The notes under the pieces were generated by a model. The model saw nothing but the letters and a program-made list of their open reading frames with translations, had not been told where the DNA came from and did no database searches. The translations under genes and the position numbers were made by a program. Below, one piece after another: positions 1 through 64,000 of a DNA stretch of 64,000 nt. Each line of letters begins with the position of its first letter. Positions within the stretch are counted from its first letter, which is position 1. The DNA lies in assembly GCA_937944385.1 (NCBI GenBank), contig CALDYQ010000047.1:61000-124999 (forward strand), given 5' to 3'. This DNA comes from an uncultured Burkholderiales bacterium. Its GTDB lineage: Bacteria > Pseudomonadota > Gammaproteobacteria > Burkholderiales > Casimicrobiaceae.

Positions 1-19
1 GCGGCGGAGAGCGGGGCGT

Positions 20-784
20 TCATACAACCACCTCGACGGACTCTGATGCTGGCGGTGGCGCGAGATGCAGCCCGCACTCGCCGCCTTGCTGGCCGTTCTG
101 CTCCCACCACCAGCGGCCGGCGCGCAACGGCTCGCCCGGGCGAATGGCCCGGGTGCAGGGCTCGCAACCGATCGAGGCATAGCCGCGCTCGTACAGACCA
201 TTGAACGGCAAGCCATGAACGCGCGTGTACCACCACACATCCTCATCCGACCATGCCGCGAGCGGGTTGAACTTGCGGAGCGCGAAGCGCGTGTCCCAGT
301 GCTCGGTCTCGATCGTCTCGCGCCCCTCGCTGTGGGCCCGGCGCAGTCCGGTTACCCACGCGGCCTTGCCGGCGAGTTCGGCCGCAAGCACATCGACCTT
401 GCGCACCGTGCAGCAGCGCTCCCGCGCCGCACGGGAGTGGTAGATCGCCTCGAATCGGTGCGAGCCCGCGTGCGCGATCAGGGCTGTTACCTCGGGCCGC
501 AGCCAGCGGATCGTGCGGCCGGTGGCACGTTCCATCTCGGCAGCGACGGCATGGGTCGTCTGTGGCAGCTTGAGCGTGTCGATCGCCACCACCTCGATGG
601 GCAGCGCTGCGACCGAAATCGCGTGCATGAGTACGTTGTCCTCGACGGAAAGACTCGAGGCGAGCACGCAAGGCTGCTGCCGTGCCGCGCGATCGAGCAG
701 GGCTGCGAGCGCATCGACGCGGGAGGCGAAGCCGAAGGGCGGACGATCCGGGGAGAGAGCGAAGCAGGCAGTCATGGCGATCAA
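20..784 (-). CDS. cysH: Phosphoadenylyl-sulfate/adenylyl-sulfate reductase
   Basis: 254 aa; PAPS reductase-like fold (ASSLSVEDNVLMH), CC...CxxC pattern (ERCCTVRK ... GCEPCTR), WW motif (EDVWWYTRVHGLPFN). Confidence 0.92.
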   Translation of the reverse strand: MIAMTACFALSPDRPPFGFASRVDALAALLDRAARQQPCVLASSLSVEDNVLMHAISVAALPIEVVAIDTLKLPQTTHAVAAEMERATGRTIRWLRPEVTALIAHAGSHRFEAIYHSRAARERCCTVRKVDVLAAELAGKAAWVTGLRRAHSEGRETIETEHWDTRFALRKFNPLAAWSDEDVWWYTRVHGLPFNGLYERGYASIGCEPCTRAIRPGEPLRAGRWWWEQNGQQGGECGLHLAPPPASESVEVVV

Positions 785-1172
785 CAGGGAAGAGAGGGCA
801 TCGCGCCGACGGAACTCGGGCTGGGTCGTCGACGGGTCAGGCGAGCAGTGTCATGGTCCGACACGCGGTGCGTATCAATCGATTCAGGCAATCGCTTATT
901 CGATTTCCGTCATGAAATGCACCGCACGAGACGGCCGTCCCACCCGTGCCATCGCGCGGCGGCAACGCGATTGACGCGTCCCGATCGCCTTGCTAGGCCC
1001 CCGGGGGGCCTCAAAAGAGATGTTGTCCTGCGCCATCAGCCGAGCGCCAAGTCGGCGGGAAGGCAGGTGCGTCGTGCAAACACGCAGCGCAGCGTGCAGC
1101 ATCTTGCTCGAGCAGAGGTGTCGCCTGCCTTGCCCCTGGGGTGAGATCGCGCACGATAGAAAGATCTGAGAC

Positions 1173-1529
1173 ATGAACATCACACGCGCCGCACGATGGC
1201 TGGCTTGGGCGACTGCGCTGCTCGCCACAGTCACACTGGCCCAGACCCCTGGCAGCTTCGACACGACGTTCAACGGAACCGGCCGGCGCACGATTCACCT
1301 GACGAACCACGACAACGCGTTCTCCGTGGCGGTGCAGCCGGACGGTCGCATCGTGGCGGCGGGCGGGTGTCACGCCATCGTCGGCATCACGCGCCGACCC
1401 CGGATCGCGCTCGGACTGACCGGCAGTGCTGCGCTCAACGGGATCGGCTTTGCTCCGCATGCGACGCGGACGACCTGGTCCGCGATCCGTGACCACCTCG
1501 TCACGCAGTGCGGCATGAGCCTTCCCTGA
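1173..1529 (+). CDS. Short secreted protein with one delta-60-type repeat, possibly a gene remnant
   Basis: Signal peptide followed by GSFDTTFNGTGRRTIHL..DNAFSVAVQPDGRIVAAGG (delta-60 repeat consensus); very short for this family. Confidence 0.5.
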   Translation: MNITRAARWLAWATALLATVTLAQTPGSFDTTFNGTGRRTIHLTNHDNAFSVAVQPDGRIVAAGGCHAIVGITRRPRIALGLTGSAALNGIGFAPHATRTTWSAIRDHLVTQCGMSLP

Positions 1530-1603
1530 CCGCCGTGTGAGCCCAGCCCGGCCGCGCCGGGCGCGACCGGGCACTCACGCCCGTTGCGCTATCGTGTGAA
1601 GCC

Positions 1604-3409
1604 ATGAGCACGGGTGAACACGCCGCCGCACCAAACACCGAGGTCACCGATAGAGAAGGCGGCCCCCGCCGCAGCACGCCCTGGGCGACGCTCGGTTTTC
1701 TCTGGGCCTACATGCGGCCGTATCGCGGGCGGCTCGCCTGGGCGCTTTTCGGGCTCGTGCTTGCGGCGGCGGCGTTTCTCGCGCTCGGCGAGGGCATCAA
1801 GCGGGCAATCGATGGCGGCTTCGCCGCCCGCAACACCGAGGCGCTCAATCAGGTGCTCGCGGTGATGATCGGACTCGCCATCGCGCAGGGGGTCGGGGTC
1901 TACATCCGTTGGTCCAACATCGCCTGGGTGAACCAGCGCGTCGTCAACGACCTGCGCGAGCGTATCCATGCGCATCTGCTTACCCTCTCGCCCGCGTGGT
2001 TCGAGCGCGAGCGCACCGGCGAAGTGCTCTCGCGCCTCACGGCCGACACCGCCACCCTCGACGGCGTCATCGCCAATGCCTTCTCCTGGGCCCTCCGGAA
2101 CGCCGTGATGCTCGCCGGTGCGCTCATCATGCTCGCGCTGACCTCACCCAAGCTCCTCGCCTGGGTGATCGTAGCCACGCCGGTCGTGATTGCGCCCATC
2201 ATCCTGATGGGTCGCCGCATCAAGCGCCTCGCCCGCGCCTCCCAGGACCGGCTCGCCGAGGTGATGGCGGGTGCCGGCGAGACGATCGCTGGGATCCGCA
2301 CGGTACAGGCCTACGCCCGGGAAGCGCATGAGCAGTCGCGTTTCGAGCAGGCGCTCGCCGGGCTCTTCGCACAGAGCATCGCGCGCGAGCGGTTGTCGGT
2401 GGCGCTCTCGGCCATCGTCATCGTGCTCGCTTTCATCGCGGTTGCGCTGATCGTCTGGCTGGGCGGGCATGAAGTGCTCGCCGGCCGCATGACCGCAGGC
2501 GAGCTCTCGGCCTTCGTCTTCTACGCAGTCATCGTGGCGAGCGCCGTGGGCGCGATCGCCGAGGTGGTGGGCCAATTGAAGCGCGCCTCCGGTGCGACCG
2601 AACGCATCCGCGAGCTCCTCGCAACCGAAAGCGAGATCCGTGCGCCGGCCCATCCCATCCCCGTGACCCCAAGGGCCGGGGCGATTGCCCTCGACGGCGT
2701 GAGCTTCACCTATCCGACCCGGCCGGAAGCGCCGGCGCTCGCGGACTTCACGCTCGACATCGCCCCGGGCGAAGTGGTCGCCTTGGTCGGGCCGAGCGGC
2801 GCGGGCAAGTCCACGGTCTTTCAGCTCCTTCTGCGCTTCTACGACCCGCAGGCGGGCGCAGTGCGGGTCGACGGCGTGGATGCGCGCGCGGCCGACCCAC
2901 GCGCCTGGCGCAGCCAGTTCGCACTCGTACCGCAGGAGCCGGTGATCTTCTCGACGTCACTCGCCGACAACGTGCGCTACGGGCGGCTCGATGCGACCGA
3001 GGCAGAAATCCGCGCCGCCTGCGATGCCGCGCACGTGACCGAGTTCGCGCTCAAGCTGCCGGAGCGCTTCGACACCCGACTGGGCGAGCGCGGGGTGCTG
3101 CTCTCGGGCGGCCAGCGCCAGCGGGTGGCGATCGCGCGCGCCATTCTGGCTGCACGGCCCATCCTGCTCCTCGATGAAGCGACCAGCGCGCTCGACGCCG
3201 AGAGCGAAGCGCTCGTGACCGAGGCCATCGCCCGGCTCGCTCGGCGGCAGACCACGCTCGTGATTGCACACCGGCTCGCCACCGTCCAGGGAGCCGACCG
3301 CATCGTCCTCATCGATCAGGGGCGCATCCAGGGCGTCGGCAGCCACGCCGGACTGCTCGCCGGGAACGCGCTCTATGCACGCCTCGTGGCTCGACAGTTG
3401 CAGGGGTGA
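1604..3409 (+). CDS. ABC transporter, fused permease and ATP-binding protein (MsbA/LmrA-like exporter)
   Basis: 601 aa; TM domain then Walker A GPSGAGKST, signature LSGGQRQRVAIARA, Walker B ILLLDEATSALD. Confidence 0.93.
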   Translation: MSTGEHAAAPNTEVTDREGGPRRSTPWATLGFLWAYMRPYRGRLAWALFGLVLAAAAFLALGEGIKRAIDGGFAARNTEALNQVLAVMIGLAIAQGVGVYIRWSNIAWVNQRVVNDLRERIHAHLLTLSPAWFERERTGEVLSRLTADTATLDGVIANAFSWALRNAVMLAGALIMLALTSPKLLAWVIVATPVVIAPIILMGRRIKRLARASQDRLAEVMAGAGETIAGIRTVQAYAREAHEQSRFEQALAGLFAQSIARERLSVALSAIVIVLAFIAVALIVWLGGHEVLAGRMTAGELSAFVFYAVIVASAVGAIAEVVGQLKRASGATERIRELLATESEIRAPAHPIPVTPRAGAIALDGVSFTYPTRPEAPALADFTLDIAPGEVVALVGPSGAGKSTVFQLLLRFYDPQAGAVRVDGVDARAADPRAWRSQFALVPQEPVIFSTSLADNVRYGRLDATEAEIRAACDAAHVTEFALKLPERFDTRLGERGVLLSGGQRQRVAIARAILAARPILLLDEATSALDAESEALVTEAIARLARRQTTLVIAHRLATVQGADRIVLIDQGRIQGVGSHAGLLAGNALYARLVARQLQG

Positions 3410-3441
3410 CGAACAGGCTCGCGGCGCGTTGAAGGCTCTGG

Positions 3442-4407
3442 CTAGGCGCGCGACCGAAACGTGATCGGCACAGCGCGAGCTCGCGCCTCCTGCTCGAAGC
3501 TCTCGGCGTCGAACGCCCGGTCGCCCTCGGTTGACCAGTCGATTCCTGCCTCGCGCCGGAGCCCGGCGAAATCGAAGAGTTGGGCATCTGCAAGATGCGA
3601 GGGCACGACGTGCTGCAGCGCGCGGAACATCGTCTCGAGCCGCCCGGGATGCCGGCGGTCCCACTCTTCGAGCATGCGCCCGACCACCTCGCGCTGCAGG
3701 TTCGGCTGGCTGCCGCAGAGCGTGCAGGGGATGATCGGAAAGCCGCGCTCGGTGGCATAGCCGATGATGTCGCGCTCCCGGACGTAGGCGAGCGGCCGGA
3801 TCACCACGTGCGCGCCATCGTCCGAGACGAGCTTGGGCGGCATCGCTTTCAGCTTGCCGCCGTAGAAGAGGTTCAGGAAGAACGTCTCGAGGATGTCGTC
3901 GCGATGGTGCCCGAGCGCGATCTTGGTTGCGCCGAGTTCGCGTGCGGTGCGGTAGAGAATGCCGCGCCGCAGCCGCGAGCAGAGCGAGCACTTGGTCTTG
4001 CCCTCGGACAGCACGCGCTCGACGATCGAGTAGGTGTCCTGCTCGACGATGCGAAACGGCACCCCGAGCGCGGCCAGATAACGCGGCAGCACCTCCTCGG
4101 GGAAGCCCGGCTGCTTCTGGTCGAGGTTCACTGCGATCAGTTCGAATTCGACCGGCGCAACGATCCGAAGCGCGAGCAGCATGTCGAGCAGCGTGTAGCT
4201 GTCCTTGCCGCCCGAGAGGCAGACCATGACCCGGTCGCCTGCCTCGATCATGCCGAAGTCGCGCACGGCGGCGCCCACGATGTTGCGCAGCCGCTTGCCT
4301 TCACGCGTGAGCGAAAAGGGCAGGCGTCGCGGCAGCCGCCGGGGCGCGGTCGCCTCGTGCACCGTGTCGAGCGCATCGCGCGGCGGGGCAGTGGGGGACG
4401 CGTCCAT
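3442..4407 (-). CDS. ttcA: tRNA 2-thiocytidine(32) synthetase
   Basis: PP-loop [23 protein letters not shown] and [13 protein letters not shown] CxxC motifs; start set at MDASPTAPP. Confidence 0.94.
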
Positions 4408-4904
4408 GGGCCTGGATTCTAGGCAGGCGCACACCGTACACTCGTGGCGACCTGACGGATGGGATCATCTCGCCCGATGAACACCCACCGGCCTTTGCGT
4501 CGATTGCTCAATCCACCGCGCGCGGTGGCGCTCCTCTTCGCCGCCGCGATCGGCCTGGGAACGCTCCCCGCTCCTGCTGCTCACCCCTCGGGGGGAGGGG
4601 CGCCGGGTGTTCGCGGTGACGCTCGCCTTCGAACTCGTAGCGAACTTATAGCGGCGGGGGTCGGAAAAGACATCTTCGCCCAGGCCATTGCGCCGATGCG
4701 CAGCCCGCACGTGCAGCCGCTGGACGCGCGTCACGGCGTCTGCCCGAAGGCGGAGACGGGTGCCCGCGTCGCGCAGCAAATGCGTGGCCACATGATCGAC
4801 TCATCGATTTCGACCAAGGCGTTGCAATCGCGAAGATTCATTCCTCAACGGACACTATTGCGCAGGCCCTTGCCAAAAGCCGCGTTCCAACCCAAGCCGT
4901 CGCC

Positions 4905-4930
4905 GAAAAAAAGGCGCCCACAGGCGCCCT
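4905..4930 (-). terminator. Rho-independent terminator for the Bax1-I/YccA gene
   Basis: Minus strand GGCGCC-TGTG-GGCGCC followed by TTTTTTT. Confidence 0.8.
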
Positions 4931-4957
4931 GATCGTCAAGCGTGCCGGTGAAGGCCA

Positions 4958-5638
4958 CTAGTCGCTGTCGCCCGTGATGCCGAGGAGCGACAGCAGATTC
5001 GAGAAGATGTTGAAAAGGTTGATGTAGATCGAGAGGGTGGCCGAGATGTAGTTCGTCTCGCCGCCGGTGATGATCTGGTTCAGGTCATAGACGATCCATG
5101 CCGAGAACAGGCCCACGAACAGGATCGACACCGTGATCATGAGCGCAGGCAGCGCGAAGACGATGCCGCCGATGGCCGCGACGAGTCCGACCAAAAAGCC
5201 AATCCAGAGAAATTTGCCCAGGCCGGTCAGCGAGCGCTTGATGGTGCTCGCGATCGCGGCCATGCCGGCGAAGATCGTCGCCGTGCCACCAAAGGCGTAC
5301 ATCACGAGCGTGGCGCCATTCTTCAACTCGAAAACGCGACCGAGCAGCATCGAAAGCCAGAAGCCCATGACGAACGTGAACGCGAGCAGCACGGCAACGC
5401 CCGCGCCCGAGTTCTTGGTCCGCTCGATCGCGTAGCCGAAACCAAACGCGATCGCGAGCAGGCCGAGCAGATTCAGCCACCACGCCCCGAAGCCGCGGAA
5501 GCCGATGGCGAGCCCGAGTGCGGCGCCCGCCACGGTAGGCACCATGGAGATGGCCAGCAGGATGAACGTGTTACGCAGGACGCGGTTCTGGCTCGCCGAA
5601 AGCGAGCCTGCGCCAGGAAGGGTGGTGATGTTGCTCAT
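4958..5638 (-). CDS. Bax inhibitor-1/YccA family membrane protein
   Basis: 226 aa with about 7 TM segments; C-terminal ...FSAWIVYDLNQIITGGETNYISATLSIYINLFNIFSNLLSLLGI typical of the family. Confidence 0.93.
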   Translation of the reverse strand: MSNITTLPGAGSLSASQNRVLRNTFILLAISMVPTVAGAALGLAIGFRGFGAWWLNLLGLLAIAFGFGYAIERTKNSGAGVAVLLAFTFVMGFWLSMLLGRVFELKNGATLVMYAFGGTATIFAGMAAIASTIKRSLTGLGKFLWIGFLVGLVAAIGGIVFALPALMITVSILFVGLFSAWIVYDLNQIITGGETNYISATLSIYINLFNIFSNLLSLLGITGDSD

Positions 5639-6032
5639 GGACTCCTCCGATCAAGACAGTCTGAAACGAAATCGACTGGCAATGTAGGGACGCATCATGA
5701 CACTTGCAAGCGTGCAGACCCCAAACCCATGCGCGGGGTTCCCCGCGTGGCGATTGGGGAAAACACTCCAATTCCGGCCCGATGCCACCCGAAAGCGCCC
5801 CGACTGATGCGAATTCCGCGGAAATCCGCGCGAATCTTGACCGCGATGCGCGAATCTGTGGCATGCTTCGGGGACGTCCACGCACTTACTCACGGTTTGT
5901 GAGGCGTGTGCGGTCGCGTCAGCGAGTTTCCAGGTCCCCGAAGTCACGCGTCACGTCACAGTCGTTACCGGTGCAGTCAGAGTCCTTGAAATCCGCGCAT
6001 TCAATCTTTTGATTTCGAGGATCGTTACGCAA

Positions 6033-6380
6033 ATGGGTAATCGTCTGTTCGTCGGAAACATCAGTTTCCGCGCGACCCCTGAATTGATTCGTGAAGAGTT
6101 CGCCGCCTTCGGCGAAGTTGCAGATGTGCATCTGCCCATGGATCGTGAAACCGGCCGCATGCGCGGCTTTGCCTTCGTCACCATGGGCACCGACGCTGCA
6201 GCGCAGGCAGCCATTGCCGGCATGAACGGCAAGGCGCTCGAGGGCCGTCCGATCGTGGTCAACGAGGCACGTCCCGCCGAAGGCGGCGGTGGCGGCCGTG
6301 GCCCGCGCGGTTCCGGTGGTGGTGGCGGTGGCGGCTACCGCGGTGGTGGCGGTGGTGGCTATCGTAACGGCGGCTACTGA
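6033..6380 (+). CDS. RNA-binding protein, single RRM with Gly-rich tail
   Basis: RNP2 LFVGNISF and RNP1 RGFAFVTM; C-terminal GGGGGYRGGGGGGYRNGGY. Confidence 0.93.
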   Translation: MGNRLFVGNISFRATPELIREEFAAFGEVADVHLPMDRETGRMRGFAFVTMGTDAAAQAAIAGMNGKALEGRPIVVNEARPAEGGGGGRGPRGSGGGGGGGYRGGGGGGYRNGGY

Positions 6381-6451
6381 GACGTCGAAACGAGGATCTC
6401 CGCTCTTCCAACGAGCGCTGACCGTTGCCCGGGCTGACCACTCGGCGCGAG

Positions 6452-6475
6452 AAAGGCACCTGCGGGTGCCTTTTT
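6452..6475 (+). terminator. Rho-independent terminator after the RRM gene
   Basis: AAAGGCACC-TGCG-GGTGCCTTTTT stem-loop plus U-tract. Confidence 0.85.
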
Positions 6476-6489
6476 GGTTTGTGTCTCCG

Positions 6490-6693
6490 CTACTTCTCCC
6501 GCACCGCCTGCTGGAGCCAGCGCGCCAGCCGGAAAAGCAAAAGCGTGAGGATCACTGCCCCCGCCGCACCCACGGCCAGTTGCAGATCCTTCTGTTTGGG
6601 GAAGAGAAGGAACCCCACGAGGTAACCGAGCGCTCCGCCCGAGAGCACGCCGGTGAGCACGCAGGCGAAATAGAGAAACCAAGTCATGGACAC
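6490..6693 (-). CDS. Small two-TM membrane protein
   Basis: 67 aa; two hydrophobic helices, ends next to the terminator. Confidence 0.6.
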   Translation of the reverse strand: MSMTWFLYFACVLTGVLSGGALGYLVGFLLFPKQKDLQLAVGAAGAVILTLLLFRLARWLQQAVREK

Positions 6694-6831
6694 CTCGAAA
6701 ATCCGACTGGGCGAGCGGATTGCATCGTCGCTTCCTCGCTCATCCCCTGCCTATCTGTCTGATCTGCCACGGGGGATTCGCTTCGGGGCTCGTTGCATTC
6801 CGCCCGCTCGCGACGGTGTTTCGAAGTGTCC

Positions 6832-7458
6832 TCATCTCTTCCCCCGCCGCGCCATCTCCTCGAGCGCGCGGTTGACCATGGTCTCGACATAGCTCGCGTA
6901 GAAGTCGAAATTCGCAACGCCGACGATCGCGTCGCCGATCTTCTTGCCGTTTGGGTCGAGCATCATCACGGTGGGCGTGAAGCGACCGTCGAGCCGGGTG
7001 GCCACGTCGATCGGCCGCACGCTCTTGCCGTCGAAATCGGTGAGCGGTGTGGTGTGATCGATCGTGATCTGCCGAAAGAGCAGGCGCGTGTTCCACTTCG
7101 GATCGCGGAACATCGGCACGATCACCTCGCGGAGCGCCCCGCGGCAGAACGCGCAGCCCGTCAGGCTGAAGAAGAGGAGGATCGGTTTGGCCGTCGCGCG
7201 CGCTTCTCGGCCGTCTGCGGCGAGATCCGTGGCCACGGGCAGGATACGCTCCCATTCGCGGCTGGAGGATGGCGGGGGCGTGGCCGCAGCCGGTGTGGAC
7301 TGGGCCTGGGCGAGGCTTTCCCTCGCCGCGCCCGCGCTTGCGAGCAGGGCTGCTGCGCCCGCGGCACCGAGGAGCGCCCGGCGCCTTGGCGATGCGACCG
7401 ATACGATAGAGGGCGTGGCAGAACCTCGAACGAGCCTTCGGAGCACGACCACTCGCAT
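6832..7458 (-). CDS. Secreted thioredoxin-fold protein
   Basis: Signal-like N-terminus; SLTGCAFCRGALREVIVPMF (CxxC) and FTPTVMMLDPNGKKI; start MRVVVLRRL at 7458 overlaps the hemC start. Confidence 0.8.
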   Translation of the reverse strand: MRVVVLRRLVRGSATPSIVSVASPRRRALLGAAGAAALLASAGAARESLAQAQSTPAAATPPPSSSREWERILPVATDLAADGREARATAKPILLFFSLTGCAFCRGALREVIVPMFRDPKWNTRLLFRQITIDHTTPLTDFDGKSVRPIDVATRLDGRFTPTVMMLDPNGKKIGDAIVGVANFDFYASYVETMVNRALEEMARRGKR

Positions 7459-8398
7459 GACTGAACCCTTGATCATTGCCACCCGTGAAAGCCCGCTCGC
7501 CATGGCGCAGGCGGTCTTTGTGCAGGCGAGGCTCACAAGTTTAGTGTCGCCCCGGGCAGTGAGCCTCGCGCCCATGACCACGCGCGGCGACCAGATCCTC
7601 GACCGTGCGCTGGCGAAAGTGGGAGGCAAGGGTCTCTTCGTCAAGGAACTCGAGGTCGCGATGAGCGAGGGCCGCGCGCATCTCGCGGTGCATTCGCTGA
7701 AGGACGTGCCGATGCAGCTGCCGCGCGGCTTCACGCTCGCGGCCATCCTCGAGCGTGAGGACCCGCGCGATGCCTTCGTGAGCCCGCGCTACGCCTCGCT
7801 CGCCGAACTGCCCGCGGGCGCGCGGGTGGGCACTTCGAGCCTGCGGCGCGCGGCGGTGCTCAAGCGGCGGCATCCCGCGCTCGATTTCCAGCCCGTGCGC
7901 GGCAACGTGAACACGCGGCTCGCAAAGCTCGACCGCGGTGAGTTCGACGCGCTCATCCTCGCCGCTGCCGGGCTCGTCCGTCTCGGGCTCGGCGAGCGCA
8001 TCCGCGAGCGGCTGCCCATCGAAATCTCGCTGCCGGCGCCAGGGCAGGCCGCGCTCGGCATCGAAGTCCGCTCTGACGACGAGGCGACCGCCGAGATCGT
8101 CTCCGAGCTCGACCACACGCCCACGGCCATCTGCTGCCTCGCCGAACGCGAGGTCTCGCGCCGGCTCGGCGGCTCCTGCGAACTGCCGATCGCGGCCTAC
8201 GCCGACTGGGTCGAGGGTGAGCGGCCGCTCCGCCTGCGGGCCTTCGTCGCAAACCTCGATGGCTCGACGCTCATCGAGGCCGAAGCGCTCGGGACGCCGG
8301 ATACGCCAGAAGCCCTCGGCGCCGAAGTCGCTGATCTTTTGCTCACACGCGGCGCGGACCGCGTGATCCGGGAACTCTCCACCCATGACGCGAGGTAA
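7457..8398 (+). CDS. hemC: Hydroxymethylbilane synthase (porphobilinogen deaminase)
   Basis: MTEPLIIATRESPLAMAQA; HSLKDVPMQLP; RRLGGSCELPIAAYA cofactor-attachment region. Confidence 0.96.
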   Translation: MTEPLIIATRESPLAMAQAVFVQARLTSLVSPRAVSLAPMTTRGDQILDRALAKVGGKGLFVKELEVAMSEGRAHLAVHSLKDVPMQLPRGFTLAAILEREDPRDAFVSPRYASLAELPAGARVGTSSLRRAAVLKRRHPALDFQPVRGNVNTRLAKLDRGEFDALILAAAGLVRLGLGERIRERLPIEISLPAPGQAALGIEVRSDDEATAEIVSELDHTPTAICCLAEREVSRRLGGSCELPIAAYADWVEGERPLRLRAFVANLDGSTLIEAEALGTPDTPEALGAEVADLLLTRGADRVIRELSTHDAR

Positions 8399-8407
8399 GC
8401 CCAAGCC

Positions 8408-9247
8408 ATGACCGGTCCCACCGACTTCCACCTGCAACCGGCCCCGGGGGCCCAGGCACCGGATGGCCCGCTCGCCGGAGTGCGTGTGCTCATCACCCGA
8501 CCCGCGTGGCCTGCGGCACGCACGGCCGCCCGGCTTGCCGCGCTCGGCGCCGTGCCGCTCGTCTTTCCGACGCTCGTCATCGCCCCCCCTGCTGACGCAT
8601 CTGCCGCGGCCGCGGTCGAAGTGGCCCGCGCGCGGCTCGCCGAGTTCGATGCCGTGATCTTCGTGAGCCCGAGCGCGGTGGAGATGTTCCTCGCGCCCTA
8701 TGGTGCGCAGCCGCACGCGCTTCCTGCTCGGCTTTCGCTCTTCGCGCCTGGGCCAGGGACGGCCGAGGCGCTCGCGATGGTCGGTGCCGAGGATGTGGCG
8801 ATCCCCGAAGATGAACGCTACGACGCGCAGGGCCTGCTCGCTCTGCCTGCGCTTGGGCCGGAGGCGATTGCAGGGCGCCGCGTTCTCATCGTTCGCGGCG
8901 AGCGCGGCCGGGATGATCTGCCCGAAACCCTCCGCGCAAGAGGCGCAGAGGTCGAGCTCATCGCTGCCTACCGCAGCGAGGCCCCGGCCACGCCACCCGA
9001 GGGCCTGCTCGAACTCATCGATCGCCGGTCGATCGACGCGATTTCGGTCATGTCGAGCGAGGCGGTGTCGAATCTGGTCGCGCTGGTCTCGCCTCCTCGC
9101 CGCGAGGCGCTCCTCGCGCTACCGCTCTATGCGAGCCACCCACGCATCGCCGAGGCCGCGCGGACGCTCGGCTTCACCGAGGTCATCACCACGCAGGCGG
9201 GGGATGCGGGGCTGATCGCCGCGCTGCTCCTGCGGAACGAACGCTGA
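8408..9247 (+). CDS. hemD: Uroporphyrinogen-III synthase
   Basis: Directly downstream of hemC; GVRVLITRPAWPAARTAARLAALGA; VIFVSPSAVEMF. Confidence 0.92.
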   Translation: MTGPTDFHLQPAPGAQAPDGPLAGVRVLITRPAWPAARTAARLAALGAVPLVFPTLVIAPPADASAAAAVEVARARLAEFDAVIFVSPSAVEMFLAPYGAQPHALPARLSLFAPGPGTAEALAMVGAEDVAIPEDERYDAQGLLALPALGPEAIAGRRVLIVRGERGRDDLPETLRARGAEVELIAAYRSEAPATPPEGLLELIDRRSIDAISVMSSEAVSNLVALVSPPRREALLALPLYASHPRIAEAARTLGFTEVITTQAGDAGLIAALLLRNER

Positions 9248-9248
9248 C

Positions 9249-10217
9249 ATGCGCCCCGAGATCGTCAACATCGCCCCGCTGCCGCCGTTCATCGCCGGGC
9301 CGCTTGGCGAGCGCTACCTCGTGCATGATCTCCACGGCGCAGGCAGCCGCGACGCCCGCGAGGCCCTCGTGCGCGACGTGGGGGCCCGGGTGCGCGGCCT
9401 GGTTGCCTTCGGCGGGTCGCGCGTCACGCCCGAGCAACTCGACGGCTTTCCCGCACTCGAGATCGTCTCGGTCTTCGGCGTGGGCTACGACGGCATTCCG
9501 GTCGAACACTGCGCCCGTCGTGGCATCAAGGTCACCCATACGCCGGGCGTGCTCGACGACGAGGTCGCCGACACCGCGATCGCGCTCATCCTCATGACGC
9601 TCCGGCGTCTCGTGGCCGCGCACAAGTTCGTCGAGGCAGGCGAGTGGTCAGCGCGGCCGTTCCCGCTCACCCGCTCGCTCTGGGGCAAGACGGTGGGCAT
9701 CGTGGGCCTCGGCCGCATCGGCCGGGCGATCGCCGAGCGGCTCGTCGCCCACAAGGCGCGGGTGGTCTACCACGCACGGGGGCCGAAGGATGCGCCCTGG
9801 CCGTTTTACGCATCGCTCGTCGAGATGGCGTGCGCCTCGGATGTGCTCGTCGTGGTCACTCCGGGGGGTGCGGCCACGCGGCATCTGATCGATGCGCGGG
9901 TGCTCGCGGCGCTCGGGCCCGAGGGTGTTCTCGTGAACGTCGCGCGCGGCAGCGTGGTCGACGAGGCGGCGCTCGTCGCGGCGATCGAAGCCGGCACGAT
10001 CGCCGGTGCCGGACTCGATGTGTTCGAACACGAGCCGGAGGTGCCGGCCTTGCTGTTTCGGCGCGACAACGTGGTGCTCTTGCCGCATGTGGCGAGCGCC
10101 ACGGTCGAGACGCGCGAGGCGATGGGTGCACTCTGCGTCGAGAACCTGCGCAGGCACTTCGACGGCCTGCCGGTGCGGACGCTCGTGCCCGAGCTCGCTG
10201 GGCGGATCGCACCGTGA
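9249..10217 (+). CDS. D-2-hydroxyacid dehydrogenase (NAD(P)-binding)
   Basis: GKTVGIVGLGRIGRAIAERL; NVARGSVVDEAALVAAIEAGTIAGAGLDVFEHEP; LPHVASAT. Confidence 0.93.
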   Translation: MRPEIVNIAPLPPFIAGPLGERYLVHDLHGAGSRDAREALVRDVGARVRGLVAFGGSRVTPEQLDGFPALEIVSVFGVGYDGIPVEHCARRGIKVTHTPGVLDDEVADTAIALILMTLRRLVAAHKFVEAGEWSARPFPLTRSLWGKTVGIVGLGRIGRAIAERLVAHKARVVYHARGPKDAPWPFYASLVEMACASDVLVVVTPGGAATRHLIDARVLAALGPEGVLVNVARGSVVDEAALVAAIEAGTIAGAGLDVFEHEPEVPALLFRRDNVVLLPHVASATVETREAMGALCVENLRRHFDGLPVRTLVPELAGRIAP

Positions 10218-10250
10218 CCCGCGCCTCTTGGCGTACCGAGGGTCGATCGT

Positions 10251-11798
10251 TCAGGCTGGCACGAGCAGACTCTCTCCCGTCATCGCCTCCGGCTTGGGCA
10301 GACCCATGAGATCGAGGAGCGTGGGGGCGACATCGCGGAGCGCGCCGCCCGCCCGGATCGCCACCTCGGTGCGGCGGCCGACGTAGACGAAGGGCACGCG
10401 GTCGGTCGTGTGCTGGGTGTGCGGCTGGTTGGCCGCCGGGTCGAACATCTGCTCGCAGTTGCCGTGGTCGGCCGTGATGAGCACTTCGACGCCCGCGGCT
10501 TCGGCCGCCGCGAGGACGCGGGCGAGGCAGGCGTCGAGCGTTTCCACCGCCTTCACCGCGGCGGCGAGCACGCCTGTGTGGCCGACCATGTCGCCATTCG
10601 CGTAGTTGACGATGATCGCGCCGAAGCGCCGGCTTTCGATCGCCTCGATGAGCCGGTCGGTGACCTCGGGGGCGCTCATCTCGGGCTTCAGGTCATACGT
10701 GGCCACCTTAGGCGAAGGGACAAGGATGCGCTCCTCGCCCTCGAAGGCGTGTTCCCGGCCGCCCGAGAAGAAGTAGGTGACATGCGCATATTTCTCGGTC
10801 TCGGCGAGCCGGAGCTGGCGGAGCCCGGCGCGAGCGACGATCTCGCCGAAACCGTCGACGATGGTTTCGTTGCGAAACGCGGTCGGCAGGTGTGCGTAGG
10901 CTTCGCCGTAGAACGACAGGCAGGCGAAGGCGGCGAGCCGCGGGAAGCGGCTCCGCGCGAAGCCGTCGAACGCGGGATCGGTGAGCGCGGTGGTCATCTC
11001 CCGCGCGCGGTCGGCGCGGAAGTTCATGAACACGACCGCATCGCCATCGGCGACCGGCGCGCTGGCGCCGATGACCGTGGGCAGGACGAACTCGTCGTTC
11101 TCGCCGCGCGCGTAGGCAGCCGTGAGGGCCGCATCCGCGCTTGGCGCGGTGTGTATCGCCTGGGCTTCGACGATCGCCCGCCAGGCGGTTTCCACCCGCT
11201 CCCAGCGCCGGTCGCGGTCCATCGCGTAGAAGCGTCCGCTGACGGTGGCGATGCGCGCGCCGGTCTCGGCGCAGACTGCTTCCGCCGCGGCGAGCGAGGG
11301 GGCGGCGCTCCGCGGCGGCACGTCGCGTCCGTCGAGAAAGGCGTGCAGCACGATCCGCCGCACGCCCTGCGCCTGCGCAAGCCGGAGCATCGCATGGATG
11401 TGCCGCTCGTGCGAATGCACGCCGCCGGGCGAGAGCAGGCCCAGCACATGCAGCGTGCCCCCCGAGGCGACCACCGCGCGGCAGACCCCGACGAGCGCTT
11501 CGTTGGTCTGGAATTCACCGGTCTCGAGCGCGCGGTCGACGCGCGTCAGGTCCTGATAGACGATGCGCCCGGCACCGAGATTGAGGTGCCCCACCTCGGA
11601 ATTGCCGAACTGTCCGCGCGGCAGGCCCACGTGATGCTCGCTTGCATCGATCGTGCCCCAGGGGCGCGTGGCGAGGAGCCAGTCCCACGTCGGCGTGGCC
11701 GCCAGGCTCACCGCATTGTCCGGTGCTGGTTCGCGATGACCGAAACCATCCAGGATGATGAGCAGGACGGGGGCGGAGGTGCGGTCTGTCATGGGCAT
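10251..11798 (-). CDS. gpmI: 2,3-bisphosphoglycerate-independent phosphoglycerate mutase
   Basis: 515 aa; LIILDGFGHRE, GQFGNSEVGHLNLGAGR, ITADHGNCEQM. Confidence 0.96.
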   Translation of the reverse strand: MPMTDRTSAPVLLIILDGFGHREPAPDNAVSLAATPTWDWLLATRPWGTIDASEHHVGLPRGQFGNSEVGHLNLGAGRIVYQDLTRVDRALETGEFQTNEALVGVCRAVVASGGTLHVLGLLSPGGVHSHERHIHAMLRLAQAQGVRRIVLHAFLDGRDVPPRSAAPSLAAAEAVCAETGARIATVSGRFYAMDRDRRWERVETAWRAIVEAQAIHTAPSADAALTAAYARGENDEFVLPTVIGASAPVADGDAVVFMNFRADRAREMTTALTDPAFDGFARSRFPRLAAFACLSFYGEAYAHLPTAFRNETIVDGFGEIVARAGLRQLRLAETEKYAHVTYFFSGGREHAFEGEERILVPSPKVATYDLKPEMSAPEVTDRLIEAIESRRFGAIIVNYANGDMVGHTGVLAAAVKAVETLDACLARVLAAAEAAGVEVLITADHGNCEQMFDPAANQPHTQHTTDRVPFVYVGRRTEVAIRAGGALRDVAPTLLDLMGLPKPEAMTGESLLVPA

Positions 11799-11864
11799 CG
11801 GCGCGGGGCCGGATGGATGGGCGAGCCTAAAATTCTAGGTTTCCGCGACCGCACGTTTGTCTCG

Positions 11865-12278
11865 ATGCAGTTTCTCGCCAACAACTGGATGCTCGTCCTG
11901 ATCATGTTCATGTCGGGTGCCATGCTCCTGTTTCCGCTGATCCAGCGGCGATCCTCCGGCATGAAGGAGATCGGCAATACGCGCTTGACCTACCTGCTCA
12001 ACCGCGAGGGTGCGAGCGTGCTCGACATCCGTGAGGCCCGCGAGATGGACGGCCGGAAGATCGTCGGTGCGATCCACATCCCGTTGTCTCAGCTGAAGGA
12101 TCGTCTGGGTGAACTGAAGGCACCGAAGGACAAGCCGCTCATCGTCTACTGCGCGCGCGGTCAGCGCTCGCTGATGGCCGGAAGCACCCTCAAGTCGGCG
12201 GGCTTCACGGATTTGTACAACCTGAACGGCGGTTTCAAGGCATGGAGCGAGGCGGGGCTGCCCGTCGACAAGGTGTAG
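11865..12278 (+). CDS. Membrane-anchored rhodanese-like protein
   Basis: N-terminal TM; VLDIREAREMDGRKIVGAIHIPL; IVYCARGQRS active-site loop; just upstream of grxC. Confidence 0.9.
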   Translation: MQFLANNWMLVLIMFMSGAMLLFPLIQRRSSGMKEIGNTRLTYLLNREGASVLDIREAREMDGRKIVGAIHIPLSQLKDRLGELKAPKDKPLIVYCARGQRSLMAGSTLKSAGFTDLYNLNGGFKAWSEAGLPVDKV

Positions 12279-12290
12279 AGGGGTGACGCC

Positions 12291-12551
12291 ATGGCCCGTG
12301 TTCGCATGTATGTCACCGCCGTTTGCCCCTACTGCATCAATGCCGAACGGCTCTTGCGCTCGAAGGGCGTCATCGAGATCGAAAAGATCCGCATCGACCT
12401 CGACCCCGCCCGGCGCGACGAGATGATGGCCATCACCGGCCGTCGCACCGTGCCGCAGATCTTCATCGGCGACACCCACGTCGGAGGTTTCGACGACCTG
12501 TCGGCGCTCGATCGCGCGGGCGGGCTCGACCCGCTGCTCGCCTCCGGCTGA
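12291..12551 (+). CDS. grxC: Glutaredoxin 3
   Basis: CPYC active site; TVPQIFIGDTHVGGFDDL. Confidence 0.94.
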   Translation: MARVRMYVTAVCPYCINAERLLRSKGVIEIEKIRIDLDPARRDEMMAITGRRTVPQIFIGDTHVGGFDDLSALDRAGGLDPLLASG

Positions 12552-12611
12552 GACGTCCCGGCCCCGATAAAATCCTGGGTTTGCTTAAGACACGAAAGCA
12601 CGAGCACGTCC

Positions 12612-13100
12612 ATGGCCGACCCGGCAGCGCAACCCGACCCGAACGCCCCGTTCTTCTCGATCGAGAAGCTCTATGTCAAGGACCTCTCGGTCGAGAATCC
12701 GAGTGCGCCGCAGAGCTATCTCTGGCGTGAATCGCCCTCGGTCGAGGTCGGCCTCGATCACGAAGCCACGCTGATCGAAGAAGGTTTCCACAACGTGCTG
12801 CTCAAGGTCACCGTGACCGCGACCATCGCCGACAAGACGATGTTCCTGGTCGAGGCAGCCCTCGGCGGTATCTTCCAGATCCGCAACTTCCCGGAGGCGG
12901 ACATGGCCCCGCTGCTCGGCGTGCACTGCCCGAACATCCTGTTCCCGTATGTGCGCGAGGTGATTTCGGACGCGGTCAATCGCATGGGCTATCCGGCGAT
13001 CTACCTGCAGCCGATCAACTTCGAAGGCATGTATCAGGCGCGCATCCAGCGCGAACTCGAAGCGCAGCAGGCGGCCGGTGCCGCCCCGACGCTGCAGTAG
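12612..13100 (+). CDS. secB: Protein-export chaperone SecB
   Basis: FSIEKLYVKDLSVENPSAPQ; LLGVHCPNILFPYVREVISD; grxC-secB-gpsA order. Confidence 0.96.
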   Translation: MADPAAQPDPNAPFFSIEKLYVKDLSVENPSAPQSYLWRESPSVEVGLDHEATLIEEGFHNVLLKVTVTATIADKTMFLVEAALGGIFQIRNFPEADMAPLLGVHCPNILFPYVREVISDAVNRMGYPAIYLQPINFEGMYQARIQRELEAQQAAGAAPTLQ

Positions 13101-13107
13101 CCGACCC

Positions 13108-13560
13108 GTGCGCCTGGCTGCGACGCTCGCTGCCGCCGTGTTTGCCGTCGCGGCAGGTGCGGCGGTGAACCCGGCGGCCGCGGCCGAGTTCCGTCAGACG
13201 CTCGAGGCGGCCACAGTCTCCTACGAAGGACCATCGAAGAAGGCCACGCCCCAGTTCATCTACAGCCGGGGCACGCCAGTCGAGGTGGTCGTTCAGATCG
13301 AAGGCTGGACCAAGGTGCGTGATGCGCAAGGCGCGCTCACCTGGGTCGAGCGACGGGCGCTGGGTGAGCGCAGCCAGGTCCAGGTGACGACGGCTACCGA
13401 GGTCTTCGCCAACCCCGAGGGCACCGGCGCTGTTCTCTACCGCGCCGAGCCGGGGCTCTTGCTCACCCTCGTCGCGCCGCCTGCCGGCCGCTTCGTCCAG
13501 GTGCGCCATCGCGACGGCGTGACGGGTTTCATCCGCGCGGATGCCCTGTTCGGGCTCTGA
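13108..13560 (+). CDS. Secreted SH3-domain protein
   Basis: Signal peptide and two SH3-like segments (YSRGTPVEVVVQIEGWTKVRDAQGALTWVERRAL); GTG start proposed at 13108. Confidence 0.78.
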   Translation: MRLAATLAAAVFAVAAGAAVNPAAAAEFRQTLEAATVSYEGPSKKATPQFIYSRGTPVEVVVQIEGWTKVRDAQGALTWVERRALGERSQVQVTTATEVFANPEGTGAVLYRAEPGLLLTLVAPPAGRFVQVRHRDGVTGFIRADALFGL

Positions 13561-13568
13561 TCGAGCCC

Positions 13569-14564
13569 ATGCGCATCGCCGTTCTCGGTGCCGGGGCGTG
13601 GGGCACCGCACTCGCGACACGGCTTGCGGCGGATGAATCACGCTCGGTGCGCCTCTGGGGGCATCGACCGGACGCCATCGAGCGTATCGCCCGCGAGCGT
13701 GTCAATCCGCTCCTGCCTGGGGTGACGCTCGCGCCCACGCTCGACGTCACCGCCGATCTCGCGCGGGCGCTCGAGGGGGCCGATCTCGTACTCCTCGGCG
13801 CACCGGCGGCGGCCACGAGCGAACTGGCGCGCGCGGCCATCCTTCATGCACCCGCGGCGCCCGTGCTCTCGCTCGCCAAGGGCTTCGTCGCGGGCGCGGG
13901 CGAAGGCACGCTGCGCCTCGTCCATGAGGCGATCGAGGAGGCGGGCTGCGCCCAGGCGGGCATCCTCGCCGGACCGAGCTTCGCGAGCGAGGCCGCGCGC
14001 GGACTGCCGCTCGCGCTCGTTTGCGCGCTCCCCGACGGCGAACTGGCGCAGGCGCTGGCCCAGAGCTTGCGCGACGCCTCGATGCGCATCTACGCCGGCA
14101 CCGACCGCATCGGGGTTGCGCTCTGCGGCGCCATCAAGAACGTCTATGCGATCGGGGCGGGTGTCTCCGACGGTCTCGGGCTCGGGGCGAATGCGCGGGC
14201 CGCGCTCGTCACGCGGGCGCTCGCCGAGCTTCGCCGTCTCGTCATTGCCTCGGGCGGATCGCCAGAGGTGGTGACGGGCTTGGCCGGCGTGGGCGATCTC
14301 GTGCTCACCACCGGGGGCGACGCCTCACGCAACCGGCAGGTGGGCCTCGCACTTGCCCGCGGCGATCGCCTGGACGCCATCGTGCGCGACCTCGGCCACG
14401 TGGCCGAAGGCGTGGCCACCGCCACACGCACGCTCGTCTACGCAGCACGCCATGGCGTCGAGATGCCCATCGCTGCGGCGATTGCCGCGTTGATCGAAGG
14501 GCGCACCGATGCGGCCACCGCAATCAGGCAGTTACTCACGCGGGCGCCGCGAGGCGAGTTCTGA
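13569..14564 (+). CDS. gpsA: Glycerol-3-phosphate dehydrogenase [NAD(P)+]
   Basis: MRIAVLGAGAWGTALA; ALCGAIKNVYAIGAGVSDGL; TGLAGVGDLVLT. Confidence 0.95.
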   Translation: MRIAVLGAGAWGTALATRLAADESRSVRLWGHRPDAIERIARERVNPLLPGVTLAPTLDVTADLARALEGADLVLLGAPAAATSELARAAILHAPAAPVLSLAKGFVAGAGEGTLRLVHEAIEEAGCAQAGILAGPSFASEAARGLPLALVCALPDGELAQALAQSLRDASMRIYAGTDRIGVALCGAIKNVYAIGAGVSDGLGLGANARAALVTRALAELRRLVIASGGSPEVVTGLAGVGDLVLTTGGDASRNRQVGLALARGDRLDAIVRDLGHVAEGVATATRTLVYAARHGVEMPIAAAIAALIEGRTDAATAIRQLLTRAPRGEF

Positions 14565-14630
14565 CCGGCCGTCGAAAACCCCTGCCGTGGGGCCATCGTC
14601 ACCGATGGGCCGTGTGCCGGCAAGACCAAG

Positions 14631-14655
14631 AAAAAAGGCCCGCACGAGGCGGGCC
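14631..14655 (-). terminator. Rho-independent terminator for the small minus-strand ORF
   Basis: Minus strand GGCCCGC-CTCGT-GCGGGCC followed by TTTTTT. Confidence 0.78.
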
Positions 14656-14720
14656 CAAGGGATCACGAGAAGTCTCGCCCGAGCGGGCGACCGGGGGAGG
14701 AAAGCACCCGTCGGACGAGG

Positions 14721-14882
14721 TCAGAACACGAGGCGCGCCGCGGCCACGCGATCGCCGAGCCGTTCCAGTTCGCGCAGAGCCTTGATCTCACCTTCATCGG
14801 CTTCAATGCCGGATGCGAGCGAAAGGCTCTGCGAAACGGGAGTCCGACCCAAGTCGGCGGATTCGAGCAAATCGGTGTCCAT
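14721..14882 (-). CDS. Small hypothetical protein (53 aa)
   Basis: MDTDLLESADLGRTPVSQSLSLASGIEADEGEIKALRELERLGDRVAAARLVF; a correctly oriented terminator lies 65 bp downstream. Confidence 0.5.
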   Translation of the reverse strand: MDTDLLESADLGRTPVSQSLSLASGIEADEGEIKALRELERLGDRVAAARLVF

Positions 14883-15266
14883 GACTGACCTCTTCTGACG
14901 CGATGAGCATTGCGGCTTTCGTGCCACTTCACCGAACTGGACGATTTATCAACGACTTGCATGACATCCGTCCATCCGCTCAGGGTGTTTCCGAGCAATC
15001 CGGCGTTCTCCGAGGCTGAATCTGTCGCAAAAGCACGACGTATGCCGAAGGCATATCTCTTAAGCCATTGATTTCACTGGGGTCGTGCTGTCGCCCTCGG
15101 GCGACGCGCGTGTGCCCGCCGGGATGAGCGGTGTCGTGACGACGCTGGGCGGTCGGGCATCGCGCCCAGCAGGCCGAGGCCGGCACGAATGGAAATTTCG
15201 CTGCCGGTTACAGCGGGTTACAGCTTCGGCTTGCGAGCGGCTGATCCTTGCGCACAATCCGTCCGC

Positions 15267-16856
15267 ATGAAAGCAATCATTCAGCACGCGCTCTGCGGGT
15301 TCTCGCTGTTCATGGCCAGCGTGGCACTCATGCCGTGGCCCGTAGCGGCAGCCGCGGCGCCTTCAGCGCCGATGGGTCGGGCCGATGCGTGGCACCTGCT
15401 TGCGCGCACCGGCTTCGGCGCCGCACCGGCGGATGTGGAACGCTTCGCCACACTCTCGCGCGAGGCGGCGATCGATGCCCTGCTCACCGATGTGCGGCGT
15501 CGTGCCACGCTGCTGCCTCCGGCCTGGGCGCATCGCTACGAGCGCGTGTTCCGGCCCGGGATGACGGCCGAGCAACGCCGGGCCGCAAACCGGCGCGAAC
15601 AGGTCGAGCGCGGGCTCGAACTGCGCGCGTGGTGGGTGGCCGAGATGCTCGCAACCCCGACACCGCTCACCGAGCGCATGACGCTCTTCTGGCACAACCA
15701 CTTCGCCACCTCGCAGCAGAAGGTGCGCGTCGCCTCGCTGATGTATCGGCAGAACGTGCTCCTGCGCGAGCATGCGCTCGGCAATTTCGCGGTGCTCCTG
15801 CGCGAGGTGGCCAAGGACCCGGCGATGCTCGTCTGGCTCGATGGCGCGCAGAACCGCCGCGGCGCACCGAACGAGAATTTCGCGCGCGAGGTGATGGAGC
15901 TGTTCACGCTCGGCGAGGGCCGCTACACCGAGGCCGATGTGCGCGAGGCCGCGCGCGCGCTCACCGGCTGGAGCGTGGACCCCGAGACCGGAGACTTCCG
16001 CTTCCGCCGCGCGCTGCACGATCCGGGCGTCAAGACCATCTTCGGCCGAACCGGCCCGCATTCCGGCGATGACCTGATCACGCTGCTCCTCGCCCAGCCT
16101 GCGACCGCCGAGTTCATCACGAGGAAGCTCTGGCGCGAATTCGTGGGTGAGCCCCGCCCCGAGGATGCGCCCGAGATCACGCGGCTCGCGGCCGCCTTCC
16201 GCGGCTCGGGTTATGAACTCAAGCCGCTGGTCGCCGGGATCCTGCGCACGGAGGCGTTCTGGTCACCGGCGCGCCGAGGCGAACTCGTCAAGTCCCCGGT
16301 CGATCTCGTCGTCGGCACGCTGCGCACGTTCGCCTTCGAAGTCGAGGATGCCGCGCCGTTCGCGATCGTCCTTCGGCAACTCGGGCAGGATCTCTTCGCG
16401 CCCCCCAACGTCAAGGGCTGGCCGGGCGGCGAGGCGTGGCTCTCGACGAGTACGCTGCTCGCGCGCAAGGCGTTCCTGAACCGCCTCTTCCGCGCCGATG
16501 AGATGCGCGAGGCCGCCAACGATGCGACCGAGGGCACCGACGGCATGCCGAGAGACGCGCGTGGGTTGATCGACCGTGACCTTCCGGGGCAGGGTCGCGC
16601 GCGGGCGCAGATGCGCTTTGCGCTGGGCACCGCGCCTGCCCCGATGTCCCCGATGGGCCGCGCGCAGCTGCGTGGCCAGTTCGCGTTCTCCGCCACGGAC
16701 TGGGCCGCACGCCATGGGCTCGATCTCACGCGCGCCGATCCGGGCGTGGCCGAGCTGTTGCTTGCCAGCCCACCGGTCCAGGCGCAACCCGTGCCGAGGG
16801 ATGCGCTCGCAAGTCTGCGCGCGCTCGTGCTCGACCCGGCGTATCAGCTCAAGTGA
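15267..16856 (+). CDS. DUF1800 family secreted protein
   Basis: ADAWHLLARTGFGA; MTLFWHNHFATSQQKV; NENFAREVMELFTLGEG; PNVKGWPGGEAWLST. Confidence 0.92.
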   Translation: MKAIIQHALCGFSLFMASVALMPWPVAAAAAPSAPMGRADAWHLLARTGFGAAPADVERFATLSREAAIDALLTDVRRRATLLPPAWAHRYERVFRPGMTAEQRRAANRREQVERGLELRAWWVAEMLATPTPLTERMTLFWHNHFATSQQKVRVASLMYRQNVLLREHALGNFAVLLREVAKDPAMLVWLDGAQNRRGAPNENFAREVMELFTLGEGRYTEADVREAARALTGWSVDPETGDFRFRRALHDPGVKTIFGRTGPHSGDDLITLLLAQPATAEFITRKLWREFVGEPRPEDAPEITRLAAAFRGSGYELKPLVAGILRTEAFWSPARRGELVKSPVDLVVGTLRTFAFEVEDAAPFAIVLRQLGQDLFAPPNVKGWPGGEAWLSTSTLLARKAFLNRLFRADEMREAANDATEGTDGMPRDARGLIDRDLPGQGRARAQMRFALGTAPAPMSPMGRAQLRGQFAFSATDWAARHGLDLTRADPGVAELLLASPPVQAQPVPRDALASLRALVLDPAYQLK

Positions 16857-16867
16857 GGTGCTCGGTG

Positions 16868-18061
16868 ATGAAGCTCTCCCCGCTCTCCCGTCGCGCGCTC
16901 CTGCGCCACACCCTGGCTTCGCCGCTCCTCGCACCGTGGGCAGCGGGGGTGAGCGTGCTCCACGCCGCGCCCGAGGCGAACCCGTGGCGGCGGCTCCTGA
17001 TCCTCGTCGAACTGCGCGGCGCGAACGACGGGCTCAACACCTGGGTGCCCCATGCGGGGCCAGCCCGCGAGCATTACGTCCGCGCGCGGCCGACGATCGG
17101 CCTGCCCGCCGAGCAGGTAGTCAAGCTCACCGCCACGCACGGCCTGCATCCATCGCTCGAGCCACTCGCGTCACTCTGGGCGAAAGGCGAAATGGCGGTC
17201 ATCGAGGGCTTGGGCTATCCCGAGCCCAACCTCTCGCATTTCCGTTCGATCGAGATCTGGGACACTGCCTCGCGGAGCGACCAGTATCTGCACGAGGGTT
17301 GGCTCGCCCGCGCCTTTGCCGAGCGCAGGCCACCCGCCGCGTTCTTCGCCGATGCGGTGAGCGTGGGCGGCGGCGATCTCGGGCCTTTTGCTTGCGGAGC
17401 GCGTGCGCTTGCGATCGCCTCGCCCGAGGCCTTCCTCCGACAGGCGCGGCTCGCCGAGCCTCGCGGGCGCGCCGGCAACCGGGCGCTCGAGCACGTCCTT
17501 CGGCTCGAGGCTGAGGCGCGCGGTGCGAGCGGACGGCTCGACCTCTCGCGCACGCTCGGCACGCGCTTTCCGGCCCACGCCTTCGGCCAGCAGGTGAAGA
17601 GCGCGATGCAGATCCTCGCCGGTTCGCCCGGTGTGGCGGCGCTGCGCATCGGGCTCGGGTCGTTCGACACCCATCAGGGGCAACTGGGCACGCACGCTGC
17701 GCTTCTGCGCCAGCTCGCCGAGGGTGTCGTCTCGCTTCGCGAAGCATTGACCGAACTCGGCCGTTGGCCGGACACGCTCGTCCTCACTTACTGCGAATTT
17801 GGTCGCCGCGTGCGCGAGAACGAAAGCGGCGGCACCGACCACGGCACCGCGAACATGCAACTCGCCTTCGGCGGCGCGCTGCGCAGCGGCACGCACGGAA
17901 CGCCGCCCGATCTCGCCGACCTCGATGCCCGCGGCAACCTGCGCCACACGCTCGATTTCCGGAGCCTCTACGCCACGCTGCTCACGCGCTGGTGGGGCTT
18001 CGACGCTGCGGTGACCGAGCGTGTGCTCGGCGGGCGGTTTGCGAGTTTCGAGCTGGTTTGA
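16868..18061 (+). CDS. DUF1501 family protein
   Basis: Signal-like SRRALLRHTLA; LVELRGANDGLNTWVPH; YPEPNLSHFRSIEIWDTAS; DHGTANMQLAFGG; paired with DUF1800. Confidence 0.92.
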   Translation: MKLSPLSRRALLRHTLASPLLAPWAAGVSVLHAAPEANPWRRLLILVELRGANDGLNTWVPHAGPAREHYVRARPTIGLPAEQVVKLTATHGLHPSLEPLASLWAKGEMAVIEGLGYPEPNLSHFRSIEIWDTASRSDQYLHEGWLARAFAERRPPAAFFADAVSVGGGDLGPFACGARALAIASPEAFLRQARLAEPRGRAGNRALEHVLRLEAEARGASGRLDLSRTLGTRFPAHAFGQQVKSAMQILAGSPGVAALRIGLGSFDTHQGQLGTHAALLRQLAEGVVSLREALTELGRWPDTLVLTYCEFGRRVRENESGGTDHGTANMQLAFGGALRSGTHGTPPDLADLDARGNLRHTLDFRSLYATLLTRWWGFDAAVTERVLGGRFASFELV

Positions 18062-18329
18062 CCGAAGAGGCAGGCTGCGCCCGCGTTACCCCCGTGCCTG
18101 CGTCGCCGCCGCTTGTCACGTGGCCAGTCAACGCTCCGGCGCGCATCGATGACGCCCTTGGTTACGACCTGTCCGTAGTCGAGGTGTCGTGCTCCGTCGG
18201 GGGCCGTCCTGTCCACGAGTCTTAGCAGTCGATACACCCGCGACACGCTCGGCCGCGCCGGCTTGGGTGCCTCGGGCAGGCAGGGTGCGCGCCTCGCTAC
18301 ACTGCCCACCTCGCTTCCGTCCCCCGCCG

Positions 18330-19757
18330 ATGACGTTCGATTCGCTGACGTTCGCGCTCTTTCTCGCGATCGTCTTTCCGGTCTATTGCCTGCTGCCCGG
18401 CTGGGGCGCGCGGAAGAACCTGTTGCTCGTGGCGAGTGCGGTGTTCTACGGCGCGTGGAATCCGTTCTTCCTGCTGCTGCTCGGCTTCACCACGGTGTTC
18501 GATTGGTGGGCTGCGCAGCGCATGGAGGCGGCCGCAAGCGAGCGCGTGCGCCGCGCCTGGATGTGGGCGGCCGTGGGGGCGAGCCTCGCGATCCTCGGCT
18601 TCTTCAAGTACGCGCAATTTCTCGCCAACACCGCGATCGAGTGGATGGCGCTTGCGGGCATCACCTACCAGCCGCTCGACCTCGGGATCATTCTGCCGCT
18701 CGGCATTTCGTTCTACACCTTCGAGTCGGTGAGCTACATCGTCGATGTCTACAAGCGGCGGGTGGGGGCAACGCGCTCGCTGCGCGACTACGCGCTCTTC
18801 ATGACCTTCTTCCCGCACCTCGTGGCGGGGCCGATCATGCGCTTTCCGGACTTCGCGCAGCAGATCGCAAGCCCCCGCCGCGCGACCGTCGAAGGCACGC
18901 TCATGGGCCTCTACCTCGTGGTTGGCGGGCTGTTCCTCAAGATCGTGGGCGCGGATCACGTCTTTGCCCCCGTGGCCGATCGTGTCTTTGCTGCGGATTA
19001 CGCGGCCGGGACGGCGGCGGCCTGGCTCGGAGCCTTCGCCTTCTCGGGGCAGGTGTTCTGCGACTTCGGCGGCTATTCGCTCGCGGCCCTCGGGCTCGCG
19101 CGAATGTTCGGCATCGTGCTGCCCGCGAATTTCGAGTCCCCCTTCGCGAGCGTGGGCATTGCCGAGCTCTGGACGCGCTGGCACATTTCGCTGTCGACCT
19201 GGCTGCGCGATTACGTCTTCAACCCGCTCGGGCACTACCGCAGGGGGCGCTCACGCGGCTATCTCAACGTGATGATCACCTTTACCGCCTGCGGCTTCTG
19301 GCACGGCGCGGCTTGGCATTTCGTCGTCTGGGGCGCGTTGCACGGGGCGATGCTCGTGGCCGAGCGGATGCTCAAGGACTCGCCCTTGGGTGCGTGGCGG
19401 CTCTGGGCCACACGGCCCGCGCGAGTGGCGCTCGCGCTTTTGACCTTCACGCTGTTCACGCTCGCGGTCGTGTTCTTCCGCGCGCCCACGCTCGCGGTGG
19501 CGTGGGATCGTGTGCAGGCGATGTTCGGCGTGCTGCCCGCGAAGGTCGCCGAGTTTGCCTGGAACGGCGAGGCGAAGACCGCGCTCGTAGGCCTGATCGT
19601 CATGCTCGCCGTGCAGGCGTGGTTGAAGCCGCGCCGCGGGTGGGATTGGCTCGCCGAGACGCCCTGGTTCGCGCGCGCGGTGCTCCTCGCCCTCATGCTC
19701 ATCGCGATCGTGCTGTCGCCTGGGCGGGGGCAGACGTTCATCTACTTCCAATTCTGA
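18330..19757 (+). CDS. MBOAT family O-acyltransferase (AlgI-like)
   Basis: PLGISFYTFESVSYIVDVYK; FFPHLVAGPIMR; ELWTRWHISLSTWLRDYVFNPLG; FWHGAAWHFVVWGALHG. Confidence 0.93.
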   Translation: MTFDSLTFALFLAIVFPVYCLLPGWGARKNLLLVASAVFYGAWNPFFLLLLGFTTVFDWWAAQRMEAAASERVRRAWMWAAVGASLAILGFFKYAQFLANTAIEWMALAGITYQPLDLGIILPLGISFYTFESVSYIVDVYKRRVGATRSLRDYALFMTFFPHLVAGPIMRFPDFAQQIASPRRATVEGTLMGLYLVVGGLFLKIVGADHVFAPVADRVFAADYAAGTAAAWLGAFAFSGQVFCDFGGYSLAALGLARMFGIVLPANFESPFASVGIAELWTRWHISLSTWLRDYVFNPLGHYRRGRSRGYLNVMITFTACGFWHGAAWHFVVWGALHGAMLVAERMLKDSPLGAWRLWATRPARVALALLTFTLFTLAVVFFRAPTLAVAWDRVQAMFGVLPAKVAEFAWNGEAKTALVGLIVMLAVQAWLKPRRGWDWLAETPWFARAVLLALMLIAIVLSPGRGQTFIYFQF

Positions 19758-19767
19758 CGAGCGCGCC

Positions 19768-20772
19768 ATGACCCGCACGACTCGACACTGGATTGCCATC
19801 TGGGCGCTCTCGCTCGTGGCCACGCTCGCCGCATGGGCGGGCTTCGAGCGTTACTGGCGGGCGCAAGGCTACGTGCCGACGGCGACCGATGACATGAATC
19901 TGTGGTCGCTCCACCGCGCGCGGGCGGTGCGGCCGGCGCCACCCGTGCGGGTAGCGCTCCTCGGCGCCTCGCGCATCCAGTACGGCCTCAAGCCTTCGGT
20001 CATGCGGGAGGAGGCGGCCCGGCTCGGCCTCGACATCGACCCGATCATGCTCGCAGTGAACGGGCACTATCCGCTCGCGGCGCTGCGTGATCTCTCGGAA
20101 GACCCGAACTTCAAGGGTGTCGCCCTCGTCGGCATCGACAGCCGGGGCTTCAACCGGGCCTGGCGTGACATGCAGCAGAAATACGTGACCTACTACCACC
20201 ACGAGTTCACGCCGGCCAAGGCGCTGCACCGTCGACTGCTCACGCCGCTCCAGGAGCGCTTCATCGCCGCGCGGCCGGATTTCGCCTGGGTCACGCTCGT
20301 CAATCGCGCCTGGGAGGGTCTGGGGCCGCCGTGGAAGGAGTACGTGGCCTTCACGCGGGATCGGGCCGGGGCGACCGATTATCAGAGGAGTGATCTCGCC
20401 GCCATTCGTCAGGCGCGCGTCGGAGATTTACGTCGCAATTACGCAACCTTCACGCCACCGATCGCGGAGGCCTGGCTCGAGGCCAATCTCGACGTGATCG
20501 GCTGGGTCGAGCGCATCAACGCGCGTGGCGGCAAGGTGGTCTTCTACCGGGAGCCCGTGTCCGACGAGCACCTCGAGATGGACGAGGAGAAGTTCCCGCG
20601 CGCCAAGATGTGGGACGTGCTCGCAAAGCGCATGCCCGCAGTCATGATCGATTTCCAGGACCACCCGGAACTGCGCATCGACACGCCCGACACCTCGCAC
20701 ATCGACGCGAAGGACATCGAGCGGCATTCCCGCGCGCTCGTCCAGGTGCTCCGGCAGCGCGGGGTGTGGTGA
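19768..20772 (+). CDS. Membrane-anchored SGNH-like protein, probable partner of the MBOAT acyltransferase
   Basis: N-terminal TM; VALLGASRIQYGLKPSVM (GxS) and ...TPDTSHIDAKDIERHSRAL (DxxH-like); follows MBOAT by 10 bp. Confidence 0.72.
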   Translation: MTRTTRHWIAIWALSLVATLAAWAGFERYWRAQGYVPTATDDMNLWSLHRARAVRPAPPVRVALLGASRIQYGLKPSVMREEAARLGLDIDPIMLAVNGHYPLAALRDLSEDPNFKGVALVGIDSRGFNRAWRDMQQKYVTYYHHEFTPAKALHRRLLTPLQERFIAARPDFAWVTLVNRAWEGLGPPWKEYVAFTRDRAGATDYQRSDLAAIRQARVGDLRRNYATFTPPIAEAWLEANLDVIGWVERINARGGKVVFYREPVSDEHLEMDEEKFPRAKMWDVLAKRMPAVMIDFQDHPELRIDTPDTSHIDAKDIERHSRALVQVLRQRGVW

Positions 20773-20813
20773 TTCCGCCCCGCTGACCGCACAGCGGATT
20801 CATTCGCGCGGTC

Positions 20814-21299
20814 TCAGGCGGCAAAGCGGTAGACCGGCTGGTAAGCCACGCTGAATGCGCAGAGGGTCGCGGCCGCCGCCTCCCGGTCGGCGAGCAGATC
20901 GCTCTCGGCTTCGTCGAAGCCCGAGCGTAAGAGCTGCCCCAACTGGTCGGGCAGGAGCTCACCCACCGCCCGGAGCGGGCCCCGCCAGCCGAGATCGCGG
21001 CGGATCATGTAACCGATCGAGAAACCCCGCCCGTCGCCGAACGCCGCAAACTCCACCGCGATCAGCGCGATGCCCTCGAGCGTGCCTTGGAGCCGATGCG
21101 GGTCGTCGGCACCGCCGAGCAGCACGCCGAGTTGGGCGCCGCCATCGACGCCGTGCGCTCGCCAGCGTCCGCCGAACTCGAGCCACTCCGCGAGCGGAAG
21201 CAGAAGGCGCTGGCCGTGCATCACCGCGGCGGCGTCACCCGTGAAGCGGGCCCAGGCTTCGGGGGTCCGCGACAGGTCGTGCAGATCAAGCCGGGGCAT
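20814..21299 (-). CDS. DUF934 family protein (sulfite reductase-associated)
   Basis: AFGDGRGFSIGYMIRRDLGWRGPLRAVGELLPDQLGQLLRSGFDEAE; overlaps the end of cysI. Confidence 0.9.
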   Translation of the reverse strand: MPRLDLHDLSRTPEAWARFTGDAAAVMHGQRLLLPLAEWLEFGGRWRAHGVDGGAQLGVLLGGADDPHRLQGTLEGIALIAVEFAAFGDGRGFSIGYMIRRDLGWRGPLRAVGELLPDQLGQLLRSGFDEAESDLLADREAAAATLCAFSVAYQPVYRFAA

Positions 21300-22935
21300 A
21301 GAGTCGCTCCTTGAAGGGAGTGATGCCGAGCCGCTCGACGACATCGATGAAACGCTCATCTTCGTGCTCGCGCAGCTCGAGGTAGGTCCGGAGCAGCGCC
21401 TCGATTGCATCCGGCACCTCGGCCTCGGCGACCGAGGGTCCGAGGATGCGGCCGATGCGCGCTTCGGGGCCTTGACGGCCACCGATCGTGATCTGGTAGT
21501 AGCCCTCGCCCTGCTTGTCCACGCCAAGGATGCCGATGTGCCCGACATGATGGTGGCCGCAGGCGTTGATGCAGCCAGAGATATTGAGGTCGAGCTCGCC
21601 CACGTCGAACTGGAAGTCGAGCGATTCGAAGCGCTCGATGATTGCCTGCGCCACCGGGATCGACACCGCGTTGGCGAGCGAACAGAAATCCCCTCCGGGG
21701 CAGCAGATCACGTTGCCGATGAGCCCGACGTTCGCCTGGGCGAGACCGAGCGCGGCGAGCTCGCGCCAGAGCGCGGGCAAGGTTGCCGTCACGACGGCGG
21801 GCAGGAGCAGGTTCTGTTCGTGCGTGACCCGCAGATGCCCCTGGCTGTAGCGATCGGCCAGCTCGGCCACGGCCTCCATCTCGGAGGCGGAGAGATCGCC
21901 CGGCGCCACACCGCGCCGTTTGAGCGAGATCGTCACAGCGCGATACCCGGGCACGCGGTGGGCGTGGACGTTGCGACGGAGCCATTGAGCGAAGGCGGCC
22001 GGCGCATCGGTCGCATCGATCGACTCGTCGGCGAGACCACGATACTCCGGCCACTCGAAGCGAGCGGCAATCGCGCCGAGCCACTCGGCGGTCACCTGCG
22101 GTGTGGTTGCGAGGCAACGCTGGAACTCGGCCTCGACCAGGGCAGTGAAGGTGTCGAGGCCCAACTCCCGCAGCAGGATCTTGATGCGTGCCTTGTACTT
22201 GTTGTCGCGGCGGCCGAAGCGGTTGTAGATGCGCAGGATCGCCTCGAGATAGGCCAGCAGGTCGGCCGCGGGCAGTGCCTCGCGAATGACGCTTCCGACG
22301 ATCGGGGTCCGGCCGAGGCCGCCGCCCACCACCACCCGGAAGACGACGCCACCGTCATCATCGCGTCGTGCCGCGAGTCCGATGTCGTGTACGAGCGTGG
22401 CTGCCCGGTCGGCGGGCGAACCACTGATCGCGATCTTGAACTTGCGTGGCAGCCAAGCGAACTCCGGATGCAGCGTACTCCATTGGCGCAGGAGTTCCGC
22501 CCAAACCAGGGGGTCGACCACCTCATCGGGTGCGATGCCTGCGAGATGATCGGTCGTGATGTTGCGGATGCAGTTGCCACTCGTCTGGATCGCGTGCATC
22601 TGCACCTGGGCGAGTTCGGCCAGCAGATCAGGCACGCGGTCGATCTCGACCCAGTTGAACTGGATGTTCTGCCGCGTGGTGAAGTGGCCGGCTCCACGGT
22701 CGTATTCGCGGGCGATGCGCGCGAGCGTGCGCAGCTGGCGGGTGTCGAGTAGCCCGTAGGGGATGGCCACGCGCAGCATCGGCGCGTGCTTTTGCACATA
22801 GAGTCCGTTCTGCAATCGCAACGGCCGGAATTCGTCTTCGCTGAGGCGACCCGCGAGGTAACGCGCGGTCTGTTCGCGGAACTGCGCGACGCGCTCGTCC
22901 ACGAGTCGCTGGTCGATGTCGGTGTAGCGGTACAT
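21286..22935 (-). CDS. cysI: Nitrite/sulfite reductase, hemoprotein beta component
   Basis: TTRQNIQFNWVEI; SGNCIRNITTD; VICCPGGDFCSLANA and ISGCINACGHHHVGHIG siroheme/4Fe-4S ligands. Confidence 0.93.
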   Translation of the reverse strand: MYRYTDIDQRLVDERVAQFREQTARYLAGRLSEDEFRPLRLQNGLYVQKHAPMLRVAIPYGLLDTRQLRTLARIAREYDRGAGHFTTRQNIQFNWVEIDRVPDLLAELAQVQMHAIQTSGNCIRNITTDHLAGIAPDEVVDPLVWAELLRQWSTLHPEFAWLPRKFKIAISGSPADRAATLVHDIGLAARRDDDGGVVFRVVVGGGLGRTPIVGSVIREALPAADLLAYLEAILRIYNRFGRRDNKYKARIKILLRELGLDTFTALVEAEFQRCLATTPQVTAEWLGAIAARFEWPEYRGLADESIDATDAPAAFAQWLRRNVHAHRVPGYRAVTISLKRRGVAPGDLSASEMEAVAELADRYSQGHLRVTHEQNLLLPAVVTATLPALWRELAALGLAQANVGLIGNVICCPGGDFCSLANAVSIPVAQAIIERFESLDFQFDVGELDLNISGCINACGHHHVGHIGILGVDKQGEGYYQITIGGRQGPEARIGRILGPSVAEAEVPDAIEALLRTYLELREHEDERFIDVVERLGITPFKERLYAPA

Positions 22936-23031
22936 GGCCGGCAGTGTGCGGGCTGCCGCGCCCGTGGCGTCATTCCGATTCGTGCAATGCGTATGCCGCG
23001 AATGGCCTTCGGCTCAGGCCCGCGGGGTGCC

Positions 23032-23790
23032 TCAACGGAGCGTGATGTCGGCGTAACACGCGCTCGCCTTGCCGCCCATCGTCTCGGTGTCGGTCATGAT
23101 GCCGATCGACTCGATCTCGCCCGGCTCCTCGCCGGGAAAGAGCCGCCGGAAATCCGTCCGCACGTCCCGTTCGAAGGCGAGCCATTGCCCGAGTCCCTCC
23201 GCGCCGGAGCGTACGACGAGCTTCTTGATGCGGCTCACGGTGTGATGATCGAGCGGGGTCTCCGCGGCGAGTTCGGCTTCCCAGAGGTATTGGATGGAGG
23301 CGTACGGGATCTGCCAGCCCCCCACGAGGCGCGCCATGTTCATGGCCGCGCGGTCGGCCGCCGGAACCTTTTCCATGTCGCCCTTGAACGCGACGATCAC
23401 CCGTACCGACGCATCGTCCCGGCCCATGCCCTGGCCTGTGGCGTTGGGCGGCAGCGCGTCGGTGATCCAGCGCCAGGACAGGGTCGAGGCGTTGGCAAAG
23501 GCGATCGGGACCGGGGCGGCCAGGATCGACCACGAGGTGTCCGCCTCGGCGCGGATGCAGGGCTGGCCATCGACCGTGTCGGGGCGGTAGACCGTCTCGG
23601 TCTTGAAGCGGATCGGCACCCGCATCCAGGGCGGCTGGGCCGGGTCGTTGGGCAAGCGAAAGGCAGCGACCGCTTCGACGGGAGGGGGCGAGGGTGCCGG
23701 CTCGACTGTGGCGCAGGCGGCCGAGAGCAGACACAACAAGCTCGTGGCTGCGCGCGTCGTCAGGGCGAATGGACGGATGCGATGGCTCAT
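23032..23790 (-). CDS. DUF3047 family lipoprotein-like protein
   Basis: Lipobox-like LLSAACAT; LSWRWITDALPPNA...GRDDASVRVIVAF; GIMTDTETMGGKASACYADI. Confidence 0.82.
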   Translation of the reverse strand: MSHRIRPFALTTRAATSLLCLLSAACATVEPAPSPPPVEAVAAFRLPNDPAQPPWMRVPIRFKTETVYRPDTVDGQPCIRAEADTSWSILAAPVPIAFANASTLSWRWITDALPPNATGQGMGRDDASVRVIVAFKGDMEKVPAADRAAMNMARLVGGWQIPYASIQYLWEAELAAETPLDHHTVSRIKKLVVRSGAEGLGQWLAFERDVRTDFRRLFPGEEPGEIESIGIMTDTETMGGKASACYADITLR

Positions 23791-24039
23791 GGATTCCCCG
23801 GTCGAAGGGCTGTCAGCGCGAGCGTAGCTGCATCAGATGACGGCAGCGAGCTCAGGAACCCGTGCCTCATGCCCCGGCGATCGCGCCGCTCACGGTCCGG
23901 GCCGAGCGGCCAGCGGTTTCGGTCTTCTGCTCGTCCGACCTGCCGCGTGGCCGAGACTCGACTGGGAACCGGCTGCGAGCCGACACGTTACAGTGAGGGC
24001 TCCATCGAAGCACGATCATCGAACAGGGAGGACGGCCGC

Positions 24040-24399
24040 GTGTCCCACATTCATATCCGCCGCGCCCATCACGCGACGCTCGCCAAAGCGAAGAAGATGG
24101 CCGATCAGGTCGCTGCGAAGCTCGCCCACGATTACGAGCTCAAGTCGAGCTGGGACGGCAACACGCTTCATTTCAACCGGAGCGGCGTCCACGGAACGCT
24201 CGCGGTCGGCGCCAAGGATTTCGCGATCGACGTCGAGCTCGGGCTCCTGATGGCAGCGTTCAAGAACCCGATCCAGCAGGCGATCGAGACGAATCTCGAG
24301 AAGCTGATCGCCCAGCACGAAGCGAAACACGAGCACGCGGCGAAGACAGCCGAGAAGACCGCAGACAAACCGTCCGCAAAGAAGCCCGGCCGCAAGTAG
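24040..24399 (+). CDS. Polyhydroxyalkanoic acid system family protein
   Basis: MSHIHIRRAHHATLAKAKKMADQVAAKLAHDYEL... with Lys/Ala-rich tail; GTG start. Confidence 0.85.
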   Translation: MSHIHIRRAHHATLAKAKKMADQVAAKLAHDYELKSSWDGNTLHFNRSGVHGTLAVGAKDFAIDVELGLLMAAFKNPIQQAIETNLEKLIAQHEAKHEHAAKTAEKTADKPSAKKPGRK

Positions 24400-24457
24400 G
24401 CGTCGACGGGCAGACAAAGGGGCGTCGAACGCGCCGCCCGGATCACTGCGGCCCCCT

Positions 24458-25732
24458 TCAGAGCGTGGCCGGCCCCATCATGTCATCGAGGATGTTCGTG
24501 AGCCAGCCCATCGCGTAGACGCCCTCGATCGTGCTCGCGTTCTCGCTCACGCCACCCGCGCCGGCGACCGGCTTCATCGTGCGCTCCTTCGGGTCGTACC
24601 GATAGACTGCTGCGACATGGATGGCATCGCGCTGGTTCACGAAGCTGTAGCAGGTGTTCGCGATCACGATGTCCTCGAGCACCGGCTCGCCCGCGAGCTG
24701 CCGCGCAATCGCCATCGCGCAGACCTTGGCCTGCTGGTTCGCCATGTGACCGGACTTGTGCATGCCCGGTGCGCCCTGGACGCTGTCGCCGAGCACGTGG
24801 ATGCCCGGCACTGCCGTGGACTCGTAGGTGCGGAAGTCGACAGCGCACCAGCGACCGCCTGCGCCGTTGGCGAGGCCCGAGGCCGCAGCAAGCCGTCCGG
24901 CCCGCTGGGGCGGGATCACGTTCCACACATCGGCCTTGACCTTGCCTTGCATCACGAAGGCCACCTCACCGGATGCATCCACCTGGGCAATGTCCGCGTT
25001 TGGCGTGTAGGTGATGATGCCCTTGTACTCCTGCGCCCAGATGCGCTCGAAGAGGCCCTTTTTCGACAGGATCTCCGGATTCGCATCGAACACCAGCAGC
25101 TTCGCCTTGGGGTTGCGTTGCTTGAGCCGCGTGGCGATCAGGCTCGCCCGCTCGTAGGGGCCGGGCGGGCAGCGGTACGGGGCCTTCGGGATGTGCATGG
25201 CGACCACGCCACCTTCGGCCAATCGCTCCAGCCGGTCGCGCAGCTCGGTGGTTTGCGGGCCGGCCTTCCACGCGTGAGGCATGCGCGCCTGGGCCAGGGC
25301 GTTGAGGCCGGGTACGGCATCGAAGTCGAAGTCGATGCCGGGGGCGATGACCAGCCGGTCCCAAGGGACGCGCTTGCCGCCCGAGAGCGCGACCTCGCGC
25401 TTGCCCGTGTCGATCGAGACCGCGGTGTCCTGCACCCAGTTGACGCGGAAGCGCGCGGCAAAGGCGTCATAGCTCCGGGTCAGGTCACGCAGCCCCATCG
25501 CGCCCTGAATCACGCGGTTGCTCATCGCGCAGGAGACGAATTGGGCAGCGGGCTCGATGAGCGTCACATTGGCCCGCGGCGCGTACTCGCGCAGGTAGCG
25601 CGCGCAGGTCGCACCGCCGAACCCGCCGCCGACGACCACGATGTTGGCGCGGCTCTGGGCGCGCAGCACGGACGGGGTCAGAGCCAGGGCGGCGCTCGCC
25701 GTACCGGTGACCAGAAATCGACGTCGGTCCAT
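24458..25732 (-). CDS. Sulfide dehydrogenase flavoprotein subunit (FccB-like)
   Basis: Tat/signal N-terminus; IVVVGGGFGGATCARYLRE; FVSCAMSNRVI; VIPPQRAGRLAAASGLANGAGGRWCAVD; GDSVQGAPGMHKSGHMANQQAKVCA. Confidence 0.92.
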   Translation of the reverse strand: MDRRRFLVTGTASAALALTPSVLRAQSRANIVVVGGGFGGATCARYLREYAPRANVTLIEPAAQFVSCAMSNRVIQGAMGLRDLTRSYDAFAARFRVNWVQDTAVSIDTGKREVALSGGKRVPWDRLVIAPGIDFDFDAVPGLNALAQARMPHAWKAGPQTTELRDRLERLAEGGVVAMHIPKAPYRCPPGPYERASLIATRLKQRNPKAKLLVFDANPEILSKKGLFERIWAQEYKGIITYTPNADIAQVDASGEVAFVMQGKVKADVWNVIPPQRAGRLAAASGLANGAGGRWCAVDFRTYESTAVPGIHVLGDSVQGAPGMHKSGHMANQQAKVCAMAIARQLAGEPVLEDIVIANTCYSFVNQRDAIHVAAVYRYDPKERTMKPVAGAGGVSENASTIEGVYAMGWLTNILDDMMGPATL

Positions 25733-25743
25733 GTAGCGCGCCC

Positions 25744-26118
25744 TCAGTTGAAACGGCCGAAATACTGCGCGAGCGCCTTCAGCTCCGCTTCGGAGTAGCC
25801 CTTGGCGTGCTGCTGCATGATCGTGCTCTGTGCGGTGCCATTGCGGAAGGCGAGCAGCTTGCGTTCGATCTCTGCTGCGCCCTGTCCCGCGAGCCGGAGC
25901 CCCACCCCCTCTGCCCGGCCTTCCACGCCGTGGCAGCTCTGGCAGGTTGCCGCGATGAGCTTGATCGATGGGCTATCGATCGTCGGCGCCGGGGCTACGG
26001 TCTGGGCCATCGCCGTGAGCGGGCTCAGGACCATCGCCGTCACCACCGCCCCGGCGATCGCCAGCGCACGGGCGAACCGCTCGGCAGACTCGGCGGACGG
26101 GAGACCTGCGACACTCAT
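25744..26118 (-). CDS. Monoheme cytochrome c, likely partner of the FccB-like flavoprotein
   Basis: Signal peptide; single CQSCH; AKGYSEAELKALAQYFGRF; 11 bp upstream of the flavoprotein gene. Confidence 0.9.
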   Translation of the reverse strand: MSVAGLPSAESAERFARALAIAGAVVTAMVLSPLTAMAQTVAPAPTIDSPSIKLIAATCQSCHGVEGRAEGVGLRLAGQGAAEIERKLLAFRNGTAQSTIMQQHAKGYSEAELKALAQYFGRFN

Positions 26119-26195
26119 GGACACCTCCGGGAGAAGAAGTCTTCTCCCCATTATGCAATCGTCATCGGTTGATGCATAGAGCTATCTGATCAGAG

Positions 26196-27039
26196 TTATC
26201 CCGTGGCGACGAGACTGAAGGTGTCCGCGCTCGACCGTGCCCAGGAGTACGAGAAAACGCGGTGGCCGGTCGTGTCTGCGCCCAGCAGCTCGCTGGGCTT
26301 GAGGAACTTGTAGAGTGTCGCGAGCGAGGTGACTTCGGTTGCGCTCACGCGACGGATGATGTGCTCGGGCCGCAGTTCGCCCGGATGCCGGAGGCCTGCC
26401 GCGGCCAGGAGTTCCGCGAGGGCCTTCATCGTGCTCGCGTGAAACTCCTGCACGCGCTCGGCCTTCGAGGGCACGTGCAGCGCCCGCTGCCGAAGCGGGT
26501 CCTGCGTGGTCACCCCTGTCGGGCAGCGTCCGGTGTGGCAGGTCTGCGCCTGGATGCAACCCAACGCGAACATGAAGCCGCGTGCCGCCAACGCGAACAT
26601 GAAGCCGCGTGCCGAATTGCACCCGTCGGCGCCGAGCGCCATCGAGCGGGGCGATGTCGAAGGCCGAGATGCTCTTGCCGCTCGCGCGCCTGCTCCGCAA
26701 AACGTGCCGGGTCGAAGCGTCTGTCCGCCGTACGGCAGCCGAAATAGCCGCTGCCGATCTCCCAGATGAGGGCGCCGCCTCGCTGTCGCTTTCGATGAAG
26801 TACTGCCGGATTTCCGGCCGAACGTACTCGAACAGGAAGCGGAAGTGGCCAAGGATCGGATAGTTGCGCAGGATCGCGTGCCGTGTCTGGGTCAGGTCCC
26901 GCAGGCCGAGCAGGGCAAGCGCGCCCGCAATCATGGCGGCCCCGACGAGTGCGGGCGTCCAGCCGCGCATCCATCCCCAGATCAGGCAGGTGAGAAATGC
27001 GAGGGCGACGAAAGCAAAGGGGCTGTAGCGGCTGAGCAT
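26196..27039 (-). pseudogene. Decayed FMN-binding glutamate synthase family gene
   Basis: N-terminus MLSRYSPFAFVALAF...LRNYPILGHFRFLFEYVRPEIRQYFIESDSEAAP in one frame; GGALIWEIGSGYFGC in another; ALGADGCNSARGFMFAL..GCIQAQTCHTGRCPTGVTTQDPLRQRAL in a third; central catalytic region missing. Confidence 0.87.
26562..26614. repeat. 27-bp direct tandem duplication inside the pseudogene
   Basis: (c)aacgcgaacatgaagccgcgtgccg repeated with a 27-bp period; encodes ARGFMFALA|ARGFMFALG on the minus strand. Confidence 0.92.
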
Positions 27040-27234
27040 GGGGGCTCCGCGATCAGAATGGGCCGTCTCCAGTGCGATCCGGGGCGCAGCGCCCCGGGGC
27101 AAACTTGATCGAGCGCAAGCGTCCGACAGGCGAGCACCCAACAAAATACCGGTCTGACTGCGCGCAAAGCATGTCGCGTCGACGACATGCGCCACCCTCA
27201 TCGGCAGGCCGCGCCCGAAGGAGACATCCACACG

Positions 27235-28083
27235 ATGCGCGAGGACACCCCCGCCCAGGCCCGCATCCGCAACACGCAGCCATGGGTGCCGCTCACCTGG
27301 CTTGCCCGAGGCGCGCGCGACATGCTCGCGATTGGGCCGCTGTCGCTCGCGCACGGGGTTGCCGTCGCCTCGGTCGCGGCGGTCTCGCTCTGGTTCTTCC
27401 ACCGCTGGTTCTGGGTGCTCGCCGGGCTCGCCTCGGCCTTTCTGGTCGTGGCACCGGTGCTCGCCACCGGGCTCTACGCCCTCTCGCGCGCACGCGAGCG
27501 CGGAGAGGCGGCGGATTTCCGCTTGCTCCGGCTTACCTGGACCGCATGGGGCGCCCGGCGACGGAGCGATCCTTCGAGTTACTGGTGCCTCGTGCGTTTC
27601 GGCGGTCTGCTAGGTGTCGCGGCCGCGGGCTGGATCATGACCTCGGCCGCATTCGTGACTGCCTTCGCACCGGCGCCCGTCCGGGAACCGCTCGAGTTCC
27701 TGAAGACCGTGATGCTCTCCGAGCAGGGCTGGGCGTTCGAAACCTGGCTTGTCCTCGGCGGCCTGATGGCGGCACCCATCTTCGCCTCCTCGGTCGTGAC
27801 CATCCCCTTTCTGCTCGACCGGCATGTGCAGCTCAAACAGGCTGTGCTCACGAGCTGGCTCGCCGTGCTCGCCAACCCCGTCACGATGGCGGTATGGGCA
27901 AGCCTGCTCCTGCTCCTCGTGCTCATCGGCTTCGCGACCCTGACGCTCGGGCTCGTCGTGGTGGTGCCGCTCCTGGGCCACGCGAGCTGGCACGCCTATC
28001 GGGATCTCGTCGATGCCGAACACCTGCCGGAGCGTTTGCCGAAAGGACAGCCCAGGAGCGAGGCCGTGCGGAGCGAGCCATGA
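27235..28083 (+). CDS. DUF2189-like integral membrane protein
   Basis: PLSLAHGVAVASVAAVSLWFF; FLVVAPVLATGLYALSRARERGE; multiple TM segments. Confidence 0.82.
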   Translation: MREDTPAQARIRNTQPWVPLTWLARGARDMLAIGPLSLAHGVAVASVAAVSLWFFHRWFWVLAGLASAFLVVAPVLATGLYALSRARERGEAADFRLLRLTWTAWGARRRSDPSSYWCLVRFGGLLGVAAAGWIMTSAAFVTAFAPAPVREPLEFLKTVMLSEQGWAFETWLVLGGLMAAPIFASSVVTIPFLLDRHVQLKQAVLTSWLAVLANPVTMAVWASLLLLLVLIGFATLTLGLVVVVPLLGHASWHAYRDLVDAEHLPERLPKGQPRSEAVRSEP

Positions 28084-28301
28084 ACGTCACGGTCTTCGGC
28101 TTCACCGAGGCGCAGATCAGCGGCTTCTTCCTGACCTTCGGGGTCGGCGCCTTCATCGCCTACATGCTCTTCATCATCCTCCAGCTTGCCTGGGAGAGCA
28201 AGGCCGGCAAGCTGGGAACGTTCGTCCTCCTGCTCGCGCTCGGCTTCGGAACGACCGGCTACATCGCCAAGCAGGTCATCCAGTGGTGGTTGAGCAAATG
28301 A
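28080..28301 (+). CDS. DUF2788-like small membrane protein
   Basis: 73 aa; MNVTVFGFTEAQISGFFLTFGVGAFIAYMLFIILQLAWESKAGKLGTFVLLLALGFGTTGYIAKQVIQ; ATGA overlap with the upstream gene. Confidence 0.8.
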   Translation: MNVTVFGFTEAQISGFFLTFGVGAFIAYMLFIILQLAWESKAGKLGTFVLLLALGFGTTGYIAKQVIQWWLSK

Positions 28302-28352
28302 AAGGCGGCTTCGGCCGCCCGCTGCGGCATCGCGCCAAGCACGCGCAATCAC

Positions 28353-29483
28353 TCAGAGCCGCGCCTTCACACTGAACGCATTGCGCGACGGCACACCCGG
28401 CGCAAGCGTAAGCGAGCGCTCGACGCAGTCGATGATGACGCCGAGCACCGTCTCGATCTGCGCGACCGCCGGAAGCGCGGGGTCGGGCTCGCGTGCGATC
28501 GCGCCCGCGCCTCCGGCTGCATCCGAAAGCAATGTCTCGATCGCCCGTGGGGGGATGCGCTCCGGCCAGGCCGCCGTGATCCCTTCCGCCCGACGAAGGC
28601 GCGGCTCGGTTGTGATCATCGCATCGAGTGGGGCCTGCTCCACGGCAAGCGTCGGCGCGCAGAAGTGATTCGTGTGCAGCACGAGACCCAGCGCCGGGGC
28701 CACGGTGGCCACGCCAGCCGGGTTGTATTCGAGTGAGGCGACCGCGCCGCCGGCATCCCCGAGAATGGCGTTCGAGGACGCTGCGAAAGGCAGTCGGCCC
28801 GCGCGTTGGATGACTTCGGCCACATTGGCGCAATCGAGCGCCGCCCGCTGAAAGACATGGACCGGAAGCCCGATTTGCGAACCGTCGTTGACCGCACGCA
28901 GGATGTTGAGCCCAATCGCCAGCCCGTGGGCGTTGACACCGATCTTGCCAACCATGCCTGCCTCGGTGACGAGCAGCAGATCCGGCCCGTCCTCACGCCG
29001 GACCGTGAGCAGGATCACGTGGTCGCGTTGCGCGCCGATCCAATCCCAGTTCTGGGCCACTCGGGTGTGGCCGTCCTCCATGCGGCCGCCGCTCACGGCG
29101 AGACTCGTGCATTCGGCGAGATCGGCGAAGCCGAGCGTTGTGTTGCGCGCCCGCGCGGCATCGATGTCGCCGACCGCACCGACCGGGAACACCGGCGGCA
29201 GGATCTCGGTGCGTGCATTGAGCGCGAGCACGCCGTCGAGCGAAACCCCGCTACCCGCGGCAATGCCCTGCATCTCGGCGTACAGTGCCGGGGTCAGATC
29301 GGCCACCACTTCGCGATAGCGCCACGCCAGCGCGCAGGCCGTGGGCCAGTCGATGCCCACGCTCGCAAAGATCGCGGCATAGACCCGGACCGAACCCAGC
29401 ACTTGGGCACGTGCAAGCGCCCCGTGCTGCCGGCCGCGTTCGAACGCAGTGCCCGAGGTGTCGATCCGTGTGAACATGGCGAC
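28353..29483 (-). CDS. C45-family peptidase/acyltransferase-like protein
   Basis: AFERGRQHGALARAQV; ALNARTEILPP; CTSLAVSGGRMEDGHTRVAQNWDWIG (Ntn-type Cys); TNHFCAPTL. Confidence 0.88.
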   Translation of the reverse strand, partial: VAMFTRIDTSGTAFERGRQHGALARAQVLGSVRVYAAIFASVGIDWPTACALAWRYREVVADLTPALYAEMQGIAAGSGVSLDGVLALNARTEILPPVFPVGAVGDIDAARARNTTLGFADLAECTSLAVSGGRMEDGHTRVAQNWDWIGAQRDHVILLTVRREDGPDLLLVTEAGMVGKIGVNAHGLAIGLNILRAVNDGSQIGLPVHVFQRAALDCANVAEVIQRAGRLPFAASSNAILGDAGGAVASLEYNPAGVATVAPALGLVLHTNHFCAPTLAVEQAPLDAMITTEPRLRRAEGITAAWPERIPPRAIETLLSDAAGGAGAIAREPDPALPAVAQIETVLGVIIDCVERSLTLAPGVPSRNAFSVKARL

Positions 29484-29506
29484 CATTCTCATCAACTCCA
29501 CCGCCG

Positions 29507-30232
29507 ATGAAAACCATCCTCGTCACGGGAGCCACGCGCGGCATCGGACTCGCCACCACGAAGCGCCTGCTCGCACGCGGTTGCCGCGTGCTCGCGCTCG
29601 GGCGGGATTTCAGCCGCTTCGACCGGGAGGTGGTCGCCGAGCCGGGTCGATTCGAGCGCATTGCGTTCGATCTGCGGTGCGTCGGCGCGATCGAAGCGCT
29701 TGTGCGTGACTGGCCCGCGCTCGATGGACTGGTGAACAACGCGGCGATGCTCACCGCACAGCCCTTCGAAACCTATTCGGTGGCCGACCGGCGCGACCTG
29801 ATTGGGGTCAATCTCGAGGCGCCGGCCGAGCTCGTGCGCGTGCTGCTTCCCCAGATGATCGAGCGCGCCCCCGATGCCGACGGCGTGCGGGGGCGCATCG
29901 TGAACGTCGCCTCGGTCGCCGCCTTTGGCGGGCATCCCGATGTCTGGTACGGCGCGAGCAAGGGCGCGCTGGTCAACCTCACCAAGAGCCTCGCCACCCG
30001 CTACAGCCCGGAAGGCGTGCTCTTGAACGCCGTCGCACCAGGGCCCACGAAAACCGACATGTTCGACCGCTTGCCGAGCTCGCGGATCGAAGCCTTCGAG
30101 CGCGCGGTGCTCGCTCGCCGATTCGCCGAGCCCGACGAGGTCGCGCGCGTCATCGAGTGGCTGGTGCTCGACGCTCCCGCCTATGTCAACGGGGCGACGA
30201 TCGACGCAAACAGCGGGGCCTATCTGCGCTGA
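29507..30232 (+). CDS. SDR family oxidoreductase
   Basis: ILVTGATRGIGLATTKRL; VNNAAML; YGASKGALVNLTKSLA. Confidence 0.94.
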   Translation: MKTILVTGATRGIGLATTKRLLARGCRVLALGRDFSRFDREVVAEPGRFERIAFDLRCVGAIEALVRDWPALDGLVNNAAMLTAQPFETYSVADRRDLIGVNLEAPAELVRVLLPQMIERAPDADGVRGRIVNVASVAAFGGHPDVWYGASKGALVNLTKSLATRYSPEGVLLNAVAPGPTKTDMFDRLPSSRIEAFERAVLARRFAEPDEVARVIEWLVLDAPAYVNGATIDANSGAYLR

Positions 30233-30235
30233 ATC

Positions 30236-30454
30236 TCAGCCGCAGCAACCGCCCTGACCCGCACGCTGCACCGGTGGGCAGGGCACGCTGCCATAGGAGC
30301 AATAGACGCAGCAGTCACCGGGTTTGGGCGTGAGGGTGGCCTTGCAGCCCGGGCAGTCCCAGGCCCACTGGCAGGCGTCGGTCGGCATCACTTCACGGGC
30401 GGCGTGCGCGCAGTGCGGGCAGGTCAGCGTGCTCTCGAGGATGATCGTGCTCAC
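30236..30454 (-). CDS. GDCCVxC domain-containing Cys-rich protein
   Basis: [56 protein letters not shown] overlap with the dxs stop. Confidence 0.9.
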
Positions 30455-32319
30455 GAGCGCTCCGCGAGCCGTTGCTGGATGGAGCGCTCGATCCCTTGGG
30501 CATCGAGCCCGACCGAGGCAAGCATGATGGCCGGGTCGCCCTGGTCGATGAAGCGGTCAGGCAGGCCGAGTGTGAGCACGGGTGTGGCGAGCTTGCGTGC
30601 GGCGAGGCATTCGAGCACGGCGCTGCCGGCGCTGCCCATGACCGAGGCCTCTTCGACGGTGACGAGCAGGTCATGACTGGCAGCAAGTTCGGCAACCAAA
30701 GCCTCGTCGATCGGCTTGGCGAAACGCATGTTGACGAGCGTCGCAGCGAGCCGCTCGGCAACCGTGGCGCAGGGGTGCAGCATCGCGCCCCAGGCGAGGA
30801 TCGCCACACGAGGCGCGCTCGAAGCGGGGCTACCCACTCGCACCCGCTCGGCGCGGCCGAGCTCGATTGGCGTCACCGGCGCGTCGGTCGGTCCATGACC
30901 GGCGCCGCGCGGATAGCGCACGGCCGAGGCGCCCGGCAGCGTGAGCGCAAACGAGAGCATCGCACGGCACTCGGCTGCACTCGAGGGGGCGAGGATCGTG
31001 ATGTTGGGCACGCAGCGCATGAAAGCCACGTCGAAGCTGCCCGCGTGCGTCGGTCCATCCGCACCGACGAGTCCGGCACGGTCGATCGCGAAGACCACGG
31101 GCAGATTCTGCAGTGCCACGTCGTGGACGAGCTGATCGTAGGCGCGCTGGAGGAAAGTCGAATAGATGGCGACCACCGGCCGCATGCCCTCACAGGCAAG
31201 TCCGGCGGCGAAGGTGACCGCGTGTTGCTCGGCAATGCCGACGTCGAAGTAGCGGTCGGGGAATTCCTGCGAGAAGCGTACGAGCCCCGAGCCCTCGCGC
31301 ATCGCGGGCGTGATGCCGACGATCTTCGGGTCCTGGGCCGCCGCCTCGCAGAGCCAGTCACCGAAGATCTCGGAGTAGGTTTTCTTCGCCGCCTTGCCGG
31401 TCCCGGTGGGAATGCCCACGGCGTGGTCGAACTTTCCGACGCCGTGGTACAGGATCGGGTCTTCCTCGGCCAGCTTGTAGCCCGCGCCCTTGCGGGTGAT
31501 CACGTGCAGGAACTGCGGGCCCGGACGATCCTTGATCTTCTCGAGCGTGTCGATGAGCAGGCCGATATCGTGCCCGTCGATCGGCCCGATGTAGTTGAAG
31601 CCGAACTCCTCCCACATCGTGCCCGGCAGGACGAGGCCTTTCACATGCTCCTCGGCCCGCCGCGCGAAGCGCGCCACAGTCGGCGCGACCGAGAGCACGC
31701 GCTTGCCGACCGAGCGCACGCGGTCGTAGCTGTGGCTTGCGAGCACGCGCGAGAGATAGCGGTTCAGCGCGCCGACCGGCTCGGAGATCGACATCTCGTT
31801 GTCGTTCAAGATCACGAGCAGGTCGGCATCCATCGCCCCCGCGTTGTTGAGCGCCTCGAAGGCCATGCCAGCGCTCATCGCGCCATCGCCGATCACTGCG
31901 ACCACGCGCCGCTTCTCGCCGGTCGCCTTCGCGGCCACTGCCATGCCGAGCGCGGCCGAGATCGAGGTCGAGGAATGCGCCACGCCGAAGGTGTCGTACT
32001 CGCTCTCGTCACGCTTCGGAAAGCCCGCGAGCCCGCCCCACTGCCGGAGCGTGTACATGCGGTCCCGCCGCCCGGTGAGGATCTTGTGCGGGTAGCACTG
32101 GTGGCCCACATCCCAAACGAGGCGGTCGTGCGGCGTGTCGTAGCAGTAGTGGAGCGCAGTTGTGAGCTCAACCACGCCCAGGTTGGAGGCGAAATGCCCA
32201 CCGGTTTTTGCCACCGATTCGGTGACGAAGGCGCGCAATTCATCGCAGAACGCAGGAAGGGACTCGCGCGGCAGGCGCCGCAGGTCGGCGGGCAGGTGGA
32301 CTTGGTCGAGTAAAGCCAT
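30451..32319 (-). CDS. dxs: 1-deoxy-D-xylulose-5-phosphate synthase
   Basis: 622 aa; [51 protein letters not shown]. Confidence 0.97.
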
Positions 32320-32327
32320 GGCGTACG

Positions 32328-33245
32328 TCAGTGTGTCCTCGCCCCCATCGTGCGCGCCAGTGCCGCGAGGCGGTCGACCGACCGCCCGGCCGACGAGAGC
32401 GCGGCCAGGGCAGCAATGGCTGCGTCGGTCAGACGGGCGGCCTCGGCCCGCGCACCGTCGATGCCGAGCAAGGACACGAAGGTCGGTTTGTCATCCGCGG
32501 CATCCTTACCGGCGGTCTTGCCCAGGGTCGCTGTGTCGGCCGTGGCATCGAGCACATCGTCGATGACCTGAAAGGCGAGCCCGAGGGGCTGTGCGAAGGC
32601 GCGCAGCGCCGCAATCGTGCTCGCCTCGGCCTCGATCGCGATCGCCGGCAGCACGACGGCCGCCTCGAACATTGCACCGGTCTTGAGCCGGTGCATCTCG
32701 GTGAGGGCGTCGAGGGTCATCGCCCGGCCGACGTTGGCCAGATCGATCGCCTGCCCGCCCGCCATGCCCGCCGCGCCCGAGGCCTGTGCAAGCTCCGCCA
32801 CGGCACGGATACGCCCCACCGCGCTGGCCGGCATGGCGGTGAGGGCGGCGAAGGCGAGCGGCTGCATCGCGTCCCCCGCGAGCATCGCGGTGGCTTCGCC
32901 GAACACGACGTGATTGGTCGGCTTGCCGCGCCGGAGGGCGTCGTCATCCATGCAGGGCAGATCGTCGTGGATGAGCGAGTAGGCGTGGATCAGCTCCACC
33001 GCGACGGCAGCGTGATCGGCCACTTCGGCGCTCGCCCCCACGGCCTCGGCGCTTGCGTAAGCGAGCAGGGCCCGAAGCCGCTTGCCGCCACCCAGTGCGC
33101 CGTAGCGCATGGCTTCGAGCAGCCGCCCGGCAAACAGCTCACCTGCGGGCAGGGCCCGGACGAGGGCGGACTCGACGCGGGCGCGATGCGCGTCGCACCA
33201 GGCGGCGAAGTCGGACGGCGAATCTGTGCAGGACGTCAAGCGCAA
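32328..33245 (-). CDS. ispA: Polyprenyl/farnesyl diphosphate synthase
   Basis: [29 protein letters not shown] and [11 protein letters not shown] Asp-rich motifs; upstream of dxs. Confidence 0.96.
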
Positions 33246-33305
33246 AACAAATCCCCGCGCGGCACGTGGCCGGCGGGGACGACGGTGGGCGATGGTCCCC
33301 TGATT

Positions 33306-33698
33306 CTAGGGAGACTGGCGCCGGCCGGTGGCAAGTCCCGAGGCTGGGTCGCGGCTGCTTGACGGCGCACCCGCCGGACATCCGCTGCCTGGGGCAGCGC
33401 CGCCTTCGAGGCCTTCCTCGTTGACCGTGATGTCAGTGCTGCGAGCGGTACCCCCAGCTCCGACCACGTAGCCGCGGTTCGACCCTTGCCTGCGACTTGC
33501 CCCTGGCGCAGGCTTCTCGTCCTCGATCTGCAGAAAGAAGTCGGCGGCGCGTGTGGAGGGCCGGGGGCAGTCGGTGGCTGTGGCACCGCTGTTCCTCGCG
33601 TTGGAACGCGAGGTGTTGATTCCTGCGGCATCGGCGGCGGCCGACAGGGCGAACGCGGAGAAGGCGAGGGTCAGGGTAAGGCGGCTGCGCGAATTCAT
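33306..33698 (-). CDS. Small secreted protein of the sigma factor/S8 protease locus
   Basis: Signal peptide MNSRSRLTLTLAFSAFALSAAADA then GINTSRSNARNSG...; same strand, last of four genes between ispA and the sigma factor. Confidence 0.6.
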   Translation of the reverse strand: MNSRSRLTLTLAFSAFALSAAADAAGINTSRSNARNSGATATDCPRPSTRAADFFLQIEDEKPAPGASRRQGSNRGYVVGAGGTARSTDITVNEEGLEGGAAPGSGCPAGAPSSSRDPASGLATGRRQSP

Positions 33699-33811
33699 GG
33701 CGGTTCCTTTCGGTGAGGCGCGGGCGGCGGTCACCGCTGCCCGTGTGCTGCTTTGTCGTTCGCGGCGAGCGGTTTCTTCACGCCTCGTCGGGAAAAGTCA
33801 GCGATAACGCC

Positions 33812-35041
33812 TCACCAGAGGAGTGCACCGCAGCCGAACACCGGGTCGCGCCCTGGAGGCCCGAGATCCCGAGCGCGAGCGCAGAGCGCACCCAGCGCGA
33901 CGGGTTCGCCGCGGGCGGCGGCCCAGGCGAGGCGTGCGGCCACGATGGGGGCGGCGAAGGAGGTGCCGCTCACATACCGCCCCCCGTCGAGCGGAAGCCA
34001 GAGTTCCACCCCCGGGGCGGCGAGCGCGATGTAGTCGCCCCGGTTGCCCCGGTCGTACGGCCGGTCGGCCGCATCATGGGCGGCCACCGCTATGACGCCG
34101 GGCCATGCCGCCGGGTAGACCGGTGGCGCTTCTGGCCCTGCGTTGCCTGCAGCAGCGACGAGCACGAGCCCGCGGGCGAGCGCGCGCTCGACGATCGCCC
34201 TTTGCACGGTATCCCCCGCCCCGCCAAGCGAGAGATTCACCACCGGAACACGCAAAGCCAGCAGCCGGTCGAGCGCCTGGGCCAGCCCAAGCGTGGAGCC
34301 GCGCAGACGATCGCCGGGGGCGCGCCCGAGAATCGCGATCAGCGTGATGTCTGCCTCGGGCAGCAGACCGCGGAAGCCGCTTCCCGCATCCGCGCGGCAG
34401 GCGAGCAGGCAGAGCACGGCGTCGGCATGCTCGTGACCTGGTGCATCGCCATCGAAGCGCTCGATGCGCAGCGTCCCGGCCAGCGGCAGGTCCTGGCTCG
34501 GCGCGGCATCGATCACGCCAAGCCGTGGCCGTCCGCTCTGGGGCGAGGGCATCGGCGTCGGCAACCGGATCGCGGCTGCGGCGTAGAGCCGCGCGGGCAA
34601 GCCCTGCTGCGGGTCGAGCCAGGCCATACGATCCACGACCGCATCCGGCAGCGCCCGTGCGAGCGCGTCGACCACCGCCGATTCGGCTCCGGGTTCGACC
34701 GCGAATTCGACGAGCGTGAGATCCAGCGCCTCGAGCCGGAATCGGGCCGCCTCGCGGGCCTCGGGCACCCGAGTCGTCTCGACCGTGGCGTTGGCACCCT
34801 CCCTCAGCATGATCACGCGGCCGGGGACGTGGGGCCCGCCGGGGTCGGTCTGTGCGCCGCCCAGTCCTGGCGCGAGCAGACGAAAGAGAATCCCGAGGTC
34901 GAGCGTGACACCGACGCCGGCGCGCGGGGGCGCTGACGGGCGAGGTGCATCCGGTTTGCCTTGCGCCAGTCCGCCCGGGCTTGCGATGGCGAGGCTCAGG
35001 CCGAGCAGGGCAGCGAGTGCCGCAGTCCGACGAGCGCGCAT
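33812..35041 (-). CDS. S8 family (subtilisin-like) serine peptidase
   Basis: Signal peptide; LGVIDAAP (Asp), GHEHADAVLCLL (His), VNLSLGG, VAAAGNAGPEAPPVYPAAWPGVIAVAA (oxyanion Asn), SGTSFAAPIVAARLA (Ser). Confidence 0.9.
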   Translation of the reverse strand: MRARRTAALAALLGLSLAIASPGGLAQGKPDAPRPSAPPRAGVGVTLDLGILFRLLAPGLGGAQTDPGGPHVPGRVIMLREGANATVETTRVPEAREAARFRLEALDLTLVEFAVEPGAESAVVDALARALPDAVVDRMAWLDPQQGLPARLYAAAAIRLPTPMPSPQSGRPRLGVIDAAPSQDLPLAGTLRIERFDGDAPGHEHADAVLCLLACRADAGSGFRGLLPEADITLIAILGRAPGDRLRGSTLGLAQALDRLLALRVPVVNLSLGGAGDTVQRAIVERALARGLVLVAAAGNAGPEAPPVYPAAWPGVIAVAAHDAADRPYDRGNRGDYIALAAPGVELWLPLDGGRYVSGTSFAAPIVAARLAWAAARGEPVALGALCARARDLGPPGRDPVFGCGALLW

Positions 35042-35042
35042 C

Positions 35043-35591
35043 TCACGGCTCGACCGAGACCGCCTCGACGAGGGGCGACGCGCGCAGGCGGGCGAGCGCC
35101 GCCTCGCGGTCCGTCCGGGGCACGCTCACACGCCAGAGCCCGAGTGCGCTCGGCCCGCCGACGAACTCGCCGCCTGCCTCCATGACGAGCCGACCCGCCT
35201 CGGCGAGCGGCACGCCGGGCCGAAAGGCGAGCGTGAGGATGCTGCGCTCGGCCGGTACCGAGACGCCGGGTCGGCCCGACAGCGCCTCGAGCGAGGGCTC
35301 GCCCGCGTCGGACCAGAAGCCGCGCGGCGTGAGGCCGATCACCGCGAGCGCGGCCGCGGCCCCGAGCGCGAAGCCCCAGCCGCCGACGAACCAGCTTGTG
35401 CGGCGCCCGCGGGCTGCCGGTGCGTCGGTGCGTCGCGTTGCGGCTGCCCACTCGCGTTCAGCACGGATGCGCGCCTCGAGTCGCGCCTGCGAGCGCGCGG
35501 GATCGAAAGGCGGACTCGCGGCCCGCAGCATCTCGGCGGCGCGGGCATGCCAGGCGTCGTCACGGTCTGGGAGAGTGGAGCGCTCGTTCAT
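35043..35591 (-). CDS. Putative anti-sigma factor, one TM with protease prodomain-like periplasmic region
   Basis: About 60 aa charged cytoplasmic part, TM WGFALGAAAALAVIGL, C-terminal ILTLAFRPGVPLAEAGRLVMEAGGEFVGGPSALGLWRVSVPRTDREAALARLRASPLVEAVSVEP; between ECF sigma and S8 protease genes. Confidence 0.7.
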   Translation of the reverse strand: MNERSTLPDRDDAWHARAAEMLRAASPPFDPARSQARLEARIRAEREWAAATRRTDAPAARGRRTSWFVGGWGFALGAAAALAVIGLTPRGFWSDAGEPSLEALSGRPGVSVPAERSILTLAFRPGVPLAEAGRLVMEAGGEFVGGPSALGLWRVSVPRTDREAALARLRASPLVEAVSVEP

Positions 35592-35623
35592 GTTTGCTCT
35601 GTCGGATGATGGCCGCCGTTTCT

Positions 35624-36178
35624 TCACGCGCTGCGCTCGAGGCAATCCCGAAGCCGCCGCTTGGCGTGATGAACGCGCGTGGCGGCGGTGTTCTCGGGGA
35701 TTGCAAGCACTTCGGCCACCTCGCGCAGCTTGAGCCCATCGACCACGTGCAGCCAGAAGGCATCACGCTGCGGGTCGGGCAGTGCGTCCACACAGTCGGA
35801 CAGGCGCTCGGAGGTCTCGCGGGCGAGCAGCCGCTCGAATGGATTCGGTGTCGTTTCGTCGGCCAACTCGGCGCTGTCCTCTGCGTCGAGCGGATCGGTG
35901 CCGAGCCGGCCGCGGGCCCGCAGCCTGTCGAGCGCCTTGTGGCGGGCGATACCGAAGAGCCAGGTGCGCACGCTCGCGCGGCCCTCGAAGCGCGCCGCCA
36001 GCCGCCAGACGTCGTAGAACGTCTCCACGACCACGTCCTCGGCCTCGCCGACCTCGTCGAGCATGCGATGGACGAAGCGAAACACCGCCGTGGCGTGACG
36101 GTCGTGCAGCGCCGTGAGCGCGCGCTCATCGCCGCGGCCGATGGCCGAAATCAATTCGGCATCGGAGCGCGCCTCCAT
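35624..36178 (-). CDS. ECF-subfamily RNA polymerase sigma factor
   Basis: Region 2 (LHDRHATAVFRFVHRMLDEVGEAEDVVVETFYDVWR...RTWLFGIARHKALDRLR) and region 4 (LPDPQRDAFWLHVVDGLKLREVAEVLAIPENTAATRVHHAKRRLRDCL). Confidence 0.93.
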   Translation of the reverse strand: MEARSDAELISAIGRGDERALTALHDRHATAVFRFVHRMLDEVGEAEDVVVETFYDVWRLAARFEGRASVRTWLFGIARHKALDRLRARGRLGTDPLDAEDSAELADETTPNPFERLLARETSERLSDCVDALPDPQRDAFWLHVVDGLKLREVAEVLAIPENTAATRVHHAKRRLRDCLERSA

Positions 36179-36435
36179 CAGCCCGCTCCGCCGCTGTTCC
36201 CGGGCAAGGGCGCGAGCATCTCCCCCTCGAGCACGCGCACCTGTTGCTCGACCTGGGCGAGCTCGCCTTGCGCGTACTTGATCAGCTCGGCACCGCGCTT
36301 GTAGGCGGCGAGCGATTCGGCGAGCGGCAGCTCCCCGCGCTCGAGTTGCCCGACGAGGGCCTCGAGTTCCGCGAGTGCGGCCTCGAACGTCGCGGGGCTG
36401 GCGGGGGCGTCGGGTTTTGCAGCGGCCTTGGCCAT
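36178..36435 (-). CDS. xseB: Exodeoxyribonuclease VII small subunit
   Basis: TFEAALAELEALVGQLERGELPLAESLAAYKRGAELIKYAQGELAQVEQQVRVLE. Confidence 0.95.
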   Translation of the reverse strand: MAKAAAKPDAPASPATFEAALAELEALVGQLERGELPLAESLAAYKRGAELIKYAQGELAQVEQQVRVLEGEMLAPLPGNSGGAG

Positions 36436-36488
36436 GGATCGCGGGGGGACGGACGTCGCGGTGCCGCTGATTCTAGGGTTGACCTTGC

Positions 36489-37208
36489 TCAGCGCAGCAC
36501 ACTCACGAGGGGCGGCAGCACGAGCGCCGAGACGATGCCGTTGAGCCCGAGAGCGAGTCCGGCGTAAGCGCCCGCTTCCGGCGAGACGTAGAACGCCCGC
36601 GCGGTGCCGATGCCGTGGGCCTGCGCCCCGAGCGCAAATCCACGGATCGAGAGGTCGCGTACGCCGATGGCATCGAAGACGAGCTTGCCGGTTGCAGCAC
36701 CCAGCACCCCGGTCAGCACGCAGAACACCGCCGACAGCGTGGGAATGCCGCCGATCGATTCACTGATACCCATCGCGATGGGCGCGGTCACGTTCTTGGG
36801 CACCATCGAGCGCAGGGTCGCTTCGCGCGCCCCGAGCGTCGTCATCAGGAGGACGACCGAGCCCAGGGCGACCACGTTTCCAGCGACGAGCCCCGCAGTG
36901 AGCGCAAGTGCTCGCTTACGGAGCGCCGCCAGGCGGTCGAAGAAAGGCACCGCCAGCGCAACCGTTGCCGTGCCGAGCAGAAAGTGCACGAACTGAGCGC
37001 CTTCGAAATATTGTCGGTAGGGCGTACCGGTCGCGGCGAGCAGGCCTGCGATCGCCAGCATCGCAATGAGGACGGGGTTGACCAGAGGATGTCCGCCCGC
37101 GCGCGCTGCAAGCCAGAGCCCGAGCTGGTAGGCGACGAAGGTCAGCGTGAGCCCGAGCAGCGGTGTCGCCGCAAGGTAGACCCAGAGTCGGAACAGGTCC
37201 ACGCTCAC
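36489..37208 (-). CDS. LrgB/CidB family protein
   Basis: 239 aa; SMVPKNVTAPIAMGISESIGGIPTLSAVFCVLTGVLGA; GFALGAQAHGIGTARAF. Confidence 0.94.
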   Translation of the reverse strand: MSVDLFRLWVYLAATPLLGLTLTFVAYQLGLWLAARAGGHPLVNPVLIAMLAIAGLLAATGTPYRQYFEGAQFVHFLLGTATVALAVPFFDRLAALRKRALALTAGLVAGNVVALGSVVLLMTTLGAREATLRSMVPKNVTAPIAMGISESIGGIPTLSAVFCVLTGVLGAATGKLVFDAIGVRDLSIRGFALGAQAHGIGTARAFYVSPEAGAYAGLALGLNGIVSALVLPPLVSVLR

Positions 37209-37588
37209 TGCGGATCCTCAGCCCGAGCGCGGCTTCGCCCGTCCTGCCAGCGCGCCACGCGCTCGGCGACCCAGGCCGTGGCGGCGAGCCCGCCGAGCGT
37301 GGAGACGACGAGCGCAGCGGCGATCGCGAGCGCATCCTCGCGGATGGCGGACAGATACATCACCACGCCGACGCCCGCCGGGATGAACAGCAGCGACAGA
37401 TGCGGCAAGAGCGCATCCGCCGCGGCGCGAAGCGGTGCCCGGAGCGGCGGGGCGAGCCCGAGCGCGCCGAGCGCGAGTACGAAGCCCACGATCGGCCCCG
37501 GCAGCGGTACCCCGGTGAGGCGCACTACGGCCTCACCGGCCAACTGCAGGACGAGGAGCCAGGTGAAACCGGTCAGGGCTGCGTTCAT
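37205..37588 (-). CDS. CidA/LrgA family protein
   Basis: LPGPIVGFVLALGAL; LSLLFIPAGVGVVMYL; ATGA-type overlap with the LrgB gene. Confidence 0.92.
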   Translation of the reverse strand: MNAALTGFTWLLVLQLAGEAVVRLTGVPLPGPIVGFVLALGALGLAPPLRAPLRAAADALLPHLSLLFIPAGVGVVMYLSAIREDALAIAAALVVSTLGGLAATAWVAERVARWQDGRSRARAEDPQ

Positions 37589-37695
37589 GACTTGGATTTT
37601 GGCCGAGGCCGTGCCTTTGATGTGCATCAGGTGGAACCTTTGCCCGGGTGAGATAATCATGGCCTCGATGACGCGGCCTCCCGCCAGCGGCGCCC

Positions 37696-37725
37696 GGTTC
37701 CGGAACCAAGTCTCTCGAGAGACTT
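37696..37725. promoter_or_regulatory. Two abutting perfect palindromes, candidate operator
   Basis: GGTTCCGGAACC (37696-37707) directly followed by AAGTCTCTCGAGAGACTT (37708-37725) in the lrgA/Rieske divergent intergenic region. Confidence 0.55.
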
Positions 37726-37894
37726 TCAGTACTTAACCCGGCGCGGCCAGTCCGGGCAGAGGGCGACTTGGCAACGGTTGGGTGCAGCCCGTGCGCATTG
37801 GCGCATCATTGCACCGCGATTGTGTTGGGTTCACGGGGCTCGTGCCCGCGGCGCAGTGACTGCGCCACCTCTGTTTCCGGGAAAGGGTTTGACC

Positions 37895-39022
37895 ATGTCA
37901 CGCCTCCTTTCGGCTGCAGAACTTGCTGCGCCGACTTCGCAATTGCCGCCTTCGGTCTACTTCGATACCGAGCTTCTCGCGCGAGAGCGCGAACGCCTGT
38001 TCGCGCAGGGGCCGGGCTATGTCGGACACGAGCTCATGGTGCCCGAGCTGGCCGACTACATGGTGCTCGAAAGCCGCGGCAACGCGTGTGCGCTCACCCG
38101 CACCGAGCGCGGGGTCCATCTCGTCTCCAACGTCTGCCGCCACCGGCAGGCGATCATGCTCGACGGCCGCGGCTCGCTCGCGCAAAACGGCGGCAACATC
38201 GTCTGCCCGCTGCATCGCTGGACGTATTCCGGCGAGGGTGAACTGATCGGCGCACCGCATTTTCCGTGCAACCCGGCGCTCTCGCTCGAAAACCGTGGCT
38301 TGAAGGCTTGGAACGGCATGCTCTTCGACGGCCCGCGCGACCCGGTCGTCGATCTCGCGGCGATGTCGGCCGAGACCCGCGGCGCGCTCGACTTCACAGG
38401 CTACGTCTTCCACAAGGCGGTGGCGCATCACTGTGCCTACAACTGGAAGACCTTCATCGAGGTCTACCTCGAGGATTACCACGTCGGGCCGTTCCACCCG
38501 GGACTCGGCCAGTTCGTCACCTGCGACGACCTGCGCTGGGAGTTCGGCGGCGAATTCTCGGTGCAGACCGTGGGCGTCCACCGGGCGCTCGCGCAGCCGG
38601 GCTCCAAGGTCTACGAGCGCTGGCATGAGCAGGTCATGCGCTTCCGCCAGGGCGTCCCGCCCGAGCACGGCGCGATCTGGCTCACCTATTACCCGAACAT
38701 CATGCTCGAGTGGTATCCGCACACCCTCGTCGTGTCCTCGCTCTGGCCCAAGAGCCCCACCGAGACGTTGAACGTGGTCGAGTTCTACTACACGGAGGAA
38801 GTCGCGCTCTTCGAGCCCGAGTTCATCGAGGCCGAGCAGGCGGCCTACATGGAAACTTGCGCTGAAGACGATGAGATCGCGATCCGCATGGACGCTGGAC
38901 GACGCGCACTCTTCGAACAGGGCAAGGTCGAGGTCGGCCCCTACCAGAGCCCGATGGAGGACGGCATGCAGCATTTCCACGAGTGGTATCGCGAACGCAT
39001 GGGCGAAGCGCTGCGCGTCTGA
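37895..39022 (+). CDS. Rieske 2Fe-2S aromatic-ring-hydroxylating oxygenase, alpha subunit
   Basis: NVCRHRQA...NIVCPLHRWTYS Rieske centre; NWKTFIEVYLEDYHVGPFHPGL mononuclear Fe site. Confidence 0.92.
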   Translation: MSRLLSAAELAAPTSQLPPSVYFDTELLARERERLFAQGPGYVGHELMVPELADYMVLESRGNACALTRTERGVHLVSNVCRHRQAIMLDGRGSLAQNGGNIVCPLHRWTYSGEGELIGAPHFPCNPALSLENRGLKAWNGMLFDGPRDPVVDLAAMSAETRGALDFTGYVFHKAVAHHCAYNWKTFIEVYLEDYHVGPFHPGLGQFVTCDDLRWEFGGEFSVQTVGVHRALAQPGSKVYERWHEQVMRFRQGVPPEHGAIWLTYYPNIMLEWYPHTLVVSSLWPKSPTETLNVVEFYYTEEVALFEPEFIEAEQAAYMETCAEDDEIAIRMDAGRRALFEQGKVEVGPYQSPMEDGMQHFHEWYRERMGEALRV

Positions 39023-39034
39023 TCCGATCGAGCC

Positions 39035-39073
39035 GTCCGAATCGCCGCGTCCGAATCGCCGCGTCCGAATCGG
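39035..39073. repeat. Short tandem repeat (14-bp unit, about 2.8 copies)
   Basis: gtccgaatcgccgc gtccgaatcgccgc gtccgaatcgg just after the Rieske gene stop. Confidence 0.9.
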
Positions 39074-39183
39074 CCCGTCTCCACGGGGAAGCGCGCGACG
39101 AACAGGGCCGCGGCGTTGTCCACCGGCATCATGCTCGTGCGTTATGAGCGCGCTCGGGTCATTCTTTCTCGGAGCTCACCGCC

Positions 39184-39408
39184 ATGATCGACAGCAAACC
39201 CGTGACCATCGATGCCGCCACCGGCCGCGCCGAGCCGCTCAAGCGGCAGGCAACGTGGAAGCGCGTGGTGATCGCGCTGCTCGCGGTGTTCTACATCCTC
39301 TCGCCGCTCGACCTGCTGCCCGAGGCGCTGCTCGGCCCGCTCGGCTGGCTCGATGACCTGGGTGTGCTTGCCTGGGCAGCGCGGCAGGTGTTCTTCAAAC
39401 GGGATTGA
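39184..39408 (+). CDS. DUF1232 (YkvA-like) membrane protein
   Basis: VVIALLAVFYILSPLDLLPEALLGPLGWLDDLGVLAWAARQVF. Confidence 0.9.
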   Translation: MIDSKPVTIDAATGRAEPLKRQATWKRVVIALLAVFYILSPLDLLPEALLGPLGWLDDLGVLAWAARQVFFKRD

Positions 39409-39421
39409 TTCCGGCAGCTCC

Positions 39422-41668
39422 TCACCCTACCCGCACGCAATCCACGAAGTAGCGCGTTTCGCCGCGGCTCGTCTCGGTGACCAGGCCATGCACGTCGGTG
39501 TCGAAGCCGGGCAGCTGGCCATTGAATTCGCGCGCGAAGCGCAGGTAGCGCACGATCGCCTCGTTGAAACGCTCGCCCGGGATCAGGAGCGGAATGCCCG
39601 GCGGGTAGGGCGTGACGAGCATCGCGGTGATGCGGCCGACCAAGTCGTCGATCGGCACGCGATCGACCTTGCGGTGCGCGAGCTGCTCGAAGGCGTCGGA
39701 AGGCCGCATCGCCGGCTCCATCGGCGAGAGATACATCTCGGTGGTGACGCGGGCGATGTCGTGCTTGCGGTAGGCCTCGTGAATGCGCTGGGCGAGGTCC
39801 TTGAGGCCCACGCGTTCGTATTCGGGGTGCTGCTGCGCGAATTCGGGCATCACGCGCCAGAGCGGCTGGTTCTGGTCGTAGTCCATCTTGAACTGCTGGA
39901 GCTCGGTGACGAGCGAGTTCCAGCGGCCGCGTGTGATGCCGATCGTGAACATCACGAAGAAGCTGTACAGCCCGGTTTTTTCGACCACCACGCCGTGCTC
40001 GGCGAGGTACTTGGTGACGAGCGCAGCCGGGATCCCCTGCGCGGCGAACCTGCCTGAGATGTCGAGCCCCGGTGTGACGATCGTGGCCTTGATCGGGTCG
40101 AGCATGTTGAAGCCGGGCTCGATGCCCGTGAATCCATGCCACTTGTCGGCGGGCTTCAGGAACCAGTCCTCGCGCTTGCCTACGCCTTCGTGCTCGAACT
40201 TCGACGGCCCCCAGACCTTGAACCACCAATCGCGGCCGAATTCGCGATCGACCTTCGCCATCGCGCGCCGGAAGTCGAGCGCTTCCGAGATCGATTCCTC
40301 GACCAGCGCGCCGCCGCCGGGTTGCTCCATCATCGCCGCGGCGACGTCGCAGCTTGCGATGATCGCGTACTGCGGCGAGGTCGACACGTGCATGAGGTAG
40401 GCCTCGTTGAAGCGCATGGTGTCGAGCTTGAGCTTCTCCGCATCCTGGACCAGGATCTGCGAGGCCTGCGACAACCCCGCGAGCAGCTTGTGCGTGCTCT
40501 GGGTGGCGTAGACCATCGAGTCGCGGCAGGGCTTCCTGCCCGGACCGATCGCGTGCATGTCCTGATAGAACGGATGGAAGGCCGCGTGCGGCAGCCACGC
40601 CTCGTCGAAGTGCAGGTTTTCCACGTAGCCGGCGAGCGCGCTCTTGATCGTCTCCACGTTGTAGAGCACGCCGTCGTAGGTGCTCTGGGTGATGGTCATC
40701 ACGCGGGGCCGCGAGGATTTGTTCTTGACCAACGGGTGCGCATCGATCTGATTCTGGATCGAGGTCTTCGAGAACGCCTTCTTCGGGATCGGGCCGATGA
40801 TGCCGTAGTGGTTGCGCGTCGGCGTGAGGAAGATCGGCACGGTGCCGGTCATCACGATCGAGTGCAGCACGCTCTTGTGGCAGTTGCGGTCGACGAGCAC
40901 CACGTCGTCGCGCGCGACGTTCGCATGCCAGACGATCTTGTTCGAGGTCGAGGTGCCGTTGGTGACGAAGAACAGGTGATCCGCGCCGAAGATGCGCGCG
41001 GCGTTGCGCTCGCTCGCCGCGACCGGGCCCGTGTGGTCGAGCAGCTGCCCGAGCTCATCGACCGCGTTGCAGACGTCGGCCCGGAGCATGTTCTCGCCGA
41101 AGAACTGGTGGAACATCTGCCCGACCGGGCTCTTGAGGAACGCAACTCCGCCCGAGTGCCCTGGGCAGTGCCAACTGTAGGAGCCGTCGCGCGCGTAGTC
41201 GACGAGCGCCTTGAAGAACGGCGGCGGCAGTGCGCTCAGGTATTTCGTGGCTTCGCGGATGATGTTGCGCGCGACGAACTCCGGCGTGTCCTCGAACATG
41301 TGGATGAAGCCGTGCAGCTCCTTGAGGATGTCGTTCGGGATGTGCTGCGAGGTCCGCGTCTCGCCGAAGAGGAAGATCGGCACGTCGGCATTCCTCTTGC
41401 GGGTGGCCTCGATGAACTTGCGCAGATCCTCGATCGCCTGGCTCTGCGCGCCGTCTTCGCTCACTTCCTCGTCGTCGATCGAGACGATGAAGGCGCTCGC
41501 GCGGGCCGACTGGTTGGCCACCATGCCGACATCGGTGTAGGTGAAGCCGCCCACGACCTCCATGCCCTGTTCCTCGAGCGCGCGGGCGAGCGCGCGGATG
41601 CCCAGGCCCGAGGAGGACTCCGCGCGCCAGTCTTCGTCGATGATCACGATCGGAAAGCGGAACTTCAT
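39422..41668 (-). CDS. Arginine/lysine/ornithine decarboxylase (PLP fold III, AdiA/LdcC-like)
   Basis: About 748 aa; response-regulator-like N-terminus (MKFRFPIVIIDEDWR); SYSWHCPGHSGGVAFLKSPVG; FVTNGTSTSNKIVWHA; FDEAWLPHAAFHPFY; ATQSTHKLLAGLSQAS (PLP Lys). Confidence 0.95.
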   Translation of the reverse strand: MKFRFPIVIIDEDWRAESSSGLGIRALARALEEQGMEVVGGFTYTDVGMVANQSARASAFIVSIDDEEVSEDGAQSQAIEDLRKFIEATRKRNADVPIFLFGETRTSQHIPNDILKELHGFIHMFEDTPEFVARNIIREATKYLSALPPPFFKALVDYARDGSYSWHCPGHSGGVAFLKSPVGQMFHQFFGENMLRADVCNAVDELGQLLDHTGPVAASERNAARIFGADHLFFVTNGTSTSNKIVWHANVARDDVVLVDRNCHKSVLHSIVMTGTVPIFLTPTRNHYGIIGPIPKKAFSKTSIQNQIDAHPLVKNKSSRPRVMTITQSTYDGVLYNVETIKSALAGYVENLHFDEAWLPHAAFHPFYQDMHAIGPGRKPCRDSMVYATQSTHKLLAGLSQASQILVQDAEKLKLDTMRFNEAYLMHVSTSPQYAIIASCDVAAAMMEQPGGGALVEESISEALDFRRAMAKVDREFGRDWWFKVWGPSKFEHEGVGKREDWFLKPADKWHGFTGIEPGFNMLDPIKATIVTPGLDISGRFAAQGIPAALVTKYLAEHGVVVEKTGLYSFFVMFTIGITRGRWNSLVTELQQFKMDYDQNQPLWRVMPEFAQQHPEYERVGLKDLAQRIHEAYRKHDIARVTTEMYLSPMEPAMRPSDAFEQLAHRKVDRVPIDDLVGRITAMLVTPYPPGIPLLIPGERFNEAIVRYLRFAREFNGQLPGFDTDVHGLVTETSRGETRYFVDCVRVG

Positions 41669-41800
41669 GGCGGGCAGGCGCGGAGCCGGTCGGCAAGGAT
41701 GAAGGCGCGATTGTAGGAACGCTCTGCGACAGCGCTCGTGCAGCGAGCGCACGAGCGCGGGGAAGCCGGCGCGGAAGTCGTGTTTCCGGTGCCGCGGATA

Positions 41801-43123
41801 ATGTGGGCAATGATGTCACCGCTCCAGAAGCTCCTCCAAGAATTCGCCGAGATCGACCGGGCGGAATCGCTCCAGATCGGGCTCGTCGTCTTCGCCGTCG
41901 CGGTTGGACTCGTGCTCGCCTGGGTGACGACCCGACGGCGTGCGAGAGCCGGGACCGAAATCGCCCATGCGCCGTTCGTCGAGGCGCTGCTCTATGGCGT
42001 CATCTTCCCGGCGATCGCGACCGTGGTGCTCGCCGCCGGGGGGTACGTGCTGGGCGGCCGCAGGCTGCCCACGCTCATCCTGCTTGCGCTCACGATCTTC
42101 GGCTCGCTCACCGTCCTGCGGCTCGTCGCGCAGCTCCTCAGGCGGTTGTTCCCGGATTCGGCCAACATCCGCATGCTCATCAACTGGGCGAGTGTCGCGG
42201 TCTGGCTCGGCATCGTGCTCAATGCCCTCGGTCTGCTCGGGCCGCTCGCCGAGGATCTCGATCAGGTCGTGCTTCCGCTCGGCAAGGCGAGCGTGTCGGT
42301 GCTCGCGCTCCTGCAGGGCTTCGCGATGGTCTGCCTCACGGTGGTGGCCGCGCTCTGGATCTCCGCCTTTCTCGAAAGCCGCCTGCTCGCGCTCGATCTG
42401 GATACGAGTCTCCGGCTCGTCTTTTCGCGGGCATTGCGCGCACTGCTCTTCGTGGTCGCACTGCTCGTGGCGCTCTCTGCGGCCGGCATCGATCTCACGG
42501 TGCTGTCGGTGTTCGGCGGCGCGCTCGGTGTGGGGCTGGGCCTCGGCCTCCAGCGCATCGCAGCGAATTACGTGAGCGGCTTCGCGATCCTGCTCGAGCG
42601 CTCGTTTCGCGTGGGGGATGTGGTCCGCATCGACAACGCCTTCGAAGGCCAGATCACCGACATCCGGAGCCGCTACACCGTCGTTCGTTCGCCCACGGGG
42701 CGTGAGTCGATCGTGCCCAATGAGTCGCTCATGACGCAGCGGATCGAGAGCCTCTCCTTCGCCGATCGGCGCATCGCCCTCACCACCGTGGTGGGCGTGG
42801 CCTACGGCAGCGACATCGACCTCGTGACCCGCCTGCTCGAGGACGCGGCGCGCGCCCAGCCCCGCGTGCTCGCCGATCCTGCGCCGCGGGCGATGCTGTC
42901 GAATTTCGGCGCGGACGGGCTCGAGTTCACGCTCGGCTTTTGGATCGACGACCCCGAGAATGGCCAGCTCAACGTGCGCTCCGACGTGAACCGCGCAATC
43001 CTCGCCGCCTTCCGCGCGCATGGAGTCGAGATTCCTTTTCCGCAGCGCGTCATCCATCAGGTTGCCGCCACCGCGTCTGCCGCACCCGTGGCGACCTCCG
43101 CTTCCCTCTCCTCCGAGTCCTGA
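41801..43123 (+). CDS. MscS-family mechanosensitive ion channel
   Basis: SVFGGALGVGLGLGLQRIAANYVSGFAILLERSFRVGDVVRIDNAFEGQITDIRSRYTVVRSPTGRESIVPNESLM. Confidence 0.93.
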   Translation: MWAMMSPLQKLLQEFAEIDRAESLQIGLVVFAVAVGLVLAWVTTRRRARAGTEIAHAPFVEALLYGVIFPAIATVVLAAGGYVLGGRRLPTLILLALTIFGSLTVLRLVAQLLRRLFPDSANIRMLINWASVAVWLGIVLNALGLLGPLAEDLDQVVLPLGKASVSVLALLQGFAMVCLTVVAALWISAFLESRLLALDLDTSLRLVFSRALRALLFVVALLVALSAAGIDLTVLSVFGGALGVGLGLGLQRIAANYVSGFAILLERSFRVGDVVRIDNAFEGQITDIRSRYTVVRSPTGRESIVPNESLMTQRIESLSFADRRIALTTVVGVAYGSDIDLVTRLLEDAARAQPRVLADPAPRAMLSNFGADGLEFTLGFWIDDPENGQLNVRSDVNRAILAAFRAHGVEIPFPQRVIHQVAATASAAPVATSASLSSES

Positions 43124-43124
43124 C

Positions 43125-45440
43125 ATGCCTGAGCCCCTGATCACCCGCCTTGCGCGGGAAGTGAACGTTTTGCCTGCCCAGGTCGAGGCCGCCGTGCGCC
43201 TGCTCGACGAGGGCGCGACCGTGCCTTTCATCGCCCGCTACCGCAAAGAAGCCACACAAGGCCTCGACGATGCGCAGTTGCGCCTGCTCGCCGAACGGCT
43301 CGATGACCTGCGCGAGCTCGACCGGCGCCGGGAAAGCGTGATCGAGGCGATCCGCGCGCAGGGCAAGCTGACCGATGCACTCGCCCGCGCGCTCGATGCA
43401 GCCGAGACCAGGCAGAAGATCGAGGATCTCTACGCGCCCTACAAGCAGAAACGCCGCACCAAGGCGCAGATTGCGCGCGAGGCGGGTCTCGAGCCGCTCG
43501 CAGACCGACTGCTCGCCGATCCGACGCAGCCACCGCTCACGCTCGCTGCGGCCTACGTGAATGCCGAGGCGGGCTTCGCCGAGCCCCAGGCGGCGCTCGA
43601 TGGCGCGCGCGACCTGCTCGCTGAACGCTGGGCCGAGGATGCCGCGCTCGTCGGGCCGCTGCGCGAGTGGCTTTGGCAAAACGGGCTCTTCACGAGTCGC
43701 GCAGCCGAGGGCAAGGAGGCGACCGAAGCCGCCGCGAAGTTCCGTGACTACTTCGACTACGCCGAGCCGATCGCCCGCGTGCCATCGCATCGCGCGCTCG
43801 CCGTGTTTCGCGGCTGGCTCGCCGAGGTGCTTACGGTCAAGCTCGAGCAGCCTGCGGTCGAGGGTGCACCCGCCGGCGCGATGACACCCGCCGAGGCGAG
43901 GATCGCCGCGCATCTCGGCTGGACGCACCAGGGCCGACCGGCGGATGACTGGATCCGGCGTGTGATTGGCTGGTGCTGGCGGGTGAAGCTCGCACCGGCC
44001 GCCGAACGCGATCTCTTCGCCCGGCTGCGGGAGGCGGCCGAGGCGGTGGCCATCCGCATCTTCGGCGAGAACCTGCGCGAACTGCTCCTTGCGCCGCCCG
44101 CCGGGGCAAGGCCAGTCATGGGGCTCGACCCGGCGATTCGAACGGGGGTCAAGGTCGCGGTGGTCGATGCGACCGGAAAGGTGGTGGCCACCGACACGGT
44201 CTACCCACACGAGCCGCGTCGCGATTGGCAAGGGGCGCTCGCCACGCTCGAGCGGCTCTGCCGTACCCATGCCGTGGCGCTGATCGCGATCGGCAACGGC
44301 ACCGCAAGCCGCGAGACCGACCAGCTCGCCGCCGAACTCGTCAAGCGACTCGGCGGCGGGGTCACCAGGGCGGTCATTTCCGAGGCCGGTGCCTCGGTCT
44401 ACTCGGCGAGCGAATACGCAAGCGAGGAACTGCCGACGCTCGACGTCTCGCTGCGCGGGGCGGTATCGATCGCGCGACGGCTGCAGGATCCGCTCGCCGA
44501 ACTCGTGAAGATCGATCCGAAGTCGATCGGTGTCGGCCAGTATCAGCACGACGTGAACCAGAGCGCGCTCGCGCGGAAGCTCGACGCCGTGGTCGAGGAT
44601 TGCGTGAACGCGGTCGGGGTCGATGTGAACCTCGCCAGCGTGCCGCTGCTCACCCGTGTGGCTGGGCTCACCCCCTCGCTCGCCCGGGCGATCGTGCGGC
44701 ATCGGGACGAACGGGGTGCATTCGCCGACCGTCGGGCCCTGCTCGAAGTGCCGGGGCTCGGGCCCAAGACGTTCGAGCAGTGCGCGGGCTTTCTGCGCAT
44801 CCGTGACGGAGCCAACCCGCTCGATGCCTCTGCCGTGCATCCCGAGAGTTATCCGCTGGTCGAAGCGATCCTCGCCCGCGTCAAGCGGCCGCTCGCCGAG
44901 ATCCTCGGCCGCAGTGGTGCCCTGAAGGCGCTGCCCGCGGCCGAGCTCACCGCGCTCGGCTTCGGCGAGGCCACGGTGCGCGATGTGCTCGCCGAGCTCG
45001 AAAAGCCGGGGCGTGACCCGCGCGGCGAGTTCCGGGTCGCGCGCTTCAACGACGGGGTGAGCGATCTTGCCGATCTGCGCGAGGGCATGATTCTCGAGGG
45101 CACGGTGACCAATGTGGCCGCCTTCGGCGCCTTCGTGGACATCGGCGTGCATCAGGACGGGCTCGTGCATGTTTCGCAGCTTGCCAACCGCTTCGTGCGT
45201 GACCCGCAAGAGGTCGTCAAGCCGGGTCAGATCGTGCGCGTGAAGGTGCTCGAGGTCGATCTCGCGCGCAAGCGCATCGCACTGTCGATGCGGCTCGATG
45301 CCGAGATGCGGTCGAACGCGGGCGCCCAGGGCGAGCGTGTGGACATCCGCACCGGCCCGGCGCCGTCGCAGCGCCGTCGGGCCGCCACGCCGCCCGCCGA
45401 GACTGCGATGGCGCGAGCCTTTGCCGCGCTCAAGCGCTGA
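43125..45440 (+). CDS. tex: Tex family transcription accessory protein
   Basis: FIARYRKEATQGLDDAQLR; MGLDPAIRTGVKVAVVD; IGNGTASRETDQL; S1 domain GTVTNVAAFGAFVDIGVHQDGLVHVSQL. Confidence 0.96.
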   Translation: MPEPLITRLAREVNVLPAQVEAAVRLLDEGATVPFIARYRKEATQGLDDAQLRLLAERLDDLRELDRRRESVIEAIRAQGKLTDALARALDAAETRQKIEDLYAPYKQKRRTKAQIAREAGLEPLADRLLADPTQPPLTLAAAYVNAEAGFAEPQAALDGARDLLAERWAEDAALVGPLREWLWQNGLFTSRAAEGKEATEAAAKFRDYFDYAEPIARVPSHRALAVFRGWLAEVLTVKLEQPAVEGAPAGAMTPAEARIAAHLGWTHQGRPADDWIRRVIGWCWRVKLAPAAERDLFARLREAAEAVAIRIFGENLRELLLAPPAGARPVMGLDPAIRTGVKVAVVDATGKVVATDTVYPHEPRRDWQGALATLERLCRTHAVALIAIGNGTASRETDQLAAELVKRLGGGVTRAVISEAGASVYSASEYASEELPTLDVSLRGAVSIARRLQDPLAELVKIDPKSIGVGQYQHDVNQSALARKLDAVVEDCVNAVGVDVNLASVPLLTRVAGLTPSLARAIVRHRDERGAFADRRALLEVPGLGPKTFEQCAGFLRIRDGANPLDASAVHPESYPLVEAILARVKRPLAEILGRSGALKALPAAELTALGFGEATVRDVLAELEKPGRDPRGEFRVARFNDGVSDLADLREGMILEGTVTNVAAFGAFVDIGVHQDGLVHVSQLANRFVRDPQEVVKPGQIVRVKVLEVDLARKRIALSMRLDAEMRSNAGAQGERVDIRTGPAPSQRRRAATPPAETAMARAFAALKR

Positions 45441-46650
45441 GCCGGGCCGATGCCGCGAGCGCACGTCGTTGGGCCAGCCAAAACGCCGCCGCAGCGGCCG
45501 ACGCGAGGAGGATCAGGGCGACCAGAGCAAGCCGGTAGCCCGCATCGAAGAGCCAGAGAGCGGCGACCATGGACGGCCCCGCGGCACGGGCAAGCGAGGC
45601 GGGGAGACCGATCAAGCCGTTGAGCGACCCGGCGTACGCCTGCGAGACGTACTGCGCCATGGCGGTGGCCTTGACGATCGTGTTCATGCCGTTGGCGAGC
45701 CCGAAGCACAGTCCGAAGCCCAGCGCGGCGGCGAGCGCGACGGCGGGGCGCTGCGTGGCCACGAGCAGCAACACGAGCGCAAACGGAAGCAGCACGGGCA
45801 CCCAGCGGTTCGTGCGGTGCACGTCCCAGCGGCGCTCGGCGACATAGAGGACGAGCCTGCCGAGTGTCTGCAGCGCGCCGATCGCAGCCGGGATCGCCAC
45901 CACCCAGACGGCCGGCAGTCTGGCCTCGGTGAGCATGGGCACGAGATGTGCCGCCACGGCCGTGGTCACGCCGCCAAAGATCACGAAAAAGCAGGCGATG
46001 CCCCAAAACGGCAGCGTACGCAGATGGGGCGAGAGATCGCCGCGCGTCCCTGGCGCAGGTGAAGGCAAGCGCTCGCCGCGGAGCAGCGTGGCATGAATTG
46101 GCAAAACGCACAGCCAATGCAGCCCGGCCATCACCGCAAGGGCGTGTCGCCAGCCGAGTCGCGAAATAAGCTCGGCGCAGAGCGGAATGAACACGGTGCT
46201 CGCGAGTCCGCCGAGAAAGGTGAGCGTGATGATTGCGCGACGGTAGCCCTCGGGATAGCGGCGGATCAGTACGGCAAAGGCCGGTGCGTAGAGCGTGCCG
46301 GCCATCGCGGCGCCGATGAGCATGAAGCCGAAGTAAAGCGTCGTCTGTGTCGTGGCGTGCGAGACCACGAGCAATCCGGCGCCGGCAAGCAGCGAGCCGG
46401 CGCTCATCAGGGCGCGGGCGCCACCACGCTCGATCCATCGCCCTGCCGGGAAGGCGAGCAGGCCCTCGACCACGAGCGCGAGCGAGAAGGCGGCCGCGGC
46501 ATCGACTCGCGAGAGCCCGAGATCGCGCTCGAAGTGGACGAGAAAAAGCGAGAAGCTGTAGTAGAGCGTCCCCCAGCTCACGAGCTGCCCGACCGACAGC
46601 CAGAACACGAAGCCTCGGGGCGGCAGGGCGAAGGAAGGTGTCACCTGCAT
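45430..46650 (-). CDS. MFS transporter
   Basis: About 12 TM; FSLFLVHFERDLGLSRVDAAAAFSLALVVEGLLAFPAGRWIERGG; overlaps the tex 3' end by 11 bp (convergent). Confidence 0.9.
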   Translation of the reverse strand: MQVTPSFALPPRGFVFWLSVGQLVSWGTLYYSFSLFLVHFERDLGLSRVDAAAAFSLALVVEGLLAFPAGRWIERGGARALMSAGSLLAGAGLLVVSHATTQTTLYFGFMLIGAAMAGTLYAPAFAVLIRRYPEGYRRAIITLTFLGGLASTVFIPLCAELISRLGWRHALAVMAGLHWLCVLPIHATLLRGERLPSPAPGTRGDLSPHLRTLPFWGIACFFVIFGGVTTAVAAHLVPMLTEARLPAVWVVAIPAAIGALQTLGRLVLYVAERRWDVHRTNRWVPVLLPFALVLLLVATQRPAVALAAALGFGLCFGLANGMNTIVKATAMAQYVSQAYAGSLNGLIGLPASLARAAGPSMVAALWLFDAGYRLALVALILLASAAAAAFWLAQRRALAASARLSA

Positions 46651-46722
46651 CGTCCGGAACGATAGCGGGCCGGCCGATCGTTCCTTGGTCGGTGTCTCAG
46701 GCAGCACGCGTCTGGCAGCAGG

Positions 46723-47832
46723 CTAGAACAGTGCCGCCTGTCCCGCGAGCCGCCCCGGGTCGAACTGCGTCGGATCGAGCGGATAGCGTGCGGCAAGTGC
46801 CTCTCCGGTGGCGAGGCCGTAGCGCGTGCAGGCGAGACGAAAGCGCTGCCGGATCAGATCCGCCCACGGGCCCTGGCCCTTCATGCGCTCGCCGAAGGTG
46901 CTCACGTTCTCGGCGCCGCCGCGCAGCTCGCGGATGCGCGCCATCACGTGCGCCGCCCGGTCGGGGAAGTGTTCTTCGAGCCACGCAAGCCAGAGCGGGC
47001 GCACTTCCCACGGCAGCCGCAGGATCGTGTAGCCCGCCCCGACCGCACCCGCCCGAGCCGCGCGCTCGAGCACGGCTTCGAGGAAGGCGTCGTTCAGAAA
47101 CGGAATGATCGGCGCGACGAGCACGCTCACAGGCACGCCCGCCTCGGCGAGCGCGCGCACGGCGTCGAGGCGCCGCTCGGGCGAGGCTGCCCGCGGCTCG
47201 AGAATGCGTGTGAGACGCCGCTCGAGCTGGGAGATCGAGATGAACACGTGCACGAGGCGATCGCGCGCCATCGCGCCGAGCAGGTCGAGGTCGCGCGTGA
47301 TGAGCGCGCCCTTCGTCACGAGCGTCAGCGGATGCTGGCATTCGGCCAGCACCTCGAGCACGCTGCGCGTGATCCGTTCGGTCTTCTCGATCGGTTGATA
47401 CGGATCGGTCGCGGCACCGAGGTTGATCGTCGTCACCCGGTAGCCGGGGCGCGCGAGTTCGGCCCGGAGGAGCGCGGCCGCATTGCGCTTGGCGAAGAGC
47501 TGGGTCTCGAAGTCGAGCCCCGGCGAGAGGTTCACATAAGCATGGGTCGGCCGCGCGTAGCAGTAGATGCAGCCGTGCTCGCAGCCCCGGTACGGGTTGA
47601 TCGACCGCGTGAAGCGCACATCGGGCGAGTCGTTGTGCGAGAGGATCGAGCGCGCCTCTTCGATGTGGATCGCCGTTCGGGGTGAAGGCGGCGCTTCATC
47701 GTCCTCGGCGATCACCCAGCCATCGTCGAAGGCTTCGCGGCGCACCGACTCGAAGCGGCCGGAGAGATTCGCCGTCGCGCCGCGGCCCTTGATCACCTGG
47801 GATTGATTGTCCCGCATGCTGTGATTATGCAC
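46723..47832 (-). CDS. PA0069-type radical SAM protein (SplB-like)
   Basis: NPYRGCEHGCIYCYARPTHAYVNLSPGLDFETQLFAKRNA; TINLGAATDPYQPIEK. Confidence 0.93.
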   Translation of the reverse strand: MHNHSMRDNQSQVIKGRGATANLSGRFESVRREAFDDGWVIAEDDEAPPSPRTAIHIEEARSILSHNDSPDVRFTRSINPYRGCEHGCIYCYARPTHAYVNLSPGLDFETQLFAKRNAAALLRAELARPGYRVTTINLGAATDPYQPIEKTERITRSVLEVLAECQHPLTLVTKGALITRDLDLLGAMARDRLVHVFISISQLERRLTRILEPRAASPERRLDAVRALAEAGVPVSVLVAPIIPFLNDAFLEAVLERAARAGAVGAGYTILRLPWEVRPLWLAWLEEHFPDRAAHVMARIRELRGGAENVSTFGERMKGQGPWADLIRQRFRLACTRYGLATGEALAARYPLDPTQFDPGRLAGQAALF

Positions 47833-47878
47833 AGCTGTCGTCCCCTCGGCGAGCGCGCCAGAGCGCAGCGGCGCGGGC

Positions 47879-48817
47879 TCAGCGCACGCCGCGCCGCATC
47901 AGGGTGGACTTGCCGAACAGGCTCTCGATCAGGTCGACCGCAAGCCGCGCGGTGCGGTTCTTCACGTCGAAGGCCGGGTTGAGTTCCATCACGTCGAGCG
48001 AGCCGAGGCGCCCGGTGTCGGCGATCATCTCCATGCAAAGCTGGGCTTCGCGATAGGTCGGCCCGCCCGGCACGGTCGTGCCCACCCCGGGCGCGATCTC
48101 GGGGTCGAGGAAATCGACGTCGAAGCTCACGTGCAGATGCGTGGTCTCGTCGACGCCGGCGAGCGCGGATTCCATGACCGTGCGCATGCCGAGTTCGTCG
48201 ATCGATCGCATGTCGTACACCTCGAGCCCCTGCTCGTGCACGAAGCGCTTCTCCTCCGGGTCGACGCTGCGGATGCCGATCTGCACGATCTCGGCTGTAG
48301 TGATCGCGGGGACCTGGTCGGACAGATGGACGAGGGCGTCGGCGCCATGGCCGAAGAGGGTGGCCACCGGCATGCCGTGGATGTTGCCCGAGGGCGTGAT
48401 CACGCTCGTGTTGAAGTCGGCATGGGCATCGAACCAGAGCACGCGCAGGCGTCGTCCGGTGCGTCGGCAATGCGCCGCGACCGCGGCGATCGAGCCGATC
48501 GCGAGGCAGTGATCGCCGCCCATGAGGATCGGCAGTTCACCGGCACGCAGTGCGTGGCTCATGGCGTCCCGCACCGCGACGTTCCAGGCGAGCACCTCCG
48601 GCAAATGCCGGTAGCCTTCGACCGGCGGCAGCCAGGGGTTGGGCGGCCCGCTCAGATTGCCGTCGTCATGGACGACGCGTCCGCGCGCGCTGAGCGCCTC
48701 GGCGAGACCCGCCACCCGGAGCGCCTCGGGGCCCATCGAGGCCCCGCGCGCACCGGCGCCGACGTCGGTGGGCACACCAATCAGACGGATCGGAGATGCA
48801 GTGGGCGCCGCCAGCAT
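47879..48817 (-). CDS. rocF: Arginase
   Basis: GGDHCLAIGSI; WFDAHADFNTSVITPSGNIHGMPVATL; HVSFDVDFLDPEIAPGVGTTVPGGPTYREA; LDVMELNPAFD. Confidence 0.95.
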   Translation of the reverse strand: MLAAPTASPIRLIGVPTDVGAGARGASMGPEALRVAGLAEALSARGRVVHDDGNLSGPPNPWLPPVEGYRHLPEVLAWNVAVRDAMSHALRAGELPILMGGDHCLAIGSIAAVAAHCRRTGRRLRVLWFDAHADFNTSVITPSGNIHGMPVATLFGHGADALVHLSDQVPAITTAEIVQIGIRSVDPEEKRFVHEQGLEVYDMRSIDELGMRTVMESALAGVDETTHLHVSFDVDFLDPEIAPGVGTTVPGGPTYREAQLCMEMIADTGRLGSLDVMELNPAFDVKNRTARLAVDLIESLFGKSTLMRRGVR

Positions 48818-48823
48818 CCAGGG

Positions 48824-48829
48824 ATTCTA
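48824..48829 (-). promoter_or_regulatory. Candidate -10 element (TAGAAT) positioned for a leaderless arginase mRNA
   Basis: Minus strand CCTAGAATCCCTGGATG: six nt between the hexamer and the ATG; no clear -35 seen. Confidence 0.4.
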
Positions 48830-48865
48830 GGCAGACCCGTGCTGTCGGCTTTTCGCACCCGCAAG

Positions 48866-49951
48866 CTACGCGCGGAAGGTCCGACTGGCAAAGCTCACCG
48901 ACAGCGCGCCCGGGCCGAGCATCAAGGCGCCGGTCATGCTCATCGGGGCCACGCTCAGGGTGACCTGCTGGCGTGTGCACTGCGTCCGCAGTTCGGCAAA
49001 CTGCGGCAGCGCCTCGAGCGCATCGAGCGGTCCGGCGTAGCTCACCGCGATCAGCGGGTTGGCGAGGGTTCCGCTCTCGAGCGCGCGCAGGCAGCGGCCC
49101 AGGACGGTGCCCAGCCCGCGAGGGCCGCGCCGGACGCGCTCGGCGACCCGGATTCGATCCGCCTGCATGTGGAGCATGGGCACGAGCGAAAACATCTCAC
49201 CCAGGTGTTGCTTCCAGAGCGGGATTGGCCGCCTTTCCACTCTCCGCGCCGCACGGGCGATGAAGTCGAATCGTCCCGGCATGGCGAGCGTGTGCACATG
49301 GGCGCGGAACTCGTTGAGCGACTGGGCGATCGTCGCGGCCGGCGCATTGCTCTCGCGCAGACGCACGGCCTCGGCGAGCAGGACGCCGCAGCCGGTCAGG
49401 GCGTTGGTCGCGTCGACCACCCACCCACGTAGGGGAGGCGCGCTCGGGTCGAGCGAGCGACGGACTTTGGTGTGGATCAGGACCAGCGACTGCACGGCGG
49501 CGATCGCGTAGCTGTAGACCTTGCTGCGGCGCGCCGACGCGGTGATGACGATGACCCCCGTCGTGCCGCGACGAAGGTGACGCTGGATCGTGTCCCGCAG
49601 CACCACGGGTGACGAGGGTAAGGATTGCGCGGTCGTGGCTAAGGTCGGGAGCAGCCGCTCCAGCTGTCGCGTGAGTGCGCTCGGCTCGCGCGTCTCGGCC
49701 AGTTCGCCGCCCGCTGCAGGAATCCGCCGCGGTGCCACCACGATGTGGTGATAGTCGAGCCACGACTGCGGCATGTCGCATGCGCTGTCGACCACGATGA
49801 CCGTGCGACGGCAGGCCTCGGCATCCGGGCGGTCGCTGACGCCAGGCAGGGTCGACGGACTCTGCTGATCGCGCACGTAGTCGAGCGCGAGGGCGGTCGG
49901 CATGTCGAGCGCGTCGTAGCCCTCGACGCGCGCGGAGGCGGCGGTGAACAT
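48866..49951 (-). CDS. Divergent DegV-like protein
   Basis: TVIVVDSACDMPQSWLDYHHIVVAPRRI; GVIVITASARRSKVYSYA; WVVDATNALTGCGVLLAEAVRL...RFDFIARAAR match DegV layout. Confidence 0.6.
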   Translation of the reverse strand: MFTAASARVEGYDALDMPTALALDYVRDQQSPSTLPGVSDRPDAEACRRTVIVVDSACDMPQSWLDYHHIVVAPRRIPAAGGELAETREPSALTRQLERLLPTLATTAQSLPSSPVVLRDTIQRHLRRGTTGVIVITASARRSKVYSYAIAAVQSLVLIHTKVRRSLDPSAPPLRGWVVDATNALTGCGVLLAEAVRLRESNAPAATIAQSLNEFRAHVHTLAMPGRFDFIARAARRVERRPIPLWKQHLGEMFSLVPMLHMQADRIRVAERVRRGPRGLGTVLGRCLRALESGTLANPLIAVSYAGPLDALEALPQFAELRTQCTRQQVTLSVAPMSMTGALMLGPGALSVSFASRTFRA

Positions 49952-50096
49952 GGTATGTGGTGAGTGCTGGCGGTGGGCGGTGTAGCCTCGATGCGAGCCC
50001 TGTTCCTCTCACGGCGTCGCGGCCTTGTCGCGCCATGCTAGCGTGCCCGGCGCGCGCAGCAAGATCGGAATTGGCCGAACTTGCGCGGAGACTGCG

Positions 50097-51089
50097 TCAG
50101 CGCATGAGTTCGAGGAAGCGCGCTACACCGATGTTGCCGCCCGAGAGCGTGACGGCCACCCGTCGGCCGGCAAAACGCTCGCGATGCGTCCACACCGCGG
50201 CGAGCGCGGCCGCTCCCGAGGGCTCGACCACGATCTTGAGCCGCTCGAACAGGAGCCGCATCATCTCGAGCACGTTGGCGTCACTCGTGGTGAGTATGCC
50301 CGCGACCTCGCGCGAGATGATCTGCCACGGCCGCACGCCCACGGCTTGGGTCTGCAGGCCGTCGCAGATCGTGCGCGGCACGTCGATCGCCACGATCTCG
50401 CCCATCGCGAGCGACTGCTGGATGTCGTTGCCGGCTTCGGGCTCGGCGCCGAAGACTTCGCAGTCGGGCAGGAGCTGCTTGATTGCAACGGCACAGCCGG
50501 AGAGCAGGCCGCCGCCGCTCGCGCAGACCACGAGCGCATCCACGCGGCCGCCATCGAGTGCGATCTCGAGCCCGCAGGTGCCCTGGCCGGCCATCACCCC
50601 CAGATGATCGAATGGGGGAATCAACTGCCCGCCGCGTTCGTGCTGGATGCGCTCGGCGATCGCTGCACGGTCGTCGCGATAACGGTCGTAGAGCACCACC
50701 TCGGCGCCATAGCCGCGCGTGGCCTCGATCTTGAGCGCGGGTGCATCCTCTGGCATGACGATCACCGCGCGGGTGCCCAAGAGCTGGGCCGCGAGCGCGA
50801 CCGCTTGCGCATGGTTGCCCGAGGAGAACGCCACGATGCCCTGCGCCCGCTCGGCGGGCGTCAGCATCGCGATCGCGTTGTAGGCGCCGCGGAACTTGAA
50901 CGCCCCGCTGCGCTGGAAATTCTCGGCCTTGAGCAGGAGCTCGCAGCCGAACAGGCGGTCGAGCGTGCGGCTCGTGAGGATCGGCGTGCGGTGCGCGACG
51001 CCGCGTAGCCGCTCGGCCGCCGCGGTGACATCGGCAAAGGTGAGCGGAAGCCCGGGGGCGTGGTCGGTCGTGGCTGGCGGGAAGGACAT
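50097..51089 (-). CDS. Threonine/serine dehydratase (PLP fold II)
   Basis: KAENFQRSGAFKFRGAYNA; FSSGNHAQAVA; CASGGGLLSG; VTLSGGNI. Confidence 0.93.
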   Translation of the reverse strand: MSFPPATTDHAPGLPLTFADVTAAAERLRGVAHRTPILTSRTLDRLFGCELLLKAENFQRSGAFKFRGAYNAIAMLTPAERAQGIVAFSSGNHAQAVALAAQLLGTRAVIVMPEDAPALKIEATRGYGAEVVLYDRYRDDRAAIAERIQHERGGQLIPPFDHLGVMAGQGTCGLEIALDGGRVDALVVCASGGGLLSGCAVAIKQLLPDCEVFGAEPEAGNDIQQSLAMGEIVAIDVPRTICDGLQTQAVGVRPWQIISREVAGILTTSDANVLEMMRLLFERLKIVVEPSGAAALAAVWTHRERFAGRRVAVTLSGGNIGVARFLELMR

Positions 51090-51103
51090 CGGGTGGGTGG
51101 CTG

Positions 51104-51523
51104 TCACTTGGCGAACAGTTGCCCGATGTTCTCGAACGCCTTGAACTCGAGGGCGTTGCCCGAGGGATCGAGCAGGAACATCGTGGCCTGCTCGCCCGGC
51201 TCGCCCTTGAAGCGGAGGTGCGGCTCGATGATGAACTCGGTGCCTTGGGCCCGGAGCCGTTCGGCAAGCGCCCGCCACTCGGACATCGGGAGCACCACGC
51301 CGAAGTGGCGGCAGGGGACGGCATCGCCATCGACGTCACTCGTCTTGGCCATCGAACACTCCTCGGGCGCGAGGTGGGCGACGAGCTGGTGGCCGTAGAA
51401 GTCGAAGTCGACCCAGTGCTCGCTCGATCGGCCCTCGCGGCAGCCGAGCTTGCCGAGATAGAAGTCCCGTGCCGCCGCGAGGTCGTGGGTCGGGAAGGCG
51501 AGATGGAACGGTGGCAGCGGCAT
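51104..51523 (-). CDS. VOC family (glyoxalase-like) protein
   Basis: PFHLAFPTHDLAAARDFYLGKLGCREGRSSEHWVDFDFYGHQLVAHL; MFLLDPSGNALEFKAF. Confidence 0.92.
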   Translation of the reverse strand: MPLPPFHLAFPTHDLAAARDFYLGKLGCREGRSSEHWVDFDFYGHQLVAHLAPEECSMAKTSDVDGDAVPCRHFGVVLPMSEWRALAERLRAQGTEFIIEPHLRFKGEPGEQATMFLLDPSGNALEFKAFENIGQLFAK

Positions 51524-51613
51524 GCGGTCGGTCTCGGGTTGGTCTCGAAGAGGCATCGCGACGAGCGACGAAGAGAGATTGTGACTCGCGCCGGCTTTCG
51601 CGCGCAGGGTGGC

Positions 51614-52699
51614 TTACTCCCGGCCGCCCGAACCCATCGGCGCACGAAGCCGCCAGGCCAGCGCGCGACCCAGCGTGAGCGGCACGACCGTCTCCTCGCC
51701 AAACGCAAACGCATCGGGCGGCGACCAGGTCTCGCGCGCGAGCGTGACCGTGCCCGTGTTGCGCGGCAGGCCGTAGAAGGCCGCACCAAAGCGGCTTGCG
51801 AAATCGTCGAGCCGGTCGAGGGCGTCGGCCGCCTCGAAGGCTTCGGCGTAGAGCTCGAGCGCGGCATGGGCGCTGTAGCAGCCCGCGGCGCCGCAGCAGG
51901 ATTCCTTGCTGTTTTTCGCGTGAGGCGCGCTGTCGGTGCCCAAGAAAAACTTCGGGTTGCCCGAGGTCGCCGCTTCGATCAGCCGCTGGCGATGCGACTC
52001 GCGCTTCAACACCGGGAGACAATAGAAATGCGGCCGGATGCCGCCCGTGAAGAGGGCGTTCCGGCTGTAGAGCAGGTGCTGCGGTGTGATCGTCGCGCCG
52101 ACGTGCGCGGGGGCCGCCTCCACCCAGTCGGCCGCCTCGCGCGTGGTGATGTGCTCGACGACCATCCGGAGCGCTGGGAAGTCCCGCGCGATCTGCGCGA
52201 GCGGACCCTCGACGAAGCGCGCCTCGCGATCGAAGACATCGACTTCCGGCGAGGTCACCTCGCCGTGCAGGCAAAGCACCACCCCCTGCTGCTCCATCGC
52301 GGCGAGCACCCGGTAGACGCGCTCGAGGGCAGTCACGCCCGAGTCCGAGTTCGTGGTTGCTCCGGCCGGGTAGTACTTGAAGGCGATGACCTCGGGGGTT
52401 TCGGCCACGCGCGCCACCTCGTCGAGCGGCGTGTTGTCGGTGAGATAGAGCGTCATGAGTGGGGCGAAGGCCGAATCCGCGCCCTCGGGCGCACGCTGCT
52501 CGAGGGCCGCGAGGATCCGTTCGCGGTAGGCGAGCGCCTGCGCGACCGTCGTCACCGGCGGCTTCAGGTTTGGCATCACGAGCGCCCGGCCGAACTGTGC
52601 AGCGGTGTGCGGGACGACCGAGGCCATCGCCGGCCCATCCCGCAGGTGGAGATGGAAATCGTCGGGGCGGGTGAGGGTGAGCGCGCGCGGTGTTGGCAT
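51614..52699 (-). CDS. pyrC: Dihydroorotase
   Basis: DDFHLHLRDGP; NTPLDEVARV; LCLHGEVT; VVEHITTREAADWV; FFLGTDSAPH; GTG at 52705 is an alternative start. Confidence 0.95.
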   Translation of the reverse strand: MPTPRALTLTRPDDFHLHLRDGPAMASVVPHTAAQFGRALVMPNLKPPVTTVAQALAYRERILAALEQRAPEGADSAFAPLMTLYLTDNTPLDEVARVAETPEVIAFKYYPAGATTNSDSGVTALERVYRVLAAMEQQGVVLCLHGEVTSPEVDVFDREARFVEGPLAQIARDFPALRMVVEHITTREAADWVEAAPAHVGATITPQHLLYSRNALFTGGIRPHFYCLPVLKRESHRQRLIEAATSGNPKFFLGTDSAPHAKNSKESCCGAAGCYSAHAALELYAEAFEAADALDRLDDFASRFGAAFYGLPRNTGTVTLARETWSPPDAFAFGEETVVPLTLGRALAWRLRAPMGSGGRE

Positions 52700-52839
52700 G
52701 GTCACCGGAGTTTAGGGTAGCCACCTGGGCGCGCATCAGGCTGTGGCTGTGAGCGCGCCCTGACACCGCGGCGCCCGTCTCACGTGGAATGGGGCGGGCG
52801 TTCGCCGCGGGCCACAGCCTCGGCTGCGGGGCCTGTGTC

Positions 52840-52845
52840 TATAAT
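52840..52845 (+). promoter_or_regulatory. Candidate -10 box (TATAAT) for dksA
   Basis: gtgtcTATAATccgcgg, perfect consensus hexamer 182 bp upstream of the dksA ATG. Confidence 0.5.
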
Positions 52846-53027
52846 CCGCGGCCCTGTGCAGACAGCCCGCACCGATGGGTGGGGCGCGGTCACGGGAGTA
52901 CGGTACGCCCCGCCGATTGCGTGATTTGCCGGTCGGTGCGCGGGCGAGGAAACGGCGGCAGTTCACGGCGACGAGGTTTCCCCCTCCATCTGCGAGCGCC
53001 GTCGGCTCGGAAGGAGCAGACACCACA

Positions 53028-53648
53028 ATGGCCACGAGCAGCAAGACGAAACCGGCGACAGGGGTGGTCGCCGCGACGAAGAGCAAGTCAACCGTTGCAG
53101 CACCCGCCGCTGGAACGCCCAAGTCGGCACCGGCGGCCAAGCCAGCGACGGCGACGGCGGCGAAGTCGGCATCGGCTGCAGCGCCCGCTACCTCAGCCGC
53201 CACGCCGCTGCCGCTGACCGTGGATCCGCACAAGCGCTACGGGCCGCTGACCGAGGCGGAGATCCTCGCGATGCCCGAGTCGGCCTACATGAACAAGGAT
53301 CAGCTCGAGTTCTTCCGGGCCAAGCTGACCGAACTGTACCAGCACATCATCGCCAACGCGAGCGACACCGGGGAGCACCTCCGTGACGTCGAGGTGGCGA
53401 CCGATCCGTCGGACCGGGCGACGCAGGAAGAGGAATACACGCTCGAGCTGCGCACGCGCGACCGCGAACGCAAGCTGCTCAAAAAGGTCGAAAAGGCGCT
53501 GCGTATGATCGATGACGGCAGCTTCGGCTGGTGCGAGGAGACCGGCGAGCCAATCGGCATCGCGCGGTTGCTTGCGCGACCGACGGCGACGCTGTCGATC
53601 GAAGCGCAGGAGCGGCGCGAGCGGCGGCGGAAGCTCTACGGGGACTGA
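53028..53648 (+). CDS. dksA: DksA-type RNA polymerase-binding factor, low-Cys variant with Ala/Lys-rich N-terminal extension
   Basis: YMNKDQLEFFRAKLTELYQHIIANA; DPSDRATQEEEYTLELRTRDRERKLLKKVEKALRMIDDGSFGWCEETGEPIGIARLLARPTATLSIEAQERRE. Confidence 0.93.
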   Translation: MATSSKTKPATGVVAATKSKSTVAAPAAGTPKSAPAAKPATATAAKSASAAAPATSAATPLPLTVDPHKRYGPLTEAEILAMPESAYMNKDQLEFFRAKLTELYQHIIANASDTGEHLRDVEVATDPSDRATQEEEYTLELRTRDRERKLLKKVEKALRMIDDGSFGWCEETGEPIGIARLLARPTATLSIEAQERRERRRKLYGD

Positions 53649-53733
53649 TCCACCGCTCGGCTGTCATTGGTCGCGAATTGAGGTTGTCGCCCAGCCCGGG
53701 CGGCATGATGTGTCTGACAAAGGAGTCCGTTTC

Positions 53734-54336
53734 ATGAGTGCCCCCTTCAGCCTGCCCCCGCTGCCCTATGCCGACAATGCGCTCGATCCGCTGATCTCGG
53801 CCAATACCATCGGCTTTCACTACGGCAAGCATCACAAGGCGTATCTCGACAATCTCAACAAGCTCGTCGAAGGCAAAGACCTCGCGCAGATGTCGCTCGA
53901 AGAGGTGATCCGCGCCTCCGTGGGCAAGCCCGACATGACCGGCGTGTTCAACAACGCCGCGCAGGTCTGGAACCACACGTTCTACTGGAACAGCCTCAAG
54001 CCAGGCGGCGGCGGCAAGCCGGGCGGCACGCTCGGCGCCATGATCGATGCGTCCTTCGGTGACTATGACACCTTCCGAAAGGAATTCGCCAATGCGGCGA
54101 TGACCCAGTTCGGCTCGGGCTGGGCCTGGCTCGTCAAGGATGGCGACAAGCTGGCCGTAACGAAGACGGGCAACGCGGAGCTGCCCATGACGCAAGGCAA
54201 AAAGGCGCTCCTGACGATCGACGTTTGGGAGCATGCCTACTACCTCGACTATCAGAACCTGCGCCTCAAGTACGTCGAGACGCTCATCGACAGGTTGATG
54301 AATTGGGACTTTGCCGAGAAGAACCTCGCAAGCTGA
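53734..54336 (+). CDS. sodB: Superoxide dismutase [Fe]
   Basis: FSLPPLPYADNALDPLIS; HYGKHHKAYLDNLN; NNAAQVWNHTFYWNSLKP; IDVWEHAYYLDYQN. Confidence 0.95.
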   Translation: MSAPFSLPPLPYADNALDPLISANTIGFHYGKHHKAYLDNLNKLVEGKDLAQMSLEEVIRASVGKPDMTGVFNNAAQVWNHTFYWNSLKPGGGGKPGGTLGAMIDASFGDYDTFRKEFANAAMTQFGSGWAWLVKDGDKLAVTKTGNAELPMTQGKKALLTIDVWEHAYYLDYQNLRLKYVETLIDRLMNWDFAEKNLAS

Positions 54337-55125
54337 GTGGTATTTCCGCCGAGCCCGACCCGCAGCGACGCAGGAAGCCCCTCGAGGTCGCCTTCCGCGC
54401 CGCCCTTGAAGCCCGCTCATGCGCCACTCGTCGAAGGGGTGGCACTGACGCACTGTTTCCCCGGCGGCGTCACGCTTGCGTTTCCGGACCTCGTGCTCGA
54501 GCGCGGCGAGGTGGTGCTTTTGCGCGGACCGAGCGGGGCGGGAAAATCGACGCTGCTCAACCTGCTCGCCGGGGTGCTCGCACCCCGCACGGTGCCGGGC
54601 GAGTTCTCCGCTGCGACTTGCAGGGCCCGACTGCGCGTCGGTGAGATCGACCTGCTCAATGCGTCCGCGCGGCAACGTCAGGCACTTCGCCCCGACCGCG
54701 TAGGCTGGGTTCCGCAGCGCCCCATCCTTCAGGCCGGGCTTACGCTCCTCGACAACCTGCTCCTGCCGACGCTCTTCAGCACGGTGACGCTGCCTGACGA
54801 TCTGCACGCCCGTGCCACCCACGCGCTCGATTGCCTCGGGCTCACGCAGGCGATGCGCCAACGCGGCCGCGAAGCCTCGGTCGGTCAGGCGGCGCGGATC
54901 AATCTCGCGCGGGCGCTCCTGCTTCGGCCGCCGCTGCTCTTGGCCGACGAACCGACCGCCGCGCTCGATGCGGAGAACGCCGAGCGCGTGGCCGAGGCGA
55001 TCGCCGAGCACCTCTCGGCTGGGGGCGGCGCCGTGATCGCCACACACGATGCGGCCTGGGCAGCCGTGCTCGAACGTGCCGCGCCCGGTGCGACGCGGAT
55101 GATCGAGCTCTCCGGCGGAGGCTGA
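54337..55125 (+). CDS. ABC transporter ATP-binding protein (LolD/MacB-type)
   Basis: Walker A GPSGAGKST, atypical signature ASVGQAARINLARAL, Walker B LLLADEPTAALD, H-loop THD; exact start uncertain. Confidence 0.9.
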   Translation: MVFPPSPTRSDAGSPSRSPSAPPLKPAHAPLVEGVALTHCFPGGVTLAFPDLVLERGEVVLLRGPSGAGKSTLLNLLAGVLAPRTVPGEFSAATCRARLRVGEIDLLNASARQRQALRPDRVGWVPQRPILQAGLTLLDNLLLPTLFSTVTLPDDLHARATHALDCLGLTQAMRQRGREASVGQAARINLARALLLRPPLLLADEPTAALDAENAERVAEAIAEHLSAGGGAVIATHDAAWAAVLERAAPGATRMIELSGGG

Positions 55126-55127
55126 TC

Positions 55128-56315
55128 ATGCTGGGTCTGCGACTGCAGCTTCGCCTGCGCCTGATCGGCGCTTTTCTGCGTGAGCGGCCAAGCCACTTCC
55201 TGCTCGCGGTCGTGCTGGCTGCCCTCGGCATGGCGTCGGCTACGGCGGTGCTCTGGCTGCGCGACACGCTCGAGACGCACGCCGCCCGGCAGGCCGAAGG
55301 TATCGACATCGTCGTCGGGGCCAAGGGCTCGGCGCTTCAGAACGTGCTCGCGGCGGTCTATCACGTCGATGTGCCCAACGGCAACATCCCACTCGCCGAG
55401 GTCGAGGCGATTGCCGCACGCCCCGACGTGGCGCGGGCGGTACCGATCGCGCTCGGCGATTCGGTGGGGGGCGCGCGCATCGTCGGTACGACTGCGGAAT
55501 TTCTTACGCTCTACGAGGCCCGCGCAGCGCTGGGCAGCGACGCGATCGCGCCGATGGGGGCGTTGCTCGGCGCCGAGGTCGCTCGCCGAACCGGACTGCG
55601 GGTAGGCGACCATTTCGTCGGTACACACGGTCTGGCCGAGGGCGGCGAAGAGCATGACAGTCATCCCTATCTCGTCACCGGCATCCTCGCCCCGACAGGA
55701 CGGATCATCGATCAGCTCGTGGTCACTGCGCTCGAGAGTGTCTGGCTCGTGCACGAGGGGCACACGGCTGCGACCGAACCCGAGGTCACCTTCGCGCTCG
55801 TCACGGTCAAGGGGCCTGCCGCGATGGCCACCCTGCCGCGGGCGCTCAATGCGCGACCAGCGCTCCAAGCGGCCGTCCCGGCGCTCGAGTCGGCCCGCCT
55901 GCTCACCGTCTTCGGCTGGGTGGTCGCCCTCGTACAGGCGTTCGCCTGGACGATGGTGGCTGCCGCGGTCGCGAGCCTCTTCGGCGCGCTCATGCAGGCC
56001 GCGGCACGACGCGAGCCCGACTTCGCGATGCTCTCGGCGATCGGTGCACGGCCAATGCGACTTGCACTCCTGCTGCTGGTCGAACTGGCCGTCGTCGTGC
56101 TTGCCGCAGCGGCCATTGCACTCGCGATCGTGCTTGGGTTGCCTGCCGTGGCGACCGCCTGGGTCGGTGTCGCGCTTCCCTGGCGCCTTTGGACAGGTGT
56201 ATGCTGGTTCGGTGTCGTCCTATCCGTGACCGCGCTCGTCGCGCTTCTGGCCGGGCTGCCCGTTGTGATCCGGGCCGGTCGGGTGGACGTGGCGCAACAG
56301 CTCACGGGTCATTGA
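55128..56315 (+). CDS. ABC transporter permease (FtsX/MacB-like)
   Basis: N-terminal TM, periplasmic domain DIVVGAKGSALQNVLAAVYHVDVPNGNIPL, three C-terminal TM segments. Confidence 0.9.
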   Translation: MLGLRLQLRLRLIGAFLRERPSHFLLAVVLAALGMASATAVLWLRDTLETHAARQAEGIDIVVGAKGSALQNVLAAVYHVDVPNGNIPLAEVEAIAARPDVARAVPIALGDSVGGARIVGTTAEFLTLYEARAALGSDAIAPMGALLGAEVARRTGLRVGDHFVGTHGLAEGGEEHDSHPYLVTGILAPTGRIIDQLVVTALESVWLVHEGHTAATEPEVTFALVTVKGPAAMATLPRALNARPALQAAVPALESARLLTVFGWVVALVQAFAWTMVAAAVASLFGALMQAAARREPDFAMLSAIGARPMRLALLLLVELAVVVLAAAAIALAIVLGLPAVATAWVGVALPWRLWTGVCWFGVVLSVTALVALLAGLPVVIRAGRVDVAQQLTGH

Positions 56316-56323
56316 TCCTCATC

Positions 56324-56833
56324 ATGCGCTTTCCCCTACGTATTCAAAGCTTCACCATCCTGAGCGCATTGGGTCTCGCCGCCTGCGCGTGGGCAGTCAC
56401 TCCGGTGCCGCCGTCGGGCGCGCTGCCTGCACCCGGAACATTGCTCCAGCCCTACCAATTTCTTCCCGAGCGGCCGGGCTTCATGTCGTGGAAAACGTTG
56501 AGCCAGGTCACGCTCGCCCGCCAGAACAACCGCATGGTGCCCCAGTTCGCACCCGAGATCATTCAGCTCGATGGCAAGACCGTGCGCATGCAGGGTTTCA
56601 TGATGCCGCTCGACATTGGGGATCGTCAGCGCCGCTTCCTGCTCACTGCCGCGCCGCCGCATTGCGCGTTCTGCCTTCCCGCCGGGCCGGATTCGATGAT
56701 CGAGGTGCGTGCGAAGGATGCGATTCGTTACACGATCGATGCGGTCGCGCTCTCCGGTCGCATCCAGATATTGCGGGACGACCCGGCCGGGCTTTACTAT
56801 CGTCTCGTCGACGCCGAGCCGGTTCGGCATTGA
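56324..56833 (+). CDS. DUF3299-like secreted protein
   Basis: Signal-like N-terminus; QLDGKTVRMQGFMMPLDIGDRQRRFLLTAAPPHCAFCLPAGPDSMIEV. Confidence 0.85.
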   Translation: MRFPLRIQSFTILSALGLAACAWAVTPVPPSGALPAPGTLLQPYQFLPERPGFMSWKTLSQVTLARQNNRMVPQFAPEIIQLDGKTVRMQGFMMPLDIGDRQRRFLLTAAPPHCAFCLPAGPDSMIEVRAKDAIRYTIDAVALSGRIQILRDDPAGLYYRLVDAEPVRH

Positions 56834-56880
56834 CGCCACGCCGACACTGAACGACGGCCGGATCACAGGCAGCACGCACG

Positions 56881-58155
56881 ATGGCGTTCCATCTTTTCCA
56901 GAAGGACGGAAAGAACAGCAAGCCGGCTGACCGGCGTGCCATGCCCGATGCAGCCAACACGGCCGGCGCAAACGGCCCGTCGACCCGTTCGCTGCGCAGG
57001 AGCGGCTCGACCACGTGCACCATCGGTCTCGTGGGGCCGAGCACCAACACGTTCGCCGAAAGCGAGACCTGGAACCCGCAGGTCGGCGTGATCGAAGTCG
57101 TCGAGGAATCCTTCTCCAGCCCTTCGCTCGAGAACGCCGCCCTCATGTTCGCGCACGGCAATGCGAGCGCCGCCACCGCGGCGCTGCGCCACGCGATCGA
57201 TTCGCCCGAAGGCAAGCAGGCGTTCGTCTGGCTTTGCCTGTTCGACTTGCTCGCCCGCGCGGGCGATCGCGCGACCTTCGATGACCTCGCGCTCCGCTAC
57301 GTCGTGCAGTTCGAACGCTCCGCGCCAGCATGGGACGACATGACCCGGCCCGGCGGGGGCGAGGCCAACGCGGCCGGGCAGCCGGGCGCGAACGCGCCCA
57401 AAGGCAGGATCCTGCTGCGCGGGGACCTGACGGACACGCATTCCCCGGCGATCGCCACACTCACCGAGACATCCCGGCGCAAGCCGCCCGATCTGCCGCA
57501 ACGCCTTGACCTCGACATCGCCGAGTTGCGCTCTGCAAGCGACGTCTGCGGTACGCTCGTGGCCGGTGCGCTGGCCGCCTTGCGGCGCAAGGGCGCGCAC
57601 ATCGTCTTCCGGGGGCTCCATCCGGCGGTCAACCGGCTCGCGCAGCATGTGGAGGAGCACAAGGCCACGTGCCCGCGCGGCGTGTGGTATCTGACACTCG
57701 AACTCATGCAGTGGGCGGATCGGCAGAATGCCTTCGAAGACTTGGCGGTCGAGTTTGCCGTGACCTTCGGTCTCTCGCCGCCTTCTTGGGAAGCGCTCTC
57801 TGCGGCCCAGCGTGCAGTGATCGCGGCGACGCCGGAGACCCCCGAGGACGCATCGACCGATGCTGCATCCGGCGACGAATGGATCCGGTTCCTGGGCGAA
57901 CTGCGCGGTGCGAATGACGTGAGTCTGCGGCTGATCGATCCGAGTAAGGTAGAAACCAATCCGGTGATGATCGACATGTCGCGGGTTCAGCGCGTGGACT
58001 TCGTCTGCGCCGGTGCGCTCGCCAATGCGGTGCGGCGACTCATGGCGCAGGCGATCGACGTGAAGCTCGTCAATGTCTCGCCGATCATTCAGGCGCTTCT
58101 GCAACTCACGGGAACACCGGCGCACTTGTTCACGCGCGTCAATCCCAAACGCTGA
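56881..58155 (+). CDS. STAS-like protein with internally duplicated architecture, upstream of hslV
   Basis: Two helical segments (FDDLALRYVVQFERSAPAWDD; FEDLAVEFAVTFGLSPPSWEAL), each followed by a STAS-like segment (LDLDIAELRSASDVCGTLVAGALAALRRKGAHIVFRGL; VMIDMSRVQRVDFVCAGALANAVRRLMAQAIDVKLVNV). Confidence 0.75.
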   Translation: MAFHLFQKDGKNSKPADRRAMPDAANTAGANGPSTRSLRRSGSTTCTIGLVGPSTNTFAESETWNPQVGVIEVVEESFSSPSLENAALMFAHGNASAATAALRHAIDSPEGKQAFVWLCLFDLLARAGDRATFDDLALRYVVQFERSAPAWDDMTRPGGGEANAAGQPGANAPKGRILLRGDLTDTHSPAIATLTETSRRKPPDLPQRLDLDIAELRSASDVCGTLVAGALAALRRKGAHIVFRGLHPAVNRLAQHVEEHKATCPRGVWYLTLELMQWADRQNAFEDLAVEFAVTFGLSPPSWEALSAAQRAVIAATPETPEDASTDAASGDEWIRFLGELRGANDVSLRLIDPSKVETNPVMIDMSRVQRVDFVCAGALANAVRRLMAQAIDVKLVNVSPIIQALLQLTGTPAHLFTRVNPKR

Positions 58156-58167
58156 CGGCGAATTCCG

Positions 58168-58707
58168 ATGAACGGATTCCACGGCACCACGATCGTGGCG
58201 GTGCGGCGCGGCAACGCGGTCGCCCTGGGCGGTGATGGCCAGGTCACGCTCGGCAACCAGATCATCAAGGCCACCGCGCGCAAGGTGCGACGGCTGCACG
58301 AAGGCCGCGTGCTCGCGGGCTTTGCCGGCGCAACGGCGGATGCCTTCACGCTCTTCGAACGCTTCGAGGCCAAGCTCGACAAGCATCAGGGCCAGCTCAC
58401 GCGCGCCGCGGTGGAACTCGCCAAGGACTGGCGGCAGGATCGCATGCTGCGCCGGCTCGAGGCGATGCTCGCCGTGGCCGATGCCACGGCCTCGCTCGTG
58501 ATCACCGGCAACGGCGACGTGCTCGAGCCGGAGCACGGCATCGTCGCCATCGGCTCCGGCGGCGGCTTTGCGCTGGCGGCGGCGCGAGCCCTCGCCTCGC
58601 ACACGGCCCTCTCCGCGCGAGAGATCGTGGCGGAGTCTCTCAAAGTGGCAGGGGAGATCTGTATCTACACGAACCAGCAGCACACGATCGAGGAGCTCAG
58701 TTGGTAA
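58168..58707 (+). CDS. hslV: ATP-dependent protease subunit HslV
   Basis: [70 protein letters not shown]. Confidence 0.96.
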
Positions 58708-59957
58708 ACGCGGGGTTTTCCTCGACCGCATCGGCGTGGCCGACACGGCCGGCGGACGTGGCCATCGTCGGCGGCGGCCCGGTCGGCTGGGCCTTCGCGC
58801 TTGCGAGCCGGCACGCCCTCGGTGCCGAGGCCCGCATCATCGTCTGTGACCCGCAGCGGCCGCAGGCACCAGCTGATCAGGCCCCCTTGGGCGCGCGGGT
58901 CTATCTCGTCGCCGAGGGGCATCTGCGCTGGCTCGCGGCCTCCGGCGTGTGTCTGCCTTCGACCCGGAGTGCCGAGGTCTCACGCATCGAAGTGCTCGCG
59001 ACCGACGGACGCGCACAGCTCATGATCGATGCGTCGGATGCGGCTGCCGAGCGCCTGGGCCTCACGATCGAGCATGATGCGTTGACCGCCGCAATCGCGA
59101 GTCACGCGCGGACGCTTGGCGTGACCCAGCACGCGGTTCGGGTCGAGGCGCTCACGATGCTCGATGGCGTGCGCTGGGTCGAGACAGCGGACGGCGCGCT
59201 CGAGGCGGCGCGACTCGTGGTGCTGGCCGATGGTCGGCACGGCGCGCTCGCCAAACGCGCGGGCTTCGAACGGCTCGAGCGCGACTATGGGCAGGTGGGC
59301 GTGGTCGCGCATTTCCGGCTCGGTCGCCGGGACGGGGGCGCGGCGCGGCAGTGGTTTCTGCCCGATGGCTCGATCCTCGCGCTTCTGCCCCTGGCCGACC
59401 CGCAAGCGCCGCAGGATGGCTCGCCGGGCAACTCCTGCGTGTCCTTGGTCTGGTCATGCGCAACCGAGCGGGGCGAGGCGCTTCTTGCTCTGGGGCCAAA
59501 GGCGCTCACCGAGGCTGTACGAGAGGTGGCTGGTCGCGCCGTCGGTCTCGCCGAGTGCATCTCGGCGCCTGTTGCATTTCCGCTCACGCTCGCCCGCGTG
59601 GCGGATCCGGTCGGTGAACGCCTCCTGCTTGCCGGAGATGCCGCGCACGCGGTGCATCCGCTCGCTGGACAGGGCGTGAACCTCGGTCTGGCCGATGCGC
59701 GCGTGTGGCAGGCAGTGCTCGCTGAAGCGCGCGCGGTGGGATGTGATGCCGGGCACGCCTTGCTCTTGTCGCGCCACCGGCGTCGTCGGCAGGGCCCGGT
59801 GCTCGCGATGCAGGCCACGATCGACGGTCTGTGGCGTCTCTACAATCGGGCGCCAGCCCCGCTTGCAGAGCTTTCGGGGCGTGCAATGCGCGCCCTGTCG
59901 TCCCTGCCCGCATTTCGTCATCGACTGGCTGGCGCGGCAGTCCAGATTGCCGTGTAG
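58701..59957 (+). CDS. FAD-dependent UbiH/VisC-family monooxygenase
   Basis: [64 protein letters not shown] start overlaps the hslV end. Confidence 0.9.
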
Positions 59958-59984
59958 TTGCCGCGCTCATCGAGGAATTCGTCC

Positions 59985-60812
59985 ATGCTTCGCCCCGCTC
60001 ACTTTCTCCTGCCCTTTGCCGCGGCCGTCGTGCTGGCCAGTACGGCCTGCGAGGCGCAGCAGCCCGCCCGCAGCGCGGCTCAACGACCCGCCGCCCAGGC
60101 TGCGGCTGCGCCAGTGTCCTCCGGCGAGCTGGCCGCGATCGAGAAGGCACTGACCGAGCGCTTTCGCGGCGCACCGGTCAAGGGCTTGCGCGCATCGGTT
60201 TTTCCCGGTGTGTATGAGGCGATGATTGGCGACGACCTCATCTACTTCGATGCCAAAGTCAATCACTTCATCGTCGGCAATCTCGTCGAGGCCGCCACGA
60301 TGAAGAACCTGACCGAAGAGCGGGCGGCCGAGCTGAAGGCGATCGACGTCAAGCAGCTGCCGCTCGACGATGCGATCAAGTTCGTACGCGGCAATGGCGA
60401 GCGGGTCATGTACCTCTTTTCGGATGTCGACTGCCCGTTCTGCACCCGGCTCGAAACCACGTTGCAGGACATCGACAACATCACGGTCTACATCTTCATG
60501 TACCCGATCGACAGCCTGCATCCGGCTGCGCGGGCAAAGCAAAAGGCCATCTGGTGCGCCAAAGATCGCCTGGCCGCCTGGCAAGACGCCGTGCTGCGGC
60601 GCAAGTTCGACCCGAACGCGAAGGGCGATTGCGACAACCCGGTCGACCGCACGGTGGAGCTCGGCCAGAAGCTCGGTGTCCGCGCCACGCCGACCTTCTT
60701 CCTCGCCGATGGCCGCATGGTGGCCGGAGCGCTGCCGAAGGACCGGATCGAAGCCGCCTTGAACGCCGCTCAGGCCAAGGTTCGACAACCCGCCGGCGCA
60801 TCCACGAAGTGA
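59985..60812 (+). CDS. DsbC-like thiol:disulfide interchange protein
   Basis: Signal peptide; dimerisation domain then YLFSDVDCPFCTRLE (CPFC) and GVRATPTFFLADGRMV. Confidence 0.9.
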   Translation: MLRPAHFLLPFAAAVVLASTACEAQQPARSAAQRPAAQAAAAPVSSGELAAIEKALTERFRGAPVKGLRASVFPGVYEAMIGDDLIYFDAKVNHFIVGNLVEAATMKNLTEERAAELKAIDVKQLPLDDAIKFVRGNGERVMYLFSDVDCPFCTRLETTLQDIDNITVYIFMYPIDSLHPAARAKQKAIWCAKDRLAAWQDAVLRRKFDPNAKGDCDNPVDRTVELGQKLGVRATPTFFLADGRMVAGALPKDRIEAALNAAQAKVRQPAGASTK

Positions 60813-60860
60813 CGGCGTGAATTCGTCGCGCGACACGTCTTTTCCCGAAAGGAGACTGCC

Positions 60861-61973
60861 ATGGCCCTGATGGACTTCATCCGCAAGGAACTGATCGAGA
60901 TCATCGAGTGGACCGATGACTCACGCGACACGCTCGCCTACCGCTGGCCGGATCAGGACAAGCAGATCAAGAACAACGCGCAGCTGATCGTGCGCGAAAG
61001 CCAGGTCGCCCAGTTCGTCTATCTCGGGCAGTACGCCGATACGCTCGGCCCGGGCAAGCACACGCTCAAGACCGACAACATCCCGATCCTCTCCACGCTG
61101 CTCGGCTGGAAGTACGGCTTCGAGACCCCGTTCAAGGCGGATGTCTACTACGTCGTCACCCGCGTCTTCCCCGGCAACAAGTGGGGCACGGCCAATCCGA
61201 TCATGCTGCGTGACCCGGACTTCGGCGTCGTGCGGGTCCGGGCCTACGGCCAGTACGACTTCAAGATCGTCAATCCGCCGCTCTTCCTGAAGGAAGTCGC
61301 CGGCACCGATCACCACTTCCGTCTCGACGAGTTCATCGACGTCATGCGCTCGAAGATCGTCACTGTCTTCACCGAGGCGATCGCCAACGCCAAGGTGCCG
61401 GTGCTCGACGTGGCGGGCCGCTACAGCGAGATCGGCAACGCGCTCCTGCCCGGCATCAACCCGGTCACCACGTCCAAGTACGGCATCGAGATCACCTCGT
61501 TCAACATCGAGAACGTCTCCCTGCCGCCCGAGGTCGAGCAGGCCATCGACAAGCGCGGGGCGATGACCACGATCGGCGACATGGGCGAGTACATCCGCTA
61601 CAACATGGCGAATGCCGTGGGCGAGGGCAAGGCCGGCACGATGGGCTTTGGTGCCGAGTTCGCTGCGGCCATGGCGCTCGGCCAGCAGATGATCAACCAG
61701 CCCGGCGGGGCCGTGGGCGCGAATCCTGCAGCGCCGAAGGGCATGGTGCCCGGCGCGATGGGCGTCACGGCGGCTGCACAGGCCGCAGCACCCGCCGCCG
61801 CAGCCGCTGCCGCGCCGGTCGACCTCATGAATCCTGCGCAGGTGGCGCAGATGCTGGGCGTGGGTGAGGCCGATGTGCTCGCCGAGTTGGAGGCCGGCAA
61901 CTTGAAGGGCCGCAAGATCGGCACCCAGTGGCGGGTGACGCGTGAAGCCGTGGATGCCTTCCTGAAAGGCTGA
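60861..61973 (+). CDS. SPFH-domain (YdjI-like) protein with C-terminal excisionase-type HTH
   Basis: MALMDFIRKELIEIIEWTDDSRDTLAYRWPDQDKQIKNNAQLIVRESQVAQFVYLGQ...; C-terminal DLMNPAQVAQMLGVGEADVLAELEAGNLKGRKIGTQWRVTREAVDAFLKG. Confidence 0.92.
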   Translation: MALMDFIRKELIEIIEWTDDSRDTLAYRWPDQDKQIKNNAQLIVRESQVAQFVYLGQYADTLGPGKHTLKTDNIPILSTLLGWKYGFETPFKADVYYVVTRVFPGNKWGTANPIMLRDPDFGVVRVRAYGQYDFKIVNPPLFLKEVAGTDHHFRLDEFIDVMRSKIVTVFTEAIANAKVPVLDVAGRYSEIGNALLPGINPVTTSKYGIEITSFNIENVSLPPEVEQAIDKRGAMTTIGDMGEYIRYNMANAVGEGKAGTMGFGAEFAAAMALGQQMINQPGGAVGANPAAPKGMVPGAMGVTAAAQAAAPAAAAAAAPVDLMNPAQVAQMLGVGEADVLAELEAGNLKGRKIGTQWRVTREAVDAFLKG

Positions 61974-61988
61974 TTCCCGCCGCTCGCC

Positions 61989-63161
61989 ATGCCCGCCCCT
62001 GGCACGCCCGGCAGCGCCACGCACGGCGCCGCCACCGCGCCCGAGAAGGCTGCGCGCAGCAAGTACAGCTGTGTCGCCTGCGGGGGCGAGGCCATCTGGA
62101 ACCCCGGCAAGCAGAAACTCGTCTGTGCATTCTGCGGCACCGAGGCACCGATGCCGCTTCACGAGGCGGCACCGCCCGGGCTGCAGTCGACCGACATCGT
62201 CGAGCACGACCTCGCTGCGGCGCTGCGCAACATGCAGGGGGAAAAGCGCGGCTGGGCGCGCACGTCACGCATGATCCAGTGTCGGCAGTGCCGCGCGATC
62301 AGCGTGTTCTCGGCGGAGAAGCAGGCGCAGCGCTGCGACTTCTGCGGCTCGGCCTCGGTGGTCGATTACGACAGCGACGAGGACGTGATCCGGCCCGAGG
62401 CCGTGCTGCCGATCCAGATCGCCGAACCCCGCGCGCGAGAGATCATCCGCGCCTGGTACGGCAAGCTCTGGTGGGCGCCCAACGCCCTCAAGAAGCGCGC
62501 ACTCACCGATACGGCCAAGGGCGTCTATCTCCCCTACTGGACTTTCGACGCCTTCGTCAATGCGCGCTGGCAGGCCGAGGCCGGCTACTACTACACCGAG
62601 ACAGAGACTTATTGGGACCGCGGGCAGATGAAGAGCCGGCCGGTGCAGCGCATCCGCTGGCAATACGCGCAGGGACAGTTGAACCACTTCTTCGACGACA
62701 CCCTCGTCTGCGGCTCGAAGGGCGTTCATGCGGGGCTCCTGCGCTCGATCGAGCCCTTTCCGACGACCGAGCGCGGGGTCGGCGCCCTCCGGCCGTATGA
62801 CCCGGCTTACGTCGCTGGCTGGACCGTCGAGCGCTACCAGATCGACTTGATCCAGGCGGCGAAACTCTCGCGTGAACGCATGCTGGCCGACACCCGGGTG
62901 CTCTGCGCGCAGCAGGTGCCGGGCGACACCCATCGCAACCTGCAGGTCGAGGCCACGTTCTCCCGACAGACCTTCAAGCACATCCTGGCACCCGTCTGGC
63001 TCATGAGCTACGTCTACAACGGACGTGACTTTCAGGTCATCATCAACGCGGTGACCGGCAAGATCGACGGCGAGTATCCGAAGAGCTGGGTCAAGATCAC
63101 ATTGGCGACCCTCGGTGCCATCGTGCTCGCATTCATTCTGCTTGCCATCATGGGACGATGA
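61989..63161 (+). CDS. Double zinc-ribbon protein with C-terminal TM (YdjG-like)
   Basis: CVACGG..CAFCG and CRQCR..CDFCG zinc ribbons; C-terminal TM ITLATLGAIVLAFILLAIMG; 16 bp after the SPFH gene. Confidence 0.85.
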   Translation: MPAPGTPGSATHGAATAPEKAARSKYSCVACGGEAIWNPGKQKLVCAFCGTEAPMPLHEAAPPGLQSTDIVEHDLAAALRNMQGEKRGWARTSRMIQCRQCRAISVFSAEKQAQRCDFCGSASVVDYDSDEDVIRPEAVLPIQIAEPRAREIIRAWYGKLWWAPNALKKRALTDTAKGVYLPYWTFDAFVNARWQAEAGYYYTETETYWDRGQMKSRPVQRIRWQYAQGQLNHFFDDTLVCGSKGVHAGLLRSIEPFPTTERGVGALRPYDPAYVAGWTVERYQIDLIQAAKLSRERMLADTRVLCAQQVPGDTHRNLQVEATFSRQTFKHILAPVWLMSYVYNGRDFQVIINAVTGKIDGEYPKSWVKITLATLGAIVLAFILLAIMGR

Positions 63162-63949
63162 CGCCGGCGCTGGCATCCTGCGCCGTCGACTTGCCCGGGC
63201 GTTTTCTCGATCATCCAATCTTCGCGCCCTATCGCAGCGCTTGGCCGCCGGAGGCCACCGGCTCGCCGCGACTCGTACCGGCGCCCCGGGGGAGCCCGGG
63301 CGCGCTCGCCTTCGAGCGGGCAATCGTCGAGCGGGATGAACTGCACGTGCGGCCGGGCAACCTGCACGATGCTTTGAATGCCGTCGTATGGCGCACCTTT
63401 CCGGCCGCCAAGCGTGCGATCAGTGCGTGGCACGTCGATCTCGGTCACGACCCGAAGTCGCCCAGCGGGCGGCCGCGCGGACGCGATGTGCTCACGCTCT
63501 TCGACGAGGCGGGGCTCCTGCTCGTCTCGCCCGAAGCCGAGGCGCTCGCCGCGGCGAACGCGCGGCACGACTGGCATGCGCTCTTCGTCGTCGGCCGGGC
63601 GCGCTGGCACGCCACGATCCGGCCGATCGTCTTTGGCCATGGTGCGCTCGAGCAGATGGCAAAGAGCTTCGCTCGACACGACGCCCCCTTGATCCAGCGC
63701 GACCTCACGCTCAAGGCGCTCTGGCTCGACGGTGAGCCGGCTGCGCCGCTTGCCGACATCGACAGCGCGCTCGCTCGATCGATCCGGGCTGGAACAGCCC
63801 TCTACGCGGAGGAGCGCCGTCTACCCCTGCCCGTGATCGGCGTGCCCGGATGGTTTGCTGAGAGCGAGGATGCTGCGCTGTATGACGATCGTGCGGTCTT
63901 TCGCCCGGCGCGTTCGATCAGGCGGTCAGCACTGTGTGCAGCATCTTGA
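63158..63949 (+). CDS. DUF3025 family protein
   Basis: NLHDALNAVVWRTFPAAKRAIS; DVLTLFDEAGLLL; IPVIGVPGW-like PLPVIGVPGWF; ATGA overlap with the upstream gene. Confidence 0.88.
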   Translation: MTPALASCAVDLPGRFLDHPIFAPYRSAWPPEATGSPRLVPAPRGSPGALAFERAIVERDELHVRPGNLHDALNAVVWRTFPAAKRAISAWHVDLGHDPKSPSGRPRGRDVLTLFDEAGLLLVSPEAEALAAANARHDWHALFVVGRARWHATIRPIVFGHGALEQMAKSFARHDAPLIQRDLTLKALWLDGEPAAPLADIDSALARSIRAGTALYAEERRLPLPVIGVPGWFAESEDAALYDDRAVFRPARSIRRSALCAAS

Positions 63950-64000
63950 AGGCGAGCAGGTAGAGCAGGATCGCGAAGATGCGCTTGAGCGTCGCTACGG
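63918..64000 (-). CDS. C-terminus of a membrane protein, possibly TauE/SafE family (truncated by window)
   Basis: Minus strand reads ...VATLKRIFAILLYLLAFKMLHTVLTA*; hydrophobic C-terminus of TauE/SafE type. Confidence 0.5.
   Translation of the reverse strand, partial: VATLKRIFAILLYLLAFKMLHTVLTA

Follow-up and report, generated by a model that had tools for sequence, protein, structure and literature searches.

What are the genes for an ECF sigma factor, a membrane protein and a subtilisin-like protease doing between xseB and ispA, and do they belong together? The question is raised by a stretch of 64,000 nt of DNA from an uncultured Burkholderiales bacterium, here called the window, in which the minus strand reads, in transcription order, xseB, ECF sigma factor, anti-sigma-like membrane protein (asf), S8 subtilase, ispA and dxs. 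The features to which we refer are as follows.

36178..36435, minus strand: xseB, the 5' border of the insertion (TIGR01280 above cut-off)
35624..36178, minus strand: ECF sigma factor, 184 aa (PF04542 E=5e-15, PF08281 E=3e-14, TIGR02937 above cut-off)
35043..35591, minus strand: asf, anti-sigma-like membrane protein, 182 aa (single TM; sigma gene alongside in most relatives)
35052..35246, minus strand: subtilase-prodomain-like domain of asf, residues 116-180, beta-alpha-beta-beta-alpha-beta (AF2, Foldseek, PF22148 in relatives, hhalign)
33812..35041, minus strand: S8 subtilase, 409 aa (PF00082 E=5e-17)
34508..34510, minus strand: catalytic Asp178 of S8 (Asp in 47/47 S8, alignment A4)
34427..34429, minus strand: catalytic His205 of S8 (His in 47/47 S8, alignment A4)
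34142..34144, minus strand: oxyanion-hole Asn300 of S8 (AAGN), retained in the window
33959..33961, minus strand: catalytic Ser361 of S8, in GTSFAAP (Ser in 47/47 S8, alignment A4)
33306..33698, minus strand: small "secreted protein" ORF, unsupported as a gene (codon score about 0, no homologue)
32328..33245, minus strand: ispA, the 3' border of the insertion (NF045485 above cut-off)

The three genes between the borders are co-directional and close-packed. The ATG of the sigma gene overlaps the TGA stop of xseB by one base, and the asf stop lies 1 nt from the S8 start, so that the sigma factor and S8 are probably translationally coupled. Sigma-70 regions 2 and 4 are both above their Pfam cut-offs in the sigma factor, with no further regions in its 184 aa, the domain content of an ECF sigma factor. 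Codon-usage scores of sigma, asf and S8 are normal. An earlier note on this DNA had counted four genes here; these three stand, and the fourth, the small secreted protein, is rejected on its neutral codon score (-0.007 per codon, against 0.17-0.30 for its neighbours) and its lack of homologues. Its GC3 is 0.75 (0.80-0.87 in the neighbours), no convincing homologue rose above noise, and the nearest relative has no such ORF at this locus. The 75 nt near the ORF start that match Duganella (L176) were discounted, as they span the ribosome-binding site and the start of the signal peptide. In the sister genome, the short spacer of the window is replaced by two plus-strand ORFs between S8 and ispA (L031:4528-6155), one of which has a weak CsgG-like match.

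The earlier note had also attached significance to the position inside an isoprenoid cluster, a view that comparison with congeners does not bear out. In 14 congeneric genomes xseB is followed directly by ispA, and sigma-asf-S8 intervenes only in the window's genome and in the closest relative of that genome (G016); the location is therefore incidental and offers no functional clue, and we reject a functional tie of the module to isoprenoid synthesis. Three congeners (G002, G007 and G010) have the same three genes in a different genomic place, and in a fourth (G014) the S8 gene lies at a contig edge. The window and the sister genome both have the three genes as uninterrupted, intact reading frames, at 60-69% identity and with conserved catalytic residues.

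If the location is incidental, the association of the three genes is not. A neighbourhood search for co-occurrence, suggested in the earlier note for the ECF sigma/anti-sigma/S8 signalling module that it proposed, found conserved linkage from both ends: both sigma and S8 adjoin the anti-sigma gene in 39/50 loci retrieved with the profile of the anti-sigma outer domain, and asf and sigma are adjacent to S8 in 74 of the 80 named loci retrieved with an S8 profile. The other six comprise three at contig ends and three in which asf and S8 occur without a recognised sigma gene. With no more than about three S8 genes in the window's genome, and with such an anti-sigma gene missing beside eight unrelated S8 loci that the first search retrieved, linkage at these frequencies excludes a chance association. 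The order and orientation of the genes differ among lineages while the set remains together, and we conclude that it is kept as a unit across many Proteobacteria. It is also accessory: the profile A1, built on the TM and outer domain of asf, matched the sensor domain in only 20 of 250 genomes sampled from the order and 31 of 399 from the phylum. Querying genome contigs with the single window S8 protein retrieved no relatives; a query with an alignment succeeded.

The neighbourhoods vary in several ways. A gene for a putative porin of the TorF/Gcw_chp family follows S8 in 65/80 named loci (L137-L216) and is missing in the window; in 28 named loci a further gene family comes after the porin gene, with TIGR03118 in the member scanned. 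At L121:4354-6811 the anti-sigma gene is on the opposite strand to sigma and S8, the trio still lying together. At L137, L143 and L149 (and at L036-L038), in genomes akin to the window's family, the anti-sigma and S8 genes are paired but no sigma gene was recognised beside them. At G000:C25:27398-27599 the S8 match is split between two reading frames, in pieces that overlap, which may reflect a disrupted S8 gene or an error in sequencing. Two loci (L110:6383-7351 and L130:5950-6756) have sigma and a prodomain-bearing anti-sigma followed by a gene for a secreted caspase-domain (C14) protein in place of S8, a possible partner swap, and some prodomain-bearing anti-sigma genes have neither an S8 nor a caspase-domain gene alongside. 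One contig labelled Thermoanaerobaculia (L170; Acidobacteriota MAG) has the same gene set, so the module may reach beyond Pseudomonadota.

The asf protein consists of a short N-terminal part (about 65 aa), one TM at about residues 69-87, and a periplasmic C-terminal domain. This agrees with its earlier description as a single-TM protein devoid of the HxxxCxxC zinc motif; the motif is absent in the window asf and present in 71/78 named relatives, and it is missing from many class I anti-sigma domains (PMC7406223). The N-terminal part has no Pfam match and only a weak match to the anti-sigma model NF052375 (3.6e-5, below cut-off).

The identity of the periplasmic domain rests on several lines of comparison, which bear out the suggestion of a prodomain on the anti-sigma protein. 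PF22148, the fervidolysin N-terminal prodomain family, matched 31/41 relatives' domains at E<=0.1, and one full-length relative anti-sigma above cut-off (E=6e-9). The model found no match in the window asf or elsewhere in the window's genome; the window's sensor domain is too diverged for it. Searching PDB sequences with the sensor profile yielded no useful match. The AlphaFold (AF2) model of the asf domain, with a mean pLDDT of 87 (core 91-97), shows the same beta-alpha-beta-beta-alpha-beta order as subtilisin propeptides, and its top Foldseek match is pro-subtilisin E (3whi). Target-normalised TM-scores are best for subtilisin propeptides among the listed Foldseek matches (TMt 0.72-0.73 at 2.2-2.3 A for chains 2z58_B and 3cnq_P). 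Other ferredoxin-like folds are also listed, and the Foldseek E-values are modest (about 2e-3, none below 0.001); taken alone, the fold match is therefore no proof. That gap is closed by a sequence link: in trimmed, deeper alignments, hhalign matches the asf domain to the prodomain regions of adjacent S8s with P=1.2e-5 (prob 81%), while all seven negative controls (three catalytic-domain segments, two sigma segments, the anti-sigma N-terminus and reversed prodomains) gave P of 0.08 or worse. An earlier comparison of untrimmed alignments had been weak (prob 17%). By alignment and modelled fold, the periplasmic domain of asf is a subtilase prodomain homologue, akin to the partner S8's own prodomain. 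Once the last strand is complete (VEP), the window asf terminates; it has no counterpart of the tail that fills the active site in pro-subtilisins.

The S8 protein itself has a signal peptide, a prodomain-like region at about residues 74-135 and a catalytic domain at about 172-407, modelled as a subtilisin fold (Foldseek to subtilisins, E about 1e-13). While the window retains its oxyanion-hole Asn, the S8s of the large Massilia/Sphingomonas/Dyella clade (L137-L216) keep Asp/His/Ser and have this Asn replaced, usually with a conserved Asp at the position before it; the GN motif is found in 3/80. Such proteins may be weak or slow proteases, or receptors.

Some features of regulation can be read from the relatives. 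A promoter-like motif, [TA]GAACC-N15-GGTAT, precedes sigma at a single fixed spacing in 24/73 named loci (within L138-L205); in a looser form it occurs in 26/73, whereas shuffled sequences average 2.3. It recurs downstream of S8 in four loci (L164:6803, L172:6899, L175:6835 and L179:6871), where it precedes genes for secreted proteins, which suggests a small regulon. No TGAACC/GGTAT motif was found upstream of the window sigma, the sole match in the window being off-spacing and distant (at 54320), and the window sigma may depend on transcription from xseB. The window's genome also encodes the site-2 protease RseP (312 bits, over cut-off).

How do these genes compare with known systems? In ECF26 of S. 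meliloti, rpoE6-ecfR6 is divergent from a serine protease gene, SMa0142, that is activated by RpoE6, and the divergent arrangement of ECF/anti-sigma and serine protease genes is reported to be widely conserved in ECF26 (PMC6180224). The window genes share with RpoE6-EcfR6 an ECF sigma, a single-TM anti-sigma and an adjoining S8-type gene: on pSymA, the S8 ORF beside and divergent from the sigma ORF (S8 profile E=3e-65) was equated with SMa0142 by position and profile. They differ in being co-directional, in the TGAACC-type motif of the window's relatives as against the ECF26 -35 motif GGAATA, and in the prodomain-like sensor of the anti-sigma, whose profile had no match among the ORFs of the pSymA stretch or of a similar Aminobacter locus. 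A subtilase gene near an ECF gene is likewise known from ECF54 contexts, where subtilase and CHAT genes occur near sigma factors that, unlike that of the window, have no anti-sigma factor (review, PMC8999054). The association of S8 with ECF genes is thus already known, and the earlier note's view of an undescribed system may hold only for the prodomain-bearing anti-sigma, the apparently new part; it was not found in the literature searched, which is weak evidence since many subscription or restricted-licence papers fell outside that scope.

Subtilases with an I9 or fervidolysin-type prodomain (PF22148) resemble the window proteins in prodomain fold and sequence family and in their intact Asp/His/Ser; what sets the window apart from such subtilases is a second copy of the prodomain, carried by a different membrane protein in fusion with an anti-sigma part. 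As in RpoE-RseA with DegS and RseP, a membrane anti-sigma would presumably be cut in the periplasm and then by RseP, the differences being that the candidate site-1 enzyme is an operon-encoded S8 subtilase rather than an HtrA protease and that the sensor is prodomain-like. To our knowledge, RsiV-SigV of Bacillus subtilis lacks a prodomain and is not accompanied by a partner protease gene. In that system (PMC4183432), lysozyme is reported to bind RsiV directly, leading to destruction of the anti-sigma, with the site-1 cut made by signal peptidase; an anti-sigma outer domain that binds an enzyme is the likeness to what we propose here.

Based on these observations, we suggest, with a probability of roughly 0.5, that the genes encode a transmembrane module in which S8 binds the prodomain-like sensor of asf and, on a signal, cleaves or releases it, freeing sigma. 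The ECF sigma would be held by the single-pass anti-sigma, whose periplasmic sensor would be a duplicated subtilase prodomain, and the exported S8 catalytic domain would dock on it in the manner of a subtilisin on its own prodomain. At rest, the latched S8-sensor complex would keep the anti-sigma intact; a periplasmic signal would free or activate S8 (its own prodomain removed), the sensor would be cut or pulled away (site 1), RseP would complete the breakdown of the anti-sigma in the membrane, and the freed sigma would transcribe its own operon, protease included. Binding, the direction of control, cleavage, the signal and the regulon are points that we infer from kinship and linkage; the predicted structure now lends support to control of the anti-sigma by the protease, which is plausible. 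Four features of the window asf count against this reading, namely its short N-terminal domain, lack of a zinc motif, lack of an active-site tail and failure to match PF22148. Also weighing against it are the sparse occurrence of the sensor domain among the genomes sampled, the replaced oxyanion Asn in the large clade, the two loci where a caspase-domain gene stands in for S8, and the promoter motif not found upstream of the window sigma.

The evidence has to be weighed against other arrangements of the same parts. S8 may act as a receptor that latches the prodomain copy, with unlatching by a ligand or stress, not necessarily proteolysis, switching sigma; we hold this only tentatively, and it would explain why the large clade keeps both Asp/His/Ser and the linkage yet loses the oxyanion Asn. 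If true, it would represent a previously undescribed sensor class, a protease prodomain duplicated onto an anti-sigma factor. Subtilisin prodomains act as foldases and inhibitors, and the prodomain of the anti-sigma could instead chaperone or inhibit the exported S8 in trans, its occupancy reporting S8 outside the cell, so that S8 would be the output or target of an export-homeostasis loop. SMa0142 is among the strongest RpoE6 targets in S. meliloti (PMC6180224), an S8 gene being divergent to a sigma gene there and the order in the window operon-like, all of which fits such a loop; we nevertheless consider it unlikely, as a trans foldase seems redundant where S8s appear to carry a prodomain of their own, and the close pairing of asf and S8 suits a regulator equally.

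That the C-terminal domain is a general prodomain-fold sensor for another ligand, with S8 merely a co-regulated neighbour, seems distinctly improbable: S8 stands alongside most such anti-sigma genes, and the profile matches S8's own prodomain where controls fail, with propeptides giving the best target-normalised TM-scores among the matches listed, although in its favour the ferredoxin-like fold is common, the Foldseek E-values are modest, and some anti-sigma genes have a caspase-domain gene, or neither partner, alongside. The reduced N-terminal domain, the absent zinc motif, the promoter motif not found, the missing porin gene and the insertion inside a housekeeping operon might also be read as decay in the window's lineage, a shortened anti-sigma no longer controlling sigma and the module being held by transcription with xseB. 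We think this very unlikely for genes that are intact in both genomes, with conserved catalytic residues and normal codon scores at 60-69% identity.

Site-1 proteases and signals are known for only a minority of ECF/anti-sigma pairs. Because a candidate protease, a putative binding site in the prodomain copy and the promoter motif of the relatives can all be read from this operon, the proposed module, in which S8 acts on the sensor of asf, is open to direct test. The pairing of an anti-sigma bearing a PF22148-type domain with an S8 subtilase also provides a signature that is easy to search for and occurs across many genomes of Massilia, Duganella, Sphingomonas and Dyella and of rhizobial type.

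Follow-up and report, generated by a model that had tools for sequence, protein, structure and literature searches.

An uncultured Burkholderiales bacterium (contig CALDYQ010000047.1) carries, on a stretch of 64,000 nucleotides analysed here (the window), an ECF-type sigma factor gene, an anti-sigma factor gene and the gene of an S8 (subtilase) protease in close succession. The C-terminal segment of the anti-sigma factor had been described in the initial annotation as resembling a subtilisin prodomain, which raises two questions: is this domain a true relative of protease prodomains, and what could such a domain do on a membrane anti-sigma factor encoded beside a protease? To our knowledge, the periplasmic input of most ECF anti-sigma factors is unknown. 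In this cassette the input domain can be recognised, and a neighbouring gene encodes its likely partner; as small soluble modules, the two lend themselves to direct tests of signal reception.

The features of the locus are as follows.

35624..36178, minus strand: ECF-type sigma factor gene, 184 aa (Pfam Sigma70_r2 5.2e-15, Sigma70_r4_2 2.8e-14; TIGR02937 sigma70-ECF 93.2 bits, cut-off 42.9)
35043..35591, minus strand: anti-sigma factor gene, 182 aa (ATG at 35591, TGA at 35045-35043; gene order shared by orthologues)
35328..35396, minus strand: predicted transmembrane (TM) segment of the anti-sigma factor, approximately residues 66-88 (SWFVGGWGFALGAAAALAVIGLT; from the sequence, an AlphaFold2 (AF2) helix at 73-86 and the aligned TM of relatives)
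35046..35249, minus strand: subtilisin-prodomain-like C-terminal domain of the anti-sigma factor, residues 115-182, Fervidolysin_NPro-like (orthologue Pfam scores, AF2, Foldseek, hhalign)
33812..35041, minus strand: S8 (subtilase) protease gene, 409 aa, with a signal-peptide-like N-terminus (Pfam Peptidase_S8 62.5 bits, cut-off 21.8; AF2)
34610..34831, minus strand: the S8 protease's own prodomain, residues 71-144 (alignment and AF2)
34508..34510, minus strand: catalytic Asp178 codon of the S8 protease (invariant column, 42-row alignment)
34427..34429, minus strand: catalytic His205 codon of the S8 protease (invariant column, 42-row alignment)
34142..34144, minus strand: oxyanion-hole Asn300 codon of the S8 protease (retained in the window copy, gone from more than half of its relatives)
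33959..33961, minus strand: catalytic Ser361 codon (SGTS) of the S8 protease (invariant column, 42-row alignment)

The anti-sigma factor is predicted to consist of a short helical cytoplasmic part, a single TM segment and a periplasmic prodomain-like domain. The peptide singled out in the initial annotation (35043-35260, minus strand) falls within residues 111-182 and is expected to be periplasmic because it lies after the single predicted TM segment. In its cytoplasmic part, the window protein is without the first half of the usual anti-sigma domain (LLPWxxNGTL / zinc finger) that is present in relatives; it scored 23.9 bits against the NCBIfam anti-sigma model NF052375, under the cut-off of 100, while its orthologues matched zf-HC2 over cut-off. 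Immediately 3′ of the S8 gene (33306-33734, minus strand) lies a gene for a small predicted exported protein (MNSRSRLTLTLAFSAF...), no homologue of which was found in any locus fetched; a conserved partner for it was likewise not found.

Identity of the anti-sigma periplasmic domain

Taken alone, the window anti-sigma protein had no Pfam match at E≤10 and no useful match among PDB sequences, and no match to Fervidolysin_NPro-like (PF22148) was found in the window genome. Relatives, present in 20/101 genomes sampled from genus to order and mostly placeable in the same gene order, were more informative. In a 17-sequence alignment the only invariant residues, F123, G146 and P147, all fell within the prodomain-like domain. 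Scanned singly, 6/17 relatives matched PF22148, four of them over its cut-off of 21 bits (L034, 27.5 bits; L039, 26.6; L035, 25.5; L031, 25.1); Inhibitor_I9 (PF05922) was matched neither by the window protein nor by any of the 17 aligned members. When PF22148 was used as the query against 200 genomes of the order, matches were mostly to S8 proteins, together with one anti-sigma factor of this family (L264, 38.4 bits) that sits in a sigma/anti-sigma/S8 cassette of its own.

The fold of the residues after the TM segment, which the initial annotation had proposed as a check, proved to be of prodomain type. In an AF2 model built from a 40-row alignment, residues 116-182 were predicted with pLDDT of approximately 87-98 in the order beta-alpha-beta-beta-alpha-beta, and the top Foldseek match in the PDB was pro-subtilisin E (3whi_B, E 1.3e-3). 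Propeptide chains were also recovered (2z56_B, TM 0.76; 1scj_B, TM 0.73, by target length), isolated propeptides spanning 0.71-0.76 overall. The small size and commonness of the fold keep the Foldseek E-values modest, and fold alone is therefore not decisive; it is the sequence profile that decides. Profile-profile alignment (hhalign) of the domain against the prodomains of cassette S8 proteins gave P = 3.2e-5 with a score of 27.1, compared with a maximum of 12.7 over 30 column-shuffled controls, and the anti-sigma domain profile matched three cassette S8 proteins (E 0.002-0.01).

These data bear on the possibility of convergence, in which a generic ferredoxin-like domain has come to resemble prodomains by chance. 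Ferredoxin-like folds are common, the Foldseek list also contains ribosomal protein S6 and aspartokinase regulatory (ACT) domains, and the window protein by itself is without a Pfam match, but pro-subtilisin was the first structural match, orthologues exceed the curated PF22148 cut-off with scores of up to 38.4 bits, and the alignment to cassette S8 prodomains lies far above its shuffled controls. Convergence is thus very improbable and close to refuted. The resemblance, first noted from the layout of the C-terminal segment, is confirmed to be beyond chance: the anti-sigma factor has, facing the periplasm, a homologue of the subtilisin-type protease prodomain. For the window domain the case rests on family and fold, and it is filed as a divergent homologue rather than as a direct Pfam member.

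The S8 protease and the C-terminal tail of the domain

By sequence the downstream protein is an S8 subtilase, matching the Peptidase_S8 profile with its D178/H205/S361 triad intact; Asp, His and Ser were invariant in every S8 protein complete over those sites. Its AF2 model (mean pLDDT 85.9, pTM 0.82) had pro-subtilisins as its best PDB matches and contains a prodomain of its own at residues 71-144, although the first helix of that prodomain is absent from the model. A search of the genome contigs with the window S8 protein as query gave no match. The oxyanion-hole Asn was kept in approximately 44 and replaced in approximately 63 of 107 cassette S8 proteins. Subtilases without it (L034, L035, L036, L080, L083, L132 and relatives) have Pro, Ala, Glu, Asp or Arg instead, and many start with a lipobox-like signal. 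Some cassette S8 proteins have an IPT/TIG domain at the N-terminus (L078, residues 58-135, Pfam TIG 25.7 bits), and similar stretches could be seen by eye in those of L082, L079, L089 and L095.

The presence of a prodomain in cis matters for the suggestion that the anti-sigma domain is a trans-acting prodomain, which would inhibit the cognate S8 protease or assist its folding at the membrane up to the release of the sigma factor. Its fold and family are those of inhibitory propeptides, yet the S8 protease already has a prodomain, and the C-terminal tail of the window domain is of the wrong length. The propeptide of BPN′ extends 18 residues past its anchor Leu, ending at the scissile bond, whereas the window domain has only 13 residues past the conserved helix Leu (L169) and stops approximately five residues before the position that brings subtilisin propeptides into the active site. 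It therefore cannot occupy the active site in the manner of a propeptide without rearrangement, and the same short tail is found in most of its sub-lineage. One large sub-lineage does have an 18-residue tail, equal to that of the BPN′ propeptide with its C-terminus in the active site, and this favours a trans-acting role there. Tails were of 13 residues in most cassettes with an Asn-bearing S8 protein and of 18 residues in most with an Asn-less one, an association that is striking by count (Fisher p 2e-13) but that amounts essentially to one clade split, is unsupported by independent pairs and so was rejected as independent evidence. Overall, we consider a trans-acting prodomain unlikely.

Linkage across phyla and exchange of the protease

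The cassette of ECF sigma factor, anti-sigma factor and exported S8 protease is conserved across Burkholderiales, Xanthomonadales, Alphaproteobacteria, Nitrospirota and Acidobacteriota. Class- and phylum-level searches, plus a scan of named genomes, yielded 137 distinct domain sequences, with hosts including Dyella, Lysobacter, Massilia, Herbaspirillum and Sphingomonas as well as Nitrospirales and Acidobacteriota metagenome-assembled genomes; a Sphingomonas plasmid carries a trio of the same kind, annotated as a sigma-70 family factor, a zf-HC2 protein and an S8 family peptidase. The statement in the initial annotation that the protease is encoded immediately downstream thus holds both in the window, where a single base separates the anti-sigma TGA (35045-35043) from the S8 ATG (35041), and far beyond the window genome. 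Among 62 domain-bearing loci with an intact downstream side, an S8 gene lay within 3 kb in 49, a C14-like gene was present in six (one of them, L157, doubtful) and seven had neither; an S8 gene was near 3/20 control anti-sigma factors without the domain. The corresponding figure in the named-genome sample was 72/76 loci, although this sample was seeded from the S8-linked subgroup and overlaps the first set, and is not an independent rate. The S8 gene was downstream on the same strand in 106/110 cassettes, the few others being rearranged with the trio retained. In three control loci (L162, L167, L173) a divergently transcribed S8 gene adjoins an anti-sigma gene with a different periplasmic domain.

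Sigma and S8 distances correlated at 0.87 (mirrortree), indicating that the genes descend together. The partial correlation between the domain and the S8 catalytic domain, given the sigma factor and the anti-sigma domain (ASD), was only 0.10; with the whole operon descending together, mirrortree did not discriminate between docking, inhibition and a sensor without contact. No natural fusion of an anti-sigma factor to S8 was seen; open reading frames labelled as both anti-sigma domain and S8 were rejected as fusions, since they are S8 proteins with a weak match in their own prodomain. Sigma/anti-sigma pairs with the prodomain-like domain and without an adjacent protease occur in L086, L090 and L092, those of L090 and L092 being located between dnaJ/dapB-like and carA/carB-like genes. 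PADLOC, applied with a defence-system reading in mind, gave no match for the sigma or anti-sigma factor and one weak generic match for the subtilase, and that reading was set aside.

At two or more places on the anti-sigma tree the S8 slot is taken by caspase-like C14 proteases (Peptidase_C14, 129-144 bits) with signal-peptide-like N-termini, so that a protease of unrelated fold adjoins the same kind of anti-sigma factor. This exchange fits better with a protease that acts on the anti-sigma factor than with S8-specific inhibition, and it is a further point against a trans-acting prodomain, C14 proteases being without such a propeptide. It could also be accommodated if the domain were only a periplasmic sensor fold derived from a protease prodomain and the protease gene one of those controlled by the sigma factor, with no encounter between the two proteins. 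The 7/62 intact loci without an adjacent protease, which indicate that the domain can work with no protease gene beside it, are also consistent with this, as are the weak domain-S8 partial correlation and the S8 neighbours of control anti-sigma factors. Such an account, however, gives no reason why a protease-prodomain fold should be linked to a protease gene in approximately four-fifths of cases, and we regard it, too, as unlikely.

Coupling of protease to sigma factor, and comparison with known systems

A sensor or docking role for the domain is the preferred reading, the inhibitor and chaperone versions being weakened. The identity and fold of the domain, its multi-phylum linkage, the intact S8 triad, the protease's own prodomain and the exchange of protease type are direct results; from identity, linkage, conserved catalysis and exchange we infer that the exported protease docks on the prodomain of the anti-sigma factor, and that the anti-sigma factor is then cleaved or destabilised, freeing the sigma factor. 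Sigma factor, anti-sigma factor and exported S8 protease would accordingly form one regulatory cassette, with the domain as a putative docking or recognition module coupling protease to sigma release, a reading that we hold tentatively and judge to be nearly, if not quite, an even call. Weighing against it are the low domain-S8 partial correlation, the seven intact loci with no protease next to the domain and, in the window protein, the missing first half of the anti-sigma domain. The exported protease from the neighbouring gene, once mature or active, would bind the prodomain-like domain and either make the first periplasmic cut in the anti-sigma factor or destabilise it, after which ordinary regulated proteolysis would free the sigma factor. 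In this way the level or activity of the protease that the cell itself secretes, or of anything occupying it, would be sensed. The arrangement is suggestive of mutual control between the protease and the gene switch, the sigma factor. The fuller proposal is of a widespread signalling cassette through which a cell gauges its own secreted protease: the mature enzyme would dock on the homologous anti-sigma prodomain and cut it, freeing the sigma factor, and S8 and caspase-like proteases could stand in for each other as the cutting enzyme. It is possible, but we advance it with less confidence. Should the anti-sigma factor indeed be a target of the protease, the latter would constitute an operon-encoded, subtilase-type site-1 protease, replaced in some lineages by a caspase-like one. 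Eukaryotes, too, have a subtilase as site-1 protease (S1P).

No description of this cassette was found in the searchable literature; subscription and NC-licensed papers lay outside its scope, and an earlier mention in ECF classifications is possible. The closest known counterparts of the anti-sigma domain are the subtilisin-type prodomains (PF22148; pro-subtilisin E, 3whi; Tk-subtilisin propeptide, 2z56), with which the domain shares fold, order of strands and helices, motifs and orthologue profile. It differs from them in being part of a membrane-bound anti-sigma factor and lying in trans to the protease, in having a nearly invariant Gly-Pro after strand 2 and, in the window, in lacking the active-site tail.

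In ECF54, sigma genes adjoin subtilase or CHAT genes (PMC8999054), an arrangement similar to the ECF sigma and subtilase genes seen here; however, ECF54 is described without an anti-sigma factor, with the sigma factor itself as the proposed target of control by the protease (PMC8999054), whereas the present cassette has one. The output module of Craspase, comprising the CHAT protease Csx29, Csx30 and CASP-sigma (PMC10028731), likewise combines a sigma factor and its inhibitor with a dedicated protease at a single locus, but our cassette is without CRISPR genes, its inhibitor is membrane-bound and its proteases are exported. The Csx30 model (NCBIfam NF041234) gave no match in the window anti-sigma factor and weak matches in 2/17 relatives (best E 0.0035). 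Regulated proteolysis of an anti-sigma factor is known from RseA-DegS in the sigma-E system of E. coli (PMC8103513), which shares with the cassette a single-pass anti-sigma factor with a periplasmic domain, encoded beside an ECF sigma factor, and an exported serine protease, here the proposed site-1 enzyme. DegS is of HtrA type, whereas the cassette has an operon-encoded S8 subtilase together with a prodomain-like periplasmic domain, and its regulated proteolysis is putative. The cassette, then, belongs to neither RseA-DegS nor Csx29-Csx30-CASP-sigma by any tested feature, and these are the two systems that it most resembles in its way of working.
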